DNA of 64,000 bases from Risungbinella massiliensis (GTDB taxonomy: Bacteria; Bacillota; Bacilli; Thermoactinomycetales; Thermoactinomycetaceae), in NCBI RefSeq assembly GCF_000942395.1, contig NZ_LN812103.1, positions 749,394 to 813,393 on the forward strand, in the 5' to 3' direction. Both the position numbers and the translations under genes were made by a program. This document shows positions 1 through 64,000 of the stretch, in pieces (within the stretch, counting starts at the first letter, position 1; the number at the start of each line of letters is the position of its first letter). A model generated the notes under the pieces. It did no database searches. It saw only the letters and a program-made list of their open reading frames with translations, and was not told the DNA's origin.

Positions 1-556
1 TATTATTGGGGAATATTATTGCTCATCCTTTATCAGATGAGGAGTTGGGCTTAGAGGGTTCGATGATTACAATGGGTGTTTTGGTTATTTTATATGTGGT
101 CGGGGTATTAGTGGCTTTGCGGTGGAATGCAATAAAGAAGTTTTTTAATCCTTCGCCGATCACTCTTATTGAAAATGGACAAATCGATTACCGAAATTTA
201 CTAAAGCAAGGATAACGGTTGATTTTCTTTTGTCGGAACTACGAAAGGAAAAGACGGAAGATATCCAAAAAGTAGCACTGGCATTATGGGAACCGGGAGA
301 AACAATTTCCATATTTTTAAATCCGCAATACCAGCCTTTAACACCTGCCAATACATCCATAGCAACAAAACCTTTTGCTTTTCCAAGAGCCATTATTAAA
401 GAACGAAAGTTTGATTACGATGAGTTACTACAGCTTGGAAAAGATGAACAATGGGTTGTAAATAAGATCAGCAAAACGTACAACGTAACAATAGATGATG
501 TTTTGTTGGCAACATTGGATCAGAATGAAAATCTACAAATATTTTTATACAAGTAG
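1..556 (+). pseudogene. DUF421 (YetF-like) membrane protein, 5'-truncated by window edge and frameshifted
   Basis: Two consecutive open frames read as one DUF421 protein. The first (to 215) enters from the window edge, has one hydrophobic segment (around GVLVILYVVGVLVAL) and ends in PITLIENGQIDYRNLLKQG, the usual linker before the cytoplasmic domain. The second (from about 212, frame shifted) continues ITVDFLLSELRKE and runs to FLYK at 556. One base missing in the GG at 210-211 would join them. DUF421 proteins usually have about three N-terminal membrane helices and two cytoplasmic domains, so only the last helix is in the window. The break could be a real inactivating deletion or a sequence error. 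Function is not established in detail; some homologues act in spore envelopes. Confidence 0.75.
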
Positions 557-569
557 TATTTACACAGAG

Positions 570-640
570 AGCTTGTTGCATCATTAATTCGCGAACCAAG
601 GTGTTTCACGGAATTTTTTTATGCAACAAGCTTTTATTAT
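570..640 (+). terminator. Long-loop rho-independent terminator
   Basis: AGCTTGTTGCAT (570-581) pairs perfectly with ATGCAACAAGCT (621-632), followed by a T-rich tract. The loop is long (about 39 nt) but has an inner AATTC/GAATT pairing. It would end DUF421 transcription. Confidence 0.6.
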
Positions 641-706
641 TCAATACTAAATCATGGAGATGGTTGTTGTCTAAGATTCCAAAATGTTTTGTTGCTTCTT
701 TTACAG

Positions 707-871
707 TTATTTAGTTAAATTTTTTACTGCATTGGAAACGCGGTTCACTACTTCTTTACCGGTGTTTTCCATAGCTTCGATTGATTTCTTTGCTACGTCA
801 CTAGCTGCTTCTACGCCACGTTTTGCAGCATTGCGTGACCGGTCAGTAGCAGATTGATTTTGTTGCATCAT
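707..871 (-). CDS. Small alanine-rich helical protein (54 aa), unknown
   Basis: A 54-codon ORF, below usual length cut-offs. It is preceded by a strong Shine-Dalgarno AAGGAGGG about 6 nt before the paired ATG codons at 871/868. The protein begins MMQQNQSATDRSRNAAKRG and is hydrophilic and rich in Ala, Lys, Glu and Val, consistent with one amphipathic helix. There is no signal peptide, Cys or membrane segment. It stands alone between the DUF421 terminator and brnQ. I do not recognise the family. The strong RBS and regular composition argue that it is real. Confidence 0.6.
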   Translation of the reverse strand: MMQQNQSATDRSRNAAKRGVEAASDVAKKSIEAMENTGKEVVNRVSNAVKNLTK

Positions 872-948
872 TGGTTTCCCTCCTTATATCATTTTCAGCT
901 TAGTATAAGATGATATTCCATTGTTATTCATGTGCAGTTTAGGATAAG

Positions 949-978
949 CTCCTCCTTGATCTTAGGATTCAGGAGGAG
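949..978. terminator. Hairpin downstream of brnQ
   Basis: CTCCTCCT (949-956) pairs with AGGAGGAG (971-978) across a 14-nt loop. It lies just past the brnQ stop codon. The T-rich flank (TTTGTTTG) is on the + side, so termination of the - strand brnQ transcript is likely but imperfect. Confidence 0.4.
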
Positions 979-1007
979 TTTGTTTGAGTACCTGTACAAG
1001 TGAATCG

Positions 1008-2339
1008 TTAGACGATTTGTGCCTTCCCTTGTTTTTTCGATTTGTTGTCTGATACTTTTTCTACTACAAGACCAATGATTGTTCCAACGATCGCGGGGAT
1101 GACCCATCCAAGACCACTAGAGGCGAGAGGAAGGGAGTCTATGAAAGGCTGAATCGGTCCCAAATGGAATCCGAAGGCTTTTACTCCATCGAATATGGCT
1201 ACGATTCCAGTGAAGAGGACAGCACTTCCGTAGACTTTTTTGGAACCTTTCAGGTATTTATCAAAAAAGACCAGAGTGATTAGGACAATTGTAATCGGAT
1301 AGGCAGTTACCAGGAATGGAGCAGAGATCGTTAGAATTTGATTCAAACCAAGATTGGAAACGGTAAATCCAACCAGAGAGATAAGGATTACAACCATATG
1401 ATAGCTCAGTTTTGGCATCAGCTTGGAGAAGTATTGTCCACACGCTGTGGTCAGTCCTACTACGGTAGTAAAGCAAGCTAAGGTGAAAATCAAGCCTAGT
1501 AGCACTGTACCACCCGATCCAAATAAATAGCTAGAGGAAACGACGAGGATCTCTACTCCGTTTTCATAGGTCCCAACAGACATCTTTGTTCCAATGATTC
1601 CGAGGGAGATATAAACAAGAGCGAGAATCAATCCAGCAATAAATCCTGCTTTAATAGTGTTTTTCGTCAATTGTCCGCGATCTTGTACTCCTTTTTGGTG
1701 AATTGCAGTCATGATCACGATCCCATAAGCAAGAGATCCAAGGGCGTCCAAGGTAGCATATCCTTCAATAAATCCTTTAAAGAAAGACCCGGATTGATAG
1801 GCTTCTGTAGGTGCTTGGACAGGAGAGTCCAGATAAATAAAACCTGCTACACACAAAATCAAGATTGCTACTAGCAACGTAGGAGTGATTAAGCGGCCCA
1901 TAAATTCCGACATTTTGGATGGATTCAGACTAACTAGGCATGTGATCAGAAAGAAAACTCCGATAAATACAGCTAGTAAGATCGGGGAAGTTCCAACTGA
2001 CTCTCCGAGAAAAGGCTTGACTCCCATCTCATAAGCTACGGTAGCATTACGTGGAATCGCTAAGAATGGCCCGATACAGAGATAGATGATTACCATGAAT
2101 ATTTTGCTAAAGATAGGATTTACACGATTTCCGATCGCCTGTGCTCCCCCTGTTGTTAAAGCGACAGCTACTAGGACGACCACTGGTAAACCAACTCCTG
2201 TAGCGATAAATCCAGTGATAGCTAGCCAATAGGAGGTACCTGATTGATCTCCTAAAAAGGGTGGGAACATTAAGTTTCCGGCACCAAAGTACATGGAAAA
2301 TAGCATAAGTCCGATAAAAAATGTGTCTGTTTTCTTCAT
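1008..2339 (-). CDS. brnQ: Branched-chain amino acid transport system II carrier protein
   Basis: A 443-residue polytopic membrane protein of the LIVCS family, which imports Leu, Ile and Val with a cation. The N-terminus carries the family signature GLMLFSMYFGAGNLMFPP, and about 12 hydrophobic segments follow. The length matches BrnQ homologues. It is monocistronic on the - strand, downstream of a T-box leader, so expression should rise when a branched-chain tRNA is uncharged. The start ATG at 2339 follows AAAAGGGAGAG. No defects are visible. Confidence 0.93.
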   Translation of the reverse strand: MKKTDTFFIGLMLFSMYFGAGNLMFPPFLGDQSGTSYWLAITGFIATGVGLPVVVLVAVALTTGGAQAIGNRVNPIFSKIFMVIIYLCIGPFLAIPRNATVAYEMGVKPFLGESVGTSPILLAVFIGVFFLITCLVSLNPSKMSEFMGRLITPTLLVAILILCVAGFIYLDSPVQAPTEAYQSGSFFKGFIEGYATLDALGSLAYGIVIMTAIHQKGVQDRGQLTKNTIKAGFIAGLILALVYISLGIIGTKMSVGTYENGVEILVVSSSYLFGSGGTVLLGLIFTLACFTTVVGLTTACGQYFSKLMPKLSYHMVVILISLVGFTVSNLGLNQILTISAPFLVTAYPITIVLITLVFFDKYLKGSKKVYGSAVLFTGIVAIFDGVKAFGFHLGPIQPFIDSLPLASSGLGWVIPAIVGTIIGLVVEKVSDNKSKKQGKAQIV

Positions 2340-2370
2340 CTTGTGTTCTCTCCCTTTTGTTTTTTTGGAA

Positions 2371-2648
2371 ATAAAAAACTCGTCCCCTCCAATTAGGGAC
2401 GAGTTGTACCTCGCGTTACCACCCTAGTTCCGCAACTTATCTAAATTGCGACACTCGATCAACGTACTTGTTCATACGTGTTCCTAGTAACGGGGAACAG
2501 CCCGACAAAGCTTACTAATGGTTCAGCTTTGCATCTCGGAGATGAGTTTCGAATAAGTCTGAACATCGACTTTCCAGCAACCGTCGATTCTCTGGTGATC
2601 AGGGTCTCACTCTACTTGTTCTCGTCAAAGATGTTGAATTAATATTGG
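2371..2648 (-). ncRNA. T-box riboswitch leader of brnQ
   Basis: On the - strand the T-box core AGGGTGGTAACGCGAGG occupies 2425-2409. It is followed by a terminator stem (2405-2377, AACTCGTCCC paired with GGGACGAGTT) and six Ts. Upstream is a Stem I-like region with GGTTGCTGGAAAGTCGAT. Candidate specifier triplets CTC (Leu) and ATC (Ile) overlap in ACTCATCTCC near 2545-2555. Both would fit a branched-chain transporter; CTC followed by A fits the usual purine-after-specifier pattern slightly better. The core reads GGTAACGCG where GGTACCGCG is usual. Confidence 0.88.
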
Positions 2649-2653
2649 GATTA

Positions 2654-2682
2654 AGAATAGCAGGTGTAAGTTTGGTTAGCAA
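2654..2682 (-). promoter_or_regulatory. SigA-type promoter of the brnQ T-box leader
   Basis: TTGCTA (-35, 2682-2677) and TATTCT (-10, 2659-2654) are separated by 17 nt, which places the start near 2648, at the 5' end of the T-box leader. Confidence 0.6.
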
Positions 2683-2826
2683 TACTTTTATATGATTGGG
2701 TATAATTGCTATTTATAATAAAAAGTCAATTTATCATGGTTATCTCTTGGAAAAGGGAGCTATTTTTTTGCGATAAAGGTCGGTACAATAAGACTTGGGC
2801 TTATATAGAAAGGACCGACAAATATT

Positions 2827-5800
2827 ATGACAAAAACGCTACATCAAATAGAAGAACGATTAAAACTCTTTGCATATCAGTTAGGTCAAGCAAATGATGT
2901 GTCACACCTAGATCAGGTGTTGGATTTGTATCAAAAATGGCAAAATCAAGAGTTAGCAGTTGCCTTTTGTGGGCATTTTTCAGCAGGAAAATCCTCTTTG
3001 ATCAACTCACTGTATGATAAAAAATTGTTACCTACCAGTCCAATTCCTACTAGTGCCAATGTAGTAAAAGTACGGCGTGGAGAAGATCAAACTATCGTAC
3101 TTACTCAAGCAGGTGAGGAGCTAGTCTATACTGGCACAGATGGAGAAGAAGAACTTACCCGCCTGGCTCGTGATGGGGCAGAGGTCGCGATGATCACGAT
3201 CTCACGAGAAGATGTGGCATTGCCAAGTGGAATAGCACTCTTGGATACACCAGGGATTGACTCGACAGATAGCGCTCACCAACTAGCGACAGAGAAAGCG
3301 CTCCACCTCGCAGATCTATTGTTTTATGTGATGGATTATCATCATGTCCAATCAGAAGTGAACCATCAGTTTTTACGTCAACTAGCTGATCGAGGGAAGA
3401 AAATTTTCCTCATAGTACACCAGATTGATAAACACCACGAAGAAGAACTTTCTTTTGAAAAGTATCGAACTGAATTGGAAGGGTCCTTTCAGTCTTGGGA
3501 TATTCCGTATGACACAATTTTTTATACCAGCTTACGTGGACATGATTTGGCTTTTAATCAGATAGTCCAATTAAAAGAACTTCTCGATTCTCTTCCTAGT
3601 GACCGTGAGGAGCTACTTCGGAAATCAATTGAGATAGAATTGGAACACATACAGGAACAACATTTAGAGTGGTGGAAAAAAGAGCAGCAATTAACACTAG
3701 AGGAAAATGACTGTACAGCCGAGGAATTAGCAGATAAAAAACAGGTGTTAGAACTAGATGGTCAGAAGTGGAAGCAACTTGTAACCGATGTCGAAAAGAA
3801 TTGGCAACGTGATTTGGAGGCCATCCTTCAAAATGCTTATCTGATGCCGGCTTCTTTACGTGATGATGCAAAACGGTACTTGGATTCCATGCAGTCCTCA
3901 TTTAAGGTGGGGTTTTTTGGTTCCAAACGAAAGACAGAAGTGGAACGTCAGAGACGATTAGAAGTGTTCCAAAAGAAGTTGAATGAAGTGATACAATCAC
4001 AGATCGAAGTACATGTGAAGCAAATGCTCACTCAATTAATGGAACGGACACCAGAAGCAGCTTCGACCTGGAAAGCAAATATTTATCAACATTCGTTTGC
4101 AATTTCGACAGATGAGCTAGCAGGGTATCGTCGAGAAGGAGTCGATACGTCTGGAAATGCTTTGCTGAACTACACAGCAGAAGTAGCGGAAGGGATTCAG
4201 AAGAAGACGAAACAGTATGTTCGATCTATATGGATCGATCGATTGCTCCCTTTGTGGAAACAAGAGCAAACACGCCAATATACAGATTGGCAATCAAAAC
4301 AAGATGAGCTTCGACAATTGGAAAAACAGATCCTACTAGTGCAAGAACAAACAGAACAGCTACTGGAGTATCAGAAATTGTTTTTGGACAGAACACATAC
4401 CTCACCAGCTGATGGTTTAGAGAAGGTGGATAAGTGGCTTCAACAGGCATGGTTGGATAAAAAGGTTAGGAGGATCCAAGAGCAAGAAGTATCAAGCCAA
4501 TCAGAGAATAATGATATAGAAGAGGAAATAGAAGAGAAGAGACCAGAAAAGGCATCAGATCACATAGCCGAGAAACAGCCTTCTTTGGAAGAGATCGGCC
4601 AGTATCTAGAGGAGTTAAAGAAAATACCATCTCTTGGTTCATTTACACGTGACCTACTAGAAAAGAAAGAACGTTTCGAGAATCGTTCGTTCCTTGTTGC
4701 TCTATTTGGAGCATTTAGTGCAGGGAAATCCTCTTTTGCGAATGCACTTAGTAGACTAAACATTCTTCCTGTCTCGCCACATCCTACAACAGCTACGATT
4801 ACACAAGTATTGCCACCGACTGAATCATATCCAGATGGTACGGCGGTTGTTTATTTTCAAAAGGAAGAGACCCTTTTAAGAGAACTCCAGACCTCACTAC
4901 AGCACTTCCGTAAGAAACCAACTAGTTTAGTAGAAGCGCTGAAGATGATTAGGCAAGTATTAGGGCGACAAGAGTATACAACACTACAAAAAATGACGGT
5001 TCCATTTATCACGGCTGTAGCTACCCACTTTCAGGGTATCGAAAGTCAACTTGGAGCTCAAATCGTAATCTCCTTAGAAGAGTTGCGAGAGTATGTAGCC
5101 AAAGAAGAGACTTCCTGTTTTATTGAGCGAGTGGAGGTTTACCGGGATACGCCTCTGACGAGAAGAGGGATTTTTCTAGTTGATACCCCAGGAGCGGATT
5201 CTATTCACTCTCGACATACGGAGATGGCCTTCCGCTATATGAAAGAAGCGGATGCTCTCTTTTTTCTTACTTACTACACACATGCTTTTTCCCGTGCAGA
5301 TCAAGAGCTCCTCATTCAAATGGGACGGGTGCGGAGTGCGATTGAGATGGATAAGATGTTTTTTGTGGTGAATGCATCGGATCTAGCTGAATCAGTAGAG
5401 GAGCAGCATGCTGTATGTAGTTATGTAGAACGTGAGCTTCGTAAATTTGGGATTGCGTCACCAAGGCTATTTCCAGTCTCTAGTAAATTAGCGATTGATC
5501 CTCAAACTCGAGGGGAATCACACATAGACGCATTAGAGGAAGCATTCTTTCACTTTTTGGATCATGAGTTATCGCAAGTCGCTCTAACCCAAATGGAAAC
5601 AGTTTTGAAGCGTGCCAAAGAATGGGGAACAGAATTATTGGATAGTGCCAAGCGGGGACAAAGTGAGTTAGAAGAGCGAAAAAGGTGTCTGGAACAAGAG
5701 CATCAAGAGATTCGTGAAATGATTCAATTGGTAGATGTACGAGGTATAAAGGGAGCGATGGAACAAGAGTGGTTGGAGCTATTCTATTATGTGAAACAAC

Positions 5801-6426
5801 GGATTATATTGCGTTTGAGAGAAGAGCTAAAAGAGATTTTCCACCCATCTGTTCTTTCTCTCTCCGGAACGAGTAAGATTCGTGAAAAGCTACTCCTATG
5901 TATTGAAGAGACGATCCAGTTTATGCGACATGAACTCGTCCAAGAGATGCGAGCTACTAGCCTAAGAGCCTCTCTCTTTGTCAAACGAGAGTTGGAACAG
6001 GCAGGAGAACGCCTACAAGATCAGTGCCAAAACCGGTACCAACGAACGCCATTTTCTTGGCCAGAATTTGAGAATATATCGGAACATACGGTAGCTACTC
6101 CATGGGAAGAGATGGAACCGACCCATTTCCGTGAGTTACTTCCTCTGTTCCGTAACCCTAAAGCCTTTTTTGAACAGAATGAAAAGGAACGTTTCTATGA
6201 GCGATGTTTAGAGTTATGGGAGCGAGAGTTAAGTCAGTGGCTAGATTCGATTCAAGGTGAATTTCAAAATCATTATGAGATGCAATTAGATAATGATTGG
6301 GAAGTTACGTATCATACTACTTTAGAAGAATTGGAGAGTTACTATGCACAACTAACCTCCACGACGGGTCTTTCGCAATCGGAACAAAATCAAATACAAG
6401 CAATACTACCCAAGCTACCATCTTAA
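2827..6426 (+). CDS. dynA: Dynamin-like membrane fusion GTPase with two GTPase modules
   Basis: A 1199-residue protein with two dynamin modules in tandem. P-loops are GHFSAGKS (about residues 49-56) and GAFSAGKS (about 629-636), with G3 motifs DTPGIDS (about 140) and DTPGADS (about 786). Long helical, coiled-coil-rich stretches follow each GTPase head. Length and internal duplication match Bacillus DynA (YpbR, about 1193 aa), which tethers and fuses membranes and contributes to phage and pore-former tolerance. The ATG at 2827 follows AGAAAGGA. It is monocistronic, ended by a strong terminator. An ordinary complete copy. Confidence 0.93.
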   Translation: MTKTLHQIEERLKLFAYQLGQANDVSHLDQVLDLYQKWQNQELAVAFCGHFSAGKSSLINSLYDKKLLPTSPIPTSANVVKVRRGEDQTIVLTQAGEELVYTGTDGEEELTRLARDGAEVAMITISREDVALPSGIALLDTPGIDSTDSAHQLATEKALHLADLLFYVMDYHHVQSEVNHQFLRQLADRGKKIFLIVHQIDKHHEEELSFEKYRTELEGSFQSWDIPYDTIFYTSLRGHDLAFNQIVQLKELLDSLPSDREELLRKSIEIELEHIQEQHLEWWKKEQQLTLEENDCTAEELADKKQVLELDGQKWKQLVTDVEKNWQRDLEAILQNAYLMPASLRDDAKRYLDSMQSSFKVGFFGSKRKTEVERQRRLEVFQKKLNEVIQSQIEVHVKQMLTQLMERTPEAASTWKANIYQHSFAISTDELAGYRREGVDTSGNALLNYTAEVAEGIQKKTKQYVRSIWIDRLLPLWKQEQTRQYTDWQSKQDELRQLEKQILLVQEQTEQLLEYQKLFLDRTHTSPADGLEKVDKWLQQAWLDKKVRRIQEQEVSSQSENNDIEEEIEEKRPEKASDHIAEKQPSLEEIGQYLEELKKIPSLGSFTRDLLEKKERFENRSFLVALFGAFSAGKSSFANALSRLNILPVSPHPTTATITQVLPPTESYPDGTAVVYFQKEETLLRELQTSLQHFRKKPTSLVEALKMIRQVLGRQEYTTLQKMTVPFITAVATHFQGIESQLGAQIVISLEELREYVAKEETSCFIERVEVYRDTPLTRRGIFLVDTPGADSIHSRHTEMAFRYMKEADALFFLTYYTHAFSRADQELLIQMGRVRSAIEMDKMFFVVNASDLAESVEEQHAVCSYVERELRKFGIASPRLFPVSSKLAIDPQTRGESHIDALEEAFFHFLDHELSQVALTQMETVLKRAKEWGTELLDSAKRGQSELEERKRCLEQEHQEIREMIQLVDVRGIKGAMEQEWLELFYYVKQRIILRLREELKEIFHPSVLSLSGTSKIREKLLLCIEETIQFMRHELVQEMRATSLRASLFVKRELEQAGERLQDQCQNRYQRTPFSWPEFENISEHTVATPWEEMEPTHFRELLPLFRNPKAFFEQNEKERFYERCLELWERELSQWLDSIQGEFQNHYEMQLDNDWEVTYHTTLEELESYYAQLTSTTGLSQSEQNQIQAILPKLPS

Positions 6427-6432
6427 ATAGGA

Positions 6433-6467
6433 GAGCGACGGATCATTAGATCCGTCGCTCTTTATTT
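6433..6467 (+). terminator. Terminator of dynA
   Basis: A perfect 12-bp stem GAGCGACGGATC / GATCCGTCGCTC with a 4-nt ATTA loop, followed by TTTATTT. It lies between convergent genes. Confidence 0.92.
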
Positions 6468-6468
6468 G

Positions 6469-7104
6469 TCAGGAGAGGATGGAAGCCATATTGAATATGA
6501 TGAACGGAACAACAGTATTAAAAAGAGGGGTAAAAACATAGTTGCCAAGTGGAGTAATTGCTAATAAGAGAAATACAAAGACGCCATACATCTCATACTC
6601 AGACAATTTGGCACGGTAACGATTTGGGAGTAGATCTTCTACTATGCGGTAACCATCCAATGGAGGTAGAGGAATTAGATTAAAAACGAATAAACTGACA
6701 TTTAGGAAGATATTAATTTGGAAAAACTGATCTAGGATGGAATTTGAGATTGGTGAAAACTGGTAAGTTGCCATGAAGAGAAAACAAAGTACAAGGTTGG
6801 TCAAAGGTCCAGCTACCGAGACGAGAACACCAGCTAATCGAGGTTTACGGAAATAAAAGCGATTTACTGGAACAGGACGAGCCCATCCAAACCCTACTAA
6901 AAAGATCATCAATGTACCAATTGGATCTAGATGACGTAAGGGATTTAACGTGACTCTTCCTTGTTGATGGGCAGTAGGGTCTCCAAAACGGTATGCCACA
7001 TAAGCATGGGCGAACTCGTGCAAAGATAAAGCGATGATAAGCGCGATAATGACAAATGGTAATTGACTTAGTGGATAAGCTAAGAAACTTTCTAGTCCGT
7101 CCAA
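6469..7104 (-). CDS. Site-2 protease family (M50) membrane zinc metalloprotease
   Basis: A 211-residue multi-pass protein. The zinc motif HEFAH lies near residue 29 in SLHEFAHAYVAYRFGDPTA, and the second conserved block LPPLDGYRIVEDLL carries the Asp ligand. These are the hallmarks of compact M50 proteases (YwhC-like). It is expected to cleave substrates within the membrane, but the substrate is unknown. The start is TTG at 7104, eight nt after AGGGGGA; no ATG suits better. It is convergent with dynA. Confidence 0.85.
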   Translation of the reverse strand: MDGLESFLAYPLSQLPFVIIALIIALSLHEFAHAYVAYRFGDPTAHQQGRVTLNPLRHLDPIGTLMIFLVGFGWARPVPVNRFYFRKPRLAGVLVSVAGPLTNLVLCFLFMATYQFSPISNSILDQFFQINIFLNVSLFVFNLIPLPPLDGYRIVEDLLPNRYRAKLSEYEMYGVFVFLLLAITPLGNYVFTPLFNTVVPFIIFNMASILS

Positions 7105-7261
7105 AAACGAATCCCCCTAGATAGATAACATTTATTTTCAGAATGTTATACAAGATTATCATGGTCTAATGGCTAATAAGACCCCGATATGGCCAGCAAT
7201 ACTCAGTCAGTAATGAATAAAGTCCCACTAAATGAAATTTCACTTTACTAAAGTATATCAG

Positions 7262-7297
7262 ACAAGGGAGTCAATCGAACGACTCCCTTGTGTTTTT
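7262..7297. terminator. Bidirectional-looking terminator after the DUF1885 gene
   Basis: ACAAGGGAGTC (7262-7272) pairs with GACTCCCTTGT (7281-7291). The T-run is on the + side, but the hairpin directly follows the stop of the - strand gene at 7296. Confidence 0.65.
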
Positions 7298-7712
7298 ATC
7301 TTTTTGCTTGAAAGTACATGGTACGATCATTAAACATGGTTAACTCGCCTTGTACTTCTTTGGCAAGGAATTTTGCGTATTCATTTGCCTTTGAGATGTC
7401 GCCATGAGTGGCTCGATCTGGAAGAACGATCTGTATGTACTCTACTCCCGTTTCGTCCTCTTTTCCCGTCCCCATGACAAGGTAATAATAAGCAGAGGGA
7501 TCTTTTCCTTTTAACAAGAGATAGGTGATTCCGTCTTGTTGATGTTTTTCGATCTCATATGGAAAAGCAGCTGCTTCATAGTCCCATTGTAACTGTTCGC
7601 CCGTTTTTTTCATTCGACTTCGGTATGTTTGGAGCAATTCTTGTAATCCATCGAGATTAATCTCGGTTTGTTTGGCACCTGGTACTAACCGTATATAGGA
7701 ACTCTTTTTCAC
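7296..7712 (-). CDS. DUF1885 family protein
   Basis: A 138-residue soluble protein beginning KKSSYIRLVPG and containing LLLKGKDPSAYYYLVMGTG and EYAKFLAKEVQGELTMFN, which I recognise as the Bacillaceae DUF1885 family (function unknown). The GTG start at 7712 is preceded by AAGGAG with good spacing. It is the only gene between two terminator-like hairpins. No catalytic motif is visible. Confidence 0.7.
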   Translation of the reverse strand: MKKSSYIRLVPGAKQTEINLDGLQELLQTYRSRMKKTGEQLQWDYEAAAFPYEIEKHQQDGITYLLLKGKDPSAYYYLVMGTGKEDETGVEYIQIVLPDRATHGDISKANEYAKFLAKEVQGELTMFNDRTMYFQAKR

Positions 7713-8002
7713 CTCGACACACTCCTTGGGAATAAAGGTTAAGTAACGATAGAGTATGTTGCATATTAGACCTAAGCCAGGGCTTTCCCCTTTTTTCGAT
7801 GTGACTATGAATGAAGGAAGCCGGGGTAGAAAAGAAACCGGCTAAAACGACCGTCAGGCCTACATCTAATAAAACTAAATGCAACAACCGCATGTACTCA
7901 TAGTAGCATGTACTCATTTGCTAATTCAAACTTATGTGCATAATTTTGAATATTGTGCTAAAATTATGTTGAAATATTTTGGAGATAAAGGTAGTAGATT
8001 CC

Positions 8003-8470
8003 ATGCAAAAAGCAGATTTATTAGATGAGCTCCGTGCAGAGATCGGACTCATGTCTGATCGGTACCCGACTGAATTCTCTATCTTTTATAAGTTTGTCTG
8101 TACCTCCATCTTTCAAAGTATACGAGAGTATGTCAGTGTATCCCTTTATATTCCGGAAGAAGGGTTTTTTCGAAGGGAATACCATGCGGGAGAAAGTGTT
8201 TTTCCTATTATTCTTCCCTTTGGAGATGATCTTCTAACATTAGCAGGGATGAGAGGGGGATTGCTCTGGGAAAAAAGAAAACATTATCATTTTGTTGCGT
8301 ATCCTTTTTATCGAGGACATCATCTCGCCGGAGTTCTCTTGATCCTAACAGTAGAAGATCACAAGCTAGAAGAAGAGGAAGTTCTTTTTTTGGGTGAGCT
8401 GATCCATTTGTTTGAGAATAAAGAAAACATGGATTTACTAGATATGGATGATGAAGGAGAGCTCGGATAA
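8003..8470 (+). CDS. GAF-like domain protein
   Basis: About 155 residues. The fold suggested by the sequence (helix, then YVSVSLYIPEEGFFRREYHAG, then YHFVAYPFYRGHHLAGVLLIL) resembles a single GAF sensor domain with no output domain. The ATG at 8003 is one choice; an in-frame TTG at 7979 would add eight residues. AAAGG lies 11 nt before the ATG and GGAG about 20 nt before, so the start is uncertain. The acidic tail ends at a terminator that overlaps the stop codon. Ligand and partner are unknown. Confidence 0.6.
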   Translation: MQKADLLDELRAEIGLMSDRYPTEFSIFYKFVCTSIFQSIREYVSVSLYIPEEGFFRREYHAGESVFPIILPFGDDLLTLAGMRGGLLWEKRKHYHFVAYPFYRGHHLAGVLLILTVEDHKLEEEEVLFLGELIHLFENKENMDLLDMDDEGELG

Positions 8471-8486
8471 CCGACTCTCTTTTTTG
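8457..8486 (+). terminator. Terminator overlapping the stop codon of the GAF-like gene
   Basis: GAGAGCTCGG / CCGACTCTC stem with an ATAA loop (the loop contains the stop codon), then TTTTTT. Confidence 0.8.
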
Positions 8487-8549
8487 CTTTTCTATGGATC
8501 AAGTTGTATAAAATGCAGCGTTGAAAGAATTTGAAAATAAGAAAACGGG

Positions 8550-8578
8550 TTGACATAATTAGTGTGTAATAATATATT
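8550..8578 (+). promoter_or_regulatory. Promoter of the SR1-like RNA
   Basis: A consensus TTGACA (8550-8555), a 17-nt spacer and TATATT (8573-8578). GTGTGTAATA and GGTGTAACAC around and after the -10 are possible CcpN operator half-sites, by analogy with Bacillus sr1. That last point is inference. Confidence 0.75.
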
Positions 8579-8663
8579 AATTGGTGTAACACATTAAAAA
8601 ATGTAAGCGGTATTATTCGTTATATAAGGTATATATAGTACATGATGGACAGGAGGAGCTAGG

Positions 8664-8795
8664 ATGTTGGGGATTATCGTTTGCCAAGAATGTGAGGATG
8701 TTTTAGAGTATATTGAGAGTGAAAAGGTCCATGTTCTCTATGCTAAGTGTACTAGTTGCCATACCGAAAAAAAGACTGAAGAAACAATTAGCTAA
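8664..8795 (+). CDS. SR1P family GapA-binding peptide (43 aa)
   Basis: A 43-codon ORF with AGGAGGAGCT six nt before the ATG. It begins MLGIIVCQECEDVLEYIE and continues SEKVHVLYAKCTSCH, matching the SR1P pattern of IVCQxC, an acidic helix, then LYxxCxxC. The two Cys pairs could bind a metal. In B. subtilis SR1P binds GapA and promotes its interaction with RNase J1. It is too short for most gene finders. The start and frame are well supported. Confidence 0.8.
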   Translation: MLGIIVCQECEDVLEYIESEKVHVLYAKCTSCHTEKKTEETIS

Positions 8796-8844
8796 GTTAA
8801 CTATTTAGTATGTCATAATTAATTCATTCATTATAGAGTAAAAA

Positions 8845-8880
8845 AGCAACCTCCAATGATGCCCTGGAGGTTGCTTTTTT
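8845..8880 (+). terminator. Terminator of the SR1-like RNA
   Basis: A perfect 10-bp stem AGCAACCTCC / GGAGGTTGCT with an 11-nt loop, then TTTTTT. Confidence 0.92.
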
Positions 8881-9002
8881 AGCGCGATTTTCCATAATGG
8901 AACAAAGAAGCCCATATAGGAAACAGGAGCATGATACAATAGGGTATAAAAATCACAGACCGGAATGGCTAGCGAGATTTACTAAAGGTGGTGTACGCTA
9001 CA

Positions 9003-9815
9003 TTGGATTCTCAATTTATACTAGACAGAATTCAGACCAATTACCCGTTATTCTCAGCTAAGGAGAAAAAATTGGCGGATTTCTTTTTAAAGTATAGAAA
9101 CAACTCGACGAATATGAACATTGGAGATCTGGCCGAAAAAACAGGAACTTCCCCGTCTACTATCACTAGATTTTGTAAAAAATTAGGTTGCCAAAGTTTT
9201 ATTGAGTTTAAGGTACTGCTCAATAGTAGAATGCTAGATCATCAGGCACATCAAGATGTGATGAACCAAGTCAAGTCCTATTATTTAGAGACGATCGATT
9301 CTACTGCCATGATGATCTCGTTAGAGAAGTTAAATCAAGTGGTTCAGTCCATTCTCACAGCTAAGAAAATCTGTATTTATGGAGTGGGAAATTCAGGTCT
9401 TTCTGCAATGGAGTTTAAATATCGATTGATGCGGATGGGATTTATCGTTGATGCGATGACGGATTCCCATATGATGCTAATGAATGCAGCTTTGTGCCAA
9501 AAAAATGATTTGATCATCGCTATTTCCAATTCAGGAATGACCAAAGAAATCACGGAAGCAGCAGGGGAAGCAAAAAGTCGAGGAGCACATGTGATCGCAG
9601 TTACTAATCATGATCATACTCCTTTAACAGATGTTTCGGATACGATTTTACTTACCTCCAATACTCTTCATTTGCGGGATGCTCATTTTTTTAATAATCA
9701 ATTAGCGATTGTGTATGTAATAGATCTGATCACAATGCAATTGTTAGAAGAAGCTCGATTAGAACAGAAGAGAAAAGAGACCGTGGACGTGTTGGTCAAG
9801 CATAAGAAAATATAA
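9003..9815 (+). CDS. MurR/RpiR family transcriptional regulator
   Basis: About 270 residues. The N-terminal HTH_6 domain contains IGDLAEKTGTSPSTITRFC. The C-terminal SIS sugar-phosphate domain contains IYGVGNSGLSAMEFKYRLM and DLIIAISNSGMTKEI. The TTG at 9003 (MDSQFILDRIQ) lies 11 nt after AAAGGTGG; in-frame GTGs at 8988/8991 are alternatives but overlap that RBS. It is convergent with the PTS-nanE operon, so an amino-sugar phosphate effector and regulation of that operon are likely. This is inference from context. Confidence 0.85.
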   Translation: MDSQFILDRIQTNYPLFSAKEKKLADFFLKYRNNSTNMNIGDLAEKTGTSPSTITRFCKKLGCQSFIEFKVLLNSRMLDHQAHQDVMNQVKSYYLETIDSTAMMISLEKLNQVVQSILTAKKICIYGVGNSGLSAMEFKYRLMRMGFIVDAMTDSHMMLMNAALCQKNDLIIAISNSGMTKEITEAAGEAKSRGAHVIAVTNHDHTPLTDVSDTILLTSNTLHLRDAHFFNNQLAIVYVIDLITMQLLEEARLEQKRKETVDVLVKHKKI

Positions 9816-9846
9816 AAAAGGCTTGGAAGCAAGTTCCAAGCCTTTT
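9816..9846. terminator. Bidirectional terminator between the rpiR-type gene and nanE
   Basis: A 13-bp symmetric stem AAAAGGCTTGGAA / TTCCAAGCCTTTT with a GCAAG loop. The A and T flanks allow termination both ways. Confidence 0.9.
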
Positions 9847-9848
9847 CA

Positions 9849-10547
9849 TTATGATTCAATAGTATGGACAAATCGCTGTGTAATTTGTTGTGGGCGAGTG
9901 ATTGCCCCTCCCACTACCACCGCATGACAACCAAGTTCAAGACAACGTTTGGCTGCCTCTGGAGTGTAAACATTCCCTTCTGCAAAGACAGGTACGGATA
10001 CATGTTCTAATATTTCTTTTAATAGAGCAAAATCATTCTCATACAATTTGTGACCTTTGCTTTCTTCGGTGTAGCCGATGAGAGTAGTAGAGATCACATC
10101 AAACCCTAGTTTCTGGGCTAAGATTGCCTCATCTAAAGTGGCGATATCGGCCATCAATAGTTGATCTGGATAGGTGGTTTTTACTTGTTGTATGAATTCT
10201 TCTAGCGTAATTTTATTTGGACGAATACGTTTGGTTGCATCAAGAGCGATCATTTCTGTCCCAACTGATACCAACTCCTCTATCTCTTTCATGGTAGCAG
10301 TGATATAGACAGGAGAGTCTGCATAATCGCGTTTGACGATTCCGATGATGGGTAGATCGACTGTTTCTTTCATTGCGGCGATGTCTTCTTTTGAATTAGC
10401 TCGTATACCAGCCGCCCCACCTTGCTTTGCAGCGACTGCCATTCTGCTCATGATATAGGAGCTGTGCAAAGGTTCGTCTTCTAAAGCTTGACAGGATACG
10501 ATCAGTTTTTTATTTAGTGTTTGGAGTAATGCTTCTTTGTTTACCAC
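9849..10547 (-). CDS. nanE: N-acylglucosamine/N-acetylmannosamine-6-phosphate 2-epimerase
   Basis: A 232-residue TIM-barrel enzyme converting ManNAc-6-P to GlcNAc-6-P. The family features are [16 protein letters not shown] near the N-terminus, the GIVKRDY block, [20 protein letters not shown] and the phosphate-binding end [12 protein letters not shown]...[10 protein letters not shown]. The GTG start at 10547 lies three nt after the stop of the PTS gene, whose 3' end supplies the GGGGAA ribosome site, so the two are translationally linked. nagA, nagB and nanK are not in the window. Confidence 0.92.
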
Positions 10548-10550
10548 GTC

Positions 10551-12104
10551 TTATTCCCCTAACCATTCTTCTACTTCATTTTTAATAATGGTGACTTGTG
10601 GACCATAGATTACTTGAACACCATTCCCACGAACGATGACTCCATTTGGATTGGTCTCTTTGATTTTCTCTTCGGAGACTTTGCTTCCATCCAAAACAGT
10701 GACTCGAAGGCGAGTAGCGCAACAGTCTACGTCTTTGATGTTTTCTTTTCCGCCTAATCCTGCTACGATCTGCTCAGCACGGCTAGATTTAGTAGACGCA
10801 GTGGAAGAAGTGGTATTGGTTGAAGTGTTCTCGTCTTCCCGTCCTGGTGTTTTGACATTGAATTTTACGATCAAGAAACGGAAGGTAATGTAGTACAAGA
10901 AGAACCACACAACACCAATGATCGGAACATAAATCCAATTCGTTTTGGCGGTACCTTGTAAGACACCAAACAGGATAAAGTCAATAAATCCACCTGAGAA
11001 CGTTTGACCGATTGTGATCTGGAATATGTGAGCCATCATAAACGCAAGTCCATCGAAGAAGGCGTGAATCACATACAAGAAAGGTGCTACAAATAAGAAT
11101 GCAAATTCGAGAGGCTCTGTAATCCCAGTCAAAAAAGAGGTAAGTGCCGCAGAGAACATAAGTCCAAATACTTTTTTCTTGTTTTCTGGTTTGGCAGTAT
11201 GGTAGATCGCAAGTGCAGCACCGATCAGACCAAACATCATCGTAATAAAACGGCCAGACATAAATCGAGAAGTGCCTTCATAAAACTGTTGGACACTAGG
11301 ATCTGCTAATTGTGCAAAGAAGATCTTTTGGGTACCTTCTACAAGTTGACCGTTTACAATCTCGGAACCACCAAGACCAGTAGTCCAGAAAGGGAGATAA
11401 AAAATATGATGCAATCCAAAAGGACCAAGCAGTCGTAATACAAATCCATAGATGAGGGTTCCAATATATCCCGTTGTTTCAACCAGTCCGCCCATTCCAA
11501 AGATAGCTTGTTGGATAAATGGCCATATGACATACATCACAGCACCTAATAGAATCGAGGCAAACGAGGTAATGATCGGAATAAAACGTGAGCCACCAAA
11601 GAAACCAATTGCTTGGGGAAGTTCAATCTTGTTATATCGATTGTGCAAGTAGTAGGTCAAAATACCTACGACGGCACCTCCAAATACCCCTGTTTCTAAT
11701 GATTGAATGCCAAGGATCATTCCTTGTCCAGCTTGAGCTAGTTGGTCTGATTCTGCTAATTTACCAGTTATATTTAATAGTGCATTAATCGTTGCATTCA
11801 TAACCAAATAGCCAAGTAAGGCTGCTAAACCTGCTGTTCCTTTATCAGAGCGAGCTAAACCTACTGCTACCCCGACAGCAAAGATAATAGCTAAGTTAGC
11901 AAAGATAATATTTCCGGCTGAACTCATGATAGAAAAGATAGCTTGTAGCCATGCAACATCCAAAAAAGGATACGCAATTAATGTGTTCGGATTGGAAAGT
12001 GCGCCCCCGATTCCCAATAACAGACCTGCCGCAGGTAAAACAGCAATAGGAAGCATAAATGATTTTCCAAAGCGTTGTGCTTTTTCGAAGAAATTATTCA
12101 TCAT
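10551..12104 (-). CDS. PTS EIIBC permease, glucose/amino-sugar family
   Basis: An EIIC domain (about residues 1-420) with many membrane spans and the substrate-loop motif GITEPLEFAFLFVAPFLY. A Ser/Thr-rich linker follows, then a C-terminal EIIB with the phospho-Cys site DCCATRLRV. No EIIA is attached, so phosphate must come from another EIIA. Position directly before nanE suggests ManNAc or a related amino sugar as substrate. The start is one of the paired ATGs at 12104/12101, just after GGCGGGGGAT. The longer in-frame TTG at 12134 overlaps the promoter region and is unlikely. Confidence 0.88.
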   Translation of the reverse strand: MMNNFFEKAQRFGKSFMLPIAVLPAAGLLLGIGGALSNPNTLIAYPFLDVAWLQAIFSIMSSAGNIIFANLAIIFAVGVAVGLARSDKGTAGLAALLGYLVMNATINALLNITGKLAESDQLAQAGQGMILGIQSLETGVFGGAVVGILTYYLHNRYNKIELPQAIGFFGGSRFIPIITSFASILLGAVMYVIWPFIQQAIFGMGGLVETTGYIGTLIYGFVLRLLGPFGLHHIFYLPFWTTGLGGSEIVNGQLVEGTQKIFFAQLADPSVQQFYEGTSRFMSGRFITMMFGLIGAALAIYHTAKPENKKKVFGLMFSAALTSFLTGITEPLEFAFLFVAPFLYVIHAFFDGLAFMMAHIFQITIGQTFSGGFIDFILFGVLQGTAKTNWIYVPIIGVVWFFLYYITFRFLIVKFNVKTPGREDENTSTNTTSSTASTKSSRAEQIVAGLGGKENIKDVDCCATRLRVTVLDGSKVSEEKIKETNPNGVIVRGNGVQVIYGPQVTIIKNEVEEWLGE

Positions 12105-12138
12105 ATCCCCCGCCTTTATGAAAATATTAGTCAAATCG

Positions 12139-12166
12139 ATTATAAAGCGTTTTCACATTTTGTCAA
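12139..12166 (-). promoter_or_regulatory. PTS-nanE promoter with overlapping cre-like site
   Basis: On the - strand TTGACA (12166-12161), a 16-nt spacer and a perfect TATAAT (12144-12139). Read on the - strand, TGAAAACGCTTTAT (12155-12142) matches the CcpA consensus TGWAANCGNTNWCA at 12 of 14 positions and overlaps the -10. CcpA binding there would block transcription when glucose is present. Confidence 0.75.
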
Positions 12167-12222
12167 CAAATCTCATTCAGTTGCCATAGGGTAGATTAGG
12201 GGGTATTCGGGCGAAAGAGAGC

Positions 12223-12269
12223 AAAAAAACGCAGTCCCCACAGTTTTTTATGGGAGCTGCGTTTTTTTA
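12223..12269. terminator. Terminator after the 217-aa membrane protein
   Basis: AAAAAAACGCAG and CTGCGTTTTTTT arms with inner CCCCA/TGGGA pairing, flanked by A and T runs. It could serve either strand. Confidence 0.8.
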
Positions 12270-12276
12270 TCAAGAA

Positions 12277-12930
12277 TCAAGATGAATGTTGCTTCTTTCG
12301 TTTTTTTGAATAGATCGGTTTTGTATATGACTTTATTCGTCTGTCTCGTTTGCTTTTGAGAATGTAATCAGATTTGAACTGGAAAGGTCCGATATAGTAG
12401 TGATTCGTAGATGGGCGAAATGCCTCCACATTTTGTACAAGCCAAAAGTAAAAAGTACGAAGACTGACAGTTACCAAAATCATGAATAGGGAAGTGAGAA
12501 AAGCCTCTTGTAGACTAGTATCGACAATATAACGATAAATATCTTCGTATAATGATCGGGTTCGAACTTTAGCGGAACTTTCCCAAGCTATATGAGTTAC
12601 AAAGAAAAAGCCAAAAATCCATAGAAATGTAGCAAAGCCCAATGTCTTACCAAACTTTCTCCAAGATAATGGTTCAAATTCTGGGCTTAAATCCCCTCTA
12701 CATTTACTCAACGTGTCAATCGATTTCCAAACTAGAAATGTCTGAAAAAGTCCAGAGTGAAGAAATGGAGAAAAGATATGATCGCCTTCCATATAAACAG
12801 GAAATGGGGCATGAAACCAGCTACTTACTAAGATGGCTCCCAGTACGAAGCCAAACATTTCAATAGGAAAGCGAATACAGAATAATCCAACGCTTTTCCA
12901 GCTCATATGTTTCAGTTTTGATCCCTCCAT
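12277..12930 (-). CDS. Multi-pass membrane protein, unknown
   Basis: A 217-residue protein with about four hydrophobic segments (around IEMFGFVLGAILVSSWF, LFQTFLVWKSI, FATFLWIFGFFFVTHIAW and AFLTSLFMILVTVSL) and a very basic C-terminal tail ending KKRKKQHSS. I do not recognise the family. The ATG at 12930 has only a weak GAAGAA upstream. GGAGGGATC just inside the ORF could instead serve a later start such as MSWKSVGL, eight codons in. It is monocistronic, with a terminator after it. Confidence 0.6.
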   Translation of the reverse strand: MEGSKLKHMSWKSVGLFCIRFPIEMFGFVLGAILVSSWFHAPFPVYMEGDHIFSPFLHSGLFQTFLVWKSIDTLSKCRGDLSPEFEPLSWRKFGKTLGFATFLWIFGFFFVTHIAWESSAKVRTRSLYEDIYRYIVDTSLQEAFLTSLFMILVTVSLRTFYFWLVQNVEAFRPSTNHYYIGPFQFKSDYILKSKRDRRIKSYTKPIYSKKRKKQHSS

Positions 12931-13005
12931 TTCTTCTAGGTGAGTTATCGAACAAAAATATATTTAACATAATCTTAGAATAATGGATTAATTAGGGGAT
13001 GAAGA

Positions 13006-13056
13006 AAAGAGATACACAAAACCTTCCAAGATGGAAATGGTTTTGTTGTATCTCTC
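13006..13056 (-). terminator. Terminator of speA
   Basis: A long interrupted stem: AGAGATACA, CAAAACC and TTCC pair with GGAA, GGTTTTG and TGTATCTCT. The - strand continues with TTTTCTTC. Confidence 0.75.
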
Positions 13057-13069
13057 TTCATACGAAGTA

Positions 13070-14536
13070 CTAGCGTATTACTTTTACCATCTGTACGCTA
13101 GGATCTTCTGTCCCTTGAACAGGAAGTCCTGCTTCTAAATGTTGTTGGATATATTCGATATTCTCCTGTGTGATTAACTCGCCTGGTAGCAAAATAGGAA
13201 TACCAGGTGGATAGATCATGATAAATTCAGCGATAATCTTTCCAGCCGCCTCAGAGAGTGGAATGGTGTTGGTTTCACAATAAAAAGCATCTCGAGGAGA
13301 AAGAGCTAACTTTGGAATATCAGGTAACTGTATCGTTTCTCTTGTAGTTTTGTTTGGTTGATAGAATTGCTTCGAAAGATGACGAAGAGCATCAACTAGT
13401 ATTGCGACGGTCTCTTGGTTATCTCCAGGGGTGATGAGACAGAGTAGGTTGTGTAAGTCACTTAGCTCTACTTCGATGTTGTAATGTTCACGAAGCCAAA
13501 TCTCGGCATCATGTCCATTGATCGCAAGTTGATCTAAATGGATGATCAATTTGGTTTCATCCATGTCAAAAAGAGCTTCTCCACGTAACCAATCTCTACC
13601 GATACAAGAGATACCCGGAATCTCTGAGATCTGCTTTCTTGTCCAAGTGGCGAGTGCCAATGTCTCCTCCACCAGCTGCTCTCCATGTAACGCTAAATAA
13701 CGTCGAGCGGTATCTAAGGAAGCGAGCAACGGATAGGAAGTAGAGGTTGTCGTCAACATACTGATAATGGATTGAATTCGTTGTGGATTGACTAATCCTT
13801 CTCGTACATTCAGTACAGAACTTTGGGTTAAAGAGCCGCCTAGTTTATGAACACTAGTGGCAGCTAGATCGGCACCAGCATCCATCGCAGAGACGGGTAG
13901 GCGCTCATGAAAATGGGTCAGAACTCCATGCGCTTCATCTACGAGAACAGGGATTCCATGTCGATGAACGAGATTCACAATTTCTTGTAGATTTCCAGCA
14001 AATCCAAAATAGGTTGGATTAATGACTAATACAGCTTTAGCATCAGGATGTTGTTCTAGCGCAATAGCAATTTGAGATGCAGTAACACCATGAGCAATTC
14101 CTAAAACTTCATCCATTTTTGGATAGACAAAGATAGGAGTTCCTCCTGCCAAAATAATGGCGGACAAAACGGATTTGTGGACATTACGAGGGACAATTAT
14201 TTTATCCCCAGGGTGGCATACTGCCATCACCATTGTCATAATGGCTCCAGAAGTGCCTTGAACAGAGAAAAAGGTATGATCTGCTCCAAAGGCAGTTGCA
14301 GCAAGTTGTTGCGCTTCTTGGATGACACCTTTTGGATGGTGTAAGTCATCGAGTGGTGCAATATTAATTAAGTCAATGGAAAGTGCATTTTCCCCAATAA
14401 ATTCACGGAACTCAGGATCCATGCCACGCCCTTTTTTGTGACCCGGTATATGAAACGGAATAGGGGACTTTTGAGCATGCTCCCGAAGAGCAGTGAACAA
14501 TGGGGTTTGGCTTTGATCATATTGATGCGATTTCAT
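13070..14536 (-). CDS. speA: Biosynthetic arginine decarboxylase (PLP fold type I)
   Basis: About 488 residues, near-identical in pattern to Bacillus SpeA: FHIPGHKKGRGMDPEF, GENALSIDLINI, FFSVQGTSGAIMTMVMAVC, the Asp of VDEAHGVLTHFH and the PLP lysine in SVHKLGGS (about residue 228). It makes agmatine from arginine for polyamine synthesis. The start is the ATG at 14536, eight nt after AGAGGGGA; an upstream in-frame ATG (14557) would put the RBS inside the gene. The conserved C-terminus YPPGIPILLPGE is present. It could be confused with lysine or ornithine decarboxylases, but length and motifs favour SpeA. Confidence 0.9.
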   Translation of the reverse strand: MKSHQYDQSQTPLFTALREHAQKSPIPFHIPGHKKGRGMDPEFREFIGENALSIDLINIAPLDDLHHPKGVIQEAQQLAATAFGADHTFFSVQGTSGAIMTMVMAVCHPGDKIIVPRNVHKSVLSAIILAGGTPIFVYPKMDEVLGIAHGVTASQIAIALEQHPDAKAVLVINPTYFGFAGNLQEIVNLVHRHGIPVLVDEAHGVLTHFHERLPVSAMDAGADLAATSVHKLGGSLTQSSVLNVREGLVNPQRIQSIISMLTTTSTSYPLLASLDTARRYLALHGEQLVEETLALATWTRKQISEIPGISCIGRDWLRGEALFDMDETKLIIHLDQLAINGHDAEIWLREHYNIEVELSDLHNLLCLITPGDNQETVAILVDALRHLSKQFYQPNKTTRETIQLPDIPKLALSPRDAFYCETNTIPLSEAAGKIIAEFIMIYPPGIPILLPGELITQENIEYIQQHLEAGLPVQGTEDPSVQMVKVIR

Positions 14537-14652
14537 TGGATCAGTCCCCTCTCCCATGTTTTTCTACTAAATTAAAATAACAAATCAAACTAGGTAAGTA
14601 TAGCAGAATCCAACGCAATACAACAGAGTAACTTTTTAGCAACTAATGGGAT

Positions 14653-14685
14653 ATAAAAAGGAGTTCTGAGTTATCTCAGAACTCC
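14653..14685 (-). terminator. Terminator of the DUF1054 gene
   Basis: A perfect 11-bp stem GGAGTTCTGAG / CTCAGAACTCC with a 4-nt loop, followed on the - strand by TTTTTATA. Confidence 0.9.
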
Positions 14686-14714
14686 CATACATATTACAAA
14701 AAGATCAAAAGCGA

Positions 14715-15344
14715 TTATCTCCTAGCAGCTAGTCGATAGAGTGATAAAAGAGTTGAAAATGTTTCTTCCACTCGCTCAACGAGTCGACTTCCACTGGTTT
14801 TGGTTACTTCTGCACGTGGCAAGACCATGCCAACCAAGAACTCTGCTTTTTTTACGTTCTCCAAACGGTCTAATGCTTGTACCATGTCTTTCTCCGACAT
14901 TTCCTTAAGTGGGGTCACATCAGGTTTGGTGTGGTCAAGAGATAGATAATAGCTCGATGGGATCGTAGGCAAGATCTCAGGCAATTGTTCTTTTAGATTT
15001 CTGGCAAAAGTGGGTTTCTGTTCACATTCATAGATTAGGGCAAAATAGGCAAATAACTCCGTATCTCGTAGACCGAGTTGGAAATGGGGGTGTGCTTTGT
15101 ATCCACGGTTATTGGTCGACCAAGCAACCCAAGTCTCGTCGGGTGGATTAACGGTACGGCGGGCGTGTTTGGCAATATGTACATAGGTATCCTGCTTTAA
15201 TTGAGTGGTCAGAAATGAGGAGATCGCCTCACCGAACACTTCGAATTTTGGTTGAATCTGTTTTTTTAAACCATCCATTCTGTGCTCTAAACCTTGTATT
15301 TGAAAGACAGCAAAGTCTTGTTCTGTAAAGGAAGGGATTGTCAT
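14715..15344 (-). CDS. DUF1054 (YktB-like) protein
   Basis: A 209-residue soluble protein with the DUF1054 pattern: FTEQDFAVFQIQGLEHRM near the start, then VHIAKHARRTVNPPDETWVA and HPHFQLGLRDTELFAYFAL. The family is common in Bacillaceae and has no assigned reaction. The ATG at 15344 has an excellent AAAGGAGGT. Monocistronic. Confidence 0.8.
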   Translation of the reverse strand: MTIPSFTEQDFAVFQIQGLEHRMDGLKKQIQPKFEVFGEAISSFLTTQLKQDTYVHIAKHARRTVNPPDETWVAWSTNNRGYKAHPHFQLGLRDTELFAYFALIYECEQKPTFARNLKEQLPEILPTIPSSYYLSLDHTKPDVTPLKEMSEKDMVQALDRLENVKKAEFLVGMVLPRAEVTKTSGSRLVERVEETFSTLLSLYRLAARR

Positions 15345-15555
15345 GTGTTACCTCCTTTGGGGTTTTTTCTTATTCTAGCAGTATTAAGTGGAGACAGACA
15401 AATCTAAGACAACCATAGATTCTCTATTCTATACTTGGTAAACATAATATTTTGGCTTGTTTTCTATGTTTATTCCCTTTTTTGGTGGGGCATCCTGTAG
15501 CCAAGTTGGTTATTACCAATTGGTGGAATTCCACTAATAAAGGGGTGCATGAACG

Positions 15556-15747
15556 ATGGAAGACGTGATCAAAGCTTTTCGATGTCGTGAACCGGAGGAG
15601 CGCATTCCCGTCTTACGTTTTGAATTGGACTACGAACTAGCTCTTCTCTATGATGCCATGCTAGCAAACAACCCTGACAAAATAGCAAAATGCAAAAGTA
15701 GATTACAAGAGTTGCGCCAAGAAATGTTAATGCTAGAAGCTCTATAA
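15556..15747 (+). CDS. Small helical protein (63 aa), unknown
   Basis: A 63-residue protein, mostly charged helix: MEDVIKAFRCREPEER, then a Leu- and Lys-rich second helix ending RQEMLMLEAL. AAAGGGG lies about 10 nt before the ATG. It has its own terminator. Upstream (15506-15534) are two small palindromes, TTGGT/ACCAA and GTGGAATTCCAC, that could be an operator. Family not recognised. Clean RBS and terminator support a real gene. Confidence 0.6.
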   Translation: MEDVIKAFRCREPEERIPVLRFELDYELALLYDAMLANNPDKIAKCKSRLQELRQEMLMLEAL

Positions 15748-15801
15748 AGTATTCAGAAAAGAAATAAATAGAAGGAAAACCCTTCCTTTTTGTCGAAATC
15801 G

Positions 15802-15839
15802 AAGCGTACACAATTTAGTTGTGTACGCTTCCCTTTTTT
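15802..15839 (+). terminator. Terminator of the 63-aa gene
   Basis: AAGCGTACACAA / TTGTGTACGCTT, a perfect 12-bp stem with a 5-nt loop, then CCCTTTTTT. Confidence 0.9.
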
Positions 15840-15906
15840 GATTAGGATAGATTATATAAAGAAATGGTTGCTATTTGAAAGTTAGAGAGATAAAGGGGTT
15901 TAGTTA

Positions 15907-17403
15907 ATGGAGTGGAGATTGACCCAAGAAAATTTGACGCATTTGGCGACAGATGCGATTTTTCTATTTCATACAGAGGACCAAGCTTCAACTCATGGAT
16001 TGGTTCGGCAAATCGATGAGATGATCGATTTTCAAATTTCTCATCTCATCTCAGTAGGAGAGGTGAAAGGGGAATATGGAGAGCTAACGATACTTCATTT
16101 ATGGGGGCAAATTCCTGCTGCACGGCTCTTTATTTTGGGATTAGGGAAAGAAGAGAAGCTGAATCTGCAACGTTTTAAACAAGTAGTAGGAAAAGGTATA
16201 CAGCGTGCAGAAGAACTAGAGCTTCGGCAGATTGCGATGAGCTCCCCGTCTTTTTTGATTAAACGATTTCATACTGTCGATTGTGTACAAGCAATGGTAG
16301 AGGGAGCAGAGCTGGCAGCCTATGAGCCACCCTCATTTAAGGAAGAACAAAAACAACAATTTGTAAAGACAATCTTTATATCAGCACATGATTATAGTTT
16401 GTCTGCTTTTGATGAAGGACTACTTCGTGGAAAAGTGTTTGCTCAATCTACCAATTTAGCACGTTTTTTAACTGATCAGCCAGCCAATTGGATGACACCA
16501 GATGCTTTTGCAAGCAAAGCAGAGGAGATCGCCCAAAAGAGAGGATTAGAGTTTATGGTTCTCGAACAGTCGGACCTAGATCGCTTGGGTATGCATGCGA
16601 TTTTAACGGTTGGCAAAGGTAGCCTTTACTCTCCAAGATTACTGGTTCTTCGGTATACTGGCGATCATGGTCGCAAGGATAGCCTCGCGCTGATTGGGAA
16701 AGGCATTACCTTTGATAGTGGTGGTTTACAGCTCAAAGGTGACAAAGAGATGTTTGGAATGAAACGTGATATGGCAGGAGCTGCTACGGTTCTCGCGGTA
16801 ATGGATGGTTTGGCTCAATTAACTCCCTATCACAATGTGATGGCGTTATTGCCGATTTGTGAAAACATTGTAGATGCTGGTTCGATGCGACCAGAAGATG
16901 TAATTCGTACATATAGTGGAAAAACGGTGGAGATCACCCATACTGATTCAGAAGGACGGCTCATTTTGGCCGATGCGATCTCTTATGCCAAGAAGTTAGG
17001 GGCATCTAGACTGGTAGATATTGCAACGCTAACAGGAGCGACCATTATCGCCCTTGGTTTTGAAGCGACTGCTCTGATGACCAATGATGCACAATGGGGT
17101 CTTGAAGTGAAACGTGCTGCTAGGATGGTAGGAGAAAAGACATGGGAGTTACCGTTATTCGAAGAGTATGAGGAATATATTGAGAGTGACATAGCAGATA
17201 TGAAAAATGATGATGGGATGGAAGCAGGTGCGATCCAAGCCGGTGTTTTTTTGAAACAGTTCGCAGAAGAGACTCCGTGGGTTCACTTAGATATTGCAGG
17301 AACTGCTGAACTGACTAAAGAGAGAGGAATTATGAGTAAAGGAGCGACCGGAGTAGGGGTGCGAACGCTACTACAGTTGGCTTTGCGTGAGGTGGAAGAA
17401 TGA
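15907..17403 (+). CDS. pepA: Leucyl aminopeptidase (peptidase M17)
   Basis: A 498-residue two-domain enzyme. The catalytic half has the metal and active-site blocks LIGKGITFDSGGLQLK and MKRDMAGAATVL, plus the M17 signature region HTDSEGRLILADA, where NTDAEGR is the usual form. It releases N-terminal amino acids from peptides in the cytosol using two metal ions. The ATG at 15907 follows AAAGGGG. The last codons overlap the next gene (ATGA), so the two are coupled. The substituted signature keeps the Asp, Glu and Arg needed for metal binding and catalysis. Confidence 0.9.
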   Translation: MEWRLTQENLTHLATDAIFLFHTEDQASTHGLVRQIDEMIDFQISHLISVGEVKGEYGELTILHLWGQIPAARLFILGLGKEEKLNLQRFKQVVGKGIQRAEELELRQIAMSSPSFLIKRFHTVDCVQAMVEGAELAAYEPPSFKEEQKQQFVKTIFISAHDYSLSAFDEGLLRGKVFAQSTNLARFLTDQPANWMTPDAFASKAEEIAQKRGLEFMVLEQSDLDRLGMHAILTVGKGSLYSPRLLVLRYTGDHGRKDSLALIGKGITFDSGGLQLKGDKEMFGMKRDMAGAATVLAVMDGLAQLTPYHNVMALLPICENIVDAGSMRPEDVIRTYSGKTVEITHTDSEGRLILADAISYAKKLGASRLVDIATLTGATIIALGFEATALMTNDAQWGLEVKRAARMVGEKTWELPLFEEYEEYIESDIADMKNDDGMEAGAIQAGVFLKQFAEETPWVHLDIAGTAELTKERGIMSKGATGVGVRTLLQLALREVEE

Positions 17404-18140
17404 GCAAAACAAAAGTATTTGCCCATCGTGGCTACTCAGCAGTTGCGCCGGAAAATAGTATGTTAGCCTTTTTATGGGCAATGAAGGTGTCAGCTGATGG
17501 GATTGAGTTGGACGTGCAATTGACAAAAGACGGAGAAGTAGTAGTTATTCATGATGAAACGGTGGATCGAACGACCAATGGAACTGGTTGGGTAAAAGAT
17601 TTTACATGGAGCGAGATCTCACAATTAGATAATGGTTCCTGGTTTTCCTCAGAATATAAAAACCAACGTGTTCCAACACTCCGCCAAGTATTAGAGTTGG
17701 TTCAAGGGAGCAAAATGGAGTTAAACATTGAATTGAAAAACTCAGTCGTGGCGTATCCAGGTTTAGAACAAAAAGTGATTTCCTTAGTGGAGGAATATGA
17801 TATGGAGGAGCAGGTGATTTTTTCAACCTTCCACTTGGAAAGTGTGCACCGACTTCACCAACTCCGCCCTGGCTATCAAATTGCAGCACTTTATAATATT
17901 CATGTAGATACACCTTGGAAGTATGCGGAGCTACTAGGGATTAATGGGATCCACCCTCATTATTCACTCGTGACAGACGATTTGGTAAAGGAGTCACAAC
18001 AACGAGGGATCGCCGTGCGACCTTACACAGTAGATGATACTGTGGAGATGGAGCGACTTTTGCGAGCAGGTGTCGATACCATCATTACTAATGTTCCTCC
18101 AAAATGTCTTGCGCTACGTCAACGTTTGGGGATGGATTAA
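17400..18140 (+). CDS. Glycerophosphodiester phosphodiesterase
   Basis: A 246-residue GDPD-family TIM barrel. HRGYSAVAPENS at the N-terminus and ELDVQLTKDGEVVVIHDE provide the catalytic His pair and the metal-binding Glu/Asp residues. DRTTNGTGWV follows. The C-terminus has the usual RPYTVDD and GVDTIITNVP blocks. There is no signal peptide, so it is the cytoplasmic UgpQ-like type, releasing glycerol-3-phosphate from deacylated lipids. The start overlaps the pepA stop by 4 nt. Confidence 0.92.
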   Translation: MSKTKVFAHRGYSAVAPENSMLAFLWAMKVSADGIELDVQLTKDGEVVVIHDETVDRTTNGTGWVKDFTWSEISQLDNGSWFSSEYKNQRVPTLRQVLELVQGSKMELNIELKNSVVAYPGLEQKVISLVEEYDMEEQVIFSTFHLESVHRLHQLRPGYQIAALYNIHVDTPWKYAELLGINGIHPHYSLVTDDLVKESQQRGIAVRPYTVDDTVEMERLLRAGVDTIITNVPPKCLALRQRLGMD

Positions 18141-18194
18141 CATCTAGGACGCTTGCTACCTTTTTTTCAACAATGTTAGAATAAAGACGATTAT

Positions 18195-18217
18195 GCGCCA
18201 GCATTGGCGCTTTTTTT
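18195..18217 (+). terminator. Terminator of the pepA operon
   Basis: GCGCCA GCAT TGGCGC followed by seven Ts. Confidence 0.88.
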
Positions 18218-18234
18218 CTGCAACACAAAAGGAG

Positions 18235-18351
18235 GTGTTTCTTACGTCACCTTTGTTCCAAAAACAACCGATTATTTTAGAAACACCAGTAACTAGTGAG
18301 AACGAATATGCAAGTGAGATTGTGTACATCAAACAATTGAAGGGAGCATAA
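18235..18351 (+). CDS. Possible leader peptide upstream of ylaH
   Basis: An open frame of 38 codons ends with a TAA four nt before the ylaH ATG, and its last codons (GGGAGCA) form the ylaH ribosome site. A perfect AAAGGAGGTG lies at its 5' end, but the GTG in it is too close to serve as a start. A TTG at 18253 would give LFQKQPIILETPVTSENEY and so on. The strong SD without an ideal start makes this uncertain. It may be a short coupled ORF. Confidence 0.3.
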   Translation: MFLTSPLFQKQPIILETPVTSENEYASEIVYIKQLKGA

Positions 18352-18355
18352 AAAT

Positions 18356-18646
18356 ATGGTGGCTTCAATGATGGACTGGCTTCAGTCCTTACCTTTTTGG
18401 GTAGTATATATCGTTATTCTTGTTTTGACTGCAGTGATCTATCAGACTGCGTTTGCTCGTCCGTTGCCGCTACTCAAACAGGCAATTGTATATGTCTTTT
18501 TGGCTTTGGGTTGCTTTTTGCTCGTGATCTTTCACCTTATGGAGCTTCCTATTATTCCGGCGTTGTTCATCACGGTAGTATTGATCGTAGGGACGAGGGC
18601 ACGACTCTCTTATTTGCGCAAAAAAGAGCAAAGTGTAGCAAAATAA
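18356..18646 (+). CDS. ylaH: YlaH-like membrane protein
   Basis: A 96-residue protein with three hydrophobic helices: WVVYIVILVLTAVIYQTAF, then YVFLALGCFLLVIFHLM, then PALFITVVLIVGT, and a basic tail. This fits the YlaH family of Bacillaceae (function unknown). Nearby ylaI and ylaJ homologues repeat the Bacillus ylaH-ylaI-ylaJ neighbourhood, although here ylaI and ylaJ are on the other strand. Confidence 0.75.
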   Translation: MVASMMDWLQSLPFWVVYIVILVLTAVIYQTAFARPLPLLKQAIVYVFLALGCFLLVIFHLMELPIIPALFITVVLIVGTRARLSYLRKKEQSVAK

Positions 18647-18682
18647 ATCATAAACAAGCCTATATAGGAAGGGGCTTTTCAT

Positions 18683-18958
18683 TTGCAAATTAAAGATGCA
18701 ATCTTCAACTGGTTGCAAATTCAAATTGTATGGGATGCTAGACCGAGTGATCGATCTGCCAAAGATACGGCAACATTTTTCGAACAAATGTTAAAGGAAG
18801 ATCACCAAGTTTTGAACCTAACATCTACTCAAGATAAAGAAGCCGCTTGCTACGTAGTGGAATACGAGCAAAACGGCGAGAAGCAAAAACAAATGTTTCC
18901 GAAGGAGCTAGCAGAAAAGCTACTCCAAGATATTTTACAAGAGCCTAAGTATAATTAG
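18683..18958 (+). CDS. Hypothetical protein (91 aa)
   Basis: A soluble 91-residue protein starting at TTG (MQIKDAIFNWLQIQIVWD), seven nt after GGAAGGGG. It has acidic and helical segments, a central CYVVEYEQNGEKQKQMF strand and no known motif. It follows ylaH by 36 nt on the same strand and overlaps the convergent ylaI stop by 14 nt. I do not recognise the family. Confidence 0.6.
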   Translation: MQIKDAIFNWLQIQIVWDARPSDRSAKDTATFFEQMLKEDHQVLNLTSTQDKEAACYVVEYEQNGEKQKQMFPKELAEKLLQDILQEPKYN

Positions 18959-19139
18959 GATTGGAAGCGACTGGCTCTGATGGATGTTCAGACGTTTCCC
19001 TGCGCTCTTCTACTTTTTTGGTAATACGTTCTTTGCACGACGAACAGATTTGAATTTTGTGAGGATGCTTTGCGATTTTTTTTACTTGCATTTTATCAGG
19101 CTCAAATACTTGATTACAAAGGATACATTCAATTTTCAT
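18945..19139 (-). CDS. ylaI: YlaI family zinc-ribbon protein
   Basis: A 64-residue protein with two CxxC pairs, CILC near the N-terminus and CSSC at about residue 33, spaced as in a treble-clef or zinc ribbon. This matches YlaI (DUF2197). AAAGGG precedes the ATG. The C-terminal 14 nt overlap the convergent 91-aa gene. Confidence 0.8.
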   Translation of the reverse strand: MKIECILCNQVFEPDKMQVKKIAKHPHKIQICSSCKERITKKVEERRETSEHPSEPVASNPNYT

Positions 19140-19291
19140 AAGTTACCCTTTCTTTTTTTGGAGCTATCATCCTGTAGGATCAAATTCGTTACGTTGGTTC
19201 CATTTGACCATTAGTCATACTTTCAAATAGCCTTAGTCCTTTGTATCAGTATACACCATCTGTTGAGTGAACGATTCTTAGCGTATCAATA

Positions 19292-19885
19292 TTAGGGCTG
19301 GGACCCCTTTGCTCTAGGTGTTTGATTGATTCGCTCTTGATCTAGTTCGCTAGGTGTTTGTTCATTTGGTTTTACTTCTCTAGAAGGTTGTGGAATAATC
19401 CGCCCTACAATATCTGCAAGTTCGTGTAAAATACCTGCTAAAGGGCGACCTTGTTGTAGATCTTCGTTCGCTTCACGTAGGCGTTGGTATAAATCCATAT
19501 CAGCAGTAACAAGAGCGTTGGAACCGTTTGGATCTTCTTTTAATGCTTGAGCGACTGCATACTTAACTGTCCCAACTCTGCCACGATCCAATGTAGGATC
19601 TACATCGAGACCTACTACAGTGTAATTCCCTATGGATAGGACTGTTGCATCTCGAACTTGGGGAAACTGAGTAGCAAGTTTGGATAAATGGTCTGCAATT
19701 GCTTGTGGCGAACGGTTTACGTTTGGCTCAGGTGCAGTCTGTTTTACACGCTGCGTATGGGGAATATTTTGGTTCGGCGCAGGAGCCGATTCATTGGCAG
19801 GAGCTTTATTTTCAGGTTGACAAGCGACTAGCATGGAAGCTATTCCTAAGGTGAGAGCGGGAATAATGATTAGTTTACGTTTCAT
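19292..19885 (-). CDS. ylaJ: YhcN/YlaJ family sporulation lipoprotein
   Basis: About 197 residues. The signal peptide KRKLIIIPALTLGIASM runs into the lipobox LVAC, so the mature protein is lipid-anchored. The core has the YhcN/YlaJ pattern with AIADHLSKLATQFPQVRDA, VVGLDVDPTLDRGRVG and ALVTADMDLYQRLREA. Members are found in forespore membranes and spore germination settings. The start is the ATG at 19885, seven nt after AAGGAGA; the upstream in-frame GTG overlaps that RBS. Confidence 0.85.
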   Translation of the reverse strand: MKRKLIIIPALTLGIASMLVACQPENKAPANESAPAPNQNIPHTQRVKQTAPEPNVNRSPQAIADHLSKLATQFPQVRDATVLSIGNYTVVGLDVDPTLDRGRVGTVKYAVAQALKEDPNGSNALVTADMDLYQRLREANEDLQQGRPLAGILHELADIVGRIIPQPSREVKPNEQTPSELDQERINQTPRAKGSQP

Positions 19886-19974
19886 GGGGAATCTCCTTTT
19901 CACCTAGTGTTGTTATGGATAGTCTGTCCAAACGATTCAGATACAATTCGAAACAGTGGAAAGGAGTGGGAAAC

Positions 19975-20598
19975 ATGAAAGTAGAGCGTTTTGTTTTAGG
20001 ATTTGTGGCGACCAATGCATACCTCTTGTATGATGAACAAACCAAAAAAGCAATTGTTATGGATCCTAGTCATCATCCAGAAGCTCTCTTAGACAGATTA
20101 AAGCAATTGGAGCTACAGGTAGAAGCTATATTGCTCACCCATGCACATTTTGACCATATTGGAGGAGTAGAAGAGGTACGATCTTTTACTGGAGCCGATG
20201 TCTATCTACATCAGGCAGAACAGGACTGGTTAACTGAGCCGAGTTTAAATGGATCTGCTCTATTTCCGATGGTGCCAGAGACTATTTGCCAGCCAGCTGA
20301 GCAAATTTTAACAGGGGGAGAAACCTTGTCATGGCTAGGTAAATCGTTTGAGGTTATACATACTCCTGGGCATTCTCCAGGAAGTGTCTCCTTCTTTACG
20401 GATGGAATGGTCTTTGGTGGCGATGTTCTGTTTGAGCGCTCTATCGGTCGTACCGATTTACCTGGAGGAAACCATGCACAACTGATCAAAACAATTCGGG
20501 ATCATTTTTTTGTGTTGCCTGATGACACATTGGTTTATCCAGGACATGGAGAGATCACCTATATCGGCACGGAAAAGAAAGAAAATCCGTTTTTGTAG
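19975..20598 (+). CDS. MBL-fold metallo-hydrolase (YqgX / glyoxalase II-like)
   Basis: A 207-residue metallo-beta-lactamase fold protein. Motifs are THAHFDHIGG (HxHxDH), HTPGHSPGSVSFF (third His), GGDVLFERSIGRTD (bridging Asp) and VYPGHGEIT (last His), so the full metal set is present. It starts at the ATG at 19975 after AAGGAGTGGG. Homologues hydrolyse thioesters such as lactoylglutathione or act as YcbL/YqgX-type enzymes. The rhodanese and thioredoxin-like genes that follow make a sulfur-related role possible, but that is inference. Confidence 0.85.
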   Translation: MKVERFVLGFVATNAYLLYDEQTKKAIVMDPSHHPEALLDRLKQLELQVEAILLTHAHFDHIGGVEEVRSFTGADVYLHQAEQDWLTEPSLNGSALFPMVPETICQPAEQILTGGETLSWLGKSFEVIHTPGHSPGSVSFFTDGMVFGGDVLFERSIGRTDLPGGNHAQLIKTIRDHFFVLPDDTLVYPGHGEITYIGTEKKENPFL

Positions 20599-20759
20599 AA
20601 TCTATTCTTGAAAATCACTTTGAGAATCTTGACCAGAATGCGTCCGTTTCGTTTGACAAAGCTGACCCCTAGATCAAGTTCTCTGTGTTTACTGGAATTT
20701 GCGTAGGGGTTTTCGTTGTAATTGTATTTTTGGAGTTTTGTAGAAAGAGGGTCTAGACG

Positions 20760-21341
20760 ATGAAAGAGACACGTAATTGGTTGATCGGGGTTCTAATTTT
20801 GGTAGGGGTCATTATAACAGTCTGGTATAATGTGGGGCAAGGGAAAGGTCTATTAACAATTGGAAAACAGGCGACGTGTGAGGGGAAAGTGGGTCCTTAT
20901 AAAGATCACTGTGCTCCTGATTTTACCCTTTCGACCTTAGATGGGAAACAGATCAAACTATCTGATAATAATGGGAAACCGACCATACTTAACTTTTGGG
21001 CTTCTTGGTGTGGTCCTTGTCAAAAGGAGATGCCCCTTTTACAGTCTCTCTACCAAAAGTATCAGAGCAAAATCAATTTTCGAATGATCAATGTAACCGC
21101 TCAAGATGATGCGGAAACAGTCCATCAATATATCCTAGATCATCGATATACGTTTCCTGTTTTGTTAGATCCCCCAGATGAAAATTATCAATCGATCAGT
21201 GTGACAAATTACAAAGTACGAGCAATTCCAGTGACGATCGGAATTTCTGCGGAGGGGAAAATTCTCTATAAAAAAGCAGGAGAGATGACCGAGCGGGATC
21301 TGGAAAGTTTAATTGGAATATTAGAGAAATCAACCAGGTAA
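20760..21341 (+). CDS. Membrane-anchored TlpA/ResA-type thiol-disulfide oxidoreductase
   Basis: A 193-residue protein. One N-terminal membrane helix (WLIGVLILVGVIITVWY) places the domain outside the membrane. The thioredoxin fold carries NFWASWCGPCQKEMP, with active-site CGPC. Two extra cysteines near residues 40-50 (ATCEGKVGPYKDHC) lie before the fold and could form a structural disulfide. It is 38 nt upstream of ccdA, which supplies electrons to such proteins. Confidence 0.88.
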   Translation: MKETRNWLIGVLILVGVIITVWYNVGQGKGLLTIGKQATCEGKVGPYKDHCAPDFTLSTLDGKQIKLSDNNGKPTILNFWASWCGPCQKEMPLLQSLYQKYQSKINFRMINVTAQDDAETVHQYILDHRYTFPVLLDPPDENYQSISVTNYKVRAIPVTIGISAEGKILYKKAGEMTERDLESLIGILEKSTR

Positions 21342-21379
21342 GCAGCAGAAATATAGAAAGCTTGATGGGAGAGGAACCA

Positions 21380-22093
21380 ATGGAATCAGTAACCATTTGG
21401 CTAGCATTTGGCGCAGGAGTTCTATCTTTTATTTCTCCTTGTTGCCTCCCACTGTATCCTTCTTTTTTGTCTTATATTACAGGAGTTTCGGTAGCAGAGT
21501 TACAAGGTCATGATCGATCGCAAACAGTTGTCAAGAAAGTGATGATTCATACCGCTTTATTCCTGCTTGGATTCTCGATTATTTTTTATGCGCTCGGTTT
21601 TGCGCTCAGTCTAGCTGGACAGTTATTTGAAAATTATCAGGACTTGCTTCGAATGTTGTCTGCTATTTTGATAATTGCAATGGGATTGTTCCTCACTGGG
21701 ATCTTTCAACCAGCTTTTTTGATGAGAGAAAAGCGATTAGACTTATCGAAAAAAGGATTTGGTTATGTTAGCTCCTTTTTTATTGGAATAGGTTTCGCAG
21801 CCGGTTGGACTCCTTGTTTAGGACCTATTCTGGGTTCTGTATTATTGATCGCAGCAAATGATCCTGATCGTGGATTTTGGTATTTGACCACTTATATCTT
21901 GGGCTTTGCGATTCCCTTCTTTTTGATGGCTTTTTTTGTAGGAAGAGCCAAATGGATCTTGCGGTATTCTGAGCGACTGATGAAAATCGGTGGGATCTTG
22001 CTTATTGTATTTGGTATCTTACTTTATACAGATCAGATGACGGTGCTTATTACGATGCTGACGAGATGGACTGGTGGTTTTACAGGCTTCTAA
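21380..22093 (+). CDS. ccdA: Cytochrome c biogenesis protein CcdA
   Basis: A 238-residue protein with six predicted membrane helices. The two redox cysteines sit in SFISPCCLPLYPSF and GWTPCLGPILGS. CcdA passes electrons from cytoplasmic thioredoxin to extracytoplasmic TlpA/ResA proteins. Genes for two such proteins flank it here. The ATG at 21380 follows GGGAGAGGA. The length matches the family. Confidence 0.93.
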   Translation: MESVTIWLAFGAGVLSFISPCCLPLYPSFLSYITGVSVAELQGHDRSQTVVKKVMIHTALFLLGFSIIFYALGFALSLAGQLFENYQDLLRMLSAILIIAMGLFLTGIFQPAFLMREKRLDLSKKGFGYVSSFFIGIGFAAGWTPCLGPILGSVLLIAANDPDRGFWYLTTYILGFAIPFFLMAFFVGRAKWILRYSERLMKIGGILLIVFGILLYTDQMTVLITMLTRWTGGFTGF

Positions 22094-22105
22094 GGGGAGA
22101 GAGAG

Positions 22106-22642
22106 ATGAAAAATCGAACAAGATACTGGGTGCGTCGCATTTTATTTTTGGTATTGATCGGGTTAGTCGGTTTTGCTCTATATCAATCGTTTAATCGTGA
22201 AAATGCTGGAAAACCGATTGCAGGTGAAGAGGCTCCTAATTTTACATTAACCGATGTCTCGGGGAAGGAAGTAGAACTTACTGATCTTCGTGGAAAGGCA
22301 GTTATGCTCAACTTCTGGGGAACTTGGTGTGAGCCCTGTCGTACGGAGATGCCTGCGATGCAACAAATGTATCAAAAGTATCAAGCAAAAGGATTTGAGA
22401 TCGTTGCGGTCAATATTGCGGAGACAGAAGTAGCTGTTAATTCTTTCGCCAAACAGCATAACCTCACTTTCCCAATTTGGATGGATCAAGACCGGGATGT
22501 GGTTAAACAGTACAAAATCGGTCCATTGCCGAGTTCGCTTTTCTTAGATCGCAACGGCGTAATTGTCGATCGAATAGAAGGACCACTTGATCCTGCACGT
22601 TTGGAATATTACATCTTAAATTCAATGAAGGAAAAGGAGTGA
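22106..22642 (+). CDS. resA: ResA thiol-disulfide oxidoreductase
   Basis: A 178-residue protein with an N-terminal anchor (ILFLVLIGLVGFALYQSF) and active site WGTWCEPCRTEMP. The CEPC site is diagnostic of ResA, which reduces apocytochrome c haem-binding cysteines. GAEEAPNFTLTDVSG-type strands precede it. It follows ccdA by 12 nt. The usual partners resB and resC (haem delivery) are not next to it. Confidence 0.88.
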   Translation: MKNRTRYWVRRILFLVLIGLVGFALYQSFNRENAGKPIAGEEAPNFTLTDVSGKEVELTDLRGKAVMLNFWGTWCEPCRTEMPAMQQMYQKYQAKGFEIVAVNIAETEVAVNSFAKQHNLTFPIWMDQDRDVVKQYKIGPLPSSLFLDRNGVIVDRIEGPLDPARLEYYILNSMKEKE

Positions 22643-22648
22643 CTTAGT

Positions 22649-22966
22649 ATGTCATGGGAACAGGTAGAATCTAGAGACCTAAGCAAAAAATACGAAGAGC
22701 AAAAAGAGGATTTTCTCTTTGTCGATGTGAGAACAGAAGAAGAATATGAGGCGGGTCATATACCAGCTGCAACCTACCATATTCCACATGAGGAGATGGT
22801 GAATCGCTATACCGAACTAGTAGAATATCAAGATAAGCCAATTCTACTGATTTGTCGCAGTGGGGTTCGTAGTGAGATAGCTGCTCAAATTTTGGCTGAT
22901 AAAGGCTTTACTCGACTATATAACCTAAAAGGTGGCATGTTAGAGTGGAGTGGTCCCGTCAAGTAG
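22649..22966 (+). CDS. Rhodanese-like domain protein
   Basis: A single 105-residue rhodanese domain. LFVDVRTEEEYEAGHIPAA is the CH2A-like start and LLICRSGVRS the catalytic loop with Cys. It probably carries persulfide sulfur. It is six nt after resA, and its 3' end overlaps the methyltransferase ORF by 22 nt. Confidence 0.88.
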   Translation: MSWEQVESRDLSKKYEEQKEDFLFVDVRTEEEYEAGHIPAATYHIPHEEMVNRYTELVEYQDKPILLICRSGVRSEIAAQILADKGFTRLYNLKGGMLEWSGPVK

Positions 22967-24039
22967 TACCCACATCGGCAACTATCGCGCTTCATCAACG
23001 AATTATCAGGTTGGTGGAGCGTTCTTTGTCTCAGGCGATTCCCTTCTCTGAGTGGATGGAATTAGCACTCTATCATCCAGACTGGGGATATTATCCTAGA
23101 GAACAGACCAAATTGGGCAAAGAGGGAGACTTCTTTACCAATGCACATGTCGGAGACCTATGGGGTAGGATTTTGGCTCGCAAACTCGTACGAGACTACA
23201 CTTTACCTGTTACCATCGTGGAAGTAGGGGCAGGGGATGGTAGGCTGGTGCAAGCTCTGCTGGAGGAATTGGTGCGACAACAAGTAGAATCTACTCAAAT
23301 TCGAGTCTATTTACTGGAGAGAAGTAGTTATCACCGCCAAGTGCAACAAACTCGCCTACAGCAATCTAAGTATCCAATCTATTGGGTAGAGATGTTGGAC
23401 GAGATTCCACGAGATCAGACTATTTTTCTCTATGCCAATGAATTGTTAGATGCTTTTCCGGTTACTCGAATTCGTCGATATCAGGGATTACTACAAGAAG
23501 AGTTTGTGCAAGTGGAATCAGATAAATTAACGGAATGTTATCTGCCATTTGAAAATAAAGAACTCCCCTTATTTTTTAATAAGTGGCTAGACCATCTACC
23601 AGAAGGAAAAATCCTAGAAGTGCCTTTTGCTGCTTGGAAATGGTGGCAAGAACTACTAGCATGGTTTCCGATGGGGGAGCTCATTTTTATCGACTATGGG
23701 ATTACGTGGCGAGAATTGATGGCGAGGGAGTTTAGAGGCAATACGCTACGAGGCTACCAAGCGCATCAATTGGTTCCGATCGATCTAAATCGTCCAGGTG
23801 AACAAGACATTACCACACATGTTTGGTGGGATCCGTTTATAGAGAGCCTTACAGACCAGCAGTTTACCCAGACAGAACTACAAAGCCAGACGAGCTATCT
23901 TCTAAGAGAAGGTTTACTGGAGCTTGCAGTGCCAACCACAGGTGATCCGTTTGGAGAAGAAGATAAGCAAAATAGACGGATTCAGCAGCTTCTTTATGGG
24001 ATGGGGGAGAGTTTTCAGGTGTTGTCGGTTCGGAAGTAG
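22945..24039 (+). CDS. COG1565-type SAM-dependent methyltransferase (NDUFAF7-like)
   Basis: A 364-residue protein with the COG1565 pattern: YHPDWGYYPREQTKLGKEG, DFFTNAHVGDLWGR, then the SAM loop IVEVGAGDGRLVQALLEE and FLYANELLDAFPVTR. Mitochondrial relatives methylate an arginine of complex I; the bacterial substrate is unknown. The GTG at 22945 lies inside the rhodanese gene, which suggests coupling; a later start is possible. Confidence 0.82.
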   Translation: MEWSRQVVPTSATIALHQRIIRLVERSLSQAIPFSEWMELALYHPDWGYYPREQTKLGKEGDFFTNAHVGDLWGRILARKLVRDYTLPVTIVEVGAGDGRLVQALLEELVRQQVESTQIRVYLLERSSYHRQVQQTRLQQSKYPIYWVEMLDEIPRDQTIFLYANELLDAFPVTRIRRYQGLLQEEFVQVESDKLTECYLPFENKELPLFFNKWLDHLPEGKILEVPFAAWKWWQELLAWFPMGELIFIDYGITWRELMAREFRGNTLRGYQAHQLVPIDLNRPGEQDITTHVWWDPFIESLTDQQFTQTELQSQTSYLLREGLLELAVPTTGDPFGEEDKQNRRIQQLLYGMGESFQVLSVRK

Positions 24040-24040
24040 C

Positions 24041-24488
24041 ATGACTGTGCACAATGAATATTTAGGAGATAGTATGAGGAGAAAAGGCCTTTGGAGAGTA
24101 TTTACGAAGCCTTATGGGGATTGCCTATCACTTAGTGGGTAAGCCATTAGATCCTGAACTATCAAGAATGATTATGAACACATATAGCTTTACCTTAAAG
24201 AGTTTCATTTATCATCAACGGGAGTAGAGCTCTGTATGGAGACGGGTGCCATTTGTGAAGCGCATAAATGGGAGAAGAAAGTAACACACTCACTCTGTGT
24301 GGTCAGAGAGAACGAAGTAGCTCCTTTTCAAGTGCTAACTCCTTGGAGATGTTTGCCAAGAACGACTGTTTTATTGGGGGGAGGAAGTACGGTGTGGAGT
24401 GACTAATCAAGGAGATAGATTGGAATTCCAGCCATTGAAGGTGATTCAACCATACTATTGGTATAAAGCCTATCAAAACAAAACATAA
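24041..24488 (+). pseudogene. Decayed gene, unrecognised
   Basis: No intact ORF spans this stretch, yet successive frames give protein-like segments in order: MTVHNEYLGDSMRRKGLW (from 24041), then MGIAYHLVGKPLDPELSRM, then ELCMETGAICEAHKWEKK and PFQVLTPWRCLPRTTVLL, and finally GVTNQGDRLEFQPLKVIQPY ending at TAA 24488. At least one stop and two frame changes separate them. It looks like one gene of roughly 140 codons in decay directly after the methyltransferase. I cannot name the family. Confidence 0.45.
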
Positions 24489-24489
24489 G

Positions 24490-24517
24490 CAAAGGGAGTC
24501 ATGTTCGACTCCCTTTG
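24490..24517. terminator. Terminator between the gene remnant and the DUF2626 gene
   Basis: A perfect 11-bp stem CAAAGGGAGTC / GACTCCCTTTG with a 6-nt loop, just past the stop of the - strand gene. Confidence 0.75.
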
Positions 24518-24522
24518 TAAAA

Positions 24523-24747
24523 CTACATCATAAAACTGGAGTAAAAAACCATTCCACAGAACGATACAAACATATAGGCGCCAAAGAGATACATATAGGT
24601 TCTTTCGGTTAGGCGAAGCCCCCCGAATAAGAAAAAGAGAGCAGCTTGCACAAGGAAGAGGATAGCAGGGATTGTTAAATGTCCAGCTAAAAACATAAGT
24701 GCAATAACTAAAGCCCAGAATCCAAGAACATGGAACATTTTGCTCAT
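24523..24747 (-). CDS. DUF2626 (YqgY-like) small membrane protein
   Basis: A 74-residue protein with three hydrophobic helices. It begins MSKMFHVLGFWALVIALMF and ends VSFCGMVFYSSFMM, as in Bacillus YqgY. The ATG at 24747 follows AAAGGAGTGG. In Bacillus yqgY lies beside yqgX; here an MBL gene of that type sits 4 kb away, so the neighbourhood is partly conserved. Confidence 0.8.
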   Translation of the reverse strand: MSKMFHVLGFWALVIALMFLAGHLTIPAILFLVQAALFFLFGGLRLTERTYMYLFGAYMFVSFCGMVFYSSFMM

Positions 24748-24870
24748 AGGTTCCACTCCTTTCTATTTTCTGGTATGTATGAGTACCAGCAATATTCCCT
24801 TTTTTCCATCAAACACATTATACAGACTGGACGGAATTGGAGCAAGCGCAGATAGGAGTGTTGTTCATAG

Positions 24871-25638
24871 ATGAAAACGATTCGAACAAGGGAAAGTCAA
24901 GGGGTTGCTTATCTTCAATTTGATCGAGCTGAAGTGCGAAATGCCATTAGTCGTACTACTATGAATGAGTTGGAGCTGGTACTAACCAAGTGGAGCCGTG
25001 ATCCAAATGTAAAAGTAGTTGTTTTGTCGGGCGATCAGAGGGCATTTGCTTCAGGTGGAGATTTACAGGATTTGCATGTACTACAATCTCGTGAGGAGAT
25101 CTATCCAGTGATGGAGAGGATGGGTCAAACTCTTCGTTTGCTAGAGGAGATGCCAGCCCTTACCATAGCGGCGGTTGAAGGAGTAGCGGTAGGTGGTGGT
25201 TGCGAGATCGTTGCTAGTTGTGATTGGTGTATCGCTGCTCCTACTGCTAGATTTGGAATGATCCAAGAGAGATTAGGCATCACAACAGGTTGGGGAGGAG
25301 CTGGTCGTCTAATGAAGAAGATAGGCCAGAAAAAAGCGGAATATCTCCTCCTAAGCGGGGAGATTATCGATGCGCAGACCGCTTTTCAGATGGGATTAGT
25401 AGAGAGAATTTTGCCTAAAGAAAATTGGTGGACGAGCATCGAACAGCTAGCAACCAAGATAGCTGGACACCCTGATTTAATTAGAAAAACGTATCAGCAG
25501 ATCGGAGATTTACAGAGCAAACAGAAGCGATTTGATTCTCACCGATTAGAAGCAGATCGTTGTGCTGTTCTTTGGGAAAGACCAGAGCATCACCAGGCAG
25601 TGGAGCAGTTTCTTTTCTCCAAAAAAGAGAGAAAGTAG
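24871..25638 (+). CDS. Enoyl-CoA hydratase/isomerase (possible methylglutaconyl-CoA hydratase)
   Basis: A 255-residue crotonase-fold enzyme. The oxyanion-hole segments are AFASGGDLQDL and AVEGVAVGGGCEIVASCD, and Glu in GMIQERLGITTGWGG is a catalytic candidate. The downstream leucine-degradation genes lack the hydratase (YngF) found in the matching Bacillus operon, so this enzyme may supply that step. It is separated from them by rsfA and a repeat. AGGAG lies about 12 nt before the ATG. Confidence 0.8.
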   Translation: MKTIRTRESQGVAYLQFDRAEVRNAISRTTMNELELVLTKWSRDPNVKVVVLSGDQRAFASGGDLQDLHVLQSREEIYPVMERMGQTLRLLEEMPALTIAAVEGVAVGGGCEIVASCDWCIAAPTARFGMIQERLGITTGWGGAGRLMKKIGQKKAEYLLLSGEIIDAQTAFQMGLVERILPKENWWTSIEQLATKIAGHPDLIRKTYQQIGDLQSKQKRFDSHRLEADRCAVLWERPEHHQAVEQFLFSKKERK

Positions 25639-25659
25639 ATGTCAATTTCAAATGACGAA

Positions 25660-25727
25660 GAAAATCTTGATCTAGGGAGCGCCTTTGTCATTGCAAGGAA
25701 GCGAGCTTAATCAAGATTTTCGGAGTG
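25660..25727 (+). repeat. Dispersed repeat, copy A, with long hairpin
   Basis: 25670-25727 aligns by hand with 56346-56404 at about 46 of 58 positions, sharing TTTGTCATTG, AGCGAG and AAGATTTTC. Copy A also forms a hairpin: GAAAATCTTGAT (25660-25671) pairs with ATCAAGATTTTC (25710-25721). It may serve as a terminator for the hydratase gene. Confidence 0.55.
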
Positions 25728-25889
25728 AAAAAATCTAGCAGTAAGGACAAGTCTCGTATAACCAACTTCTCTTTAGGCAATAAATTTTAAAAGAATCATG
25801 GATACTATGAACCCTACTTGTTGCATAGAGATGGTAAGGAATAGTAGCACATCTTGCTGATGTAGAGAAGAAGGTTAGGAGGTTTGCCG

Positions 25890-26537
25890 GTGACCGCGAA
25901 ACGTCAAGATGCCTGGACTCCAGAAGATGATATGATTTTGGCTGAGGTGACACTACGGCATATCCGTGAAGGAGGGACGCAACTTTCGGCATTTGAAGAA
26001 GTTGCGGAACGTCTAGGGAGAACCCCAGCTGCTTGTGGATTCCGTTGGAATAGTGCCGTACGAAAGCAATATGAACCTGCAATCCAGGTTGCAAAGACTC
26101 AAAGACAAAAGCGAAACAAAGAGAGAATGCGTGTACAAACGGTTTTTTCTGAGCCGATTACTCCTGCATACTCAGAAGAGTATATGATGCCAACTGGAAT
26201 AGAGGAGGATCAGACCTACTCATTGGATCATATCATTCGTTTTTTACGTCAACATAAGAATGAAGTACACGAAATGAGACGCCAGCAAAAACAACTAGAA
26301 AAAGAGCTAGATGAACGCGAGAGAGAGTGCAAGCGTCTGGAACGAGAAAATTATGAAATGAGAATGCAGCTAGACCATGTGGAGAATGACTATCAGAGTG
26401 TGAATGATGATTATCGCATGCTGATGCAAATAATGGAACGAGCTCGCAAAAAGGCTTGGATGGAGGAGCCACCTTCTCGGAAACGCTCCAACACAGAAAA
26501 CCAACTTAGCCCTACATTAGAAGACTCTGATTCCTAA
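25890..26537 (+). CDS. rsfA: RsfA family prespore-specific regulator
   Basis: About 215 residues. The N-terminal Myb/SANT-like domain contains [20 protein letters not shown] and [20 protein letters not shown] long coiled coil follows (about residues 115-185, rich in Glu, Arg and Gln heptads). RsfA homologues act in the forespore under SigF and tune sigma-G-type regulons. The GTG at 25890 lies at ideal spacing from AGGAGG; the TTG six nt earlier is too close. It is flanked by leucine-catabolism genes. Confidence 0.85.
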
Positions 26538-26543
26538 ACTTAA

Positions 26544-26609
26544 GAAGCCCACTGTTGATAGGTTGAATAGTCTTTTGGACTAGACGATAAATCAATAGTA
26601 GGCTTTTTT
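26544..26609 (+). terminator. Terminator of rsfA
   Basis: AAGCCCACTGTTGAT pairs (two G-U or mismatch positions) with ATCAATAGTAGGCTT, then TTTTTT. The loop is about 35 nt. Confidence 0.7.
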
Positions 26610-26726
26610 GTGTTATCCCGTTCAAACGAGTAGTAAGGAAACTATATTTGTTTTCCGTTCTGATAGTGTTAATATTAAGAATAGATAGGTTTTATATTGT
26701 TTTGGGAAAGGAGTGATTCCAACAGG

Positions 26727-28064
26727 ATGCAAAAAGTTTTAATCGCCAATCGCGGTGAAATTGCACTTAGAATTATCCGAACCTGTCAAAAGTTAGGAAT
26801 CCAAACGGTGGCTGTTTATTCTGAAGCAGATAGCAAATCACTTTTCGTGCGAGCAGCAGATGAGTCTGTTCTGATTGGTCCATCCCCTGTTCAGCAAAGC
26901 TATCTTCAGATGGATCGAATCCTTGAGGCTGCACGACAAAAAGGGGCAGATGCAATCCATCCCGGTTATGGTCTCTTATCGGAAAATAGTGTATTTGCTC
27001 AAAAAGTAGAGGATGCAGGTCTCATTTGGATTGGACCTAAGCCGGAAGTGATAGCTTGGATGGGCGATAAAGCAGTTGCCCGTGCTAAGATGTGTGAAGT
27101 AGGTGTCCCACTGGTTCCGGGCACTAAAGTTCTCTCCACTTTAGAGAAAGCGCTTTCAGAAGCGAGGGGAATAGGGTACCCTGTCCTCCTGAAAGCAAGT
27201 GGGGGTGGAGGTGGCATGGGTATGTATCCTTGCCATTCTGAAGCAGAGTTAATAAAGTATTATGCCGTAGCAGTAGACCGAGCGAAAGTGATGTTTGGTA
27301 ATGCCACTGTCTTTTTGGAGAAATATTTACCATCTGCTCGTCATATTGAAGTACAAATCGCAGCGGATCGATCAGGGAAGGTAGTTCACTTAGGAGAACG
27401 AGATTGTTCCGTTCAACGACGCCATCAAAAAATAATCGAAGAGAGTCCAGCGCCTTATTTACCAGAAGCAGTGAGAGAGCGATTAGTAGAGACTGCTGTT
27501 CGAGCAGCTAGTGCCATTGGTTATGAGAATGTGGGAACGGTTGAGTTTCTAGTCGATTCTCAAAATCAGATCTATTTTCTTGAAATGAACACCAGATTGC
27601 AAGTAGAGCACACCGTGACTGAAGCAGTAACTGGTATCGATCTGGTAGAATGGCAGCTTTTACTTGCTGAAGGGAAAGAACTCCCGCTTTCTCAACGTGA
27701 TATCAAGTTTCAGGGGCATGCCATGGAGTTTCGGATATGCGCTGAAGACCCAACCACTTTTTTCCCTTCACCAGGAACGATTACCAAATGGTTGACTCCT
27801 ACAGGAACAGCTCATCGTCTTGACAGTGCGGTCGAATCGGGAAGCATAGTTACCCCATTCTATGACTCCTTGATGGCGAAATGGATTGTAAGCGGTTCCA
27901 ACAGAGAAGAAACGATTCGCACTACACTCGAATCCTTTGCAAAGTGGGAAATTGCGGGAGTGAAAAGCAACATGCCGCTTTTGAAAAAGATACTAGAAAA
28001 CCCTGTTTTTCAATCTGGAGAACATGATACCAAAATAATAGAAACGATATCCAAAGCGAAATAA
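26727..28064 (+). CDS. yngH: Biotin carboxylase subunit of acyl-CoA carboxylase
   Basis: About 445 residues. N-terminal KVLIANRGEIALRIIRTCQK, ATP-grasp loop KASGGGGGMGM, HIEVQIAADRSGKVVHLGER and FLEMNTRLQVEH are all present, so it should carboxylate biotin with ATP and bicarbonate. It could be confused with the fatty-acid AccC. Its downstream partners (carrier, HMG-CoA lyase, carboxyltransferase) match the Bacillus yng operon and indicate an odd-chain or methylcrotonyl-CoA carboxylase. The ATG at 26727 is 13 nt after AAAGGAG. Confidence 0.88.
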   Translation: MQKVLIANRGEIALRIIRTCQKLGIQTVAVYSEADSKSLFVRAADESVLIGPSPVQQSYLQMDRILEAARQKGADAIHPGYGLLSENSVFAQKVEDAGLIWIGPKPEVIAWMGDKAVARAKMCEVGVPLVPGTKVLSTLEKALSEARGIGYPVLLKASGGGGGMGMYPCHSEAELIKYYAVAVDRAKVMFGNATVFLEKYLPSARHIEVQIAADRSGKVVHLGERDCSVQRRHQKIIEESPAPYLPEAVRERLVETAVRAASAIGYENVGTVEFLVDSQNQIYFLEMNTRLQVEHTVTEAVTGIDLVEWQLLLAEGKELPLSQRDIKFQGHAMEFRICAEDPTTFFPSPGTITKWLTPTGTAHRLDSAVESGSIVTPFYDSLMAKWIVSGSNREETIRTTLESFAKWEIAGVKSNMPLLKKILENPVFQSGEHDTKIIETISKAK

Positions 28065-28166
28065 CAGATTAAGTCTTTTCCAGAGTTTGGACTCTATATA
28101 GTTGGAGCTGATCCATTTTCGAAGTGATCTTAAAAGAACAAATTTCTAGAATAGGAGCGAATAGCA

Positions 28167-28385
28167 TTGATCGAGATCAAAGCGAGTATGGCAGGTACAG
28201 TCTGGAAGGTGTTAGTAAGCGTGGGTGATACCGTACAAGCCGGACAAGATGTGGTGATTCTAGAGTCAATGAAGATGGAGATTCCAGTAACAGTAGAACA
28301 GACAGGGCAAGTATCCCAAATAGAAGTAGCGGAGGGGCAGTTTATTGGAGAAGGGGAAGTATTGCTTCGCCTAGAGGGGAAATGA
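28167..28385 (+). CDS. yngHB: Biotin/lipoyl carrier protein (stand-alone BCCP)
   Basis: A 72-residue biotinyl domain with the canonical ESMKMEIPV, where the central Lys carries biotin. It consists of the domain alone. It is about 100 nt after the carboxylase gene and overlaps the next start codon by 4 nt. Confidence 0.9.
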   Translation: MIEIKASMAGTVWKVLVSVGDTVQAGQDVVILESMKMEIPVTVEQTGQVSQIEVAEGQFIGEGEVLLRLEGK

Positions 28386-29281
28386 AGGTCAGGATCGTCG
28401 AAGTAGGCTTACGTGATGGTTTGCAAAATGAAGCAGTGATTCTTTCAACGGAGCAAAAACAGATGATGTTGAGAGGGCTTCGAGCAGCAGGGCTTGAGGA
28501 GATCGAACTTACATCGTTTGTTCATCCTAAGTGGATTCCTGCTCTAGCAGATGCAGAAGCCTTTTTACAAAGTATTTCCTTTGAAGATGCTAGTTACCGA
28601 GCGCTCGTTCCGAATTATAAAGGATTTCTACGTGCTCAAGTGTTTGCTCTCTCGGAGATTGCGATATTCTTATCAGCTAGTGAAACCCATAATCGTAAAA
28701 ACGTGAATCGCTCGATTTCAGAGAGTCTAACAGAGTTGATGGAGTGGGTACCAGTTGCTGTTCGTCAGGGTTGGAAAGTAAGAGCCTATCTATCCACATG
28801 CTATGGATGTCCCTATGAAGGGAAAGTCTCTCTGATATCTGTTTCGCAAATCGTAGAAGAGTTATTGAAGATAGGGGTATATGAGGTTTCACTGGGGGAT
28901 ACGATTGGTGTGGCAACACCCCAAAAAGTGAAAGAGGTTCTCCAAGCGTTAGGAGGGAACTTTTCCAAAGAACAATTGGCAGTACATTTTCATGATACCT
29001 ATGGGATGGCTATTGCCAATACTCATGTTGCTCTCGATCTGGGAATTACTACGATTGATAGCTCAATAGGAGGGCTTGGAGGCTGTCCTTATGCACCAGG
29101 TGCCTCTGGTAATCTTGCTACAGAAGACCTAGTTTATTTTCTAGAGAATAGTGGTATTCGCACAGGAGTCGATTTGGAAAAGTGCGTCGATTTGGGTGAA
29201 ATGTTAGAAAAAATACTAGGCAAACGATTGCCATCTCGTACATTTCAAGCTCTACGTTCCAAAAGGATAGAATTTTTTTAA
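28382..29281 (+). CDS. yngG: Hydroxymethylglutaryl-CoA lyase
   Basis: A 299-residue HMGL-like TIM barrel. VRIVEVGLRDGLQNE carries the Asp metal ligand and Arg, YEVSLGDTIGVATP follows, VHFHDTYGMA holds the His ligands, and GGLGGCPYAPGASGN the catalytic Cys loop. It splits HMG-CoA into acetoacetate and acetyl-CoA, the last step of leucine breakdown. The start overlaps the carrier gene, so the two are coupled. Confidence 0.92.
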   Translation: MKVRIVEVGLRDGLQNEAVILSTEQKQMMLRGLRAAGLEEIELTSFVHPKWIPALADAEAFLQSISFEDASYRALVPNYKGFLRAQVFALSEIAIFLSASETHNRKNVNRSISESLTELMEWVPVAVRQGWKVRAYLSTCYGCPYEGKVSLISVSQIVEELLKIGVYEVSLGDTIGVATPQKVKEVLQALGGNFSKEQLAVHFHDTYGMAIANTHVALDLGITTIDSSIGGLGGCPYAPGASGNLATEDLVYFLENSGIRTGVDLEKCVDLGEMLEKILGKRLPSRTFQALRSKRIEFF

Positions 29282-29322
29282 TTCAATAACAGAGCAAGTT
29301 TTGTTTTAAAAGGAGTGGTTTT

Positions 29323-30858
29323 ATGAGAAAAGAGGTAATCGAGGAACTGACTCAACGTACGGAAAAAATTTTGGCAGGAGGAGCTACCAAGTATCATGAC
29401 AAACTAGCTTCCCAAAACAAGATGTTCGCTAGAGATCGACTTAAGGAATTATTAGATGAAGGTACTTTTCTTGAAGACGGGCTTTTTGCTAACGGGGAAG
29501 CAGAAGGCTTGCCAGCAGATGGAGTGATTACGGGAACGGGGAAGATAGAAGGACGAACCGTTTGTATTATGGCTAATGATGCGACAGTCAAAGCGGGTTC
29601 CTGGGGAACGCGTACGGTAGAAAAAATTCTTCGTATCCAAGAGACAGCCGAGAAATTACAAGCGCCTCTACTCTATCTCGTTGATTCTGCTGGAGCACGG
29701 ATCACGGATCAATTAGAGATGTTCCCTGGCAGAAGAGGAGCAGGGCGTATCTTCTACAATCAAGTGAAACTATCAGGTATGATTCCTCAAATTTGCCTGT
29801 TATTTGGTCCTTCTGCTGCAGGAGGAGCATATATACCTGCATTTTGCGATGTCGTGATCATGGTCGACCAAAATGCTAGCATGTATCTTGGCTCTCCTCG
29901 TATGGCAGAGATGGTAATAGGCGAGAAAGTGACTCTGGAGGAGATGGGTGGTGCCAGAATGCACTGTTCTGTCAGTGGTTGTGGGGATTTTCTAGCCGCT
30001 GATGAACGAGAAGCGTTACAGATTGCCAAGCAATACTTATCTTATTTTCCTTCCCATTATCAAGGGATGGTTCCCCAAATTGAAGGTAAGCTCCCACCAA
30101 AAGGATCAAAGCCCATTTCGGGGTTGATCCCTGACCATCAAAATCAACCATTTGACATGAGAGAACTCATTCAATCGCTTGTAGATGAAGATTCGTTTTT
30201 GGAAGTGAAAAAATTATTTGCAGGCGAACTTATAACTGGGTTAGCCAGATTGGATGGGAAAGCGGTCGGCATCATCGCCAACCAGCCAAAAGATAAAGGT
30301 GGGGTTTTATTTCATCATTCGGCTGACAAAGCAGCGCGTTTTATCACCTTATGTGATGCTTTCTCGATACCACTCCTTTTTTTGGCGGATGTTCCTGGTT
30401 TTATGATTGGAACACATGTCGAGAGAGCAGGAATTATCCGGCATGGTGCCAAGATGATTGCTGCTATGTCAGAAGCAACTGTTCCAAAGATCTCTGTCAT
30501 TGTTCGCAAAGCGTATGGAGCTGGACTGTATGCGATGGCTGGCCCTGCATTTGAACCAGATTGTTGTTTAGCATTGCCGAGTGCCCAGATCGCTGTCATG
30601 GGTCCCGAGGCAGCAGTTAACGCAGTATATGGAAATAAAATTCAAGAGCTAGCCGAACCAGAACGTACGCAATTTGTGATGGAAAAGCGCAAAGAGTATC
30701 AAGAAGATATAGAGATCTACAAGCTGGCTAGTGAACTGATTGTAGATGGAATTGTGGAACCGGATCAATTGAGAGATGAATTGATTGCACGATTTAACGT
30801 GTATGCAGGTAAGAAACTAGATTTTAGTAGAAGGAAGCATCCAGTCTACCCAGTGTAG
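29323..30858 (+). CDS. yngE: Acyl-CoA carboxylase carboxyltransferase subunit (methylcrotonyl/propionyl type)
   Basis: A 511-residue fused carboxyltransferase. The N-half has YLVDSAGARITDQLEMFPGR and FGPSAAGGAYIPAF; the C-half has VGIIANQPKDKGGVL, FLADVPGFMIGTHVERAG and AYGAGLYAMAGPAF. It transfers CO2 from the carrier to an acyl-CoA. Together with the HMG-CoA lyase, methylcrotonyl-CoA is the likeliest substrate. AAAGGAG precedes the ATG. A terminator follows. Confidence 0.88.
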   Translation: MRKEVIEELTQRTEKILAGGATKYHDKLASQNKMFARDRLKELLDEGTFLEDGLFANGEAEGLPADGVITGTGKIEGRTVCIMANDATVKAGSWGTRTVEKILRIQETAEKLQAPLLYLVDSAGARITDQLEMFPGRRGAGRIFYNQVKLSGMIPQICLLFGPSAAGGAYIPAFCDVVIMVDQNASMYLGSPRMAEMVIGEKVTLEEMGGARMHCSVSGCGDFLAADEREALQIAKQYLSYFPSHYQGMVPQIEGKLPPKGSKPISGLIPDHQNQPFDMRELIQSLVDEDSFLEVKKLFAGELITGLARLDGKAVGIIANQPKDKGGVLFHHSADKAARFITLCDAFSIPLLFLADVPGFMIGTHVERAGIIRHGAKMIAAMSEATVPKISVIVRKAYGAGLYAMAGPAFEPDCCLALPSAQIAVMGPEAAVNAVYGNKIQELAEPERTQFVMEKRKEYQEDIEIYKLASELIVDGIVEPDQLRDELIARFNVYAGKKLDFSRRKHPVYPV

Positions 30859-30890
30859 GAGTTATGAAGAAGTAGAAAGAGGATAAAAAT

Positions 30891-30930
30891 AAGATAGATC
30901 AGCTTCCGAAAGGAATGCTGATCTATTTTG
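30891..30930 (+). terminator. Terminator of the acyl-CoA carboxylase operon
   Basis: ATAGATCAGC, TTCC, a GAAA loop, GGAA and GCTGATCTAT, then TTTTGC. Confidence 0.85.
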
Positions 30931-30945
30931 CTTAACTGCTGAAAT

Positions 30946-31362
30946 TTATTGCAAGAATTTTTGCTTGATCTCATCATATAGGAAGCCAGGAGCTTGATTC
31001 AGTTGACCAATATATCTAGCTTCTATGAGTTTTGATCCAGTAATGGTTTGACGAGCTTGTTCTAAAGACATGCGACATTCAACAAAGGTTTGAATCATGA
31101 CTTTGACTTCATACTCAAAATCGTCTGGACTTTTGTGTAATTTAATAGATTCAATGCGGAATTTTATCCATGTGTAAAAATGTTGCCATTGTGCGATTAG
31201 TTCTAATACTAATGGAAGATTATATACTGGAATGTTACATTGCTCGAGCCTAGTTACAATATCTGCTTCTTCTTTTTTAGGTTCAAAAGTATAAATTTTT
31301 TCTCCTAACATCTCGACATATGCACCAACAAATTCTTGAGTTTCTTGAGTTAACTTTAACAT
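30946..31362 (-). CDS. Hypothetical protein (138 aa)
   Basis: A 138-residue soluble, mostly helical protein with no recognised motif (KLTQETQEFVGAYVEMLGEK at the start, YDEIKQKFLQ at the end). AAAAGAGGAG precedes the ATG. An imperfect 17-bp inverted repeat (31385-31438) overlaps its likely promoter. It is convergent with the carboxylase operon. Family unknown. Confidence 0.6.
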   Translation of the reverse strand: MLKLTQETQEFVGAYVEMLGEKIYTFEPKKEEADIVTRLEQCNIPVYNLPLVLELIAQWQHFYTWIKFRIESIKLHKSPDDFEYEVKVMIQTFVECRMSLEQARQTITGSKLIEARYIGQLNQAPGFLYDEIKQKFLQ

Positions 31363-31384
31363 GCAAACATCTCCTCTTTTTTAT

Positions 31385-31438
31385 AGAATGGTAACCCTAT
31401 AAAACCCAAAAGTTTAGATTCTATAGGGTTACCACTCT
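31385..31438. repeat. Imperfect 17-bp inverted repeat, possible operator
   Basis: AGAATGGTAACCCTATA and TATAGGGTTACCACTCT pair at 16 of 17 positions across a 20-nt AT-rich loop. It lies between the divergent 138-aa gene and panE. It has no T-tract, so an operator is more likely than a terminator. Confidence 0.5.
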
Positions 31439-31607
31439 AAGAAGAGATGAAACCAGTTAAGCGTTTAATAGTGTACCATGATATGCGATTACACTGAATT
31501 TAAAAAGTGGATAAAGTTCGAAAATTCCTCTATCCGTATCTCCCCTTTTCTTCACAACCTCCTTTGTGTTACAACTAACTCATTCCATAGAATCGGAGTT
31601 ATTTTAT

Positions 31608-32525
31608 ATGAATCTTGCAATTATTGGGGCTGGCTCTCTCGGAATGCTTTGGGCAGCTCGTGCGACAAAGGTAGGAAATCAAGTTTATCTGTTTACTCAT
31701 ACAACCAAACAAAAAGAGAGGATTGAACAACAGGGAATATGGGTATCAGGTATTAGTTCCTTACATTCAAAAGTTCATGTAGATGTGGTGGATCACTTTT
31801 CCGATTACCAAAACAAAATCGACATGGTCTGGTTAATGGTGAAACAAACAGCAGTAGAAGAGGTATTAAGCCAGACTTTATTTTCTTCAAAAGTTCCTAT
31901 CGTTTTCTGGCAAAATGGGTTGGGACATTTGGAGAAAGCACAACGAATTCTTTCCGGAAATCGATCACTATACGTTTCTGTTACTGCGGAAGGTGCAAAA
32001 AGAATAGATGATACTTCCGTCGTACATACCGGAAAAGGTACTACTAGAATCGGAGCATTCGAGACTTCTGGCAGTTGGATGGACCCCATTTGGAAGTTTT
32101 TGCAGCAGATGGCAAAGAAGTATTCTCTGGATCTCGAATGGGAAGATGATATTCAACACAGAATATGGAAAAAACTGATGGTGAATTGTGTAATCAACCC
32201 GTTAACCGGAATCTTTCAAGTATCGAATGGAGAGCTTCTCGATCATAAATGGAGCAGCTTAGTCGAACAATTGACTTTGGAAGTAGTTCAAATTGCCACT
32301 GCAAATGGTTATTTGTTTGCCTATGAGGAAGTGTTGGAGGAGATTCGAACGATTGCCCAGAAGACGGCCCAAAACCATTCTTCCTTACTTCAAGACTTGA
32401 AACTTGGACGTCGTACGGAGATTGACTCATTAAATGGATATCTGCAAACAGTAGGAAGGCAACGAGGGATTGGTACACCACTACAGGATGCGATCGTGGA
32501 ATTGATTTACGCAATGGAAAGATAG
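31608..32525 (+). CDS. panE: 2-dehydropantoate 2-reductase
   Basis: A 305-residue NADPH-dependent ketopantoate reductase for pantothenate/CoA synthesis. The N-terminal LAIIGAGSLGMLWAARA is the Rossmann loop. FWQNGLGHLE, IWKKLMVNCVINPLTGIF (catalytic Lys) and GRRTEIDSLNG (conserved Glu/Asp) follow in the normal order. The start is the ATG at 31608, nine nt after GGAG; the longer upstream frame has no RBS. Placement before bshC matches the Bacillus ylbQ-bshC order. Confidence 0.88.
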   Translation: MNLAIIGAGSLGMLWAARATKVGNQVYLFTHTTKQKERIEQQGIWVSGISSLHSKVHVDVVDHFSDYQNKIDMVWLMVKQTAVEEVLSQTLFSSKVPIVFWQNGLGHLEKAQRILSGNRSLYVSVTAEGAKRIDDTSVVHTGKGTTRIGAFETSGSWMDPIWKFLQQMAKKYSLDLEWEDDIQHRIWKKLMVNCVINPLTGIFQVSNGELLDHKWSSLVEQLTLEVVQIATANGYLFAYEEVLEEIRTIAQKTAQNHSSLLQDLKLGRRTEIDSLNGYLQTVGRQRGIGTPLQDAIVELIYAMER

Positions 32526-32734
32526 TGTCCAGATGAGCGAGTCTGATCTAGATCCAATGGATTGATTACTGTACAAAAGCTTCTAAATTAATGACAGGCA
32601 AAATGTTTCCTGGGATTTTTGGGAGCATGTTTTTCTTTCCGGAGTTCTAGCAGGGTAGGACTTTTTGTTATAAAATACTTATGTTAAGTAAGTGATATGA
32701 AATAATGTAAGTAAGTAAGGGGATTTGGAGATCT

Positions 32735-34360
32735 ATGAAAATGATTAGCATCCCAGCTCCTAAGTCTTCTTCAGTAGCTGATGCATACATACATCAAGAG
32801 CCAGAAATTCAAGCGCTTTTTCCTTATGCGCCTTATACAGATAGTAGCTACGAGGTCCGTTTGGAGCAACTAGATCAACGTGAAAAAGCTTATCTCCGTA
32901 AAGAGTTAGTTCAGGTGTTACGAACTTATCATCAGCAGGAATCACGTCATCCCGAAATTGCCAAAAATCTGGATCTCTTAGAGCAGTCTGGTACTTCGGC
33001 TGTCATAGGTGGGCAACAAGCTGGTCTCTTATCAGGACCGCTGTTTACCTTATATAAGGCGATTACTGTCATTCAATTGGCGAAACGAGAGCAAAAACGT
33101 CTCGGTCGACCAGTGGTGCCTGTTTTTTGGATTGCGGGAGAGGATCATGATCGAGAAGAGATCGATCATGTTTGGCTGCAAAATGCACAAGGAACGATGA
33201 TAAAGCATACTTATCCACGGGAAATGTCGTTGAGTAAACGACCGATTTCTCATATCACGCTTCACCAAGAGGAAATGAAGAACTGGATCAACCAGTTGGC
33301 GTGGCAACTTCCAGATACCCCATACAAATCGGAATGGCTTACGGTAATCGAGGCCGCCGCCGCCAAAGCAAATAATTGGACCTGTTTTTTTGCTGAAATT
33401 ATGTTCGAGTTATTTGGAAAATATGGAGTCATTTTGATCGATTCACAAGATGAACAGGTAAGGAAATTGGAGAAACCATTTTTCCAGAAGTTACTGGAGA
33501 AAGAGGAGCAAATATCCCAGCGGGTTGCTGCGACTCTTACCGATATTGAGCAAATGGGATATGTTGCTCCATTGACGATGGACCCAGATCAGGCTCATTT
33601 TTTTGTGTTGGAAAACGGAGAACGCCAAGCTTTACTTCGGGAAAAGGAAGGGTATCGAACTCGTGATACGGGGAATTTCTACTCCCATCAAGACTTAATC
33701 GCCCAACCAGAACTTCTCAGTACCAACGTTATTACCCGTACTCTGATGCAGGAGATGCTTTTTCCTACCCTCGCCTTTGTAGCTGGACCAGGAGAGATTG
33801 CTTATTGGGCGGCCTATGGAACGGCCTTTGAGGAAATGGATTGCCAGATGCCGATTGTCTATCCTCGTCTTAATATAACGTTGATGGAACCTAACTCCGC
33901 GAAGCGTTGGGAAGAGTTTCAACTTGAGTGGGATAATTTGTTTGGCTCTCTAAGTGATCAAAAGGAAGAATGGTTTCGATTGCAAAAGCCACCTGAAGCG
34001 GTTGCGATGATCGAAGAGTTAAAGGGAAAATTAGCAACATGGTATCAACCAGTGATTCAGTATTTGTCTGAAGAGATCAGCACTCATTTAGAGACAATTG
34101 GGGAGAAAAATCTCCAAAAGCATTGGCAACAAATCGATTACTTCTCTAAGCAGACGGATCGGATCATTCGGGAAAAACATCAAACTTCCCTTCGACATTG
34201 GGATGAGATCATCCAATCACTTCAACCAAATCAAAAACTCCAAGAACGTGTCCATAATGTAATTCCTTTTTGGAATCAATATGGTCTCCATTGGTTAGAG
34301 CAATTGGTGGAGCAAGACCTGTTACAAGGAAAAGGGGATCATATCGTAGCTTACCTGTAG
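32735..34360 (+). CDS. bshC: Putative cysteine ligase BshC (bacillithiol synthesis)
   Basis: A 541-residue protein of the BshC (YllA) family. The Rossmann-like core has TSAVIGGQQAGLLSGPLFTLYKAIT and VPVFWIAGEDHDREEIDHVW, and a long coiled-coil insertion follows. It adds cysteine to GlcN-malate in the final step of bacillithiol synthesis. Full length. As in Bacillus it lies upstream of mraZ, but here ahcY intervenes. Confidence 0.92.
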   Translation: MKMISIPAPKSSSVADAYIHQEPEIQALFPYAPYTDSSYEVRLEQLDQREKAYLRKELVQVLRTYHQQESRHPEIAKNLDLLEQSGTSAVIGGQQAGLLSGPLFTLYKAITVIQLAKREQKRLGRPVVPVFWIAGEDHDREEIDHVWLQNAQGTMIKHTYPREMSLSKRPISHITLHQEEMKNWINQLAWQLPDTPYKSEWLTVIEAAAAKANNWTCFFAEIMFELFGKYGVILIDSQDEQVRKLEKPFFQKLLEKEEQISQRVAATLTDIEQMGYVAPLTMDPDQAHFFVLENGERQALLREKEGYRTRDTGNFYSHQDLIAQPELLSTNVITRTLMQEMLFPTLAFVAGPGEIAYWAAYGTAFEEMDCQMPIVYPRLNITLMEPNSAKRWEEFQLEWDNLFGSLSDQKEEWFRLQKPPEAVAMIEELKGKLATWYQPVIQYLSEEISTHLETIGEKNLQKHWQQIDYFSKQTDRIIREKHQTSLRHWDEIIQSLQPNQKLQERVHNVIPFWNQYGLHWLEQLVEQDLLQGKGDHIVAYL

Positions 34361-34425
34361 GTTTTGTTATAATAATCTGGTTAGAACTGCGTAAGATCAG
34401 GTTAGATAGAGGAGGAATTTAAACG

Positions 34426-35670
34426 ATGAGTATTATACATGATCCATCTTTGGCACCACAGGGTAGATTGAAGATGGATTGGGCAAAACAGCATATGCCT
34501 GTGCTAAATCGATTAAGAGAGAAATTTCTCGAAGAGAAGCCACTCTTGGGTAAAAAGGTAGCAATTTCTCTTCATCTAGAGGCCAAAACAGCTTGTCTTG
34601 CCGAGCTAATTCGTGACGGAGGAGCAGAAGTTACCATTACAGGAAGCAATCCGCTCTCCACTCAAGACGATATTTGTGCTGCTCTTGCAAGCAATGGCAT
34701 CACAGTTTTTGCTCGTTATAATCCAGAACCAGCTGAGTACAAAGATCACCTGATCAAAACATTGGAAACAAAACCAGAGTTGATTATCGACGATGGTGGT
34801 GACCTAGTTTCGATTCTCCACTCGGAGCGTGAAGACCTTGCCGAGCAAGTACGGGGAGGTTGTGAAGAGACAACGACCGGAATTAAACGACTCATTTCGA
34901 TGGAGAAAAATGGGATTCTCAAGTTTCCAATGGTCGCTGTAAACGATGCGCTATGCAAATATCTTTTTGATAATCGCTATGGAACGGGTCAATCGGTTTG
35001 GGATGGGATCAATCGAACGACTAACCTAGTTGTAGCTGGTAAAACGGTAGTAGTCGTTGGATATGGTTGGTGTGGAAAAGGAGTAGCGATGCGTGCAAAA
35101 GGATTGGGTGCTAATGTTATCGTAACGGAAATTGACCCAATCAGAGCGACGGAAGCTCATATGGATGGATTCCGTGTCATGCCGATCCGTGAAGCTGCTA
35201 AATTAGGGGACGTATTCGTTACGGTGACAGGAAACCGTGATGTAATTAATGGAGAGCACTTTACACTCATGAAGGATGGAGCTCTCCTGGCGAACGCAGG
35301 ACACTTCGATATCGAGATCGATAAGGTCTCCCTAGAGAAGCAATCAGTTAGCCAACGTGAGGTTCGCAAAGATATCATGGAATACGAGCTCCAAGATGGC
35401 CGTAAGATATATCTATTAGCAGAAGGACGCCTTGTTAACCTTGCTGCGGGAGATGGGCACCCAGCTGAAATTATGGATATGACATTTGCGCTTCAAGCAC
35501 TTTCTCTCGTGTTTGTAGACCAATATGCTGAACAGTTAGGTAGTCAAGTCGCCCCAGTTCCGGCTGAATTAGATGAGCAAGTTGCTCGCTTTTTCTTGGA
35601 AGCAAACGGTTTAGAAATTGACGCTATGTCCCAAGAACAAAAGGATTATCAGGCTAGTTGGGAACTCTAA
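34426..35670 (+). CDS. ahcY: Adenosylhomocysteinase
   Basis: A 414-residue S-adenosylhomocysteine hydrolase. The substrate-domain blocks GSNPLSTQDD, IIDDGGDLVS and CEETTTGIKRL are present, with the catalytic Lys and Asp around FPMVAVNDALCKYLFDNRYG. The NAD-binding loop is VVVGYGWCGKGVAMRAKG and the C-terminus includes GDGHPAEIMDMTFA. The short, insertion-free length resembles archaeal/Thermotoga-type enzymes. GAGGAGG precedes the ATG. Its position between bshC and mraZ is not the Bacillus arrangement, where SAH is handled by MtnN and LuxS. Confidence 0.93.
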   Translation: MSIIHDPSLAPQGRLKMDWAKQHMPVLNRLREKFLEEKPLLGKKVAISLHLEAKTACLAELIRDGGAEVTITGSNPLSTQDDICAALASNGITVFARYNPEPAEYKDHLIKTLETKPELIIDDGGDLVSILHSEREDLAEQVRGGCEETTTGIKRLISMEKNGILKFPMVAVNDALCKYLFDNRYGTGQSVWDGINRTTNLVVAGKTVVVVGYGWCGKGVAMRAKGLGANVIVTEIDPIRATEAHMDGFRVMPIREAAKLGDVFVTVTGNRDVINGEHFTLMKDGALLANAGHFDIEIDKVSLEKQSVSQREVRKDIMEYELQDGRKIYLLAEGRLVNLAAGDGHPAEIMDMTFALQALSLVFVDQYAEQLGSQVAPVPAELDEQVARFFLEANGLEIDAMSQEQKDYQASWEL

Positions 35671-35700
35671 TAATTTCCAATATCTGCAAAAAGAAATGTA

Positions 35701-35728
35701 AATCCTGCCAATTGCCGGCAGGATTTTT
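35701..35728 (+). terminator. Terminator of ahcY
   Basis: AATCCTGCC / GGCAGGATT with a 7-nt loop, followed by TTTT. Confidence 0.82.
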
Positions 35729-35739
35729 ACTATGCCCTG

Positions 35740-35748
35740 TGGTATAAT
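35740..35748 (+). promoter_or_regulatory. Extended -10 promoter of the dcw operon
   Basis: TGGTATAAT (TG, one base, TATAAT) at 35740-35748. No good -35 lies 17 nt upstream. It directly precedes the repeated MraZ-type boxes. Confidence 0.65.
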
Positions 35749-35755
35749 ATCGACA

Positions 35756-35785
35756 GTGGAGGAAAGTGGAGGAAAGTGGTGAGGA
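35756..35785 (+). promoter_or_regulatory. MraZ operator: three 10-bp direct repeats
   Basis: GTGGAGGAAA, GTGGAGGAAA and GTGGTGAGGA start at 35756, 35766 and 35776, an exact 10-bp period. Known MraZ boxes are direct repeats of a GTG-containing half-site spaced one helical turn apart. Position just after the -10 fits autorepression. Confidence 0.75.
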
Positions 35786-35810
35786 AGGGAGGACGAGGGG
35801 AGGGCTTGGG

Positions 35811-36242
35811 ATGTTCATGGGAGAGTTCCACCATTCGGTGGATGAAAAAGGACGGATTATTGTCCCGGCGAAGTTCCGAGAAAGTTTGGGCTCTTCGTTT
35901 GTAATCACCCGTGGCATGGACAAGTGTATCTTCGCATACCCTCGGTCGGAGTGGACACAATTAGAGCAAAGACTCAAAGCACTCCCTTTCACCAAAGCTG
36001 ATGCCAGAGCATTTACTCGTTTCTTTTTCTCTGGTGCTTGTGAAGCAGATCAAGACAAGCAAGGAAGAATTCTCCTCCCACCCAATCTAAGAGAATACGC
36101 ACAGTTGAAAAAAGAAGCGATTGTGATCGGCGTATCGACCCGCGTAGAAATCTGGAGTAAAGATCTTTGGGAAGAATACTATGCAAAATCGGAAGAATCC
36201 TTTAGTGAGATTGCCGAAGGGATTATCGATTTTGACTTATAA
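35811..36242 (+). CDS. mraZ: Transcriptional regulator MraZ
   Basis: A 143-residue protein with two AbrB-like DNA-binding halves: [19 protein letters not shown] and [19 protein letters not shown], each with the DxxGR motif. It is the first dcw gene and binds its own promoter repeats as an oligomer. The start is the ATG at 35811, after GAGGGGAGGG. An in-frame upstream start (35766) would run through the operator and is rejected. Confidence 0.93.
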
Positions 36243-36267
36243 AATTACAGCAGAGGATGGACTAGCA

Positions 36268-37203
36268 TTGTTTCACCACATCACGGTTTTAAGAGAAGAA
36301 GCTGTCGAAAACTTACATATTCGTCCTGATGGGATTTATGTGGATTGTACGTTAGGCGGAGCAGGTCACAGTAGTCTGATTACGGAGTATCTGAGTGAAG
36401 AGGGCATCTTGATTGGTTTGGATCAAGATGACGTTGCACTCCAGGCAGCAGCAGAAAGATTATCCAATGCAAAATGTCAAATTAAACTGGTAAAAACCAA
36501 TTTCCGTCACCTGAGAAGAGCATTAGAGCAGTTGGGCTTGGAGCGAGTGGATGGATTTCTTTTTGATCTAGGGGTATCATCTCCTCAACTAGATGAGGGA
36601 GAACGAGGATTTAGTATCCATCAAGAAGCCGCACTCGATATGCGGATGGATCGGGACCAACCCACCTCCGCTTTTGAAGTAGTAAATGAGTGGTCAGAAG
36701 GTGAGATTCGGCGCATTCTCTATGAATATGGTGAAGAGAAATTTGCCCCAAGAATTGCGAGGAAAATCGTCCAAGAACGTGAAAAAGCGCCTATTCAAAC
36801 GACGATTGAATTGGCTGAATTGGTCAAATCGGCCATCCCAGCAGCGGCCAGACGTACTGGTCCTCACCCAGCACGAAGATCATTTCAAGCAATTCGGATT
36901 GCAGTCAACGATGAGTTAGGAGCTTTTACGGATGCATTGAATGAGGCGACCGACTTGTTAAATCCTGGAGGTAGAATTTCCGTCATCACCTTCCATTCTT
37001 TGGAGGATCGGATCTGTAAAAAATTCTTCCAAGAACAGGCGATTGGTTGTACTTGCCCCAAAGATTTTCCTATCTGTGTTTGTGGGCATGAACCAAATCT
37101 TCGAATCATCACGAGAAAGCCAATTCTCCCATCAGCTGAAGAGGTAGAAAGAAATGCGCGCGCACGCTCTGCCAAACTGCGTGTGGCGGAAAAGAGAAAC
37201 TAA
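36268..37203 (+). CDS. rsmH: 16S rRNA (cytosine1402-N4)-methyltransferase
   Basis: About 312 residues. FHHITVLREEAVENL is the usual N-terminus, YVDCTLGGAGHSSLI the SAM loop, FLFDLGVSSPQLD and ERGFSI the catalytic blocks, and SFQAIRIAVNDEL and VITFHSLEDRI the C-terminal signature. The TTG at 36268, eight nt after AGAGGATGG, gives this standard N-terminus. An upstream in-frame ATG inside mraZ has no support. Confidence 0.93.
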   Translation: MFHHITVLREEAVENLHIRPDGIYVDCTLGGAGHSSLITEYLSEEGILIGLDQDDVALQAAAERLSNAKCQIKLVKTNFRHLRRALEQLGLERVDGFLFDLGVSSPQLDEGERGFSIHQEAALDMRMDRDQPTSAFEVVNEWSEGEIRRILYEYGEEKFAPRIARKIVQEREKAPIQTTIELAELVKSAIPAAARRTGPHPARRSFQAIRIAVNDELGAFTDALNEATDLLNPGGRISVITFHSLEDRICKKFFQEQAIGCTCPKDFPICVCGHEPNLRIITRKPILPSAEEVERNARARSAKLRVAEKRN

Positions 37204-37245
37204 AAGGGTCGAAAGAAGAAGAAGGTAGTGTAGGAGGGATCATCT

Positions 37246-37602
37246 ATGAGAGAGCAGCGAGGAAACGTTGCAGTAGCGATGAAACCGATGGAGCAGGACA
37301 ATTCACAAGTTTCTCCTAAACGAAGGATTCGTCCGCTTTTAAAGGGATTAACAGCGAGGGAGAAATTGCTGTACCTATCCAGCGTTGTCGTTTGCGTGGG
37401 ACTCGCAATTGGGGTTATTTCCCAATATGCAAAAGTGACGGAATTGAGTGTTTCAATTCAAAATACGGAAAATGAGATCCAGCAAATTAAAGAGGTCAAT
37501 CTTCAACTGGAAACGGAAAAAAAGCGTTTAGGTAGCGTAGAGCGCATTCGCCAATTTGCGAAAGAAAACGGGCTTACTTTCATTCCTAATATCGCACCCT
37601 AG
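37246..37602 (+). CDS. ftsL: Cell division protein FtsL
   Basis: A 118-residue bitopic protein. A basic cytoplasmic tail (PKRRIRPLLKG) is followed by one membrane helix (about residues 46-65) and an extracellular coiled coil ending VERIRQFAKENGLTFIPN. It partners DivIB and DivIC in the divisome. GGAGGG precedes the ATG. Position between rsmH and pbpB is standard. Confidence 0.88.
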   Translation: MREQRGNVAVAMKPMEQDNSQVSPKRRIRPLLKGLTAREKLLYLSSVVVCVGLAIGVISQYAKVTELSVSIQNTENEIQQIKEVNLQLETEKKRLGSVERIRQFAKENGLTFIPNIAP

Positions 37603-37635
37603 ACGGACCATTGGCATGGAGGTGTAAAGTCCAAT

Positions 37636-39387
37636 ATGGGTAGCTCCCTTCGAAAAAGCAAAGAGCGTTCCCTTTGGATCGGACTCCTTTTTACAGTGGG
37701 TTTTTGTATGATTCTCTGTCGGCTTTTATACCTTCAGACATTTGAGTCTGACAAATTACTAGCTGAAGCAGAGAAAATCTGGAAAAACCATGATATATTA
37801 ACGGCTAAGCGAGGCACTATCTATGATCGCAATGGACAACCTCTGGTCTGGGAAGAACGGGCCTACTATTTTATGGCTGACCCTAGAAATATTGGGGATG
37901 TGCGAAAAACAGCTGAAACGCTCGCTCCCGTTTTGGAGATTCCAGTAGAAACACTTGTAGAAAAGCTCTCTCAGAAAAAAGAGTCTATTCCCTTAAAAGA
38001 TGCTGGGAAATATAAGTATCCTCGCTCTGTATTTGAAGAGATTTTGAGTCTCAAAGATCAAGGGAAGTTAAAAGGGATTTATGGCTATGAAACCACTCAG
38101 CGCCGATATAATAGTCCAGAAGCTGCGCATGTGTTGGGTTTTCTCAATTCAGAGGGAAATCCAGTAGGTGGAATCGAAAGCTTTTATCAAAAAGAACTAA
38201 AGGGTCAAGATGGAGAAGCAAAATATAAAAAGACAAAAGACGGGGTCATGATTTCGGATGAACCAGAGACATACAAAGCACCAATTCAAGGTCAGGACTT
38301 GGTGTTAACAATAGATGCTGGAATTCAGCATCAAGTAGAGACTACACTGGAAGAAGCGATGAAAAAGTATCAAGCAAAGGGTGGCACTGCGATTGTATCA
38401 GATCCCTATACAGGCGAGATCTTGGCAATGGCGAACAGGCCCACATTTGATCCTAATCAAGTATCCAGCACATATGATCCTGAAAAAAATGGTCGTAATA
38501 TGGCGGTTGAGAGCCAGTTTGAACCAGGATCTACTTTTAAAATTGTGACATTAGCAGCAGCTATCGAAGAAGGTTTATTTCATGCAGATGAAATATTCAA
38601 CTCGGGATCGATCCAAGTAGAAGATCGTATCATCCGAGATTGGAAACGAGACGGATGGGGACCGATTACCTACCGGCGTGGGGTAGAGTTATCGAGTAAC
38701 GTTGCGTTCGTAAAATTAGGTCACCGGTTAGGCGCCGAGCGTCTTATCGAGTATATTGATCGTTTTGGATTTGGTAATATTACTGATCGCTTAGGTCGGC
38801 GAACGGGAATTGATTTACCAGCCGAAAGTAAAGGCTATTTCTTTAATCGAAATTTATATCCTTCTGAGCTTGCCACCGTTTCCTTTGGTCAAGGAATCAG
38901 TGTGACGCCTATTCAGCAAGTGTCTGCTGTCTCTGCAATCGCAAATGGTGGTTACTGGGTCAAACCGCATTTTCTAAAAGAAGTGAAAGATAACGAAAAA
39001 AAGAAAGTTATCTCTACTACTAAGATTGAGAAAAGACAGATCATACGTCCAGAAACGGCGACTCAAGTTCGAGATATTTTGCGCGGAGTAGTGCAAAATG
39101 GAACTGGGATGGATGCCAATCTAACTGGTTATCAAGTCTCAGGGAAGACAGGAACAGCACAAAAACCAAAACCAGAAGGTGGATACTATGAAGATAAATA
39201 TATTGTCTCCTTTATTGGTTTTGCTCCAACCGATAAGCCAAATGTTGTTGTCTATGTAGCACTTGATGAACCAATAATGGATGGAACCGAGGGCTCCATT
39301 TCAGCTGCAGTAGCACGAGATATTCTCAAACAAACATTAGAATATCGAAGAGTTCCTCCCGAAAATCAAACAGCCAATAATAAATGA
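37636..39387 (+). CDS. pbpB: Division transpeptidase PBP2B
   Basis: A 583-residue class B penicillin-binding protein. An N-terminal anchor (LFTVGFCMILCRLLYLQTF) and PBP dimer domain lead to a transpeptidase with SxxK in EPGSTFKIVTLAA, SxN in ELSSNVAFVKLG and KTG in SGKTGTAQ. It builds septal peptidoglycan. Bacillus PbpB is about 716 aa with C-terminal PASTA domains. This protein ends about 40 residues after the last transpeptidase block with no PASTA domain. Confidence 0.88.
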   Translation: MGSSLRKSKERSLWIGLLFTVGFCMILCRLLYLQTFESDKLLAEAEKIWKNHDILTAKRGTIYDRNGQPLVWEERAYYFMADPRNIGDVRKTAETLAPVLEIPVETLVEKLSQKKESIPLKDAGKYKYPRSVFEEILSLKDQGKLKGIYGYETTQRRYNSPEAAHVLGFLNSEGNPVGGIESFYQKELKGQDGEAKYKKTKDGVMISDEPETYKAPIQGQDLVLTIDAGIQHQVETTLEEAMKKYQAKGGTAIVSDPYTGEILAMANRPTFDPNQVSSTYDPEKNGRNMAVESQFEPGSTFKIVTLAAAIEEGLFHADEIFNSGSIQVEDRIIRDWKRDGWGPITYRRGVELSSNVAFVKLGHRLGAERLIEYIDRFGFGNITDRLGRRTGIDLPAESKGYFFNRNLYPSELATVSFGQGISVTPIQQVSAVSAIANGGYWVKPHFLKEVKDNEKKKVISTTKIEKRQIIRPETATQVRDILRGVVQNGTGMDANLTGYQVSGKTGTAQKPKPEGGYYEDKYIVSFIGFAPTDKPNVVVYVALDEPIMDGTEGSISAAVARDILKQTLEYRRVPPENQTANNK

Positions 39388-39390
39388 AGA

Positions 39391-39432
39391 AAAGCTTTTG
39401 GTTCCGTGGTAGCGATCAAAGGCTTTTTTTTA
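39391..39432 (+). terminator. Terminator after pbpB
   Basis: AGCTTTTG pairs with CAAAGGCT around a TTCC...GATC loop, then TTTTTTTT. Confidence 0.75.
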
Positions 39433-39557
39433 TGCACGATTCACTATTTATATAGTGGTTACTAGAGATTTTATTATTGTAATGACCGGGGTCAGATCTT
39501 AAAAGAATACCCAATAAGGATAGTATCCTGTGTTTGAATTTAAAAAAGCTATCTTTA

Positions 39558-39586
39558 TTATAGTAAAAAGTATTTTATCATACTAT
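39558..39586 (+). promoter_or_regulatory. Candidate sigma-E promoter of spoVD
   Basis: TTATAGT (39558-39564), a 14-nt spacer and CATACTAT (39579-39586) resemble the SigE consensus (KMATATT, 14 nt, CATACANT). spoVD is mother-cell specific in Bacillus. Supported by position and pattern only. Confidence 0.45.
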
Positions 39587-39673
39587 TTAAAAAGAGTGAA
39601 AACACTTTGTCATTTTTGGCTGCTTTTCCCCATAGGCTTGTCTAGAACAAGTCTCTTAGAAAGGAAGAGCACC

Positions 39674-41590
39674 ATGCGAACACCTGACACCAAAGTAAAG
39701 AAGCGGTTGTTCTTGATCCTGTTGGTTGCGTCGTTCGTTTTTCTCACCTTGATTGGGAGACTCTCCTTTGTACAGCTCGTACAAGGAAAGTGGTTGATGG
39801 AGAAAGCGGAGGACTTAGGGAGTAGAGATATTCCGTTTGAACCAAGACGAGGAAAGATCTTGGATCGTAATGGACAAGATCTAACCTACAATATTAGTAC
39901 CCCTTCTGTTATGGCGATTCCCGCACAGGTGAAAGATCCAGCTAGAACAGCTAAGGAATTAGCTAATATTTTAGGAGCTCCTGAAAAGAAGATCTATGAC
40001 CAAATTACGAAGCGTGCCTTGAACGTGTATCTAAAGCCAGAAGGAAAAAAGATTTCGGAAGAGAAGGCAAAGTTGATCCAAGGATTGCGTCTACCTGGAA
40101 TTGCGGTCATAGAAGATAGCAAGCGCCATTATCCATATGAGACTCTAGCAGCTCACATCTTAGGTTTTACCGGAATTGATAACCAAGGATTGGCTGGATT
40201 GGAATTGGTTTATGATAAACGTCTCCAAGGGGTAAAAGGGAAAGTCTCCTTTAGTTCAAATGCTCGAGGTGAGAGACTACCAGGTGGTCAAGATTCCTTT
40301 ACACCTCCAAAAGATGGTCTTAATTTACAACTGACGATTGACAGAACTATCCAACAAGTAATTGAGCGTGAGATGGATCAAGCGATGGCACAGTATAAAC
40401 CGGAAAATGTGATTGCTATTGCTATGAGCCCCAAAACAGGAGAGATCTTGGGAATTAGCTCACGACCTAATTTTCGACCAGATCAATATCAAAAGACAGA
40501 TCCAATCGTGTACAATCGAAATTTACCGATTTGGAAAACTTATGAGCCAGGTTCTACATTTAAGATCATCACCTTAGCTGCCGCCTTAGAAGAAAAAAAG
40601 GTGAGTTTAACCGAAGGATTTCATGATCCCGGTTTTGTCGAGGTGGGGGGAGCTAGACTACGCTGTTGGAAAGCAGGCGGTCATGGACACCAGACTTTTT
40701 TAGAAGTGGTGGAGAACTCTTGTAACCCTGGTTTTGTGAATCTGGGAAATCGATTAGGTAAAGAGAAGCTGATGGAGTATATCAAAAAGTTTGGTTTTGG
40801 GCAGAAAACCGGCATTGACCTTAATGGAGAGGCTAAAGGGATTTTATTTCGACCAGAGAGAATGGGACCAGTTGAATTAGCTACTACTGCATTCGGACAA
40901 GGAGTATCTGTCACTCCGATTCAACAAGTAGTAGCAGTGGCTGCAGCGGTGAATGGCGGGAAGCTCTTGGAACCTCACTTGGCAAAAGCGTGGATTGATC
41001 CCAAAACCAACAAGGTAGTAGAAGAGGTTCAACCAGAAGTAAAAGCGCAAGTAATCTCGGAGGAGACATCGAAGATTGTGCGAGAGTCGCTCGAAAGCGT
41101 GGTAGCTAGAGGAACGGGAAGACGAGCGTTTATCGATGGGTATCGTGTAGGTGGAAAGACAGGAACGGCACAGAAAGTAGGTCCAAATGGTACCTATCTT
41201 CAAGGGAACTATATCGTTTCCTTTATTGGATTTGCTCCTGCGGATGATCCAGAGATCGTCGTTTACGTAGCAGTCGACCACCCACAAGGGATTCAATTTG
41301 GGGGTGTAGTAGCAGCACCGATTGTACGGAAAATTCTAGACGACAGCCTCCGACATCTTCAGATTCCAAAAAGAGAAAATCAAATACCTCCCGAGGATGC
41401 TCCGGCCATCCCCAAACTGGTAGAGGTCCCTAATTTGATCGGTGAAGACTTACAAAAAGTGAGAACGAGTCTCTATGATTTCCCGCTAGAAGTAGTAGGA
41501 GAAGGAAAACAAATTTTAGATCAGATGCCAGTATCGGGAACGAGAGTAGAGGAAGGTTCTGCAATTCGAATCTATTTGGGTGACAAATAA
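39674..41590 (+). CDS. spoVD: Stage V sporulation protein D (sporulation-specific PBP)
   Basis: About 638 residues, class B PBP. Anchor FLILLVASFVFLTLIGRL, PBP dimer domain, then SxxK in EPGSTFKIITLAA, SCN in VENSCNPGFVNLG and KTG in GGKTGTAQK. A single C-terminal PASTA domain begins LVEVPNLIGEDLQKV. Length and the single PASTA match SpoVD, which makes cortex peptidoglycan with SpoVE. The start is the ATG at 39674 after AAGGAAGAG. It is isolated by terminators on both sides. Confidence 0.92.
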   Translation: MRTPDTKVKKRLFLILLVASFVFLTLIGRLSFVQLVQGKWLMEKAEDLGSRDIPFEPRRGKILDRNGQDLTYNISTPSVMAIPAQVKDPARTAKELANILGAPEKKIYDQITKRALNVYLKPEGKKISEEKAKLIQGLRLPGIAVIEDSKRHYPYETLAAHILGFTGIDNQGLAGLELVYDKRLQGVKGKVSFSSNARGERLPGGQDSFTPPKDGLNLQLTIDRTIQQVIEREMDQAMAQYKPENVIAIAMSPKTGEILGISSRPNFRPDQYQKTDPIVYNRNLPIWKTYEPGSTFKIITLAAALEEKKVSLTEGFHDPGFVEVGGARLRCWKAGGHGHQTFLEVVENSCNPGFVNLGNRLGKEKLMEYIKKFGFGQKTGIDLNGEAKGILFRPERMGPVELATTAFGQGVSVTPIQQVVAVAAAVNGGKLLEPHLAKAWIDPKTNKVVEEVQPEVKAQVISEETSKIVRESLESVVARGTGRRAFIDGYRVGGKTGTAQKVGPNGTYLQGNYIVSFIGFAPADDPEIVVYVAVDHPQGIQFGGVVAAPIVRKILDDSLRHLQIPKRENQIPPEDAPAIPKLVEVPNLIGEDLQKVRTSLYDFPLEVVGEGKQILDQMPVSGTRVEEGSAIRIYLGDK

Positions 41591-41622
41591 AATAAAGGAG
41601 ATTAAAATAGGTTTGTATAATT

Positions 41623-41650
41623 AATGCCAGGATAAACACCTGGCATTTTG
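41623..41650 (+). terminator. Terminator between spoVD and murE
   Basis: AATGCCAGG / CCTGGCATT, 9-bp stem with an ATAAACA loop, then TTGCTTG. Confidence 0.65.
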
Positions 41651-41689
41651 CTTGTCCAAAGCGGATATATTCTCAAAGGAGGAAACCGC

Positions 41690-43162
41690 ATGAAACTGAG
41701 CGAATGCATCGAATCTCTTCTTTTAAAAGAGGTTTATGGTGAACAAGAGATCGAAATAACAGGGATACAATACGATTCTCGAAAAGTTCGTGCAGGCGAT
41801 CTATTCATCGCCTTACGTGGATTTACGGTAGATGGTCATCAGTATGTAGAGCGTGCAGTGGATCAAGGAGCTGTAGCAGTTTTGGTAGAAGAGGAAGTAG
41901 AAACCAGCGCTACCATAGTAAAAGTACCGGATACTCGTCGTGCGATGGCAGAAGTAGCCAACAAGTTTTACTCATATCCAACTTCGAAGTTACGTGTTAT
42001 TGCAATCACTGGAACGAATGGCAAAACGACCACATCTCATTTGATTCAACATATCTTAGAAGATGCCAATAGACAGACAGGTCTACTTGGTACGATTGGG
42101 ATGAAGATTAAAGGGGATGTCTATCCTGCCAAAAACACGACTCCAGATGTACTGGAGTTGCAACACTGCTTCTACCAGATGATCCAAGAAGGTTGCGAGT
42201 ATGCTACGATTGAAGCTTCTTCGCATGCTCTGGACTTAGGTAGAACACGTGGAGCGCAGATACAGATCGCAGTCTTTACCAATTTGACGCAAGATCATTT
42301 GGACTACCATGCTACTATGGAAGAGTATCGCGCAGCAAAAGGTTTGCTCTTTAGCCAACTTGGGAATTCTCGAGCAGATCATCAACCGGTGGCAGTGTTA
42401 AATGCCGATGATGTTGCTTCTGCATATTTTGCTAAGATTACTCCAGCACAAGTGATTTCGTATGGGATTGATCAAAAAGCAGATGTCAGAGCGCACAATA
42501 TTCAAATTACGCCAAACGGAACAACGTTTGAAGTGACTAGTAGCTTTGGTAATGCAACAATCCAAACTCAGTTAATTGGAAAATTCAATGTCTATAATCT
42601 ACTTGCAGCGATCACAGTAGGGTTAGTAGAGGGACTCTCATTTGAACAGATGATCACATCTATTCACAAGATTACCGGTGTGGATGGGAGATTTGAAACA
42701 GTACCAGGCAGTAAGGATTTCACCGTAGTAGTGGATTATGCCCACACACCAGACAGTTTGGAAAATGTCCTCAAAACCGTGAAAGAATTTGCAAACAATC
42801 GGATTCTCTGTGTGGTAGGCTGTGGAGGAGATCGTGATCGCACGAAACGCCCCTTGATGGCGAAGATTGCGACAGGCATCAGCGATCTCACTATCTTGAC
42901 CTCGGACAACCCACGTACAGAAGATCCCGAGGTAATATTGGATGATATGGAAGCAGGAATAACAGATGCTCCAAAAGATCGCTATCAGCGGGTGTTAGAC
43001 CGTAAAGAGGCGATTGATCAAGCAGTAGAGCTAGCACAGCCAGGTGATGTACTCGTGATTGCCGGAAAAGGGCATGAAACATATCAGGAGATTCACGGAG
43101 TGCGTTACGATTTTGATGATCGGCTCGTAGCCAAATCCGCAATGGAAAGGAAGTCCCGATGA
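41690..43162 (+). CDS. murE: UDP-MurNAc-Ala-Glu: meso-diaminopimelate ligase
   Basis: About 490 residues. ATP loop AITGTNGKTTTSHLIQHI, DVLELQHCF, DQDHLDYH-type metal region (TQDHLDYHATMEEY) and the specificity motif SDNPRTEDP. DNPR marks enzymes adding meso-DAP, so the wall is A1gamma type. The start is the ATG at 41690 after AAAGGAGG; the ORF's earlier in-frame start has no RBS. Confidence 0.94.
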   Translation: MKLSECIESLLLKEVYGEQEIEITGIQYDSRKVRAGDLFIALRGFTVDGHQYVERAVDQGAVAVLVEEEVETSATIVKVPDTRRAMAEVANKFYSYPTSKLRVIAITGTNGKTTTSHLIQHILEDANRQTGLLGTIGMKIKGDVYPAKNTTPDVLELQHCFYQMIQEGCEYATIEASSHALDLGRTRGAQIQIAVFTNLTQDHLDYHATMEEYRAAKGLLFSQLGNSRADHQPVAVLNADDVASAYFAKITPAQVISYGIDQKADVRAHNIQITPNGTTFEVTSSFGNATIQTQLIGKFNVYNLLAAITVGLVEGLSFEQMITSIHKITGVDGRFETVPGSKDFTVVVDYAHTPDSLENVLKTVKEFANNRILCVVGCGGDRDRTKRPLMAKIATGISDLTILTSDNPRTEDPEVILDDMEAGITDAPKDRYQRVLDRKEAIDQAVELAQPGDVLVIAGKGHETYQEIHGVRYDFDDRLVAKSAMERKSR

Positions 43163-44550
43163 AGGCCAGACTTAGTTGGATTCAAGAAGTGACCAAAGCG
43201 GACTTACTCTCTATCGTGCCTTCGGATGAAGCTCTTATCGCTTGGGGAGTAAGTACCGATACGAGAACGTTGCAAGAAAATCAATTATTTGTGCCATTAG
43301 TGGGAGATCAGTTTAACGGACATCATTATTTAGATCGAGCGGTAGCTCAAGGAGCAGTCGCAGCTTTTTGGCAAAAAGATCACCCTGTTCCGGCTGATCT
43401 AAAGGTACCGCTGTTACTGGTAGAGGATACCTTAACAGCATTACAACAGCTAGCACATGCTTATCGAATGACCCTCGATATCCCAATCATTGGTATCACG
43501 GGTAGCAACGGAAAGACAACTACCAAAGATCTAGTGGCTTCCGTGCTTCAGACACGTTTTCGTGTTCATAAGACAAAAGGGAATCTCAACAATCATATTG
43601 GATTACCTCTTACTTTGTTATCGATTGAAGAGGAAACAGAGATAGCAGTGGTAGAAATGGGAATGAGTGGGAAAGGTGAGATTGCACTACTATCTCAGAT
43701 CACAAGACCTACACATGCCATTATTACCAATATAGGGGAGTCTCATATTGAATTTTTGGGAAGCCGAGAAGCAATTGCAGAGGCAAAACTAGAGATCTTG
43801 GAAGGACTCTCCACAAAGGGTATGTTTGTCTACGATGGAGAAGAACCTCTCTTACAAGAGCGAGTAAAATCTATCACGCAACAAAAGATTCCAGTAGGCT
43901 GGAGCAAAGAGCAAGTAGATTCACCTGAAGATATCGAGATGGAAGGCGACACATACACCTTTATCTCTCGCAAGTCTCAGCATCGTTTTACCTTACCGAT
44001 CTTAGGACGTCATAATATCTTGAACGCACTTTATGCTATTGAAATCGGTAGAGCTTTGGGGTTAACAGAAGACGAAATTGCCACAGGGCTTTCTCAAGTA
44101 ACAGTTACTGGGATGCGTTTAGAAAAGGTAACTGGAAAAAATGGAATCACGATTATTAATGATGCATACAACGCAAGTCCTACTTCTATGAAAGCAGCTC
44201 TTCATCTGCTAGTAGAAATAGAACCTGATCGAGAAAAGTGGGCACTACTTGGGGAGATTCGAGAAATTGGAGGAACATGGGAAGAGGAGTATCACCGAGA
44301 TCTTGGTCGTAACGCTGTAGAGCTGGGGATTGATTGTCTTCTAACCGTGGGTGAAAAAGGAAAATGGATTGCAGATGGAGCAAAAGAACGAAATCATGAA
44401 GGAAAGCTTCAAATTCATTCTTTTGTTGATCGGCAAGAAGCATCCAATTGGCTCCTCCAACATAGCAATGAAAACACTGTCTTACTCGTAAAAGCTTCTC
44501 GAGGTGCTCAACTAGATCAAGTCGTAAAAATCATTACTGAAGGAGCGTAG
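43159..44550 (+). CDS. murF: UDP-MurNAc-tripeptide: D-Ala-D-Ala ligase
   Basis: A 463-residue Mur ligase. ATP loop [20 protein letters not shown], central TKGNLNNHIGLPLTLL and AVVEMGMSGKGEI, and the ADP/Arg region INDAYNASPTSMKAAL are all present. It adds D-Ala-D-Ala. The start overlaps the murE stop by 4 nt (ATGA), so it is translationally coupled. Confidence 0.94.
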   Translation: MKARLSWIQEVTKADLLSIVPSDEALIAWGVSTDTRTLQENQLFVPLVGDQFNGHHYLDRAVAQGAVAAFWQKDHPVPADLKVPLLLVEDTLTALQQLAHAYRMTLDIPIIGITGSNGKTTTKDLVASVLQTRFRVHKTKGNLNNHIGLPLTLLSIEEETEIAVVEMGMSGKGEIALLSQITRPTHAIITNIGESHIEFLGSREAIAEAKLEILEGLSTKGMFVYDGEEPLLQERVKSITQQKIPVGWSKEQVDSPEDIEMEGDTYTFISRKSQHRFTLPILGRHNILNALYAIEIGRALGLTEDEIATGLSQVTVTGMRLEKVTGKNGITIINDAYNASPTSMKAALHLLVEIEPDREKWALLGEIREIGGTWEEEYHRDLGRNAVELGIDCLLTVGEKGKWIADGAKERNHEGKLQIHSFVDRQEASNWLLQHSNENTVLLVKASRGAQLDQVVKIITEGA

Positions 44551-44559
44551 GAACGAGCC

Positions 44560-45591
44560 ATGGGTAATATTGATATACGTATTATTTTGATTCCGCTTGC
44601 AGTCGCCTTTGGGATTGGAGTCGTGCTAGGGCCGATGATTATTCCCACCTTACGCAGATTAAAATTTGGTCAAAGTATTCGTGAGGAAGGACCGCAAGCG
44701 CATTTGAAAAAAGCAGGTACACCTACAATGGGTGGAACCTTAATTCTAATATCGATTGTCTTGACCGCTTTACCATTTAGTAGCGCAGTATTGATGACCA
44801 ATACCAATCGTGACCAAGTGATTAACGCGGACTTGTTTTTCCTTTTATTTGCAACGTTAGGTTATGGAATTATCGGTTTCTTAGATGATTACATCAAAGT
44901 AGTGATGAAGAGAAGTCTAGGTTTGACCGCAGCTCAAAAGCTACTCGGTCAGTTGTTTATCGGACTTGTCCTGTTCTGGGTATTGCTCACCGTACGGACA
45001 GCTGAAGGTACAAAATTGGGAGCTATTTTCTCAGTAGATTTACCTTTTACCGATTATGAGTTGACCTTAACGTGGTTGTATCTGCCACTACTTCTTCTGA
45101 TGATGATCGGGGCATCCAACGCAGTAAACTTAACCGACGGTCTAGATGGACTGCTTGCAGGTACAGCAGCGGTAGCATACGGTGCATATGCCATCATCGG
45201 AATGGTACAGAGCAACTATACCGTAGCTATTTTCTCGATCTCCGTGGTAGGTGCGTTGCTTGGTTTTCTCGTCTTTAATGCTCACCCTGCCAAGGTTTTT
45301 ATGGGGGATACAGGTTCCCTTGCACTAGGTGGTGGGATTGCCGCCCTTGCGATTATTACAGAGACAGAGTTCCTCTTGCCGATTATTGGTGGTGTATTCG
45401 TAGTCGAAGCTTTGTCTGTTATGCTTCAGGTCGCCTCCTTCAAAACGAGAGGCAAACGTATTTTCCGAATGAGTCCCTTGCACCATCATTACGAATTAGT
45501 TGGCTGGTCTGAGTGGCGTGTTGTTACGACCTTCTGGTTTGCAGGTTTAGTGCTCGCAGTCATCGGTGTTGTGATCGAGATATGGGCATAA
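44560..45591 (+). CDS. mraY: Phospho-MurNAc-pentapeptide transferase
   Basis: A 343-residue protein with ten membrane helices. [25 protein letters not shown] and the HHHYE motif ([12 protein letters not shown]) are the catalytic markers. It makes lipid I at the membrane. It follows murF by 9 nt, and its last 10 nt overlap murD. Confidence 0.94.
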
Positions 45592-46958
45592 ATGATCAGT
45601 GGCGCAATCAGCGTATCGTCGTAATCGGAATGGCTCGCAGTGGTGTAGCGGTAGCTAAGCTCCTTCATCACTTAGGAGCAAATGTTTTGGTCAATGATAG
45701 TAAGCCGCGTGAGAAATCTCCCGAGGCCACCCAATTAGAGGAGCTAGGAATCCGTGTAATCTGTGGCTACCATCCAGAAGATCTAATTACGCAAGAAATT
45801 GATATGGTGGTGAAAAATCCGGGAGTTCCATATCATATTGCTCCTATTCAAATGGCGATAGAACTTGGCATTCCAGTCGTTACGGAAGTAGAGATCGCAG
45901 GTAAACTTTCGCCAGCTCCAATCATTGGGATCACTGGTTCCAATGGTAAGACAACAACTACTACATTGGTAGGTCTGATGCTCGAACAAGGAGATGTACC
46001 ATCGAAGGTGGCAGGAAATATTGGCCAAGCTTTGACTGAAGTGGTACAAGACCTGACACCAGATGAATGGCTAGTAGCAGAGTTATCTAGTTTTCAATTA
46101 AAGGGAGCGGGCGATTTTCATCCGCGAATTGCCGCATTCCTCAATTTGGTATCTGCTCATATGGATTATCATAAAACGATAGATGATTATGCTGATTCCA
46201 AAGCGAAAATATTTCAGAATCAAACAGCAGAGGATTTTGCGGTCCTCAATTGGGATCATGCCCATACCAGAGCATTGGGAGAGTCTGGAACGATCCATTC
46301 TCAGATGATCTGGTTCTCTGCAAAAGAGCGCTTAGATCAAGGCATATTTGTAGAAGATGATTGGATTTGTTATCACCTTCCGCGAGGAGAGTTGACTCGG
46401 CTCCTGCCAGTCAAAGAGGTGAAATTACCAGGTACCTTTAATTTAGAAAACTGTCTAGCAGCTACGGCAATCGCCCTTTGTGCTGGTGCGAAGCCAGAGG
46501 GAATATGTCAAGTGCTATCAACCTTTCAAGGTGTGGAGCATCGAATGGAGTTTGTACGAAAGTGGAACAAGATCAAGTTTTATAACAATTCCAAAGCAAC
46601 GAATGCGGAAGCTACGAAAAATGCACTCAACTCTTTTACGGAGCCGATTGTGCTGATTGCAGGCGGTCTGGATCGAGGGATCGACTTTCAAGAGCTCATA
46701 CCATTCATGAAAGATCATGTTCGTGCATTGGTGGCTTATGGACAGTCAGCTGCTATTCTGGAAGAACGTGCGAAAGAAGCAGGGATAGAAGAGCGAGTGA
46801 TCGTAGCCGAGATTGAAGCTGCAACGGATACAGCTGCCAAGTTGGCAAAACCCGGCGATATCGTATTGCTCTCTCCTGCTTGTGCAAGTTGGGATTTATA
46901 TACCTCTTTTGAAGAACGAGGAAGCATTTTTAAACAAGCTGTGCATAGGCTTGTATAA
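45582..46958 (+). CDS. murD: UDP-MurNAc-L-Ala: D-glutamate ligase
   Basis: About 458 residues. [19 protein letters not shown] loop [35 protein letters not shown] and the C-terminal [15 protein letters not shown] are standard. The start is the ATG at 45582, inside the end of mraY; earlier in-frame starts encode a Cys-rich stretch unlike any MurD. Confidence 0.93.
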
Positions 46959-46995
46959 ATAGCTTGTTCGAACGAAAAACGAGGTGAAAACGCTC

Positions 46996-48105
46996 ATGCT
47001 AAAACCGAGAACGTCTCCTGATTTTGTCATTGTCATCGCTATATTGTGTTTGCTAACCATCGGAGTAGTGATGGTGTATAGCGCAAGTGCTGCGTTTGCT
47101 TATGACAAATACGACGATGCCTTCTACTTTGCGAAAAGGCAGCTTCTCTTTGCGGCATTGGGCGTTTTCTTTATGTTCATGGTCGCAAATTTACACCCAG
47201 ATGTATTTCGTAAATGGGCAAAACCTGCACTTATTGCTTGTTTTATTCTACTAATCATCGTCCTTATTCCAGGAGTTGGTATTTTGCGGAATGGGGCGAG
47301 AAGTTGGTTAGGGATTGGAGCTTTTAGTATTCAGCCATCAGAATTTACGAAACTAGCAATGATCGCCTTTCTTGGTAATCTGTTTTCCAAACCAGGATAT
47401 CCAATCGAAAAATTTGCTCGTGGTTTTTTACCTGGGCTAGGGATTTTGGGATTGGCTTTTGGACTGATTATGTTACAACCGGATTTAGGGACAGGAACGG
47501 TTCTCTTCGGTACAGGAATGATCATTATCTTTGCGGCTGGAGCGAGGATCAAACACTTGTTAGGGCTTGTCTTGTTAGGGATCGGCGGATTTGTCGGCTT
47601 GATCTTAGCCGCTCCGTACCGAATGGCTCGGATCACTGCCTTTCTCGATCCGTGGCAAGATCCACTAGGTGCTGGATATCAGATTATTCAATCCCTATTT
47701 GCGATTGGACCGGGTGGTCTCATGGGAATGGGTTTTGGGATGAGTCGACAGAAGCATCTCTATCTCCCTGAGCCACATACGGACTTCATCTTTTCTATTA
47801 TCTCGGAGGAGCTAGGTTTCTTAGGATCGGCAACTGTTGTCATCTTATTTGCGGTCTTGATCTGGAGAGGATTTCGAACTGCGATCTTGTCACCCGACCT
47901 CTTCACTAGTTTAGTCGCCACGGGGGTTACTAGTATGTTGATGATCCAATCGGTGATCAACATCGGAGTAGTTTCTGGCGTCTTTCCTGTCACAGGTGTT
48001 ACCTTACCATTTCTCAGTTATGGAGGATCGTCTCTTACCTTGACCTTGATTGCAGTGGGCATTTTGTTGAACTTGTCGAGGTTTTGTAAGCCTTCGGAGA
48101 AGTAG
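46996..48105 (+). CDS. spoVE: SEDS peptidoglycan glycosyltransferase SpoVE/FtsW
   Basis: A 369-residue, ten-helix SEDS protein. GARSWLGIGAFSIQPSEFTK, LQPDLGTGTVLF and the C-terminal PFLSYGGSSLTLTL are the family signatures. Position after murD and the presence of spoVD support SpoVE; FtsW is the alternative. The start is the ATG at 46996 after GAGGTG. It is the last dcw gene before the accessory insert; murG, which follows it in Bacillus, is missing. Confidence 0.9.
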   Translation: MLKPRTSPDFVIVIAILCLLTIGVVMVYSASAAFAYDKYDDAFYFAKRQLLFAALGVFFMFMVANLHPDVFRKWAKPALIACFILLIIVLIPGVGILRNGARSWLGIGAFSIQPSEFTKLAMIAFLGNLFSKPGYPIEKFARGFLPGLGILGLAFGLIMLQPDLGTGTVLFGTGMIIIFAAGARIKHLLGLVLLGIGGFVGLILAAPYRMARITAFLDPWQDPLGAGYQIIQSLFAIGPGGLMGMGFGMSRQKHLYLPEPHTDFIFSIISEELGFLGSATVVILFAVLIWRGFRTAILSPDLFTSLVATGVTSMLMIQSVINIGVVSGVFPVTGVTLPFLSYGGSSLTLTLIAVGILLNLSRFCKPSEK

Positions 48106-48296
48106 GGTATGAGTAGGGATTCAAAAAAGGTGAGTTCCTTTTATAATTGGTATGAGGTTCTTTTGTTTTTTAAATTTTTTGATTAATGGTTGCGATACTA
48201 AAATTGTCATTGTATAGTAATAGACATTCAATAACGGATCTTGTACATCTAGAGATTATCCATTCCAAGAATAGCAAGGAACACGGAGGAGAACGG

Positions 48297-48751
48297 ATGG
48301 AACATCAGATTCTAGAGCTTTTACAAGAACTAAATAAGAATCAACAAGAGCTGAATCAGAAGGTAGATGGTCTTCAACAGGAATTACAAAGTACTAAAAT
48401 GGAACTGAATCTAAAGGTAGATAGTCTTCAACAGGAAGTGCACAGTACAAAAGTTGAACTGAATCAAAAGGTAGATGGTCTTCATCAAGAGTTACAAGAT
48501 ACGAAATCTGAGCAAAACAGGAAATACAATCAGTAAGAGACAACATAAATAGCCTGCATGAAAATGTCGTGGATCTATTTGAAACAATGAACGGCAAAAT
48601 TACTTTTATGCAAGAACCATTAGCAGTAGTATCGGAAATAGCAGTCACAAAAGAGGAATTAGAACGAGCAGAAAGAACAACAGATACACTTGCAGGTGAT
48701 TTTTATCGATTAAAAGCGCAAGTGTCTGAATGGAAACGTCAGACTTCCTAA
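48297..48751 (+). pseudogene. Coiled-coil repeat protein, frameshifted
   Basis: The ATG at 48297 follows CGGAGGAG. Reading begins MEHQILELLQELNKNQQ and enters three 18-residue repeats, ELNQKVDGLQQELQSTKM and two variants. The frame ends at 48536, but the +1 frame continues without a stop (KQEIQSVRDNINSLHENV, then DLFETMNGKITF) to TSQ-less end KRQTS at 48751. One base is missing or extra near 48514 in the AAAA run. Restored length is about 150 residues, a pure coiled coil without membrane segment. Similar proteins occur widely in Bacillales without a known function. Confidence 0.65.
48348..48509 (+). repeat. Three tandem 54-bp coding repeats
   Basis: Units 48348-48401, 48402-48455 and 48456-48509 each encode an 18-aa heptad-like block starting EL-Q/L-KVD. 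A fourth unit starts (GAGCAAAAC) and is where the reading frame is lost. Confidence 0.85.
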
Positions 48752-48768
48752 TTAGGTGGTCTTTTTTT
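48741..48768 (+). terminator. Terminator of the coiled-coil gene
   Basis: AGAC-TTCCTA / TAGG-GGTCT type stem overlapping the stop codon, followed by seven Ts. Confidence 0.6.
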
Positions 48769-48810
48769 GTATATGGGAGTAAAAGTATGACCAATGAAGT
48801 GGCATCGCAG

Positions 48811-48850
48811 CAAAGAAAAAGACCGCATTCATTTGCGATCTTTTTCTTTG
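48811..48850. terminator. Bidirectional hairpin
   Basis: CAAAGAAAAAGA-CGCA pairs with TGCG-TCTTTTTCTTTG. The A and T arms allow termination on either strand. It lies downstream of the HTH-TPR regulator on the - strand. Confidence 0.65.
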
Positions 48851-48883
48851 CCTTGTCGTTTTCATTGTATCTTTTTAGCCTCG

Positions 48884-48910
48884 CTAAGGAGGATCGCTTT
48901 CAAAAGTCAT
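48884..48910 (-). CDS. Eight-codon coupled mini-ORF (MTFESDPP)
   Basis: The ATG (48910) overlaps the stop of the repaired regulator frame (GTATGA). It is preceded at nine nt by AGGAGGTGATCA, a 12-nt perfect match to the 16S rRNA 3' end. The ORF is MTFESDPP then TAG. Its codons GATCCTCC can pair with GGAGGTGATC, so the ribosome site may be sequestered. RRNPP regulators often have a peptide gene just downstream. A role as signal peptide is speculative. Confidence 0.35.
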   Translation of the reverse strand: MTFESDPP

Positions 48911-49019
48911 ACCTGATCACCTCCTCGAATTAGTAAATGTATTTCTTCTAAACAGGCGATATATTTATCCTGCCGGTTTACCAACTTCCAACAATCAGAC
49001 AGACTGACGAGGATGTCCT

Positions 49020-50204
49020 TTAAGGGGTTTGAAAAATGATTTTTACGGCGATTGCTCGGGCTTCTTCTAAGGAAATGATTGCTTCAAAATATTTGCTTTC
49101 TTTTATCAAGAAATCTGCAAATTTTGTTAAAGCAAAACAGTGTCGTTGAGCATCTTTTGTACTTGCTCCTTCTTTTAGAGCACGGTTGAAGTATTCTGAT
49201 GCGTCTTCATTTTGTTTTAAATGGCTGTATAGGATACCTAGACTGGTGTATGAAGTAACTAGCAAATCACGTGCTTTTGTTTTGGGTTCTAATTCTAAGG
49301 ATTGCAAATACAGTTCTTCTGCTTGCTTATAATCTTTTAAACTAAAACAGATATTCCCCCATGTTGTGAGTAACTCCTGTGATCTTCGATGACGTTGGTT
49401 AATGGAAGATAGAGCAAAGCCTTCTTTGACATAATCTAATGCTTTCTTGTACTCCCCCTTTTTGTTTAAGATAGATGCTTTGATCTCGTAAGCGTTTAAG
49501 CGTACTTCTAGATCCGGAACTTCCTGAAACGACTCCCAATACTCATTTAGAAGATGCATCGATTCATCGATCAGATTCAACTTATCAAGATAGGATGCTT
49601 TCCCGACAATCAGATAGAGACGTATATCTTGCCGCTCTCCATCTTTATCGTAATAATCTAATCCTTCATTTACATATTCCAATGCCTTTTGGATGTCATT
49701 TTGTTCAAAAAAGCAAACTCGGGCAAGTTCTTTGTAACAACAAGAAATGAAGTTAGTAGAGAATAACTTGTTCTTTTGACATATCTCGATACAAGTATTC
49801 AGGTAACTCTTTGTTTTATTCCAATTGGACTTTTTAAAGTAGTACTTTCCTTTTAGGTAGTAATATTCGCTTAGAAGTTCTTTGTTGGTTTCACATTGTG
49901 ATTGGAGTGTCCGAAAAGTAGGAAGTACATTGTCCAGAAGTCCTGAATCTATTTTGGAAGCTAGCAAAAATAATTTTTGTTTTACCTCATTCACGTCATG
50001 TTGTTCATTCAAAGACAGTTCGGCAAGATTTTGAATGCCGAGCTTCTTTACATAATAATCTCGTTTAGGCTTGCGTACTTTAATTCCTCTCTCAATAGAA
50101 CTAATGGTGGCAATTGATAATTGGTCGTCAGCAAGATCTTTTAATCTTAGCCCACGAGATTTTCGGTAATTTCGTAGTGCCTTTCCGATTTCTTCATCAA
50201 CCAC
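49020..50204 (-). CDS. HTH-TPR regulator (RRNPP-like), C-terminus probably frameshifted
   Basis: 394 residues as annotated. The N-terminal XRE HTH contains ALRNYRKSRGLRLKDLADD and SIATISSIERG. The remainder is TPR repeats (for example AEELYLQSLELEPK and ASEYFNRALKEG), the layout of PlcR/NprR/Rap-type peptide-sensing regulators. The annotated end (IIFQTP) is abrupt. One extra T in the T-run at about 49032-49036 would continue as NPLKDILVSLSDCWKLV and so on to GGDQV at 48907, which looks like a genuine TPR tail. So it is either truncated by a frameshift or affected by a sequence error. Target genes are unknown. Confidence 0.8.
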   Translation of the reverse strand: MVDEEIGKALRNYRKSRGLRLKDLADDQLSIATISSIERGIKVRKPKRDYYVKKLGIQNLAELSLNEQHDVNEVKQKLFLLASKIDSGLLDNVLPTFRTLQSQCETNKELLSEYYYLKGKYYFKKSNWNKTKSYLNTCIEICQKNKLFSTNFISCCYKELARVCFFEQNDIQKALEYVNEGLDYYDKDGERQDIRLYLIVGKASYLDKLNLIDESMHLLNEYWESFQEVPDLEVRLNAYEIKASILNKKGEYKKALDYVKEGFALSSINQRHRRSQELLTTWGNICFSLKDYKQAEELYLQSLELEPKTKARDLLVTSYTSLGILYSHLKQNEDASEYFNRALKEGASTKDAQRHCFALTKFADFLIKESKYFEAIISLEEARAIAVKIIFQTP

Positions 50205-50359
50205 TGTAACACACCTCTCGAATAATTAGTATTTTTTTAAGAATCTTTGCACCATTCGTCACAGTAATTTTCTAAAATGGCTATTTTTTAGAGACTTTAG
50301 TCATAATTATGAGTAAAAAATGACATAACATTAATCGGAACTATAGATTTTTCGAGAAA

Positions 50360-50545
50360 CTAGTCTTCACTTTCTGAGAAATATGCAAATTTGATGTTTT
50401 GTTTTCCTAATCTTAAAATTATTTTATCCGGTAGTCCACTACCTTCTACTACAAAATGTGTGATTATCTGTGATAACTTCCCAACTGGAACGGGGTATAC
50501 CTGTCCTCTTACATCAAGATAGAAGTACGTATATCTCGCTCCCAA
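50360..50545 (-). CDS. Small hypothetical protein (61 aa)
   Basis: A 61-residue frame beginning at TTG (MGARYTYFYLDVRGQVYPV) and ending KFAYFSESED, with alternating strands and no recognised domain. No convincing RBS precedes it. A perfect 17-bp inverted repeat (50516-50568) covers the start region, so a later start or regulated translation is possible. Moderately supported. Confidence 0.4.
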   Translation of the reverse strand: MGARYTYFYLDVRGQVYPVPVGKLSQIITHFVVEGSGLPDKIILRLGKQNIKFAYFSESED

Positions 50546-50568
50546 TCTCTAATACGTACTTCTATCTT
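50516..50568. repeat. Perfect 17-bp inverted repeat
   Basis: AAGATAGAAGTACGTAT (50516-50532) and ATACGTACTTCTATCTT (50552-50568) are exact reverse complements across 19 nt. On the + strand an AT-rich tract follows. It overlaps the start of the 61-aa ORF. Confidence 0.85.
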
Positions 50569-50887
50569 TATATTTATATAAAAACCAAATATATTGTTGA
50601 TGCTTATCACCCCTAAGGTGGACATTCAATTATTTATGGTAGTTCTACAATCTACTTCAATTTGAAAAAGATTAAGGGTGAGAACTCGAAAAGTAAGACA
50701 AAAAGACCTTATTCCTTAAAAGGAAAAGGTCTTTTTCTAAGTGAGGATCTTCTGTACCTTACGAGTTAGTCTTCAGGTGGATCGTCAATTGCACTAGATT
50801 TAGAGCTTGTTCTTGATATTGCATGATATTCTGCTCCCCGTTGAGAGAGGCGACAGAGTTTTATATTTTCAGGTTGAACTGATTTTT
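50569..50887. other. Gene-poor stretch with a repeated terminator and an orphan open frame
   Basis: No intact gene is seen. It holds the terminator-like repeat at 50693-50735. On the - strand an open frame from about 50890 down to the stop at 50766 reads VQPENIKLCRLSQRGAEYH and ends AIDDPPED with no start codon, like the 3' end of a lost gene. Confidence 0.45.
50693..50738. terminator. Bidirectional terminator, repeat copy 1
   Basis: AAAAAGACCTT, TTCC, TTAAAA, GGAA and AAGGTCTTTTT form a symmetric hairpin. A close copy lies at 51459-51498. Confidence 0.75.
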
Positions 50888-51401
50888 TTATCTGTATACA
50901 AACGTAATTAACTCTTCAGTTGAGGGAAATGCAAGTTTATTCCATGGGATTTCATCAAAATAGAAAAAACAACCTTTCTTGCTTTCGATGTTCACAATAA
51001 CTGTTTCATGATCCGCAATCGCTTCGTAGACTAATTGGACAAGTTATAATTTCATTAACCTCTACAGAAAGACCTGTTTCTTCTTTTACCTCATTTTTTA
51101 TTACTTCAAAAAGATCATGTCCACGTTCTACATGTCCTCCTGGAAATGCCCATAAGTCTTTCCTAGGCTCTTCGTTTCTTTGAAGAAGTAATACTTTATT
51201 TTTTTCTCTATTTAGAACCACTGCCACTACTACTAACTTTGGATCTAAGTAGAAGACAAATTGACAATAATGACAAAGTAGTTGCGGTTGGTTGGGAATA
51301 TGTAAGTTTTCTAGCGAAAATCGGTGTCCACAACGAGGACAAAATTTTAGATCCTCTTTTGTATATCTCCACTGATATTGAAAGTAAAGCTCTTTGTTCA
51401 T
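50888..51401 (-). pseudogene. Nudix hydrolase with N-terminal zinc ribbon, broken
   Basis: The ATG at 51401 starts a protein with a zinc ribbon (CPRCG and CHYC) and a Nudix domain. The Nudix box reads GGHVERGHDLFEVIKNEVKEE: the first Glu of the canonical box is His and the Arg of REUXEE is Asn, although the EE metal ligands remain. The frame ends at SDCGS. Another frame then carries a Nudix-like tail (FYFDEIPWNKLAFPSTEEL) to TAA at 50888. An internal deletion plus frame change is likely. Two key substitutions also argue against activity. Confidence 0.65.
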
Positions 51402-51458
51402 AATTAAATCTCCTTAGTAATGGATTTATTATGAGACAACTCGTCGTTATTTTTAGAT

Positions 51459-51498
51459 GTAAGACAAAAAGACCTTAATCCATAGAAAGGAAAAGGTC
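51459..51498 (-). terminator. Terminator, repeat copy 2, at the hsdS tail
   Basis: On the - strand GACCTT...AAGGTC is followed by TTTTTGTC. It shares GTAAGACAAAAAGACCTTA and GGAAAAGGTC with 50693-50731. Confidence 0.6.
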
Positions 51499-51586
51499 AA
51501 ACCTCACTTTTCCGGTGAGTAATTGTTGCATCATGCCTTGCTTGATGGATTTGTATTTGTCTCGTTTTTGCTTTAGGGCTAGTCTA
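51475..51586 (-). pseudogene. hsdS: hsdS C-terminal fragment
   Basis: The - strand reads LKQKRDKYKSIKQGMMQQLL followed by TGKVRF and stops at 51475. KQGMMQQLLTGKVR is the typical C-terminal end of type I specificity subunits. Only about 35 residues remain. It points away from hsdR and abuts the hsdR start, so the locus has been inverted or rejoined. Confidence 0.75.
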
Positions 51587-54237
51587 ATGGCAGTGGGACA
51601 ACGAGAGCGAGTTACGCAAGATCGAGTGGTAGAGTTGTTTCAAAGCAAGCTAGGTTATCGGTATTTTGGTTCTTGGCATGATCGAGCAAACAATCGCAAT
51701 ATCGAAGAGAGTCTGTTGCGAGATTATTTGTCCAAACAAGGATATAGCCAAGACCTGATCACCAAGGCAATCTATGAGTTAACGAGAACAGCTACCAATC
51801 AGAGTAGAGACCTCTATGAGAACAATAAAGCAGTGTATTCTCTGTTGCGTTATGGGGTGAAGGTAAAAGAAAATGTCGGCGAGAACATGCAGACGGTCTG
51901 GCTGATCGATTGGAACAATCCTCAAAACAATGATTTTGCCATCGCCGAAGAAGTCTCGATCAAAGTGGAACACAAAAAACGTCCGGATATTGTGCTCTAT
52001 GTGAATGGGATCGCGCTGGGGATCTTGGAGCTAAAACGTAGTACGGTCTCTGTCTCGGAAGGAATTCGCCAAAATCTGGACAATCAGCAGAAAGATTTTA
52101 TCCGTCCTTTTTTCTCGACTATCCAGATTGTCATGGCGGGTAATGATACCGAGGGCATTCGCTATGGAGTGATCGATACTCCCGAAAAGTACTATCTCAC
52201 TTGGAAAGAAGCCTGTGAGATAGAGAATGTCCTAGATAGGCATATTGTACAGCTCTGCCAAAAAGAGAGACTACTAGAGCTGATCCATGACTTTATCGTC
52301 TATGATCGGGGGATCAAGAAGCTCTGTCGCCATAATCAATATTTTGGGGTGAAGGCAGCTCAAGAGAGCTTGCGTATTCGTGAAGGCGGCATTATCTGGC
52401 ACACGCAAGGAAGCGGCAAGAGCTTGGTGATGGTCTGGCTGACTAAGTGGATCAGGGAGAATATCAAAGACGCTCGGGTGTTGATCATTACGGATCGCAC
52501 GGAACTGGACGAGCAGATCGAAAAGGTGTTCAAAGGCGTGGATGAAGAGATTTACCGCACTCACAGCGGAAATGATCTGATCGAAAAACTAAATGCCACC
52601 ACACCATGGCTGGTCTGTTCGCTCATCCATAAGTTCGGCAAGAAAGAAGAGGCAGATTACGATGCCTATATTGAAGAGCTGAACAATAGTCTGCCCAAAG
52701 ACTTCAAGTCCAAGGGAGATCTCTATGTATTGGTGGATGAGTGTCATCGTACCCAATCAGGGAAGCTACATAAAGCGATGAAGCATATCTTGCCCAATAC
52801 GTTGTTTGTTGGGTTTACTGATACCCCATTGTTAAAAAAGGATAAACAAAAAAGCATCGAGGTATTTGGTAAGTACATTCACACCTACAAGTTTGACGAA
52901 GCGGTTGCCGATCAAGTGGTGTTAGATTTGCGCTACGAAGCTCGCAACATTGACCAAAATATCACTTCACCAGCCAAGATCGACCAGTGGTTTACTGCCA
53001 AGACCAAAGGCTTGACCGATTATGCCCTTGCCCAACTGAAGAAGAAGTGGGGCACGATGCAACGTGTCCTAAGCTCCAGATCCAGATTGGAAAAGGTAGT
53101 AGCCGATATTTTACTGGATATGGAGATCAAAGACCGCTTACAAAATGGCAGAGGGAATGCCATCTTAGTCGCAGGTAGTATTTATGAGGCGTGCAAGTAT
53201 TATGAGCTGTTTCAAAGCCATGGTTTTACCAAATGTGCGATTATTAGCTAGTATCAGCACTCGGTCATGACAAAGAAGATGTCGGTGGCTTGTTAAGCAA
53301 TCGCTTGGAGAAGGAGAAAGAACGGCTGGAGGGTGCCCGTGAAAGTATTAAAGCTCTCTGTGAGCCTGTAGAGCCACCTAAAGACACGATGGCATACATT
53401 CGCTATTTCTGTGCGAAAAATACAGAAAATAGCGAGGAGTTAAAAGGGAACGAACCCAAGCGGTTGGCTTTGTATAAGTATACAGTTGCATTGATTCGGG
53501 CTTATGCCAATCTAGCAAATGAAATGGTGGAAGCAGGTTATTCCGCGCCAGAGATTGAGGAGATTAAGAGAGAAGTCAAGTACTATAGGGATGTTCGAGA
53601 AGAGATGAAGCGGGCTAGCGGTGATTATATTGATCTAAAAGCATATGAGCCTGCGATGCGCCATCTGATCGATACATATATCAGAGCGGAAGAGAGCGAA
53701 AAGATCTCGGCTTTTGATGATCTAAGCCTCATTGAGCTGATCGTAGAACGAGGCGAGGATGCGATCAAAGAATTGCCCAAAGGGATCAGAAAAGACCCGG
53801 AAGCAGTTGCCGAAACGATCGAGAACAATGTTCGCCGATTGATTATTGATGAGATGCCTACCAACCCCAAGTATTATGAAGATATGTCCGTTTTGCTCGA
53901 CGAGATCATCAAAGCACGGAAAGAAGCCGCCAAACATTATGAGGAGTACTTGGCGAAAATCGTGGAACTCAGTAAAAAGGTGAAAAATCCTGGTAATTCT
54001 GCCAACTATCCCGAAAGCTTAAATTCCAATGCCAAACGAGCTTTATATGATAACTTAGGTCATGACGAAGAACTCGCCTTGGCTTTACATGCATCCATTC
54101 TGCGCAACAGGTATGATGGATGGCGGGGTAGTATGATCAAAGAACGAAAAGTAATGATAGTCATCAAAGAACACATCAAAGATAAGGACAAAGCAGAAGA
54201 AATCTTCGAGATCGTAAAAAACAAGGGGACTACTAAT
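51587..54237 (+). pseudogene. hsdR: Type I restriction endonuclease HsdR, internal deletion and frameshift
   Basis: The ATG at 51587 begins AVGQRERVTQDRVVELFQ, the normal HsdR start. The nuclease domain has RPDIVLYVNGIALGILELKR (PD-ExK). Walker A is TQGSGKSLVMVW and motif II VDECHRTQ. Motif III is GFTDTPLL where GFTGTP is usual. The frame stops at 53251 (KCAIIS). The C-terminal part resumes in another frame near 53257 (ALGHDKEDVGGLL) and continues through IKALCEPVEPPKDT and YENLG-like helices. The helicase C-terminal domain between is gone. With no hsdM and only a scrap of hsdS nearby, the system is dead. Confidence 0.85.
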
Positions 54238-54951
54238 ATGCACCAGATCACTGTCGGAAACATAGAAATTGACGTAGTAAAAAAAGATATCAAAAACCTC
54301 CATCTTGGTGTGTATCCACCTAACGGCAGAGTGCGTATTGCGGCACCTTTGAAAGTGAATGATGATGCTGTCCGGCTTTTTGCCATTACAAAATGAGCTG
54401 GATCAAAAAACAGCAAACCAAGTTTGAAAACCAAGAACGCCAATCTCAAAGAGAATTTGTATCAGGTGAAAGCCACTATGTAGCTGGTACACGCTATCTC
54501 TTAAATGTGATCTACGGGCAGACAACTCCAAAAGTGATCATACGCAATAAAACCTATATTGATCTATATGTACGAGAAGGCAGTACGAGAGAACAACGTG
54601 AGAAAGTAATGATGGAGTGGTAATCGCAAGCAATTAAAAGAACAGATACCATCCCTCATTGACAAGTGGCAAGAGGTGATGGGGGTGGAGGTAGACTCTT
54701 GGGGTGTCAAGCTGATGAAAACCAAGTGGGGCACTTGTAATATCTCCGCCAAACGGATCTGGCTCAATCTCGAATTAGCCAAAAAACCAAAGCATTGCCT
54801 GGAATATGTTGTTGTACACGAAATGGTTCATTTGTTGGAGCGAAATCACAACGACCGTTTTGTAGCTTATATGGATCGATTTATGCCACGATGGCGTGTG
54901 TATAAAGAGGAATTGAATCGGTTTGTTTTGGATGATATAAAAGGGAATTAA
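54238..54951 (+). pseudogene. YgjP-like (DUF45/WLM) metallopeptidase, two frameshifts
   Basis: The protein starts at ATG 54238 (MHQITVGNIEIDVVKKDIK), in frame with the hsdR remnant so that the two are fused. A missing base at about 54393 (AAAATGAGC) and an extra A at about 54617 (TGGTAATCG) split it into three frames. The last has WGTCNISAKRIWLNLELA and the zinc motif HEMVHLLERNHNDRF, with all His and Glu present. In many genomes this metallopeptidase gene follows hsdR. The fused start and two breaks indicate loss of function. Confidence 0.8.
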
Positions 54952-54994
54952 GTATGTAGTTACGTTTTATCCTATAAATATTCGGAGTAATACG

Positions 54995-55041
54995 CAACAA
55001 AAAAAGGAGTTGGCAGCAAGATTCCCTCTCCTTTTTGTTGT
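54995..55041. terminator. Bidirectional terminator after the restriction remnant
   Basis: CAACAAAAAAAGGAG and CTCCTTTTTGTTG arms around an 18-nt loop between convergent genes. Confidence 0.7.
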
Positions 55042-55048
55042 GTCTGCT

Positions 55049-55573
55049 CTACCAATTCCCCATAACATAGTTAAAGCTATTTTCTGAACCTCTTTCATCT
55101 TTTTCTTTGATATATACTCCGATTCCTTCGATGATCAATTTTTTCCGTCGATCCAGCATCGGACTGATTGCAATCCCGTCTACTCCTTGGATACCAAAGC
55201 CATCTTCCTCTTCATCATAATAAATTCTCTCATCTAACCGCATGGCATCATCGATTTTCATCCCGATTCCGATTTTTCCAAATAGCAAACCTTGGTAGTT
55301 CTCATAGGCGAAAATACTTTCTAACTTTCCGTTTAGTACATTAAATGTAAGTATTAGGGTATCTTTAAAATTGTATTTAATAAGATTCGGAAGGGGCATG
55401 GAATAATAATTATCTAACCCAGTATGCCCCTTCCTAGTACGCCCACTTTTAAAATGAGGGAAAGTGTCAATCGTATCGTAATATTCCTTGATATGTGTTT
55501 TTAGTGTAAATCCACCTAAAGATTGACCGGGGATAATCGGTGCTTCCAAATCTAAAATACCGTACTGGTTCAT
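55049..55573 (-). CDS. Hypothetical protein (174 aa), possible immunity protein
   Basis: A 174-residue soluble protein starting MNQYGILDLEAPIIPGQSLG with Gly-rich strands, a GKIGIGMKIDDAM segment and an acidic end. GGAGG lies seven nt before the ATG. No family is recognised. It lies directly downstream, on the same strand, of the 128-aa basic protein, an order seen for toxin then immunity genes. A terminator lies between them, so they need not share a transcript. The immunity role is inference. Confidence 0.6.
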   Translation of the reverse strand: MNQYGILDLEAPIIPGQSLGGFTLKTHIKEYYDTIDTFPHFKSGRTRKGHTGLDNYYSMPLPNLIKYNFKDTLILTFNVLNGKLESIFAYENYQGLLFGKIGIGMKIDDAMRLDERIYYDEEEDGFGIQGVDGIAISPMLDRRKKLIIEGIGVYIKEKDERGSENSFNYVMGNW

Positions 55574-55599
55574 ATGTAAACCTCCAAATGGAATTTTTA

Positions 55600-55634
55600 A
55601 TAAAAATAGTACCCAAGTAAAACTTGGATACTAT
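55600..55634 (-). terminator. Terminator between the 128-aa and 174-aa genes
   Basis: On the - strand ATAGTATCCAAG, a TTTTA loop and CTTGGGTACTAT, then TTTTTATT. It overlaps the stop codon of the upstream gene. Confidence 0.85.
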
Positions 55635-56017
55635 AGTAGGAAAAAAGTTTTAGCTTTCTCCCCACGTGAGTTGTAGTCGGTCTCTCTACCCCAAACTACT
55701 TTTATTGTACCATTATTTGTACTAATCACTAGGTAAGGTATACTGCCATGAGTTCCTTGTCCTGAGTTACTTCTTAATGCGAGGATTGGATATTTTGGCT
55801 TTCCAATACTAAACTTCCACCCTTTTCCATATTTGCTTTCTGTCAAAGGTGCTTCGATGCGAACTAGATTTTTGGCTGACATTTTTTTAAACGTCTTATA
55901 GGCTTTCTCTACTATTTCGTCAGGATGGCTTTGGGCAAAATTGTCTAAGTTTCGATCTACATATAATAGCATCTTTAGTACTTTTTTTAGTGCGGGATTT
56001 TTCTCTTCTTGTTGCAC
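55631..56017 (-). CDS. Hypothetical basic protein (128 aa), possible orphan toxin domain
   Basis: A 128-residue protein. The N-half is helical (VLKMLLYVDRNLDNFAQSHP) and the C-half strand-rich and basic (YPILALRSNSGQGTHGS, then KVVWGRETDYNS). No signal peptide. The GTG at 56017 follows GAGGGG. The C-terminal half is compact, like toxin tips detached from larger polymorphic toxins, and an unrelated 174-aa gene follows. I do not recognise the family; the toxin idea is a hypothesis. Confidence 0.55.
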   Translation of the reverse strand: MQQEEKNPALKKVLKMLLYVDRNLDNFAQSHPDEIVEKAYKTFKKMSAKNLVRIEAPLTESKYGKGWKFSIGKPKYPILALRSNSGQGTHGSIPYLVISTNNGTIKVVWGRETDYNSRGEKAKTFFLL

Positions 56018-56062
56018 TATGTATTCCCCTCTTCTATCTCATGATGTAAAAAACAAATGTCA

Positions 56063-56139
56063 AATAATTTTCCTTATCCCCTCCTCCATATGCTTACTAA
56101 GCGAAATAAGCATATGGAGGGTGGTAAGGAAGAATTATT
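56063..56139. repeat. Long imperfect inverted repeat (about 34-bp arms)
   Basis: The core CCTCCATATGCTTA (56083-56096) and TAAGCATATGGAGG (56107-56120) are perfect. Outer parts AATAATT-TTCCTTA and TAAGGAAGAATTATT extend the pairing to about 34 bp with a few mismatches. The 10-nt loop is CTAAGCGAAA. Confidence 0.75.
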
Positions 56140-56260
56140 GCTTTGTTTTAGAGAAAAGGGGGATTACAAAGACAAACAAGAAAAAAGGAGTAAAGTACAA
56201 CTCGTTTGTACTATATCATTTAAAAAATTATGTGAATAGAATCACTAATGTAAAAAGGGC

Positions 56261-56314
56261 ATAAGATAAGGTCGCCTTCCCAAATTCATTCTTGAGAAAG
56301 CGACCTTATCTTAT
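56261..56314 (-). repeat. 15-bp perfect inverted repeat, terminator-like on the - strand
   Basis: ATAAGATAAGGTCGC (56261-56275) and GCGACCTTATCTTAT (56300-56314). On the - strand it is followed by GCCCTTTTTA, which would suit termination, but no - strand gene ends into it. Confidence 0.7.
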
Positions 56315-56345
56315 CGAACTATTCAAACACATAATTGTGTATCTC

Positions 56346-56404
56346 ATCTAGAGAGGGATTTTGTCATTGAAACGGAGCGAGTCTGCTTAAGATTTTCAGG
56401 AGTG
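56346..56404 (+). repeat. Dispersed repeat, copy B
   Basis: About 79% identical by hand alignment to 25670-25727 (copy A). It keeps TTTTGTCATTG, GAGCGAG and AAGATTTTC but lacks the left arm that lets copy A fold. Confidence 0.55.
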
Positions 56405-56471
56405 GATGTATCTGATAAACTACTGGTACAAATATATGTATAAACACTAAGTTCTGAAAGGAACAAACCAA

Positions 56472-56891
56472 ATGACACTTTCCAACCTAGAATACCGCCA
56501 CGAACCCCCATCTGTAGAAGACTACTGCAATCTCCGCGTCCAAGCAGGCATGAGCCCTCGTGGCAAAGAAGCTGCGAGAATTGGACTACCAAACAGTCTC
56601 TTTGCCGTTACCGTTTATGAGGGTGAGAGACTGATCGGCATGGCGAGAGTAGTAGGGGATGGAGGAGTCAATTTTTTGATCGTAGATGTAGCGGTCCATC
56701 CTGATTACCAAGGAAAAGGAATTGGTAAGAAAATGATGGGTGACATCATGCAATACATAGATAGCAAAGCTCTACCAGGTTCTCTGATACAACTTTCTGC
56801 AGATCCCCCAGCAGATAATCTATACAAACAGTTTGGCTTTGAATATATGACCGATTCTATTGGAATGTATAAATATATCTATGAAAAATAA
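56472..56891 (+). CDS. GNAT family N-acetyltransferase
   Basis: A 139-residue single GNAT domain with the acetyl-CoA loop VHPDYQGKGIGKKMM preceded by the strand VNFLIVDVAV and a C-terminal LYKQFGFEY block. AAAGGAAC precedes the ATG. Substrate unknown. It is the last gene of the accessory stretch, followed by its own terminator. Confidence 0.88.
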   Translation: MTLSNLEYRHEPPSVEDYCNLRVQAGMSPRGKEAARIGLPNSLFAVTVYEGERLIGMARVVGDGGVNFLIVDVAVHPDYQGKGIGKKMMGDIMQYIDSKALPGSLIQLSADPPADNLYKQFGFEYMTDSIGMYKYIYEK

Positions 56892-56922
56892 AAGTATGCC
56901 GATTATGGTATGCTTTTTTTGT
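56892..56922 (+). terminator. Terminator of the GNAT gene
   Basis: AGTATGCC / GGTATGCT stem (two G-U pairs) with a GATTAT loop, then TTTTTTT. Confidence 0.75.
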
Positions 56923-57126
56923 GATAAATTCGTATCTCTGTTATGATTGCATCTTTCTTCAAAACTCGCTATCCTATTTAGGGTATGTACGATCCATAGA
57001 ATACATATTTTCCTATCAGTGATCAATTTTCGTATGTAGCGTGATGAGACATAGGCAGTACCAATCCTGAAACATACGAATAATGTAAAATACCAATAAA
57101 ACAACTAGAGAAGGGGGGAAACTCCG

Positions 57127-58035
57127 GTGAAACCGACTAAAGAGGAGTTTCTTGTTACGGGAATAGAGGAGATTCGAGAGAATGAACCCTTATCTCGTCA
57201 CACGACTTGGAAAGTAGGAGGACCGGCAGATCTTCTGATCCATCCCAAATCTCGTGAACAATTAGAACAGGCGATGAAGATTATTCATCAGAAACAATAC
57301 CCTTGGCGGGTGATTGGACGTGGTTCCAATCTTCTCGTACGGGATAAAGGAATTCGCGGTGTGGTGATCAAATTAGATGAGGGCTTTGAATATCTCCAGA
57401 TCGAAGGCACCGAGGTAACGGCAGGTGGCGCATTTTCTACCGTTGTACTTGCAACCAAGACGGCACGCAGTGGACTGACCGGACTTGAGTTTGCTGGTGG
57501 AATCCCAGGAAATGTCGGGGGGGCTGTCTACATGAACGCAGGGGCTCACGGATCTGATATTTCCAAAGTATTGGTGTCAGCAGAAGTGCTCTTGGAGACT
57601 GGAGAATGGAGACGGTTGACGAACGAAGAGTGTAAGTTCCGTTATCGTACTTCCGTTTTGCAAAATGAGCTAAAAGGAATTGTGACGGAAGCCACCTTCC
57701 GCCTAACCGAAGGGGAAGCAGAGAAGATTACCGCCCATCTTACCGAGTTTAAAGATCGTCGTCGGCAAACACAACCACTTCAATTTCCTTGTGCGGGAAG
57801 TGTTTTTCGTAATCCACCTGGTGATTATGCTGGCCGACTCATTCAAGAATCGGGTCTCAAAGGGTACCAGATTGGTGATGCACAGATTTCCGAGCTACAT
57901 GCCAATTTCATCATCAATCGGGGGCAAGCCAAAGCTGAAGATATTCTTTCTTTGATCCAATATGCTCGTAAAACGATTTGGGATCGGTATGAAGTTGATT
58001 TGGAACCAGAGGTATTAGTAGTAGGAGAGGCATAA
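57127..58035 (+). CDS. murB: UDP-N-acetylenolpyruvoylglucosamine reductase
   Basis: A 302-residue FAD enzyme completing UDP-MurNAc. VIGRGSNLLVRDKGIRGVV, the FAD loop GGIPGNVGGAVYMNAGAHG, YRTSVLQ, PCAGSVFRNPPGDYAGRLI and SELHANFIIN are all in place (type II, short form). The GTG at 57127 follows AGAAGGGGGG. In Bacillus it directly follows murG; here the upstream neighbour is accessory DNA. Confidence 0.94.
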   Translation: MKPTKEEFLVTGIEEIRENEPLSRHTTWKVGGPADLLIHPKSREQLEQAMKIIHQKQYPWRVIGRGSNLLVRDKGIRGVVIKLDEGFEYLQIEGTEVTAGGAFSTVVLATKTARSGLTGLEFAGGIPGNVGGAVYMNAGAHGSDISKVLVSAEVLLETGEWRRLTNEECKFRYRTSVLQNELKGIVTEATFRLTEGEAEKITAHLTEFKDRRRQTQPLQFPCAGSVFRNPPGDYAGRLIQESGLKGYQIGDAQISELHANFIINRGQAKAEDILSLIQYARKTIWDRYEVDLEPEVLVVGEA

Positions 58036-58046
58036 ATGCGTTCCAT

Positions 58047-58076
58047 CCCATGAGTACTTTTTCTCATGGGTTTTGT
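58047..58076 (+). terminator. Terminator of murB
   Basis: CCCATGAG / CTCATGGG with an 8-nt loop, then TTTTGTT. Confidence 0.8.
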
Positions 58077-58149
58077 TACCCCTTCGATTAGGATTTTCCC
58101 CCTTTGGTTTTCACCGCGAATAAATCAGAAACTTTTTAAAGAAAGAAGC

Positions 58150-58653
58150 GTGGAAAGTATATTTCATGCAAAAGATGTTTTATCTGATCAGTTGTTAGCA
58201 AATGCGAATGACCCTAGTTGGTACATCCCCTTTTCAGACTCGGTTGAGAATTTGTCGGAGGAAGAAGCGTTTTGGAAGCCTACCGAATATAGTCATAGTA
58301 TCGCTGAAATTGTACAGCATCTACTTTATTGGAATGAAGCTTGGCAAATCAGGTACCAAAAATCTCATGTCGATGCTGTCCCTTCGATAGGAAACAATGA
58401 TAAAAGCTTTATCGTTTCGGAAAATCAAAAATTTCATGACTTAAAGGAACGTTTATTAGAGGTACTTTTACAATGGCAAGATCTACTTACGGAAGAAAAA
58501 GTCGAAAGTGATGTAAACGGCTTCCGAGTATCTGCTAAGTGGTGGCAGATACTCGGAAATGCATCCACTCATAACGCATATCACATTGGTCAAATCATTT
58601 ATATTCGGAAGCTGCAAAAGAGCTGGAAAGTAGATGCTGCTAAAGAGGAGTAA
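58150..58653 (+). CDS. DinB family protein
   Basis: About 167 residues from the GTG at 58150 (frame open from 58066). Features are LVDQLLANANDPSWYIP-like helix, FWKPTEYSHSIAEIVQHLLYWNEAW (metal His) and GNASTHNAYHIGQIIYIRK (second and third His), the DinB/YfiT four-helix pattern. These act as metal-dependent thiol transferases or unknown enzymes. It is inserted between murB and divIB. Confidence 0.75.
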   Translation: MESIFHAKDVLSDQLLANANDPSWYIPFSDSVENLSEEEAFWKPTEYSHSIAEIVQHLLYWNEAWQIRYQKSHVDAVPSIGNNDKSFIVSENQKFHDLKERLLEVLLQWQDLLTEEKVESDVNGFRVSAKWWQILGNASTHNAYHIGQIIYIRKLQKSWKVDAAKEE

Positions 58654-58768
58654 ATGAAAATCTGATCGATCAATAACAAAAGAAATATACTTTAGAAGGG
58701 TATTGAAAATGATCAATTCCTTTTAGGATCTACCGTAGAAAATGTAAATCATACGAGCCAAACAATAC

Positions 58769-58808
58769 GAAAAAAGCCTCGGGGTTTATTCTCCAAGGTT
58801 TTTCTTTT
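58769..58808 (+). terminator. Terminator of the DinB gene region
   Basis: AAAAAGCCT-GGGG pairs with CTCC-AGGTTTTTC, followed by TTTTG. The stem is interrupted. Confidence 0.55.
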
Positions 58809-58940
58809 GTGTCATTTTCTTGGTTTTACTTCCCGTCTTTACGTGCAGAAATCTCTTCTGTCTCAGGGTAGTCAGATTATTTCAGCATGCTGATTGTTGT
58901 GTTAAGATAGAAAAAAGATTGATAGCAAAGGAGAAGGTGC

Positions 58941-59657
58941 ATGGAAGAACGAGTTCCGCCGTTTCGGACTCGGATGATGGGAAAATCGTCTACTTCTCCT
59001 TGGGCAAAAGTTCTAGTTTTTCTTTTTTTTGTTGGGTTGGTCTCGCTTCTTTTTTTACGATCTCCCTATAGTAAAATTTCGGAGATACAGGTAACAGGAA
59101 CTCATTTATTAACTACTCAGGATGTCCTTACTCGAATGAAAACAAAAGTAGGTGATTCCTACTTTCGTGTAAGTGAGCGTGAGATTCAAAAAGGAGTTTT
59201 GACGTTACCAGAAGTGAAAGAGGTTCACGTTACCAAATCTTTTCCCGCCAAATTAGAAGTAAACGTAACAGAACATGCAATCATTGCCCATTATCGCACC
59301 TTAGATAACCGTTTGTATCCAATCCTAGCCAGCGGTGTAATCCTACTGCAACGTCCTATTGTAGAGACCACAGCTTCCTTAGTCACCTTAGAAGGATTTC
59401 CGCCAAACAGTCCACTGTTAAATCAAGCGGTACGTGAGTTTTCCCTTCTCCCAGCAGCGAAACGTGAGCTTTTTTGGAAAATGGAGCCTCAACCTGGACG
59501 ATCGGATCAGTTGATTTTGCTAACCAAAAATCATCACAAAATCATCGCTCGAGTAGATGATTTTCACCAAAAGATACAGTATTATGAGCCTTTTCAAAAA
59601 GAACCACCAGGCACCATTTATCTATTGGAGAGTGTATGGTTTTCTCCGGATTCTTAA
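58941..59657 (+). CDS. divIB: Cell division protein DivIB/FtsQ
   Basis: A 238-residue bitopic protein. Cytoplasmic basic tail, one membrane helix (VLVFLFFVGLVSLLFL), then the POTRA domain (ISEIQVTGTHLLTTQDVLT) and the FtsQ beta domain (LEVNVTEHAIIAHYR). It forms a complex with FtsL. GGAGAAGG precedes the ATG. Shorter C-terminus than B. subtilis DivIB but complete domains. Confidence 0.9.
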   Translation: MEERVPPFRTRMMGKSSTSPWAKVLVFLFFVGLVSLLFLRSPYSKISEIQVTGTHLLTTQDVLTRMKTKVGDSYFRVSEREIQKGVLTLPEVKEVHVTKSFPAKLEVNVTEHAIIAHYRTLDNRLYPILASGVILLQRPIVETTASLVTLEGFPPNSPLLNQAVREFSLLPAAKRELFWKMEPQPGRSDQLILLTKNHHKIIARVDDFHQKIQYYEPFQKEPPGTIYLLESVWFSPDS

Positions 59658-59796
59658 CTTTATATTCAGATTCTCGGAGGAAAGACATCATGTGGTAGAT
59701 TGTGAGAAGGAGTACGGATCTGAAAAGCAAGTAGGAACTTCCCTCGAAATTGAGAGAATATGTAAATTTTCCGAAGAAAAATGAATCTTACGAAAG

Positions 59797-59834
59797 GTGA
59801 TCAATAAAATTGTGTGGAATTAAAGATTGATCAC
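59797..59834. promoter_or_regulatory. Inverted repeat upstream of ftsA
   Basis: GTGATCAAT and ATTGATCAC are perfect 9-bp arms across 20 nt, in the 240-nt gap before ftsA. The gap otherwise shows only short open frames. Possible operator or weak terminator. Confidence 0.4.
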
Positions 59835-59898
59835 TCTTCTCCCTTTTCCTTCTCTTGCTTTGAAATAGCCTTCGTTCTCGGGCAAGGAGGTGCCCAGT

Positions 59899-61146
59899 TT
59901 GAAACATCAACCTTACATTGTGAGTCTCGATATCGGATCTACCCAAGTTCGCGCAGTAGTAGCAAAAATTGAAACAACTGGGAAACTACAGATTCTAGGA
60001 TTTGGATCTGCTGTTTCCAAAGGGGTTCAAAAGGGAGCTATTGTTGATATAGACCAAGCGGCCGGATCCATTCGCCAAGCGATCGAAAACGTGGAGCGAA
60101 TGCTAGGAATTGAGATAACCGAAGTTTACGTAGGGGTTTGTGGAAATCATTTTTGTCTTCAAGAAAGTCATGGAGTTGTCGCAGTACATAACGAAGATCG
60201 TGAGATAGGATTACACGACATAGAACGTGTAATTCAAGCTTCCAAAGTCATTTCGTTGCCAGAGGACAAATTGATGGTAGAGATCTTACCTAAGCAATTT
60301 GTTGTAGATGGCACTGCAAATATACCTGATCCAACCAACATGATTGGGGTTCGTTTGGAAGTCGATTCTCTCATTGTGACAGGCACCAAAACGATACTCC
60401 ATAATGTAGTTCGGAGTGTGGAGCGAGCCTCTTACCATGTGGCAGGATTTATGTTTTTACCACTTACACTTGGAGAGACGATCCTCACAACTGATGAAAA
60501 AGCACTTGGTACGGTCCTAGTGAATATCGGCGGAGGTACCATGTCGATCACGATTTATCAAAATGGACATTTAGCCTCTCATGTGGTTCTTCCTCTTGGG
60601 GGCGAACACATTACCAAAGATATCATGCATGGGTTTCAGTGTAATAGACAAACAGCAGAAGAACTCAAATGCAAGTATGGAGTAGCAGACCCTCAGCTGA
60701 TCCCACAGGAAGAGAGCTTCTCTATTGAATTGGTAAATGGCGATGCGAAAGAGATCGAGTATGCGACAACGGACCTCAGTTTGATCATGCACCCCCGTAT
60801 TGCGGAGATGTTCTATCTCATACGCAAACAAGTTGATGCATTAGGTTTTTCTAGCCAACCTTCTGGGGGATATGTTTTAACTGGAGGTGTGATGGCAACC
60901 AAAGAAATTCTCTCTGTTGCACATAAGCATCTAAGTGACACGGTTCGTATCGCAGTACCGGATCAAATAGGGGCTAACGATCCATCCTTTGTTCCGGGAG
61001 TTTCGATGATTCATTATTTAGAAGCTCGAGGTGGTTATGAGATTCCACCAGAAGAAGAGGAACCAAAAGAGATGGAAGCTCCAAAACAGAAAAAGAAGGT
61101 TTCTCCCTTTGAACGAGTAAAAACTTGGCTAAGTGAATTCATTTGA
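59899..61146 (+). CDS. ftsA: Cell division protein FtsA
   Basis: About 415 residues of actin-like fold. [17 protein letters not shown] is the phosphate 1 loop, [19 protein letters not shown] the second, [14 protein letters not shown] the adenosine motif, and the C-terminal amphipathic helix ([11 protein letters not shown]) tethers FtsZ to the membrane. The TTG at 59899 is eight nt from AGGAGG; the GTG at 59890 overlaps that RBS. Confidence 0.93.
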
Positions 61147-61174
61147 ATTTTTTTGTCACGATGGAGGGACAAGC

Positions 61175-62311
61175 ATGTTTGAATTTGACTTGGAATTAGA
61201 ACAGATTGCACAGATTAAGGTAATTGGCGTCGGTGGTGGCGGTAGCAATGCGGTCAATCGAATGATTGATGCTGGAGTACAAGGTGTAGAGTTTATTGCG
61301 GTAAACACAGATGCACAAGCACTTAATCGTTCCAAAGCTCCTATCAAGCTTCAGATCGGAGAGAAATTAACTCGTGGTCTTGGTGCAGGAGCTAAGCCGG
61401 ATGTTGGAAAAAAAGCAGCTGAAGAAAGCCGCGAACAGTTGGAAAATGTTTTGCGTGGGGCAGATATGGTATTTGTCACAGCGGGAATGGGTGGAGGAAC
61501 TGGTACTGGTGCTGCACCTGAGATTGCAGCGATCGCTCGGGAACTGGGCTCTCTCACTGTGGGAGTAGTTACACGCCCCTTTAATTTTGAAGGCCGCAAG
61601 CGCTCTATCCAAGCGGATTCTGGAGTCGCTGCCTTAAAAGAAAATGTCGATACCTTGATCGTGATTCCAAACGACAAATTACTAGAGATTGTGGAGAAAA
61701 ACACCCCAATTATGGAAGCATTCCGGGAAGCAGATAATGTATTACGCCAAGGGGTTCAAGGGATCTCTGACCTCATTGCTGTCCCTGGTCTTATTAACCT
61801 CGACTTTGCCGATGTTAAAACGATTATGACCGAACGTGGTTCAGCTCTTATGGGAATTGGCTTGGCAACTGGGGAAAATCGTGCTGCGGAAGCGGCTCGC
61901 AAAGCCATCTGTAGCCCACTACTGGAGACGTCCATCAATGGTGCCCGTGGAGTGTTGATGAATATCACGGGTGGAAATAACTTAAGTCTTTATGAAGTGA
62001 ACGAGGCCGCCGATATTGTGATGCAAGCTTCTCATCCAGAAGTAAATATGATCTTTGGAGCGGTAATCAACGAAAGTTTAAAAGATGAGATTCAAGTTAC
62101 AGTAATCGCAACTGGTTTTGATGGACAAAAGAACAAAGAAGAGATGGAAGCAGGCCTTCTCAATTCCCAAACTAATGAAAAGAAAGGCAAACCACTCTTT
62201 GGGATTGATCCAACGACCAATCCCATCAAAGAGAAGAAAAGTGGAAGCAAAATCTTAGATGTAGATAACTACGATATTCCGACATTTCTCCGCAATCAGT
62301 ATAAAAAATAA
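61175..62311 (+). CDS. ftsZ: Cell division GTPase FtsZ
   Basis: A 378-residue tubulin homologue. [19 protein letters not shown], the signature [29 protein letters not shown] and the C-terminal peptide [12 protein letters not shown] (FtsA/SepF binding) are present. The start is the ATG at 61175 after GGAGGGA; the longer frame would overlap ftsA. A terminator follows. Confidence 0.96.
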
Positions 62312-62324
62312 ATCCAGTAATACA

Positions 62325-62363
62325 AAGAAAACTCCTAGTATGAATAGTTGGAGTTTTCTTTTG
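62325..62363 (+). terminator. Terminator of ftsZ
   Basis: AAAGAAAACTCC / GGAGTTTTCTT with a 14-nt loop, then TTG. Confidence 0.85.
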
Positions 62364-62431
62364 TTCGGTACTAACAGAGCTTCCCCTATTGTATACTTGA
62401 TTTGTATGGAAGAGGAGAGGAGCTGTTACTT

Positions 62432-62899
62432 ATGAAAGAAGCCAGTTTATACGAACAACTTGAGATGTATCGCTATTCTCTTGGCATTGCCATCAGTGAT
62501 GTAACAGAAGAAGAAGCCAATATTATTCCGAAAGGATTTAACAATAACATCCGTTGGAATGTAGGTCATGTCTTAGTATCAACAGATGCTATGATTTTAA
62601 CGATGGCTGGTTTTCCTTCCACGCTCCCTGAAGAGTGGGGACAATACTTTATGCGAGGAACAAGTCCGCAAAATTTTACAGATGAAACCCCAACACTTGC
62701 GGAGTTACAAGAAGCATCTCAAGAGCAGATGAGAAAATTGCGTGCTTTAGTAGAAGGAAAGCTAGACACTCCTCTAGCCAACCCTTTTGAATTACCCAAG
62801 ACGACAATTTATACTTCTGGAGATGGATTGACTTTCTGTATGTTTCATGAAGGACTGCATATGGGTCAGATACAAGGAATTCGCAAATTAGTGAAGTAA
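62432..62899 (+). CDS. DinB family protein
   Basis: A 155-residue four-helix DinB protein. RWNVGHVLVSTDAMIL holds the first His; FCMFHEGLHMGQIQGIRKLV the other two. The ATG at 62432 follows GAGAGGAG. A second family member lies at 58150, with little direct similarity beyond the motif pattern. Metal-dependent but unassigned. Confidence 0.82.
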   Translation: MKEASLYEQLEMYRYSLGIAISDVTEEEANIIPKGFNNNIRWNVGHVLVSTDAMILTMAGFPSTLPEEWGQYFMRGTSPQNFTDETPTLAELQEASQEQMRKLRALVEGKLDTPLANPFELPKTTIYTSGDGLTFCMFHEGLHMGQIQGIRKLVK

Positions 62900-62911
62900 G
62901 CTTGCGAAGAG

Positions 62912-62940
62912 CCCCATCTTGATCAAGATGGGGTTTTCTT
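62912..62940 (+). terminator. Terminator of the DinB gene
   Basis: A near-perfect palindrome CCCCATCTTGA / TCAAGATGGGG, then TTTTCTTG. Confidence 0.88.
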
Positions 62941-63002
62941 GTACCAAAAAGTGTTTGATAGATTTGAACATCACAGACGAAACATAAAGGGAGAGACTAA
63001 TC

Positions 63003-63434
63003 TTGCAACTAAGAGAAGAACAGAAAAACTTGTTTTCGATGCCCGAAGAGTACTACTTAGCACACTGCATTTCAGCGGATGCTAAAATGGGAGCAGGCAT
63101 AGCCTTAGAATTTCGAAAAAAATTCCAATTAGATCCTCTACAGGTTCTAGCCAATATTAAATTGCTAGAAATAGGGAAGTGCTATCCGATGGGACGAACT
63201 TTTAATCTAGTAACCAAAATTCGTTATTGGCACAAACCAACCTATTCTAATCTAAAAGAAGCGATTCTCTCCATGAAGAACTATTGTTTGGAACGTGATT
63301 TAACATATTTAGCAATTCCCAAACTCGGTTGTGGTCTTGATCGATTGAAGTGGCAAAAGGTGAAAGGGATAATAGAAGAAGTTTTTCAAGATACCCAAAT
63401 GGAAATTGTCGTCTGTGATTGGAATGGGAACTAG
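63003..63434 (+). CDS. Macro-domain protein (OARD1/TARG1-like)
   Basis: A 143-residue single macro domain. AHCISADAKMGAGIALEFRKK is the ADP-ribose-binding N-terminal block of the ALC1/OARD1 group and AIPKLGCGLDRLKW the second loop. Such proteins bind or remove ADP-ribose. The TTG at 63003 is eight nt after GGGAGAG. Monocistronic. Confidence 0.82.
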   Translation: MQLREEQKNLFSMPEEYYLAHCISADAKMGAGIALEFRKKFQLDPLQVLANIKLLEIGKCYPMGRTFNLVTKIRYWHKPTYSNLKEAILSMKNYCLERDLTYLAIPKLGCGLDRLKWQKVKGIIEEVFQDTQMEIVVCDWNGN

Positions 63435-63533
63435 ACGACCATCTAGAATGCGATCAAATGAGTTCGGAGTGATGGAAAGAAGTCAAGTGGAGGGATATTT
63501 GTTTTGGAAGTAGCTTCCCCACTTTTTTACTAT

Positions 63534-63566
63534 AAAACCTGCTGCCACTTGGAAGCGGGTTTTTGA
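63534..63566 (+). terminator. Terminator of the macro-domain gene
   Basis: AAAACC-GCT / AGC-GGTTTTT with a 9-nt loop. Confidence 0.6.
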
Positions 63567-63675
63567 CTGTGGAATAGATCTACCGTGTTTGACGAACCCT
63601 ACATAATCGTGCCCAAAACATCGGATTGACTTCTTCCCTTCCTGCTATTCTTTTGATACGAGGGAGGTTATTCTT

Positions 63676-64000
63676 GTGGATTTACTCGACAAAATGAATG
63701 GAGCCTTAGCCTATATTGAAGAGAATCTTACTGAAGAATTGGACTATAAAGAAGTTGCAAGGCTGTCATGTTGTTCAGAGTATCACTTTAAAAGAATGTT
63801 TTCATTTCTTGCTGGGGTTACGCTGTCGGAGTACATCCGCCGAAGACGCCTTACTTTAGCAGCCTTTGAGCTTCAAAACCGCAACAAAAGGGTAATCGAT
63901 GTTGCTGTGAAATATCAATATAGCTCTCCAGATTCATTTACACGTGCTTTTCACAGTCTTCATGGGGTAACACCGACAGAAGCCAGAAGTTATGGTTCAT
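63676..64000 (+). CDS. AraC family transcriptional regulator, 3'-truncated by window edge
   Basis: The frame from the GTG at 63676 stays open to the end of the window (108 codons). AGGGAGG precedes it. It has the two-helix AraC DNA-binding unit: [19 protein letters not shown] and [20 protein letters not shown], followed by [11 protein letters not shown]. The HTH at the N-terminus is the layout of regulators that end in a GyrI-like ligand domain, but that part is off the window. Confidence 0.88.

Follow-up and report, generated by a model that had tools for sequence, protein, structure and literature searches.

A remnant type I restriction-modification operon with a YgjP-like metallopeptidase gene in Risungbinella massiliensis

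Described systems and intact relatives

Type I restriction-modification enzymes depend on HsdM and HsdS to recognize and methylate DNA, and on HsdR to translocate and cut it. The window analyzed in this study is a stretch of 64,000 nucleotides from Risungbinella massiliensis (contig NZ_LN812103.1, positions 749,394 to 813,393), and its segment 51475–54951 is the leftover of an operon of this kind, with the original form hsdM-hsdS-hsdR-ygjP. Type I systems with a downstream M48 metallopeptidase gene are already in print: the published account of the E. coli RRDM defence island places an M48 gene downstream of the type I genes (PMC12255303), and it is through this description, not through protein comparison, that the island is likened to the present family. 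In E. coli C10, hsdR is likewise followed immediately by a gene annotated as an M48 family metallopeptidase, and the C10 proteins match the HsdR and YgjP profiles of the remnant's family at 1690 and 338 bits. Unlike the locus described here, the type I loci of E. coli C10 and the RRDM island are intact, with additional genes lying between hsdS and hsdR.

The nearest intact copy among the best 80 of 235 relatives belongs to Shimazuella kribbensis DSM 45090 (NZ_ATZF01000001.1; L025), a member of the same family as R. massiliensis, whose own genome comprises 3.42 Mb and is rated 99.93% complete. The S. kribbensis operon runs in one direction and encodes HsdM (799 aa), HsdS (425), HsdR (1009), and YgjP (242), with an overlap of 4 bases between hsdS and hsdR and a spacing of one base between hsdR and ygjP. 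Alignment to this operon reveals both the kinship of the window and its losses. HsdR is 78–79% identical in its 5′ part (residues 1–554) and 72% identical in its 3′ part, the YgjP pieces share 175 of 231 aligned residues, and the end of HsdS shares 21 of 27. However, the S. kribbensis operon is complete, with hsdS oriented along hsdR, whereas hsdM, almost all of hsdS, and 134 HsdR residues are missing from the window. A reverse transcriptase gene lies beside the S. kribbensis operon (L025:2417-4285, minus strand; PADLOC RT_UG13b, 429 bits).

The best 80 of 235 relatives come from bacteria and archaea and share 59–79% identity with the window HsdR over its 5′ part; their loci, selected for similarity, do not form an independent sample (L052 and L053 share layout and coordinates). 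Within this set, ygjP lies 3′ of hsdR in all 71 testable loci, at a distance of no more than 45 bases in 68. The exceptions are L080 (1,682 bases), L082 (468 bases), and L084, where hsdR itself is interrupted. In the nine loci without YgjP, the sequence breaks off no more than 110 bases from the hsdR match, and these are hence outside the 71. The interruption in L084 (L084:8001-11027, a Nitrospirae MAG) is an early one, by a stop ending at 8072. As a control for specificity, 20 loci with a more distant HsdR were inspected, seven of which have ygjP beside hsdR or within 1 kb past it; in three of these seven (L131, L132, and L133) it lies past the hsdR end on the opposite strand. No YgjP match was found in the other 13 of the 20, one of them a 4.9-kb contig. 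These seven loci share the pairing, which weakens the case for its being peculiar to this HsdR group.

Remnants of hsdS, hsdR, and ygjP

The features of the locus, in window coordinates, are as follows.

50693..50731, no strand assigned: hairpin repeat copy 1, a perfect stem with a T run behind it, resembling a terminator (−17.7 kcal/mol, z −3.8)
51459..51498, no strand assigned: hairpin repeat copy 2, abutting the HsdS tail (minus strand −11.8 kcal/mol, z −1.8)
51499..51579, minus strand: HsdS C-terminus, final 27 residues (matched at E 2e-8 when the window was searched by tblastn with S. kribbensis HsdS)
51587..53251, plus strand: 5′ part of hsdR, ending in TAG at the deletion junction (HSDR_N, SWI2_SNF2, TIGR00348)
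52820..52822, plus strand: GAT (Asp) codon in the GFTGTP motif, Gly in relatives
53243..53265, plus strand: deletion junction with a frame change; S. kribbensis HsdR 553–686 without counterpart
53266..54228, plus strand: 3′ part of hsdR in another frame, 72% identical to S. kribbensis HsdR 687–1007
54238..54951, plus strand: YgjP-like metallopeptidase gene in three frame pieces (Pfam YgjP-like; S. kribbensis YgjP)

By tblastn, residues 397–423 of S. kribbensis HsdS align to minus-strand positions 51579–51499, an orientation inverted relative to hsdR. The initial annotation had described a 35-residue HsdS C-terminus that faces away from hsdR and abuts its start. The inversion and the position next to the hsdR start stand, but the HsdS-like part amounts to 27 residues: the 35-residue frame extends to a TAA at 51475–51477, and its final residues belong to the hairpin repeat 51459–51498 and not to HsdS. 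Similarity to HsdS ends at this repeat on one side and within approximately 10 bases of the hsdR start (51587) on the other. The two hairpin copies are 93% identical (E 6e-9), point in the same direction, and flank a Nudix gene; folding gives a clear hairpin at 50693 and a weak one at 51459. No further copy of the repeat above chance was found in the genome, and a search for a second genomic copy of the junction region returned only the hairpin 50693–50731, all remaining matches having E values of 0.04 or worse. A consensus scan of 50600–51700 found two promoter-like sites (2.9 expected in shuffles) and one terminator-like site, at 51503–51519; the hairpin repeats were not reported by it.

The 5′ part of hsdR encodes a nuclease-type N-terminal domain (HSDR_N, 147 bits) and the first helicase domain (SWI2_SNF2, 234 bits), and matches TIGR00348 with 409 bits over profile positions 4–537 of 674, above the cut-off of 285. 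The PADLOC REase_I model (PDLC03044) recognizes the 5′ part at 922 bits and the 3′ part (ORF 53290–54393) at 343 bits. Judged by these scores, the HsdR pieces belong by descent to TIGR00348 and PADLOC REase_I. The internal deletion spans 134 residues, with the TAG at 53249–53251. S. kribbensis residues 553–686 are unmatched, and the frame switches across 53243–53265, in agreement with the earlier description of an HsdR that lacks its helicase C-terminal domain and changes frame. The reading of motif III as GFTDTP is likewise confirmed: the residue at S. kribbensis position 412 is Gly in 72/72 full-length relatives (from the best 80 of 235) and Asp in the window.

The metallopeptidase gene had been reported as broken by two single-base indels, and two frame changes are indeed present, near 54390 and near 54622. 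Against Pfam YgjP-like (PF01863, cut-off 26), the middle piece (54393–54620) scores 40 bits and the last piece (54676–54948) 121 bits; the latter keeps an HEMVH sequence, which we take to be a zinc-type motif. On these profile scores the gene is related to PF01863 by descent and broken as a gene, with two pieces exceeding the cut-off separately and no single open frame joining them. The 3′ end of hsdR reads into ygjP from 54238 in one frame without a stop between. The shared frame on which an hsdR-metallopeptidase fusion had been proposed is thus real, but YgjP is the normal downstream neighbor of HsdR and not a foreign partner. Of the 71 testable loci among the best 80 of 235 relatives, 66 have hsdR and ygjP in different frames, and in the remaining five the two genes are kept apart by the stop of hsdR. 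Because intact relatives have separate and nearly touching hsdR and ygjP genes, the apparent fusion is explained as a frame change at the hsdR end. The idea that YgjP was imported by the rearrangement was considered and rejected, given the position of ygjP 3′ of hsdR in 71/71 testable relatives (best 80 of 235).

Matches to hsdM within the window are at chance level (best E 2.8), and the presence of hsdM remnants there was rejected on this basis. The genome contains a single N6_Mtase match and a single Methylase_S match (E up to 0.001), which lie together on another contig (C6), both adjoining a different hsdR. This second type I locus (L105) resembles the family of the remnant in having hsdM, hsdS, and hsdR, here in open frames. 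Its HsdR differs: it has 1088 residues, matches HSDR_N with 30.5 bits only, and is missed at E 1e-5 by the profile of the remnant's HsdR family, and a YgjP match is absent across the 17-kb stretch. The C6 locus was therefore rejected as a supplier of the missing subunits, having a complete set of its own and another HsdR type. The genome has no cognate hsdM or hsdS.

A functional type I system requires HsdM, an HsdS with target recognition domains, and an HsdR with a nuclease and two helicase domains, a set that the locus does not provide. Neither restriction nor modification should remain, because hsdM and hsdS are gone and the second helicase domain is deleted. The view of the locus as a rearranged type I remnant thus holds: it consists of fragments, an inverted tail, a missing stretch, and frame changes, and the fragments should be non-functional. 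The locus is very probably a dead type I restriction-modification operon, found in one genome, whose hsdM-hsdS-hsdR-ygjP ancestor belonged to a widely transferred family. Its history may have begun with a deletion that took hsdM and all of hsdS except its end. Break repair, as part of that deletion or in an event linked to it, would have left approximately 80–90 bases of the hsdS end in inverted orientation beside the hsdR start; an internal deletion of 134 hsdR codons and small frame changes in the hsdR end and ygjP would complete the series, in an order that we infer. For the flipped tail, the most economical source would be a break repaired at the deletion end, during which a short adjacent piece was retained inverted.

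Age of the loss and alternative explanations

The number of independent lesions had been taken to indicate long decay after rearrangement, and these are indeed several (loss of hsdM and most of hsdS, the inverted piece, the internal deletion, four frame changes, and the motif substitution). However, near-invariant columns, relative-rate counts, and nonsense codons do not support this interpretation. Conservation was counted over 72 HsdR sequences of at least 950 residues and 70 YgjP sequences of at least 200 residues from the best 80 of 235 relatives; these 70 also formed the YgjP profile. Of 152 near-invariant HsdR columns, two are altered in the window pieces (F239Y and G412D), a number matched by the intact S. 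kribbensis HsdR and set against a range of 0–8 across the 72 relatives; of 39 such columns in YgjP, none is altered. In relative-rate comparisons with 11 outgroups, replacements unique to the window number 46–64 and those unique to S. kribbensis 52–74, the window having more in four of the 11 comparisons (largest chi-square 2.2). Between the window and S. kribbensis, pN is 0.137 and pS is 0.80. The pieces contain no nonsense codon except the TAG at the deletion junction.

Simulated neutral drift of 0.02 substitutions per site adds approximately 23–26 unique replacements and 2–3 nonsense codons, and 0.05 per site would add approximately 58–62 and 6–7, respectively. The simulated replacements and nonsense codons cap neutral drift since the loss at roughly 0.02 substitutions per site, a rough figure which is a bound and not a date. 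With several lesions and few substitutions, these data show that the loss is recent, and decay over a long time since the rearrangement is very improbable. The long open 5′ part of hsdR, with its well-kept residues, would also fit selection until very recently. Lesion counts can mislead on age, as in this locus, where several rearrangements and frame changes coincide with a protein sequence that has barely drifted.

Three other explanations of the locus were weighed against a recently lost operon. Both in ygjP and at the hsdR end, the frame changes are small, of a size that errors over an intact operon could produce. However, the approximately 3.4 kb of the locus contain four frame changes (at the deletion junction, at the hsdR end, and two in ygjP), whereas 29 window ORFs outside it (9,954 codons, ~30 kb) contain no frame break, which argues against random sequencing error. 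To serve as a control, a window ORF had to share at least 45% identity with a relative in the syntenic regions of two family genomes; two of the 29 align over part of their length (168/255 and 138/181 codons). Ten relative ORFs match the window in more than one frame; since their query ranges overlap, they are paralogues and not frame breaks. The lost stretch of 134 codons, the lost hsdM, and the inverted tail are moreover atypical of base-call errors, and the genome, with a completeness rating of 99.93%, has no second hsdM. Sequencing noise is unlikely to lie behind the lesions, and it is scarcely credible that the frame changes or the whole arrangement arose from errors of sequencing or assembly in an operon that is intact. 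A shortened HsdR, or an HsdR-YgjP read-through protein, could instead still be produced and have found a new use, given that the 5′ part is open for 578 codons from an upstream GTG and retains what we take to be ATP-binding and DECH-type motifs. Against continued production stand the Gly to Asp change at an invariant motif position and the absence of the second helicase domain, and in a simple scan the plus strand from 50870 to the hsdR start showed no promoter-like match; we regard such production as extremely improbable.

The inverted tail raises a further alternative, as type I systems that switch specificity by inverting hsdS have a second, opposed hsdS and inverted repeats, often with a recombinase gene. 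The direction of the tail is that expected of a second opposed hsdS, and on its strand it is followed at once by a hairpin repeat carrying a T run, resembling a gene end. However, just 27 residues are left, and the relatives offer no parallel: among the best 80 of 235, an HsdS match is present in 74, every one on the hsdR strand, and a search with the tail by itself gave 125 matches in 74 of the 80, none on the minus strand. As all 125 lie on the hsdR strand, the flipped tail is seen in no relative examined. A relic of a phase-variable, inverting hsdS pair is without support in these relatives, and we consider it unlikely; a tail retained inverted by break repair remains the preferred reading.

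The YgjP pairing and genomic surroundings

The locus itself is ordinary, being one more recently lost restriction system, and the YgjP pairing is the more interesting lead. The strict hsdR-ygjP pair (71/71 testable loci among the best 80 of 235 relatives) poses a testable question about a little-studied metallopeptidase. PADLOC models gave no match to S. kribbensis YgjP at E 0.001; a literature search pairing “YgjP” with “type I restriction” found no paper, nor did the searches done for a role of a YgjP-like metallopeptidase in type I operons. Control of EcoKI HsdR by ClpXP is described in published work (PMC4231737, PMC11109961), and by likeness to it a control role may be suggested for YgjP. 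It is tempting to speculate that YgjP serves this type I family as a functioning fourth component, for instance a built-in protease that limits HsdR activity on host DNA, although we hold this to be doubtful. That ygjP is broken along with the endonuclease is as expected if YgjP has no other job.

Between ftsW and murB, within a division and cell wall gene cluster, lies the accessory stretch that contains the remnant. The gap between these two genes measures 9.0 kb in the window (48106–57126), compared with at most 1.54 kb in 21/21 relatives that have both genes; 22 relatives were searched, and the one without either match is an incomplete genome. Besides the remnant, 48106–57126 holds an XRE-TPR gene, the Nudix gene, and small ORFs. 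The Nudix gene (50900–51401, minus strand) has an apparent frame change near 51030, toward its 3′ end, as judged by eye, and the XRE-TPR regulator gene (48960–50204, minus strand) has one near 49040, also toward its 3′ end, for which the evidence is a second, weak match with the XRE-TPR protein of S. kribbensis.

The ftsW-murB gap of the window is without MurG, and the best MurG of the genome is encoded at G000:C6:638980-640017 (L117; the other NCBIfam type, NF009102, 510 bits). In seven of ten fetched relatives the gap contains a long ORF with a MurG-like start, and the one checked by profile is MurG. In five of the searched relatives, the gap is shorter than 300 bases.
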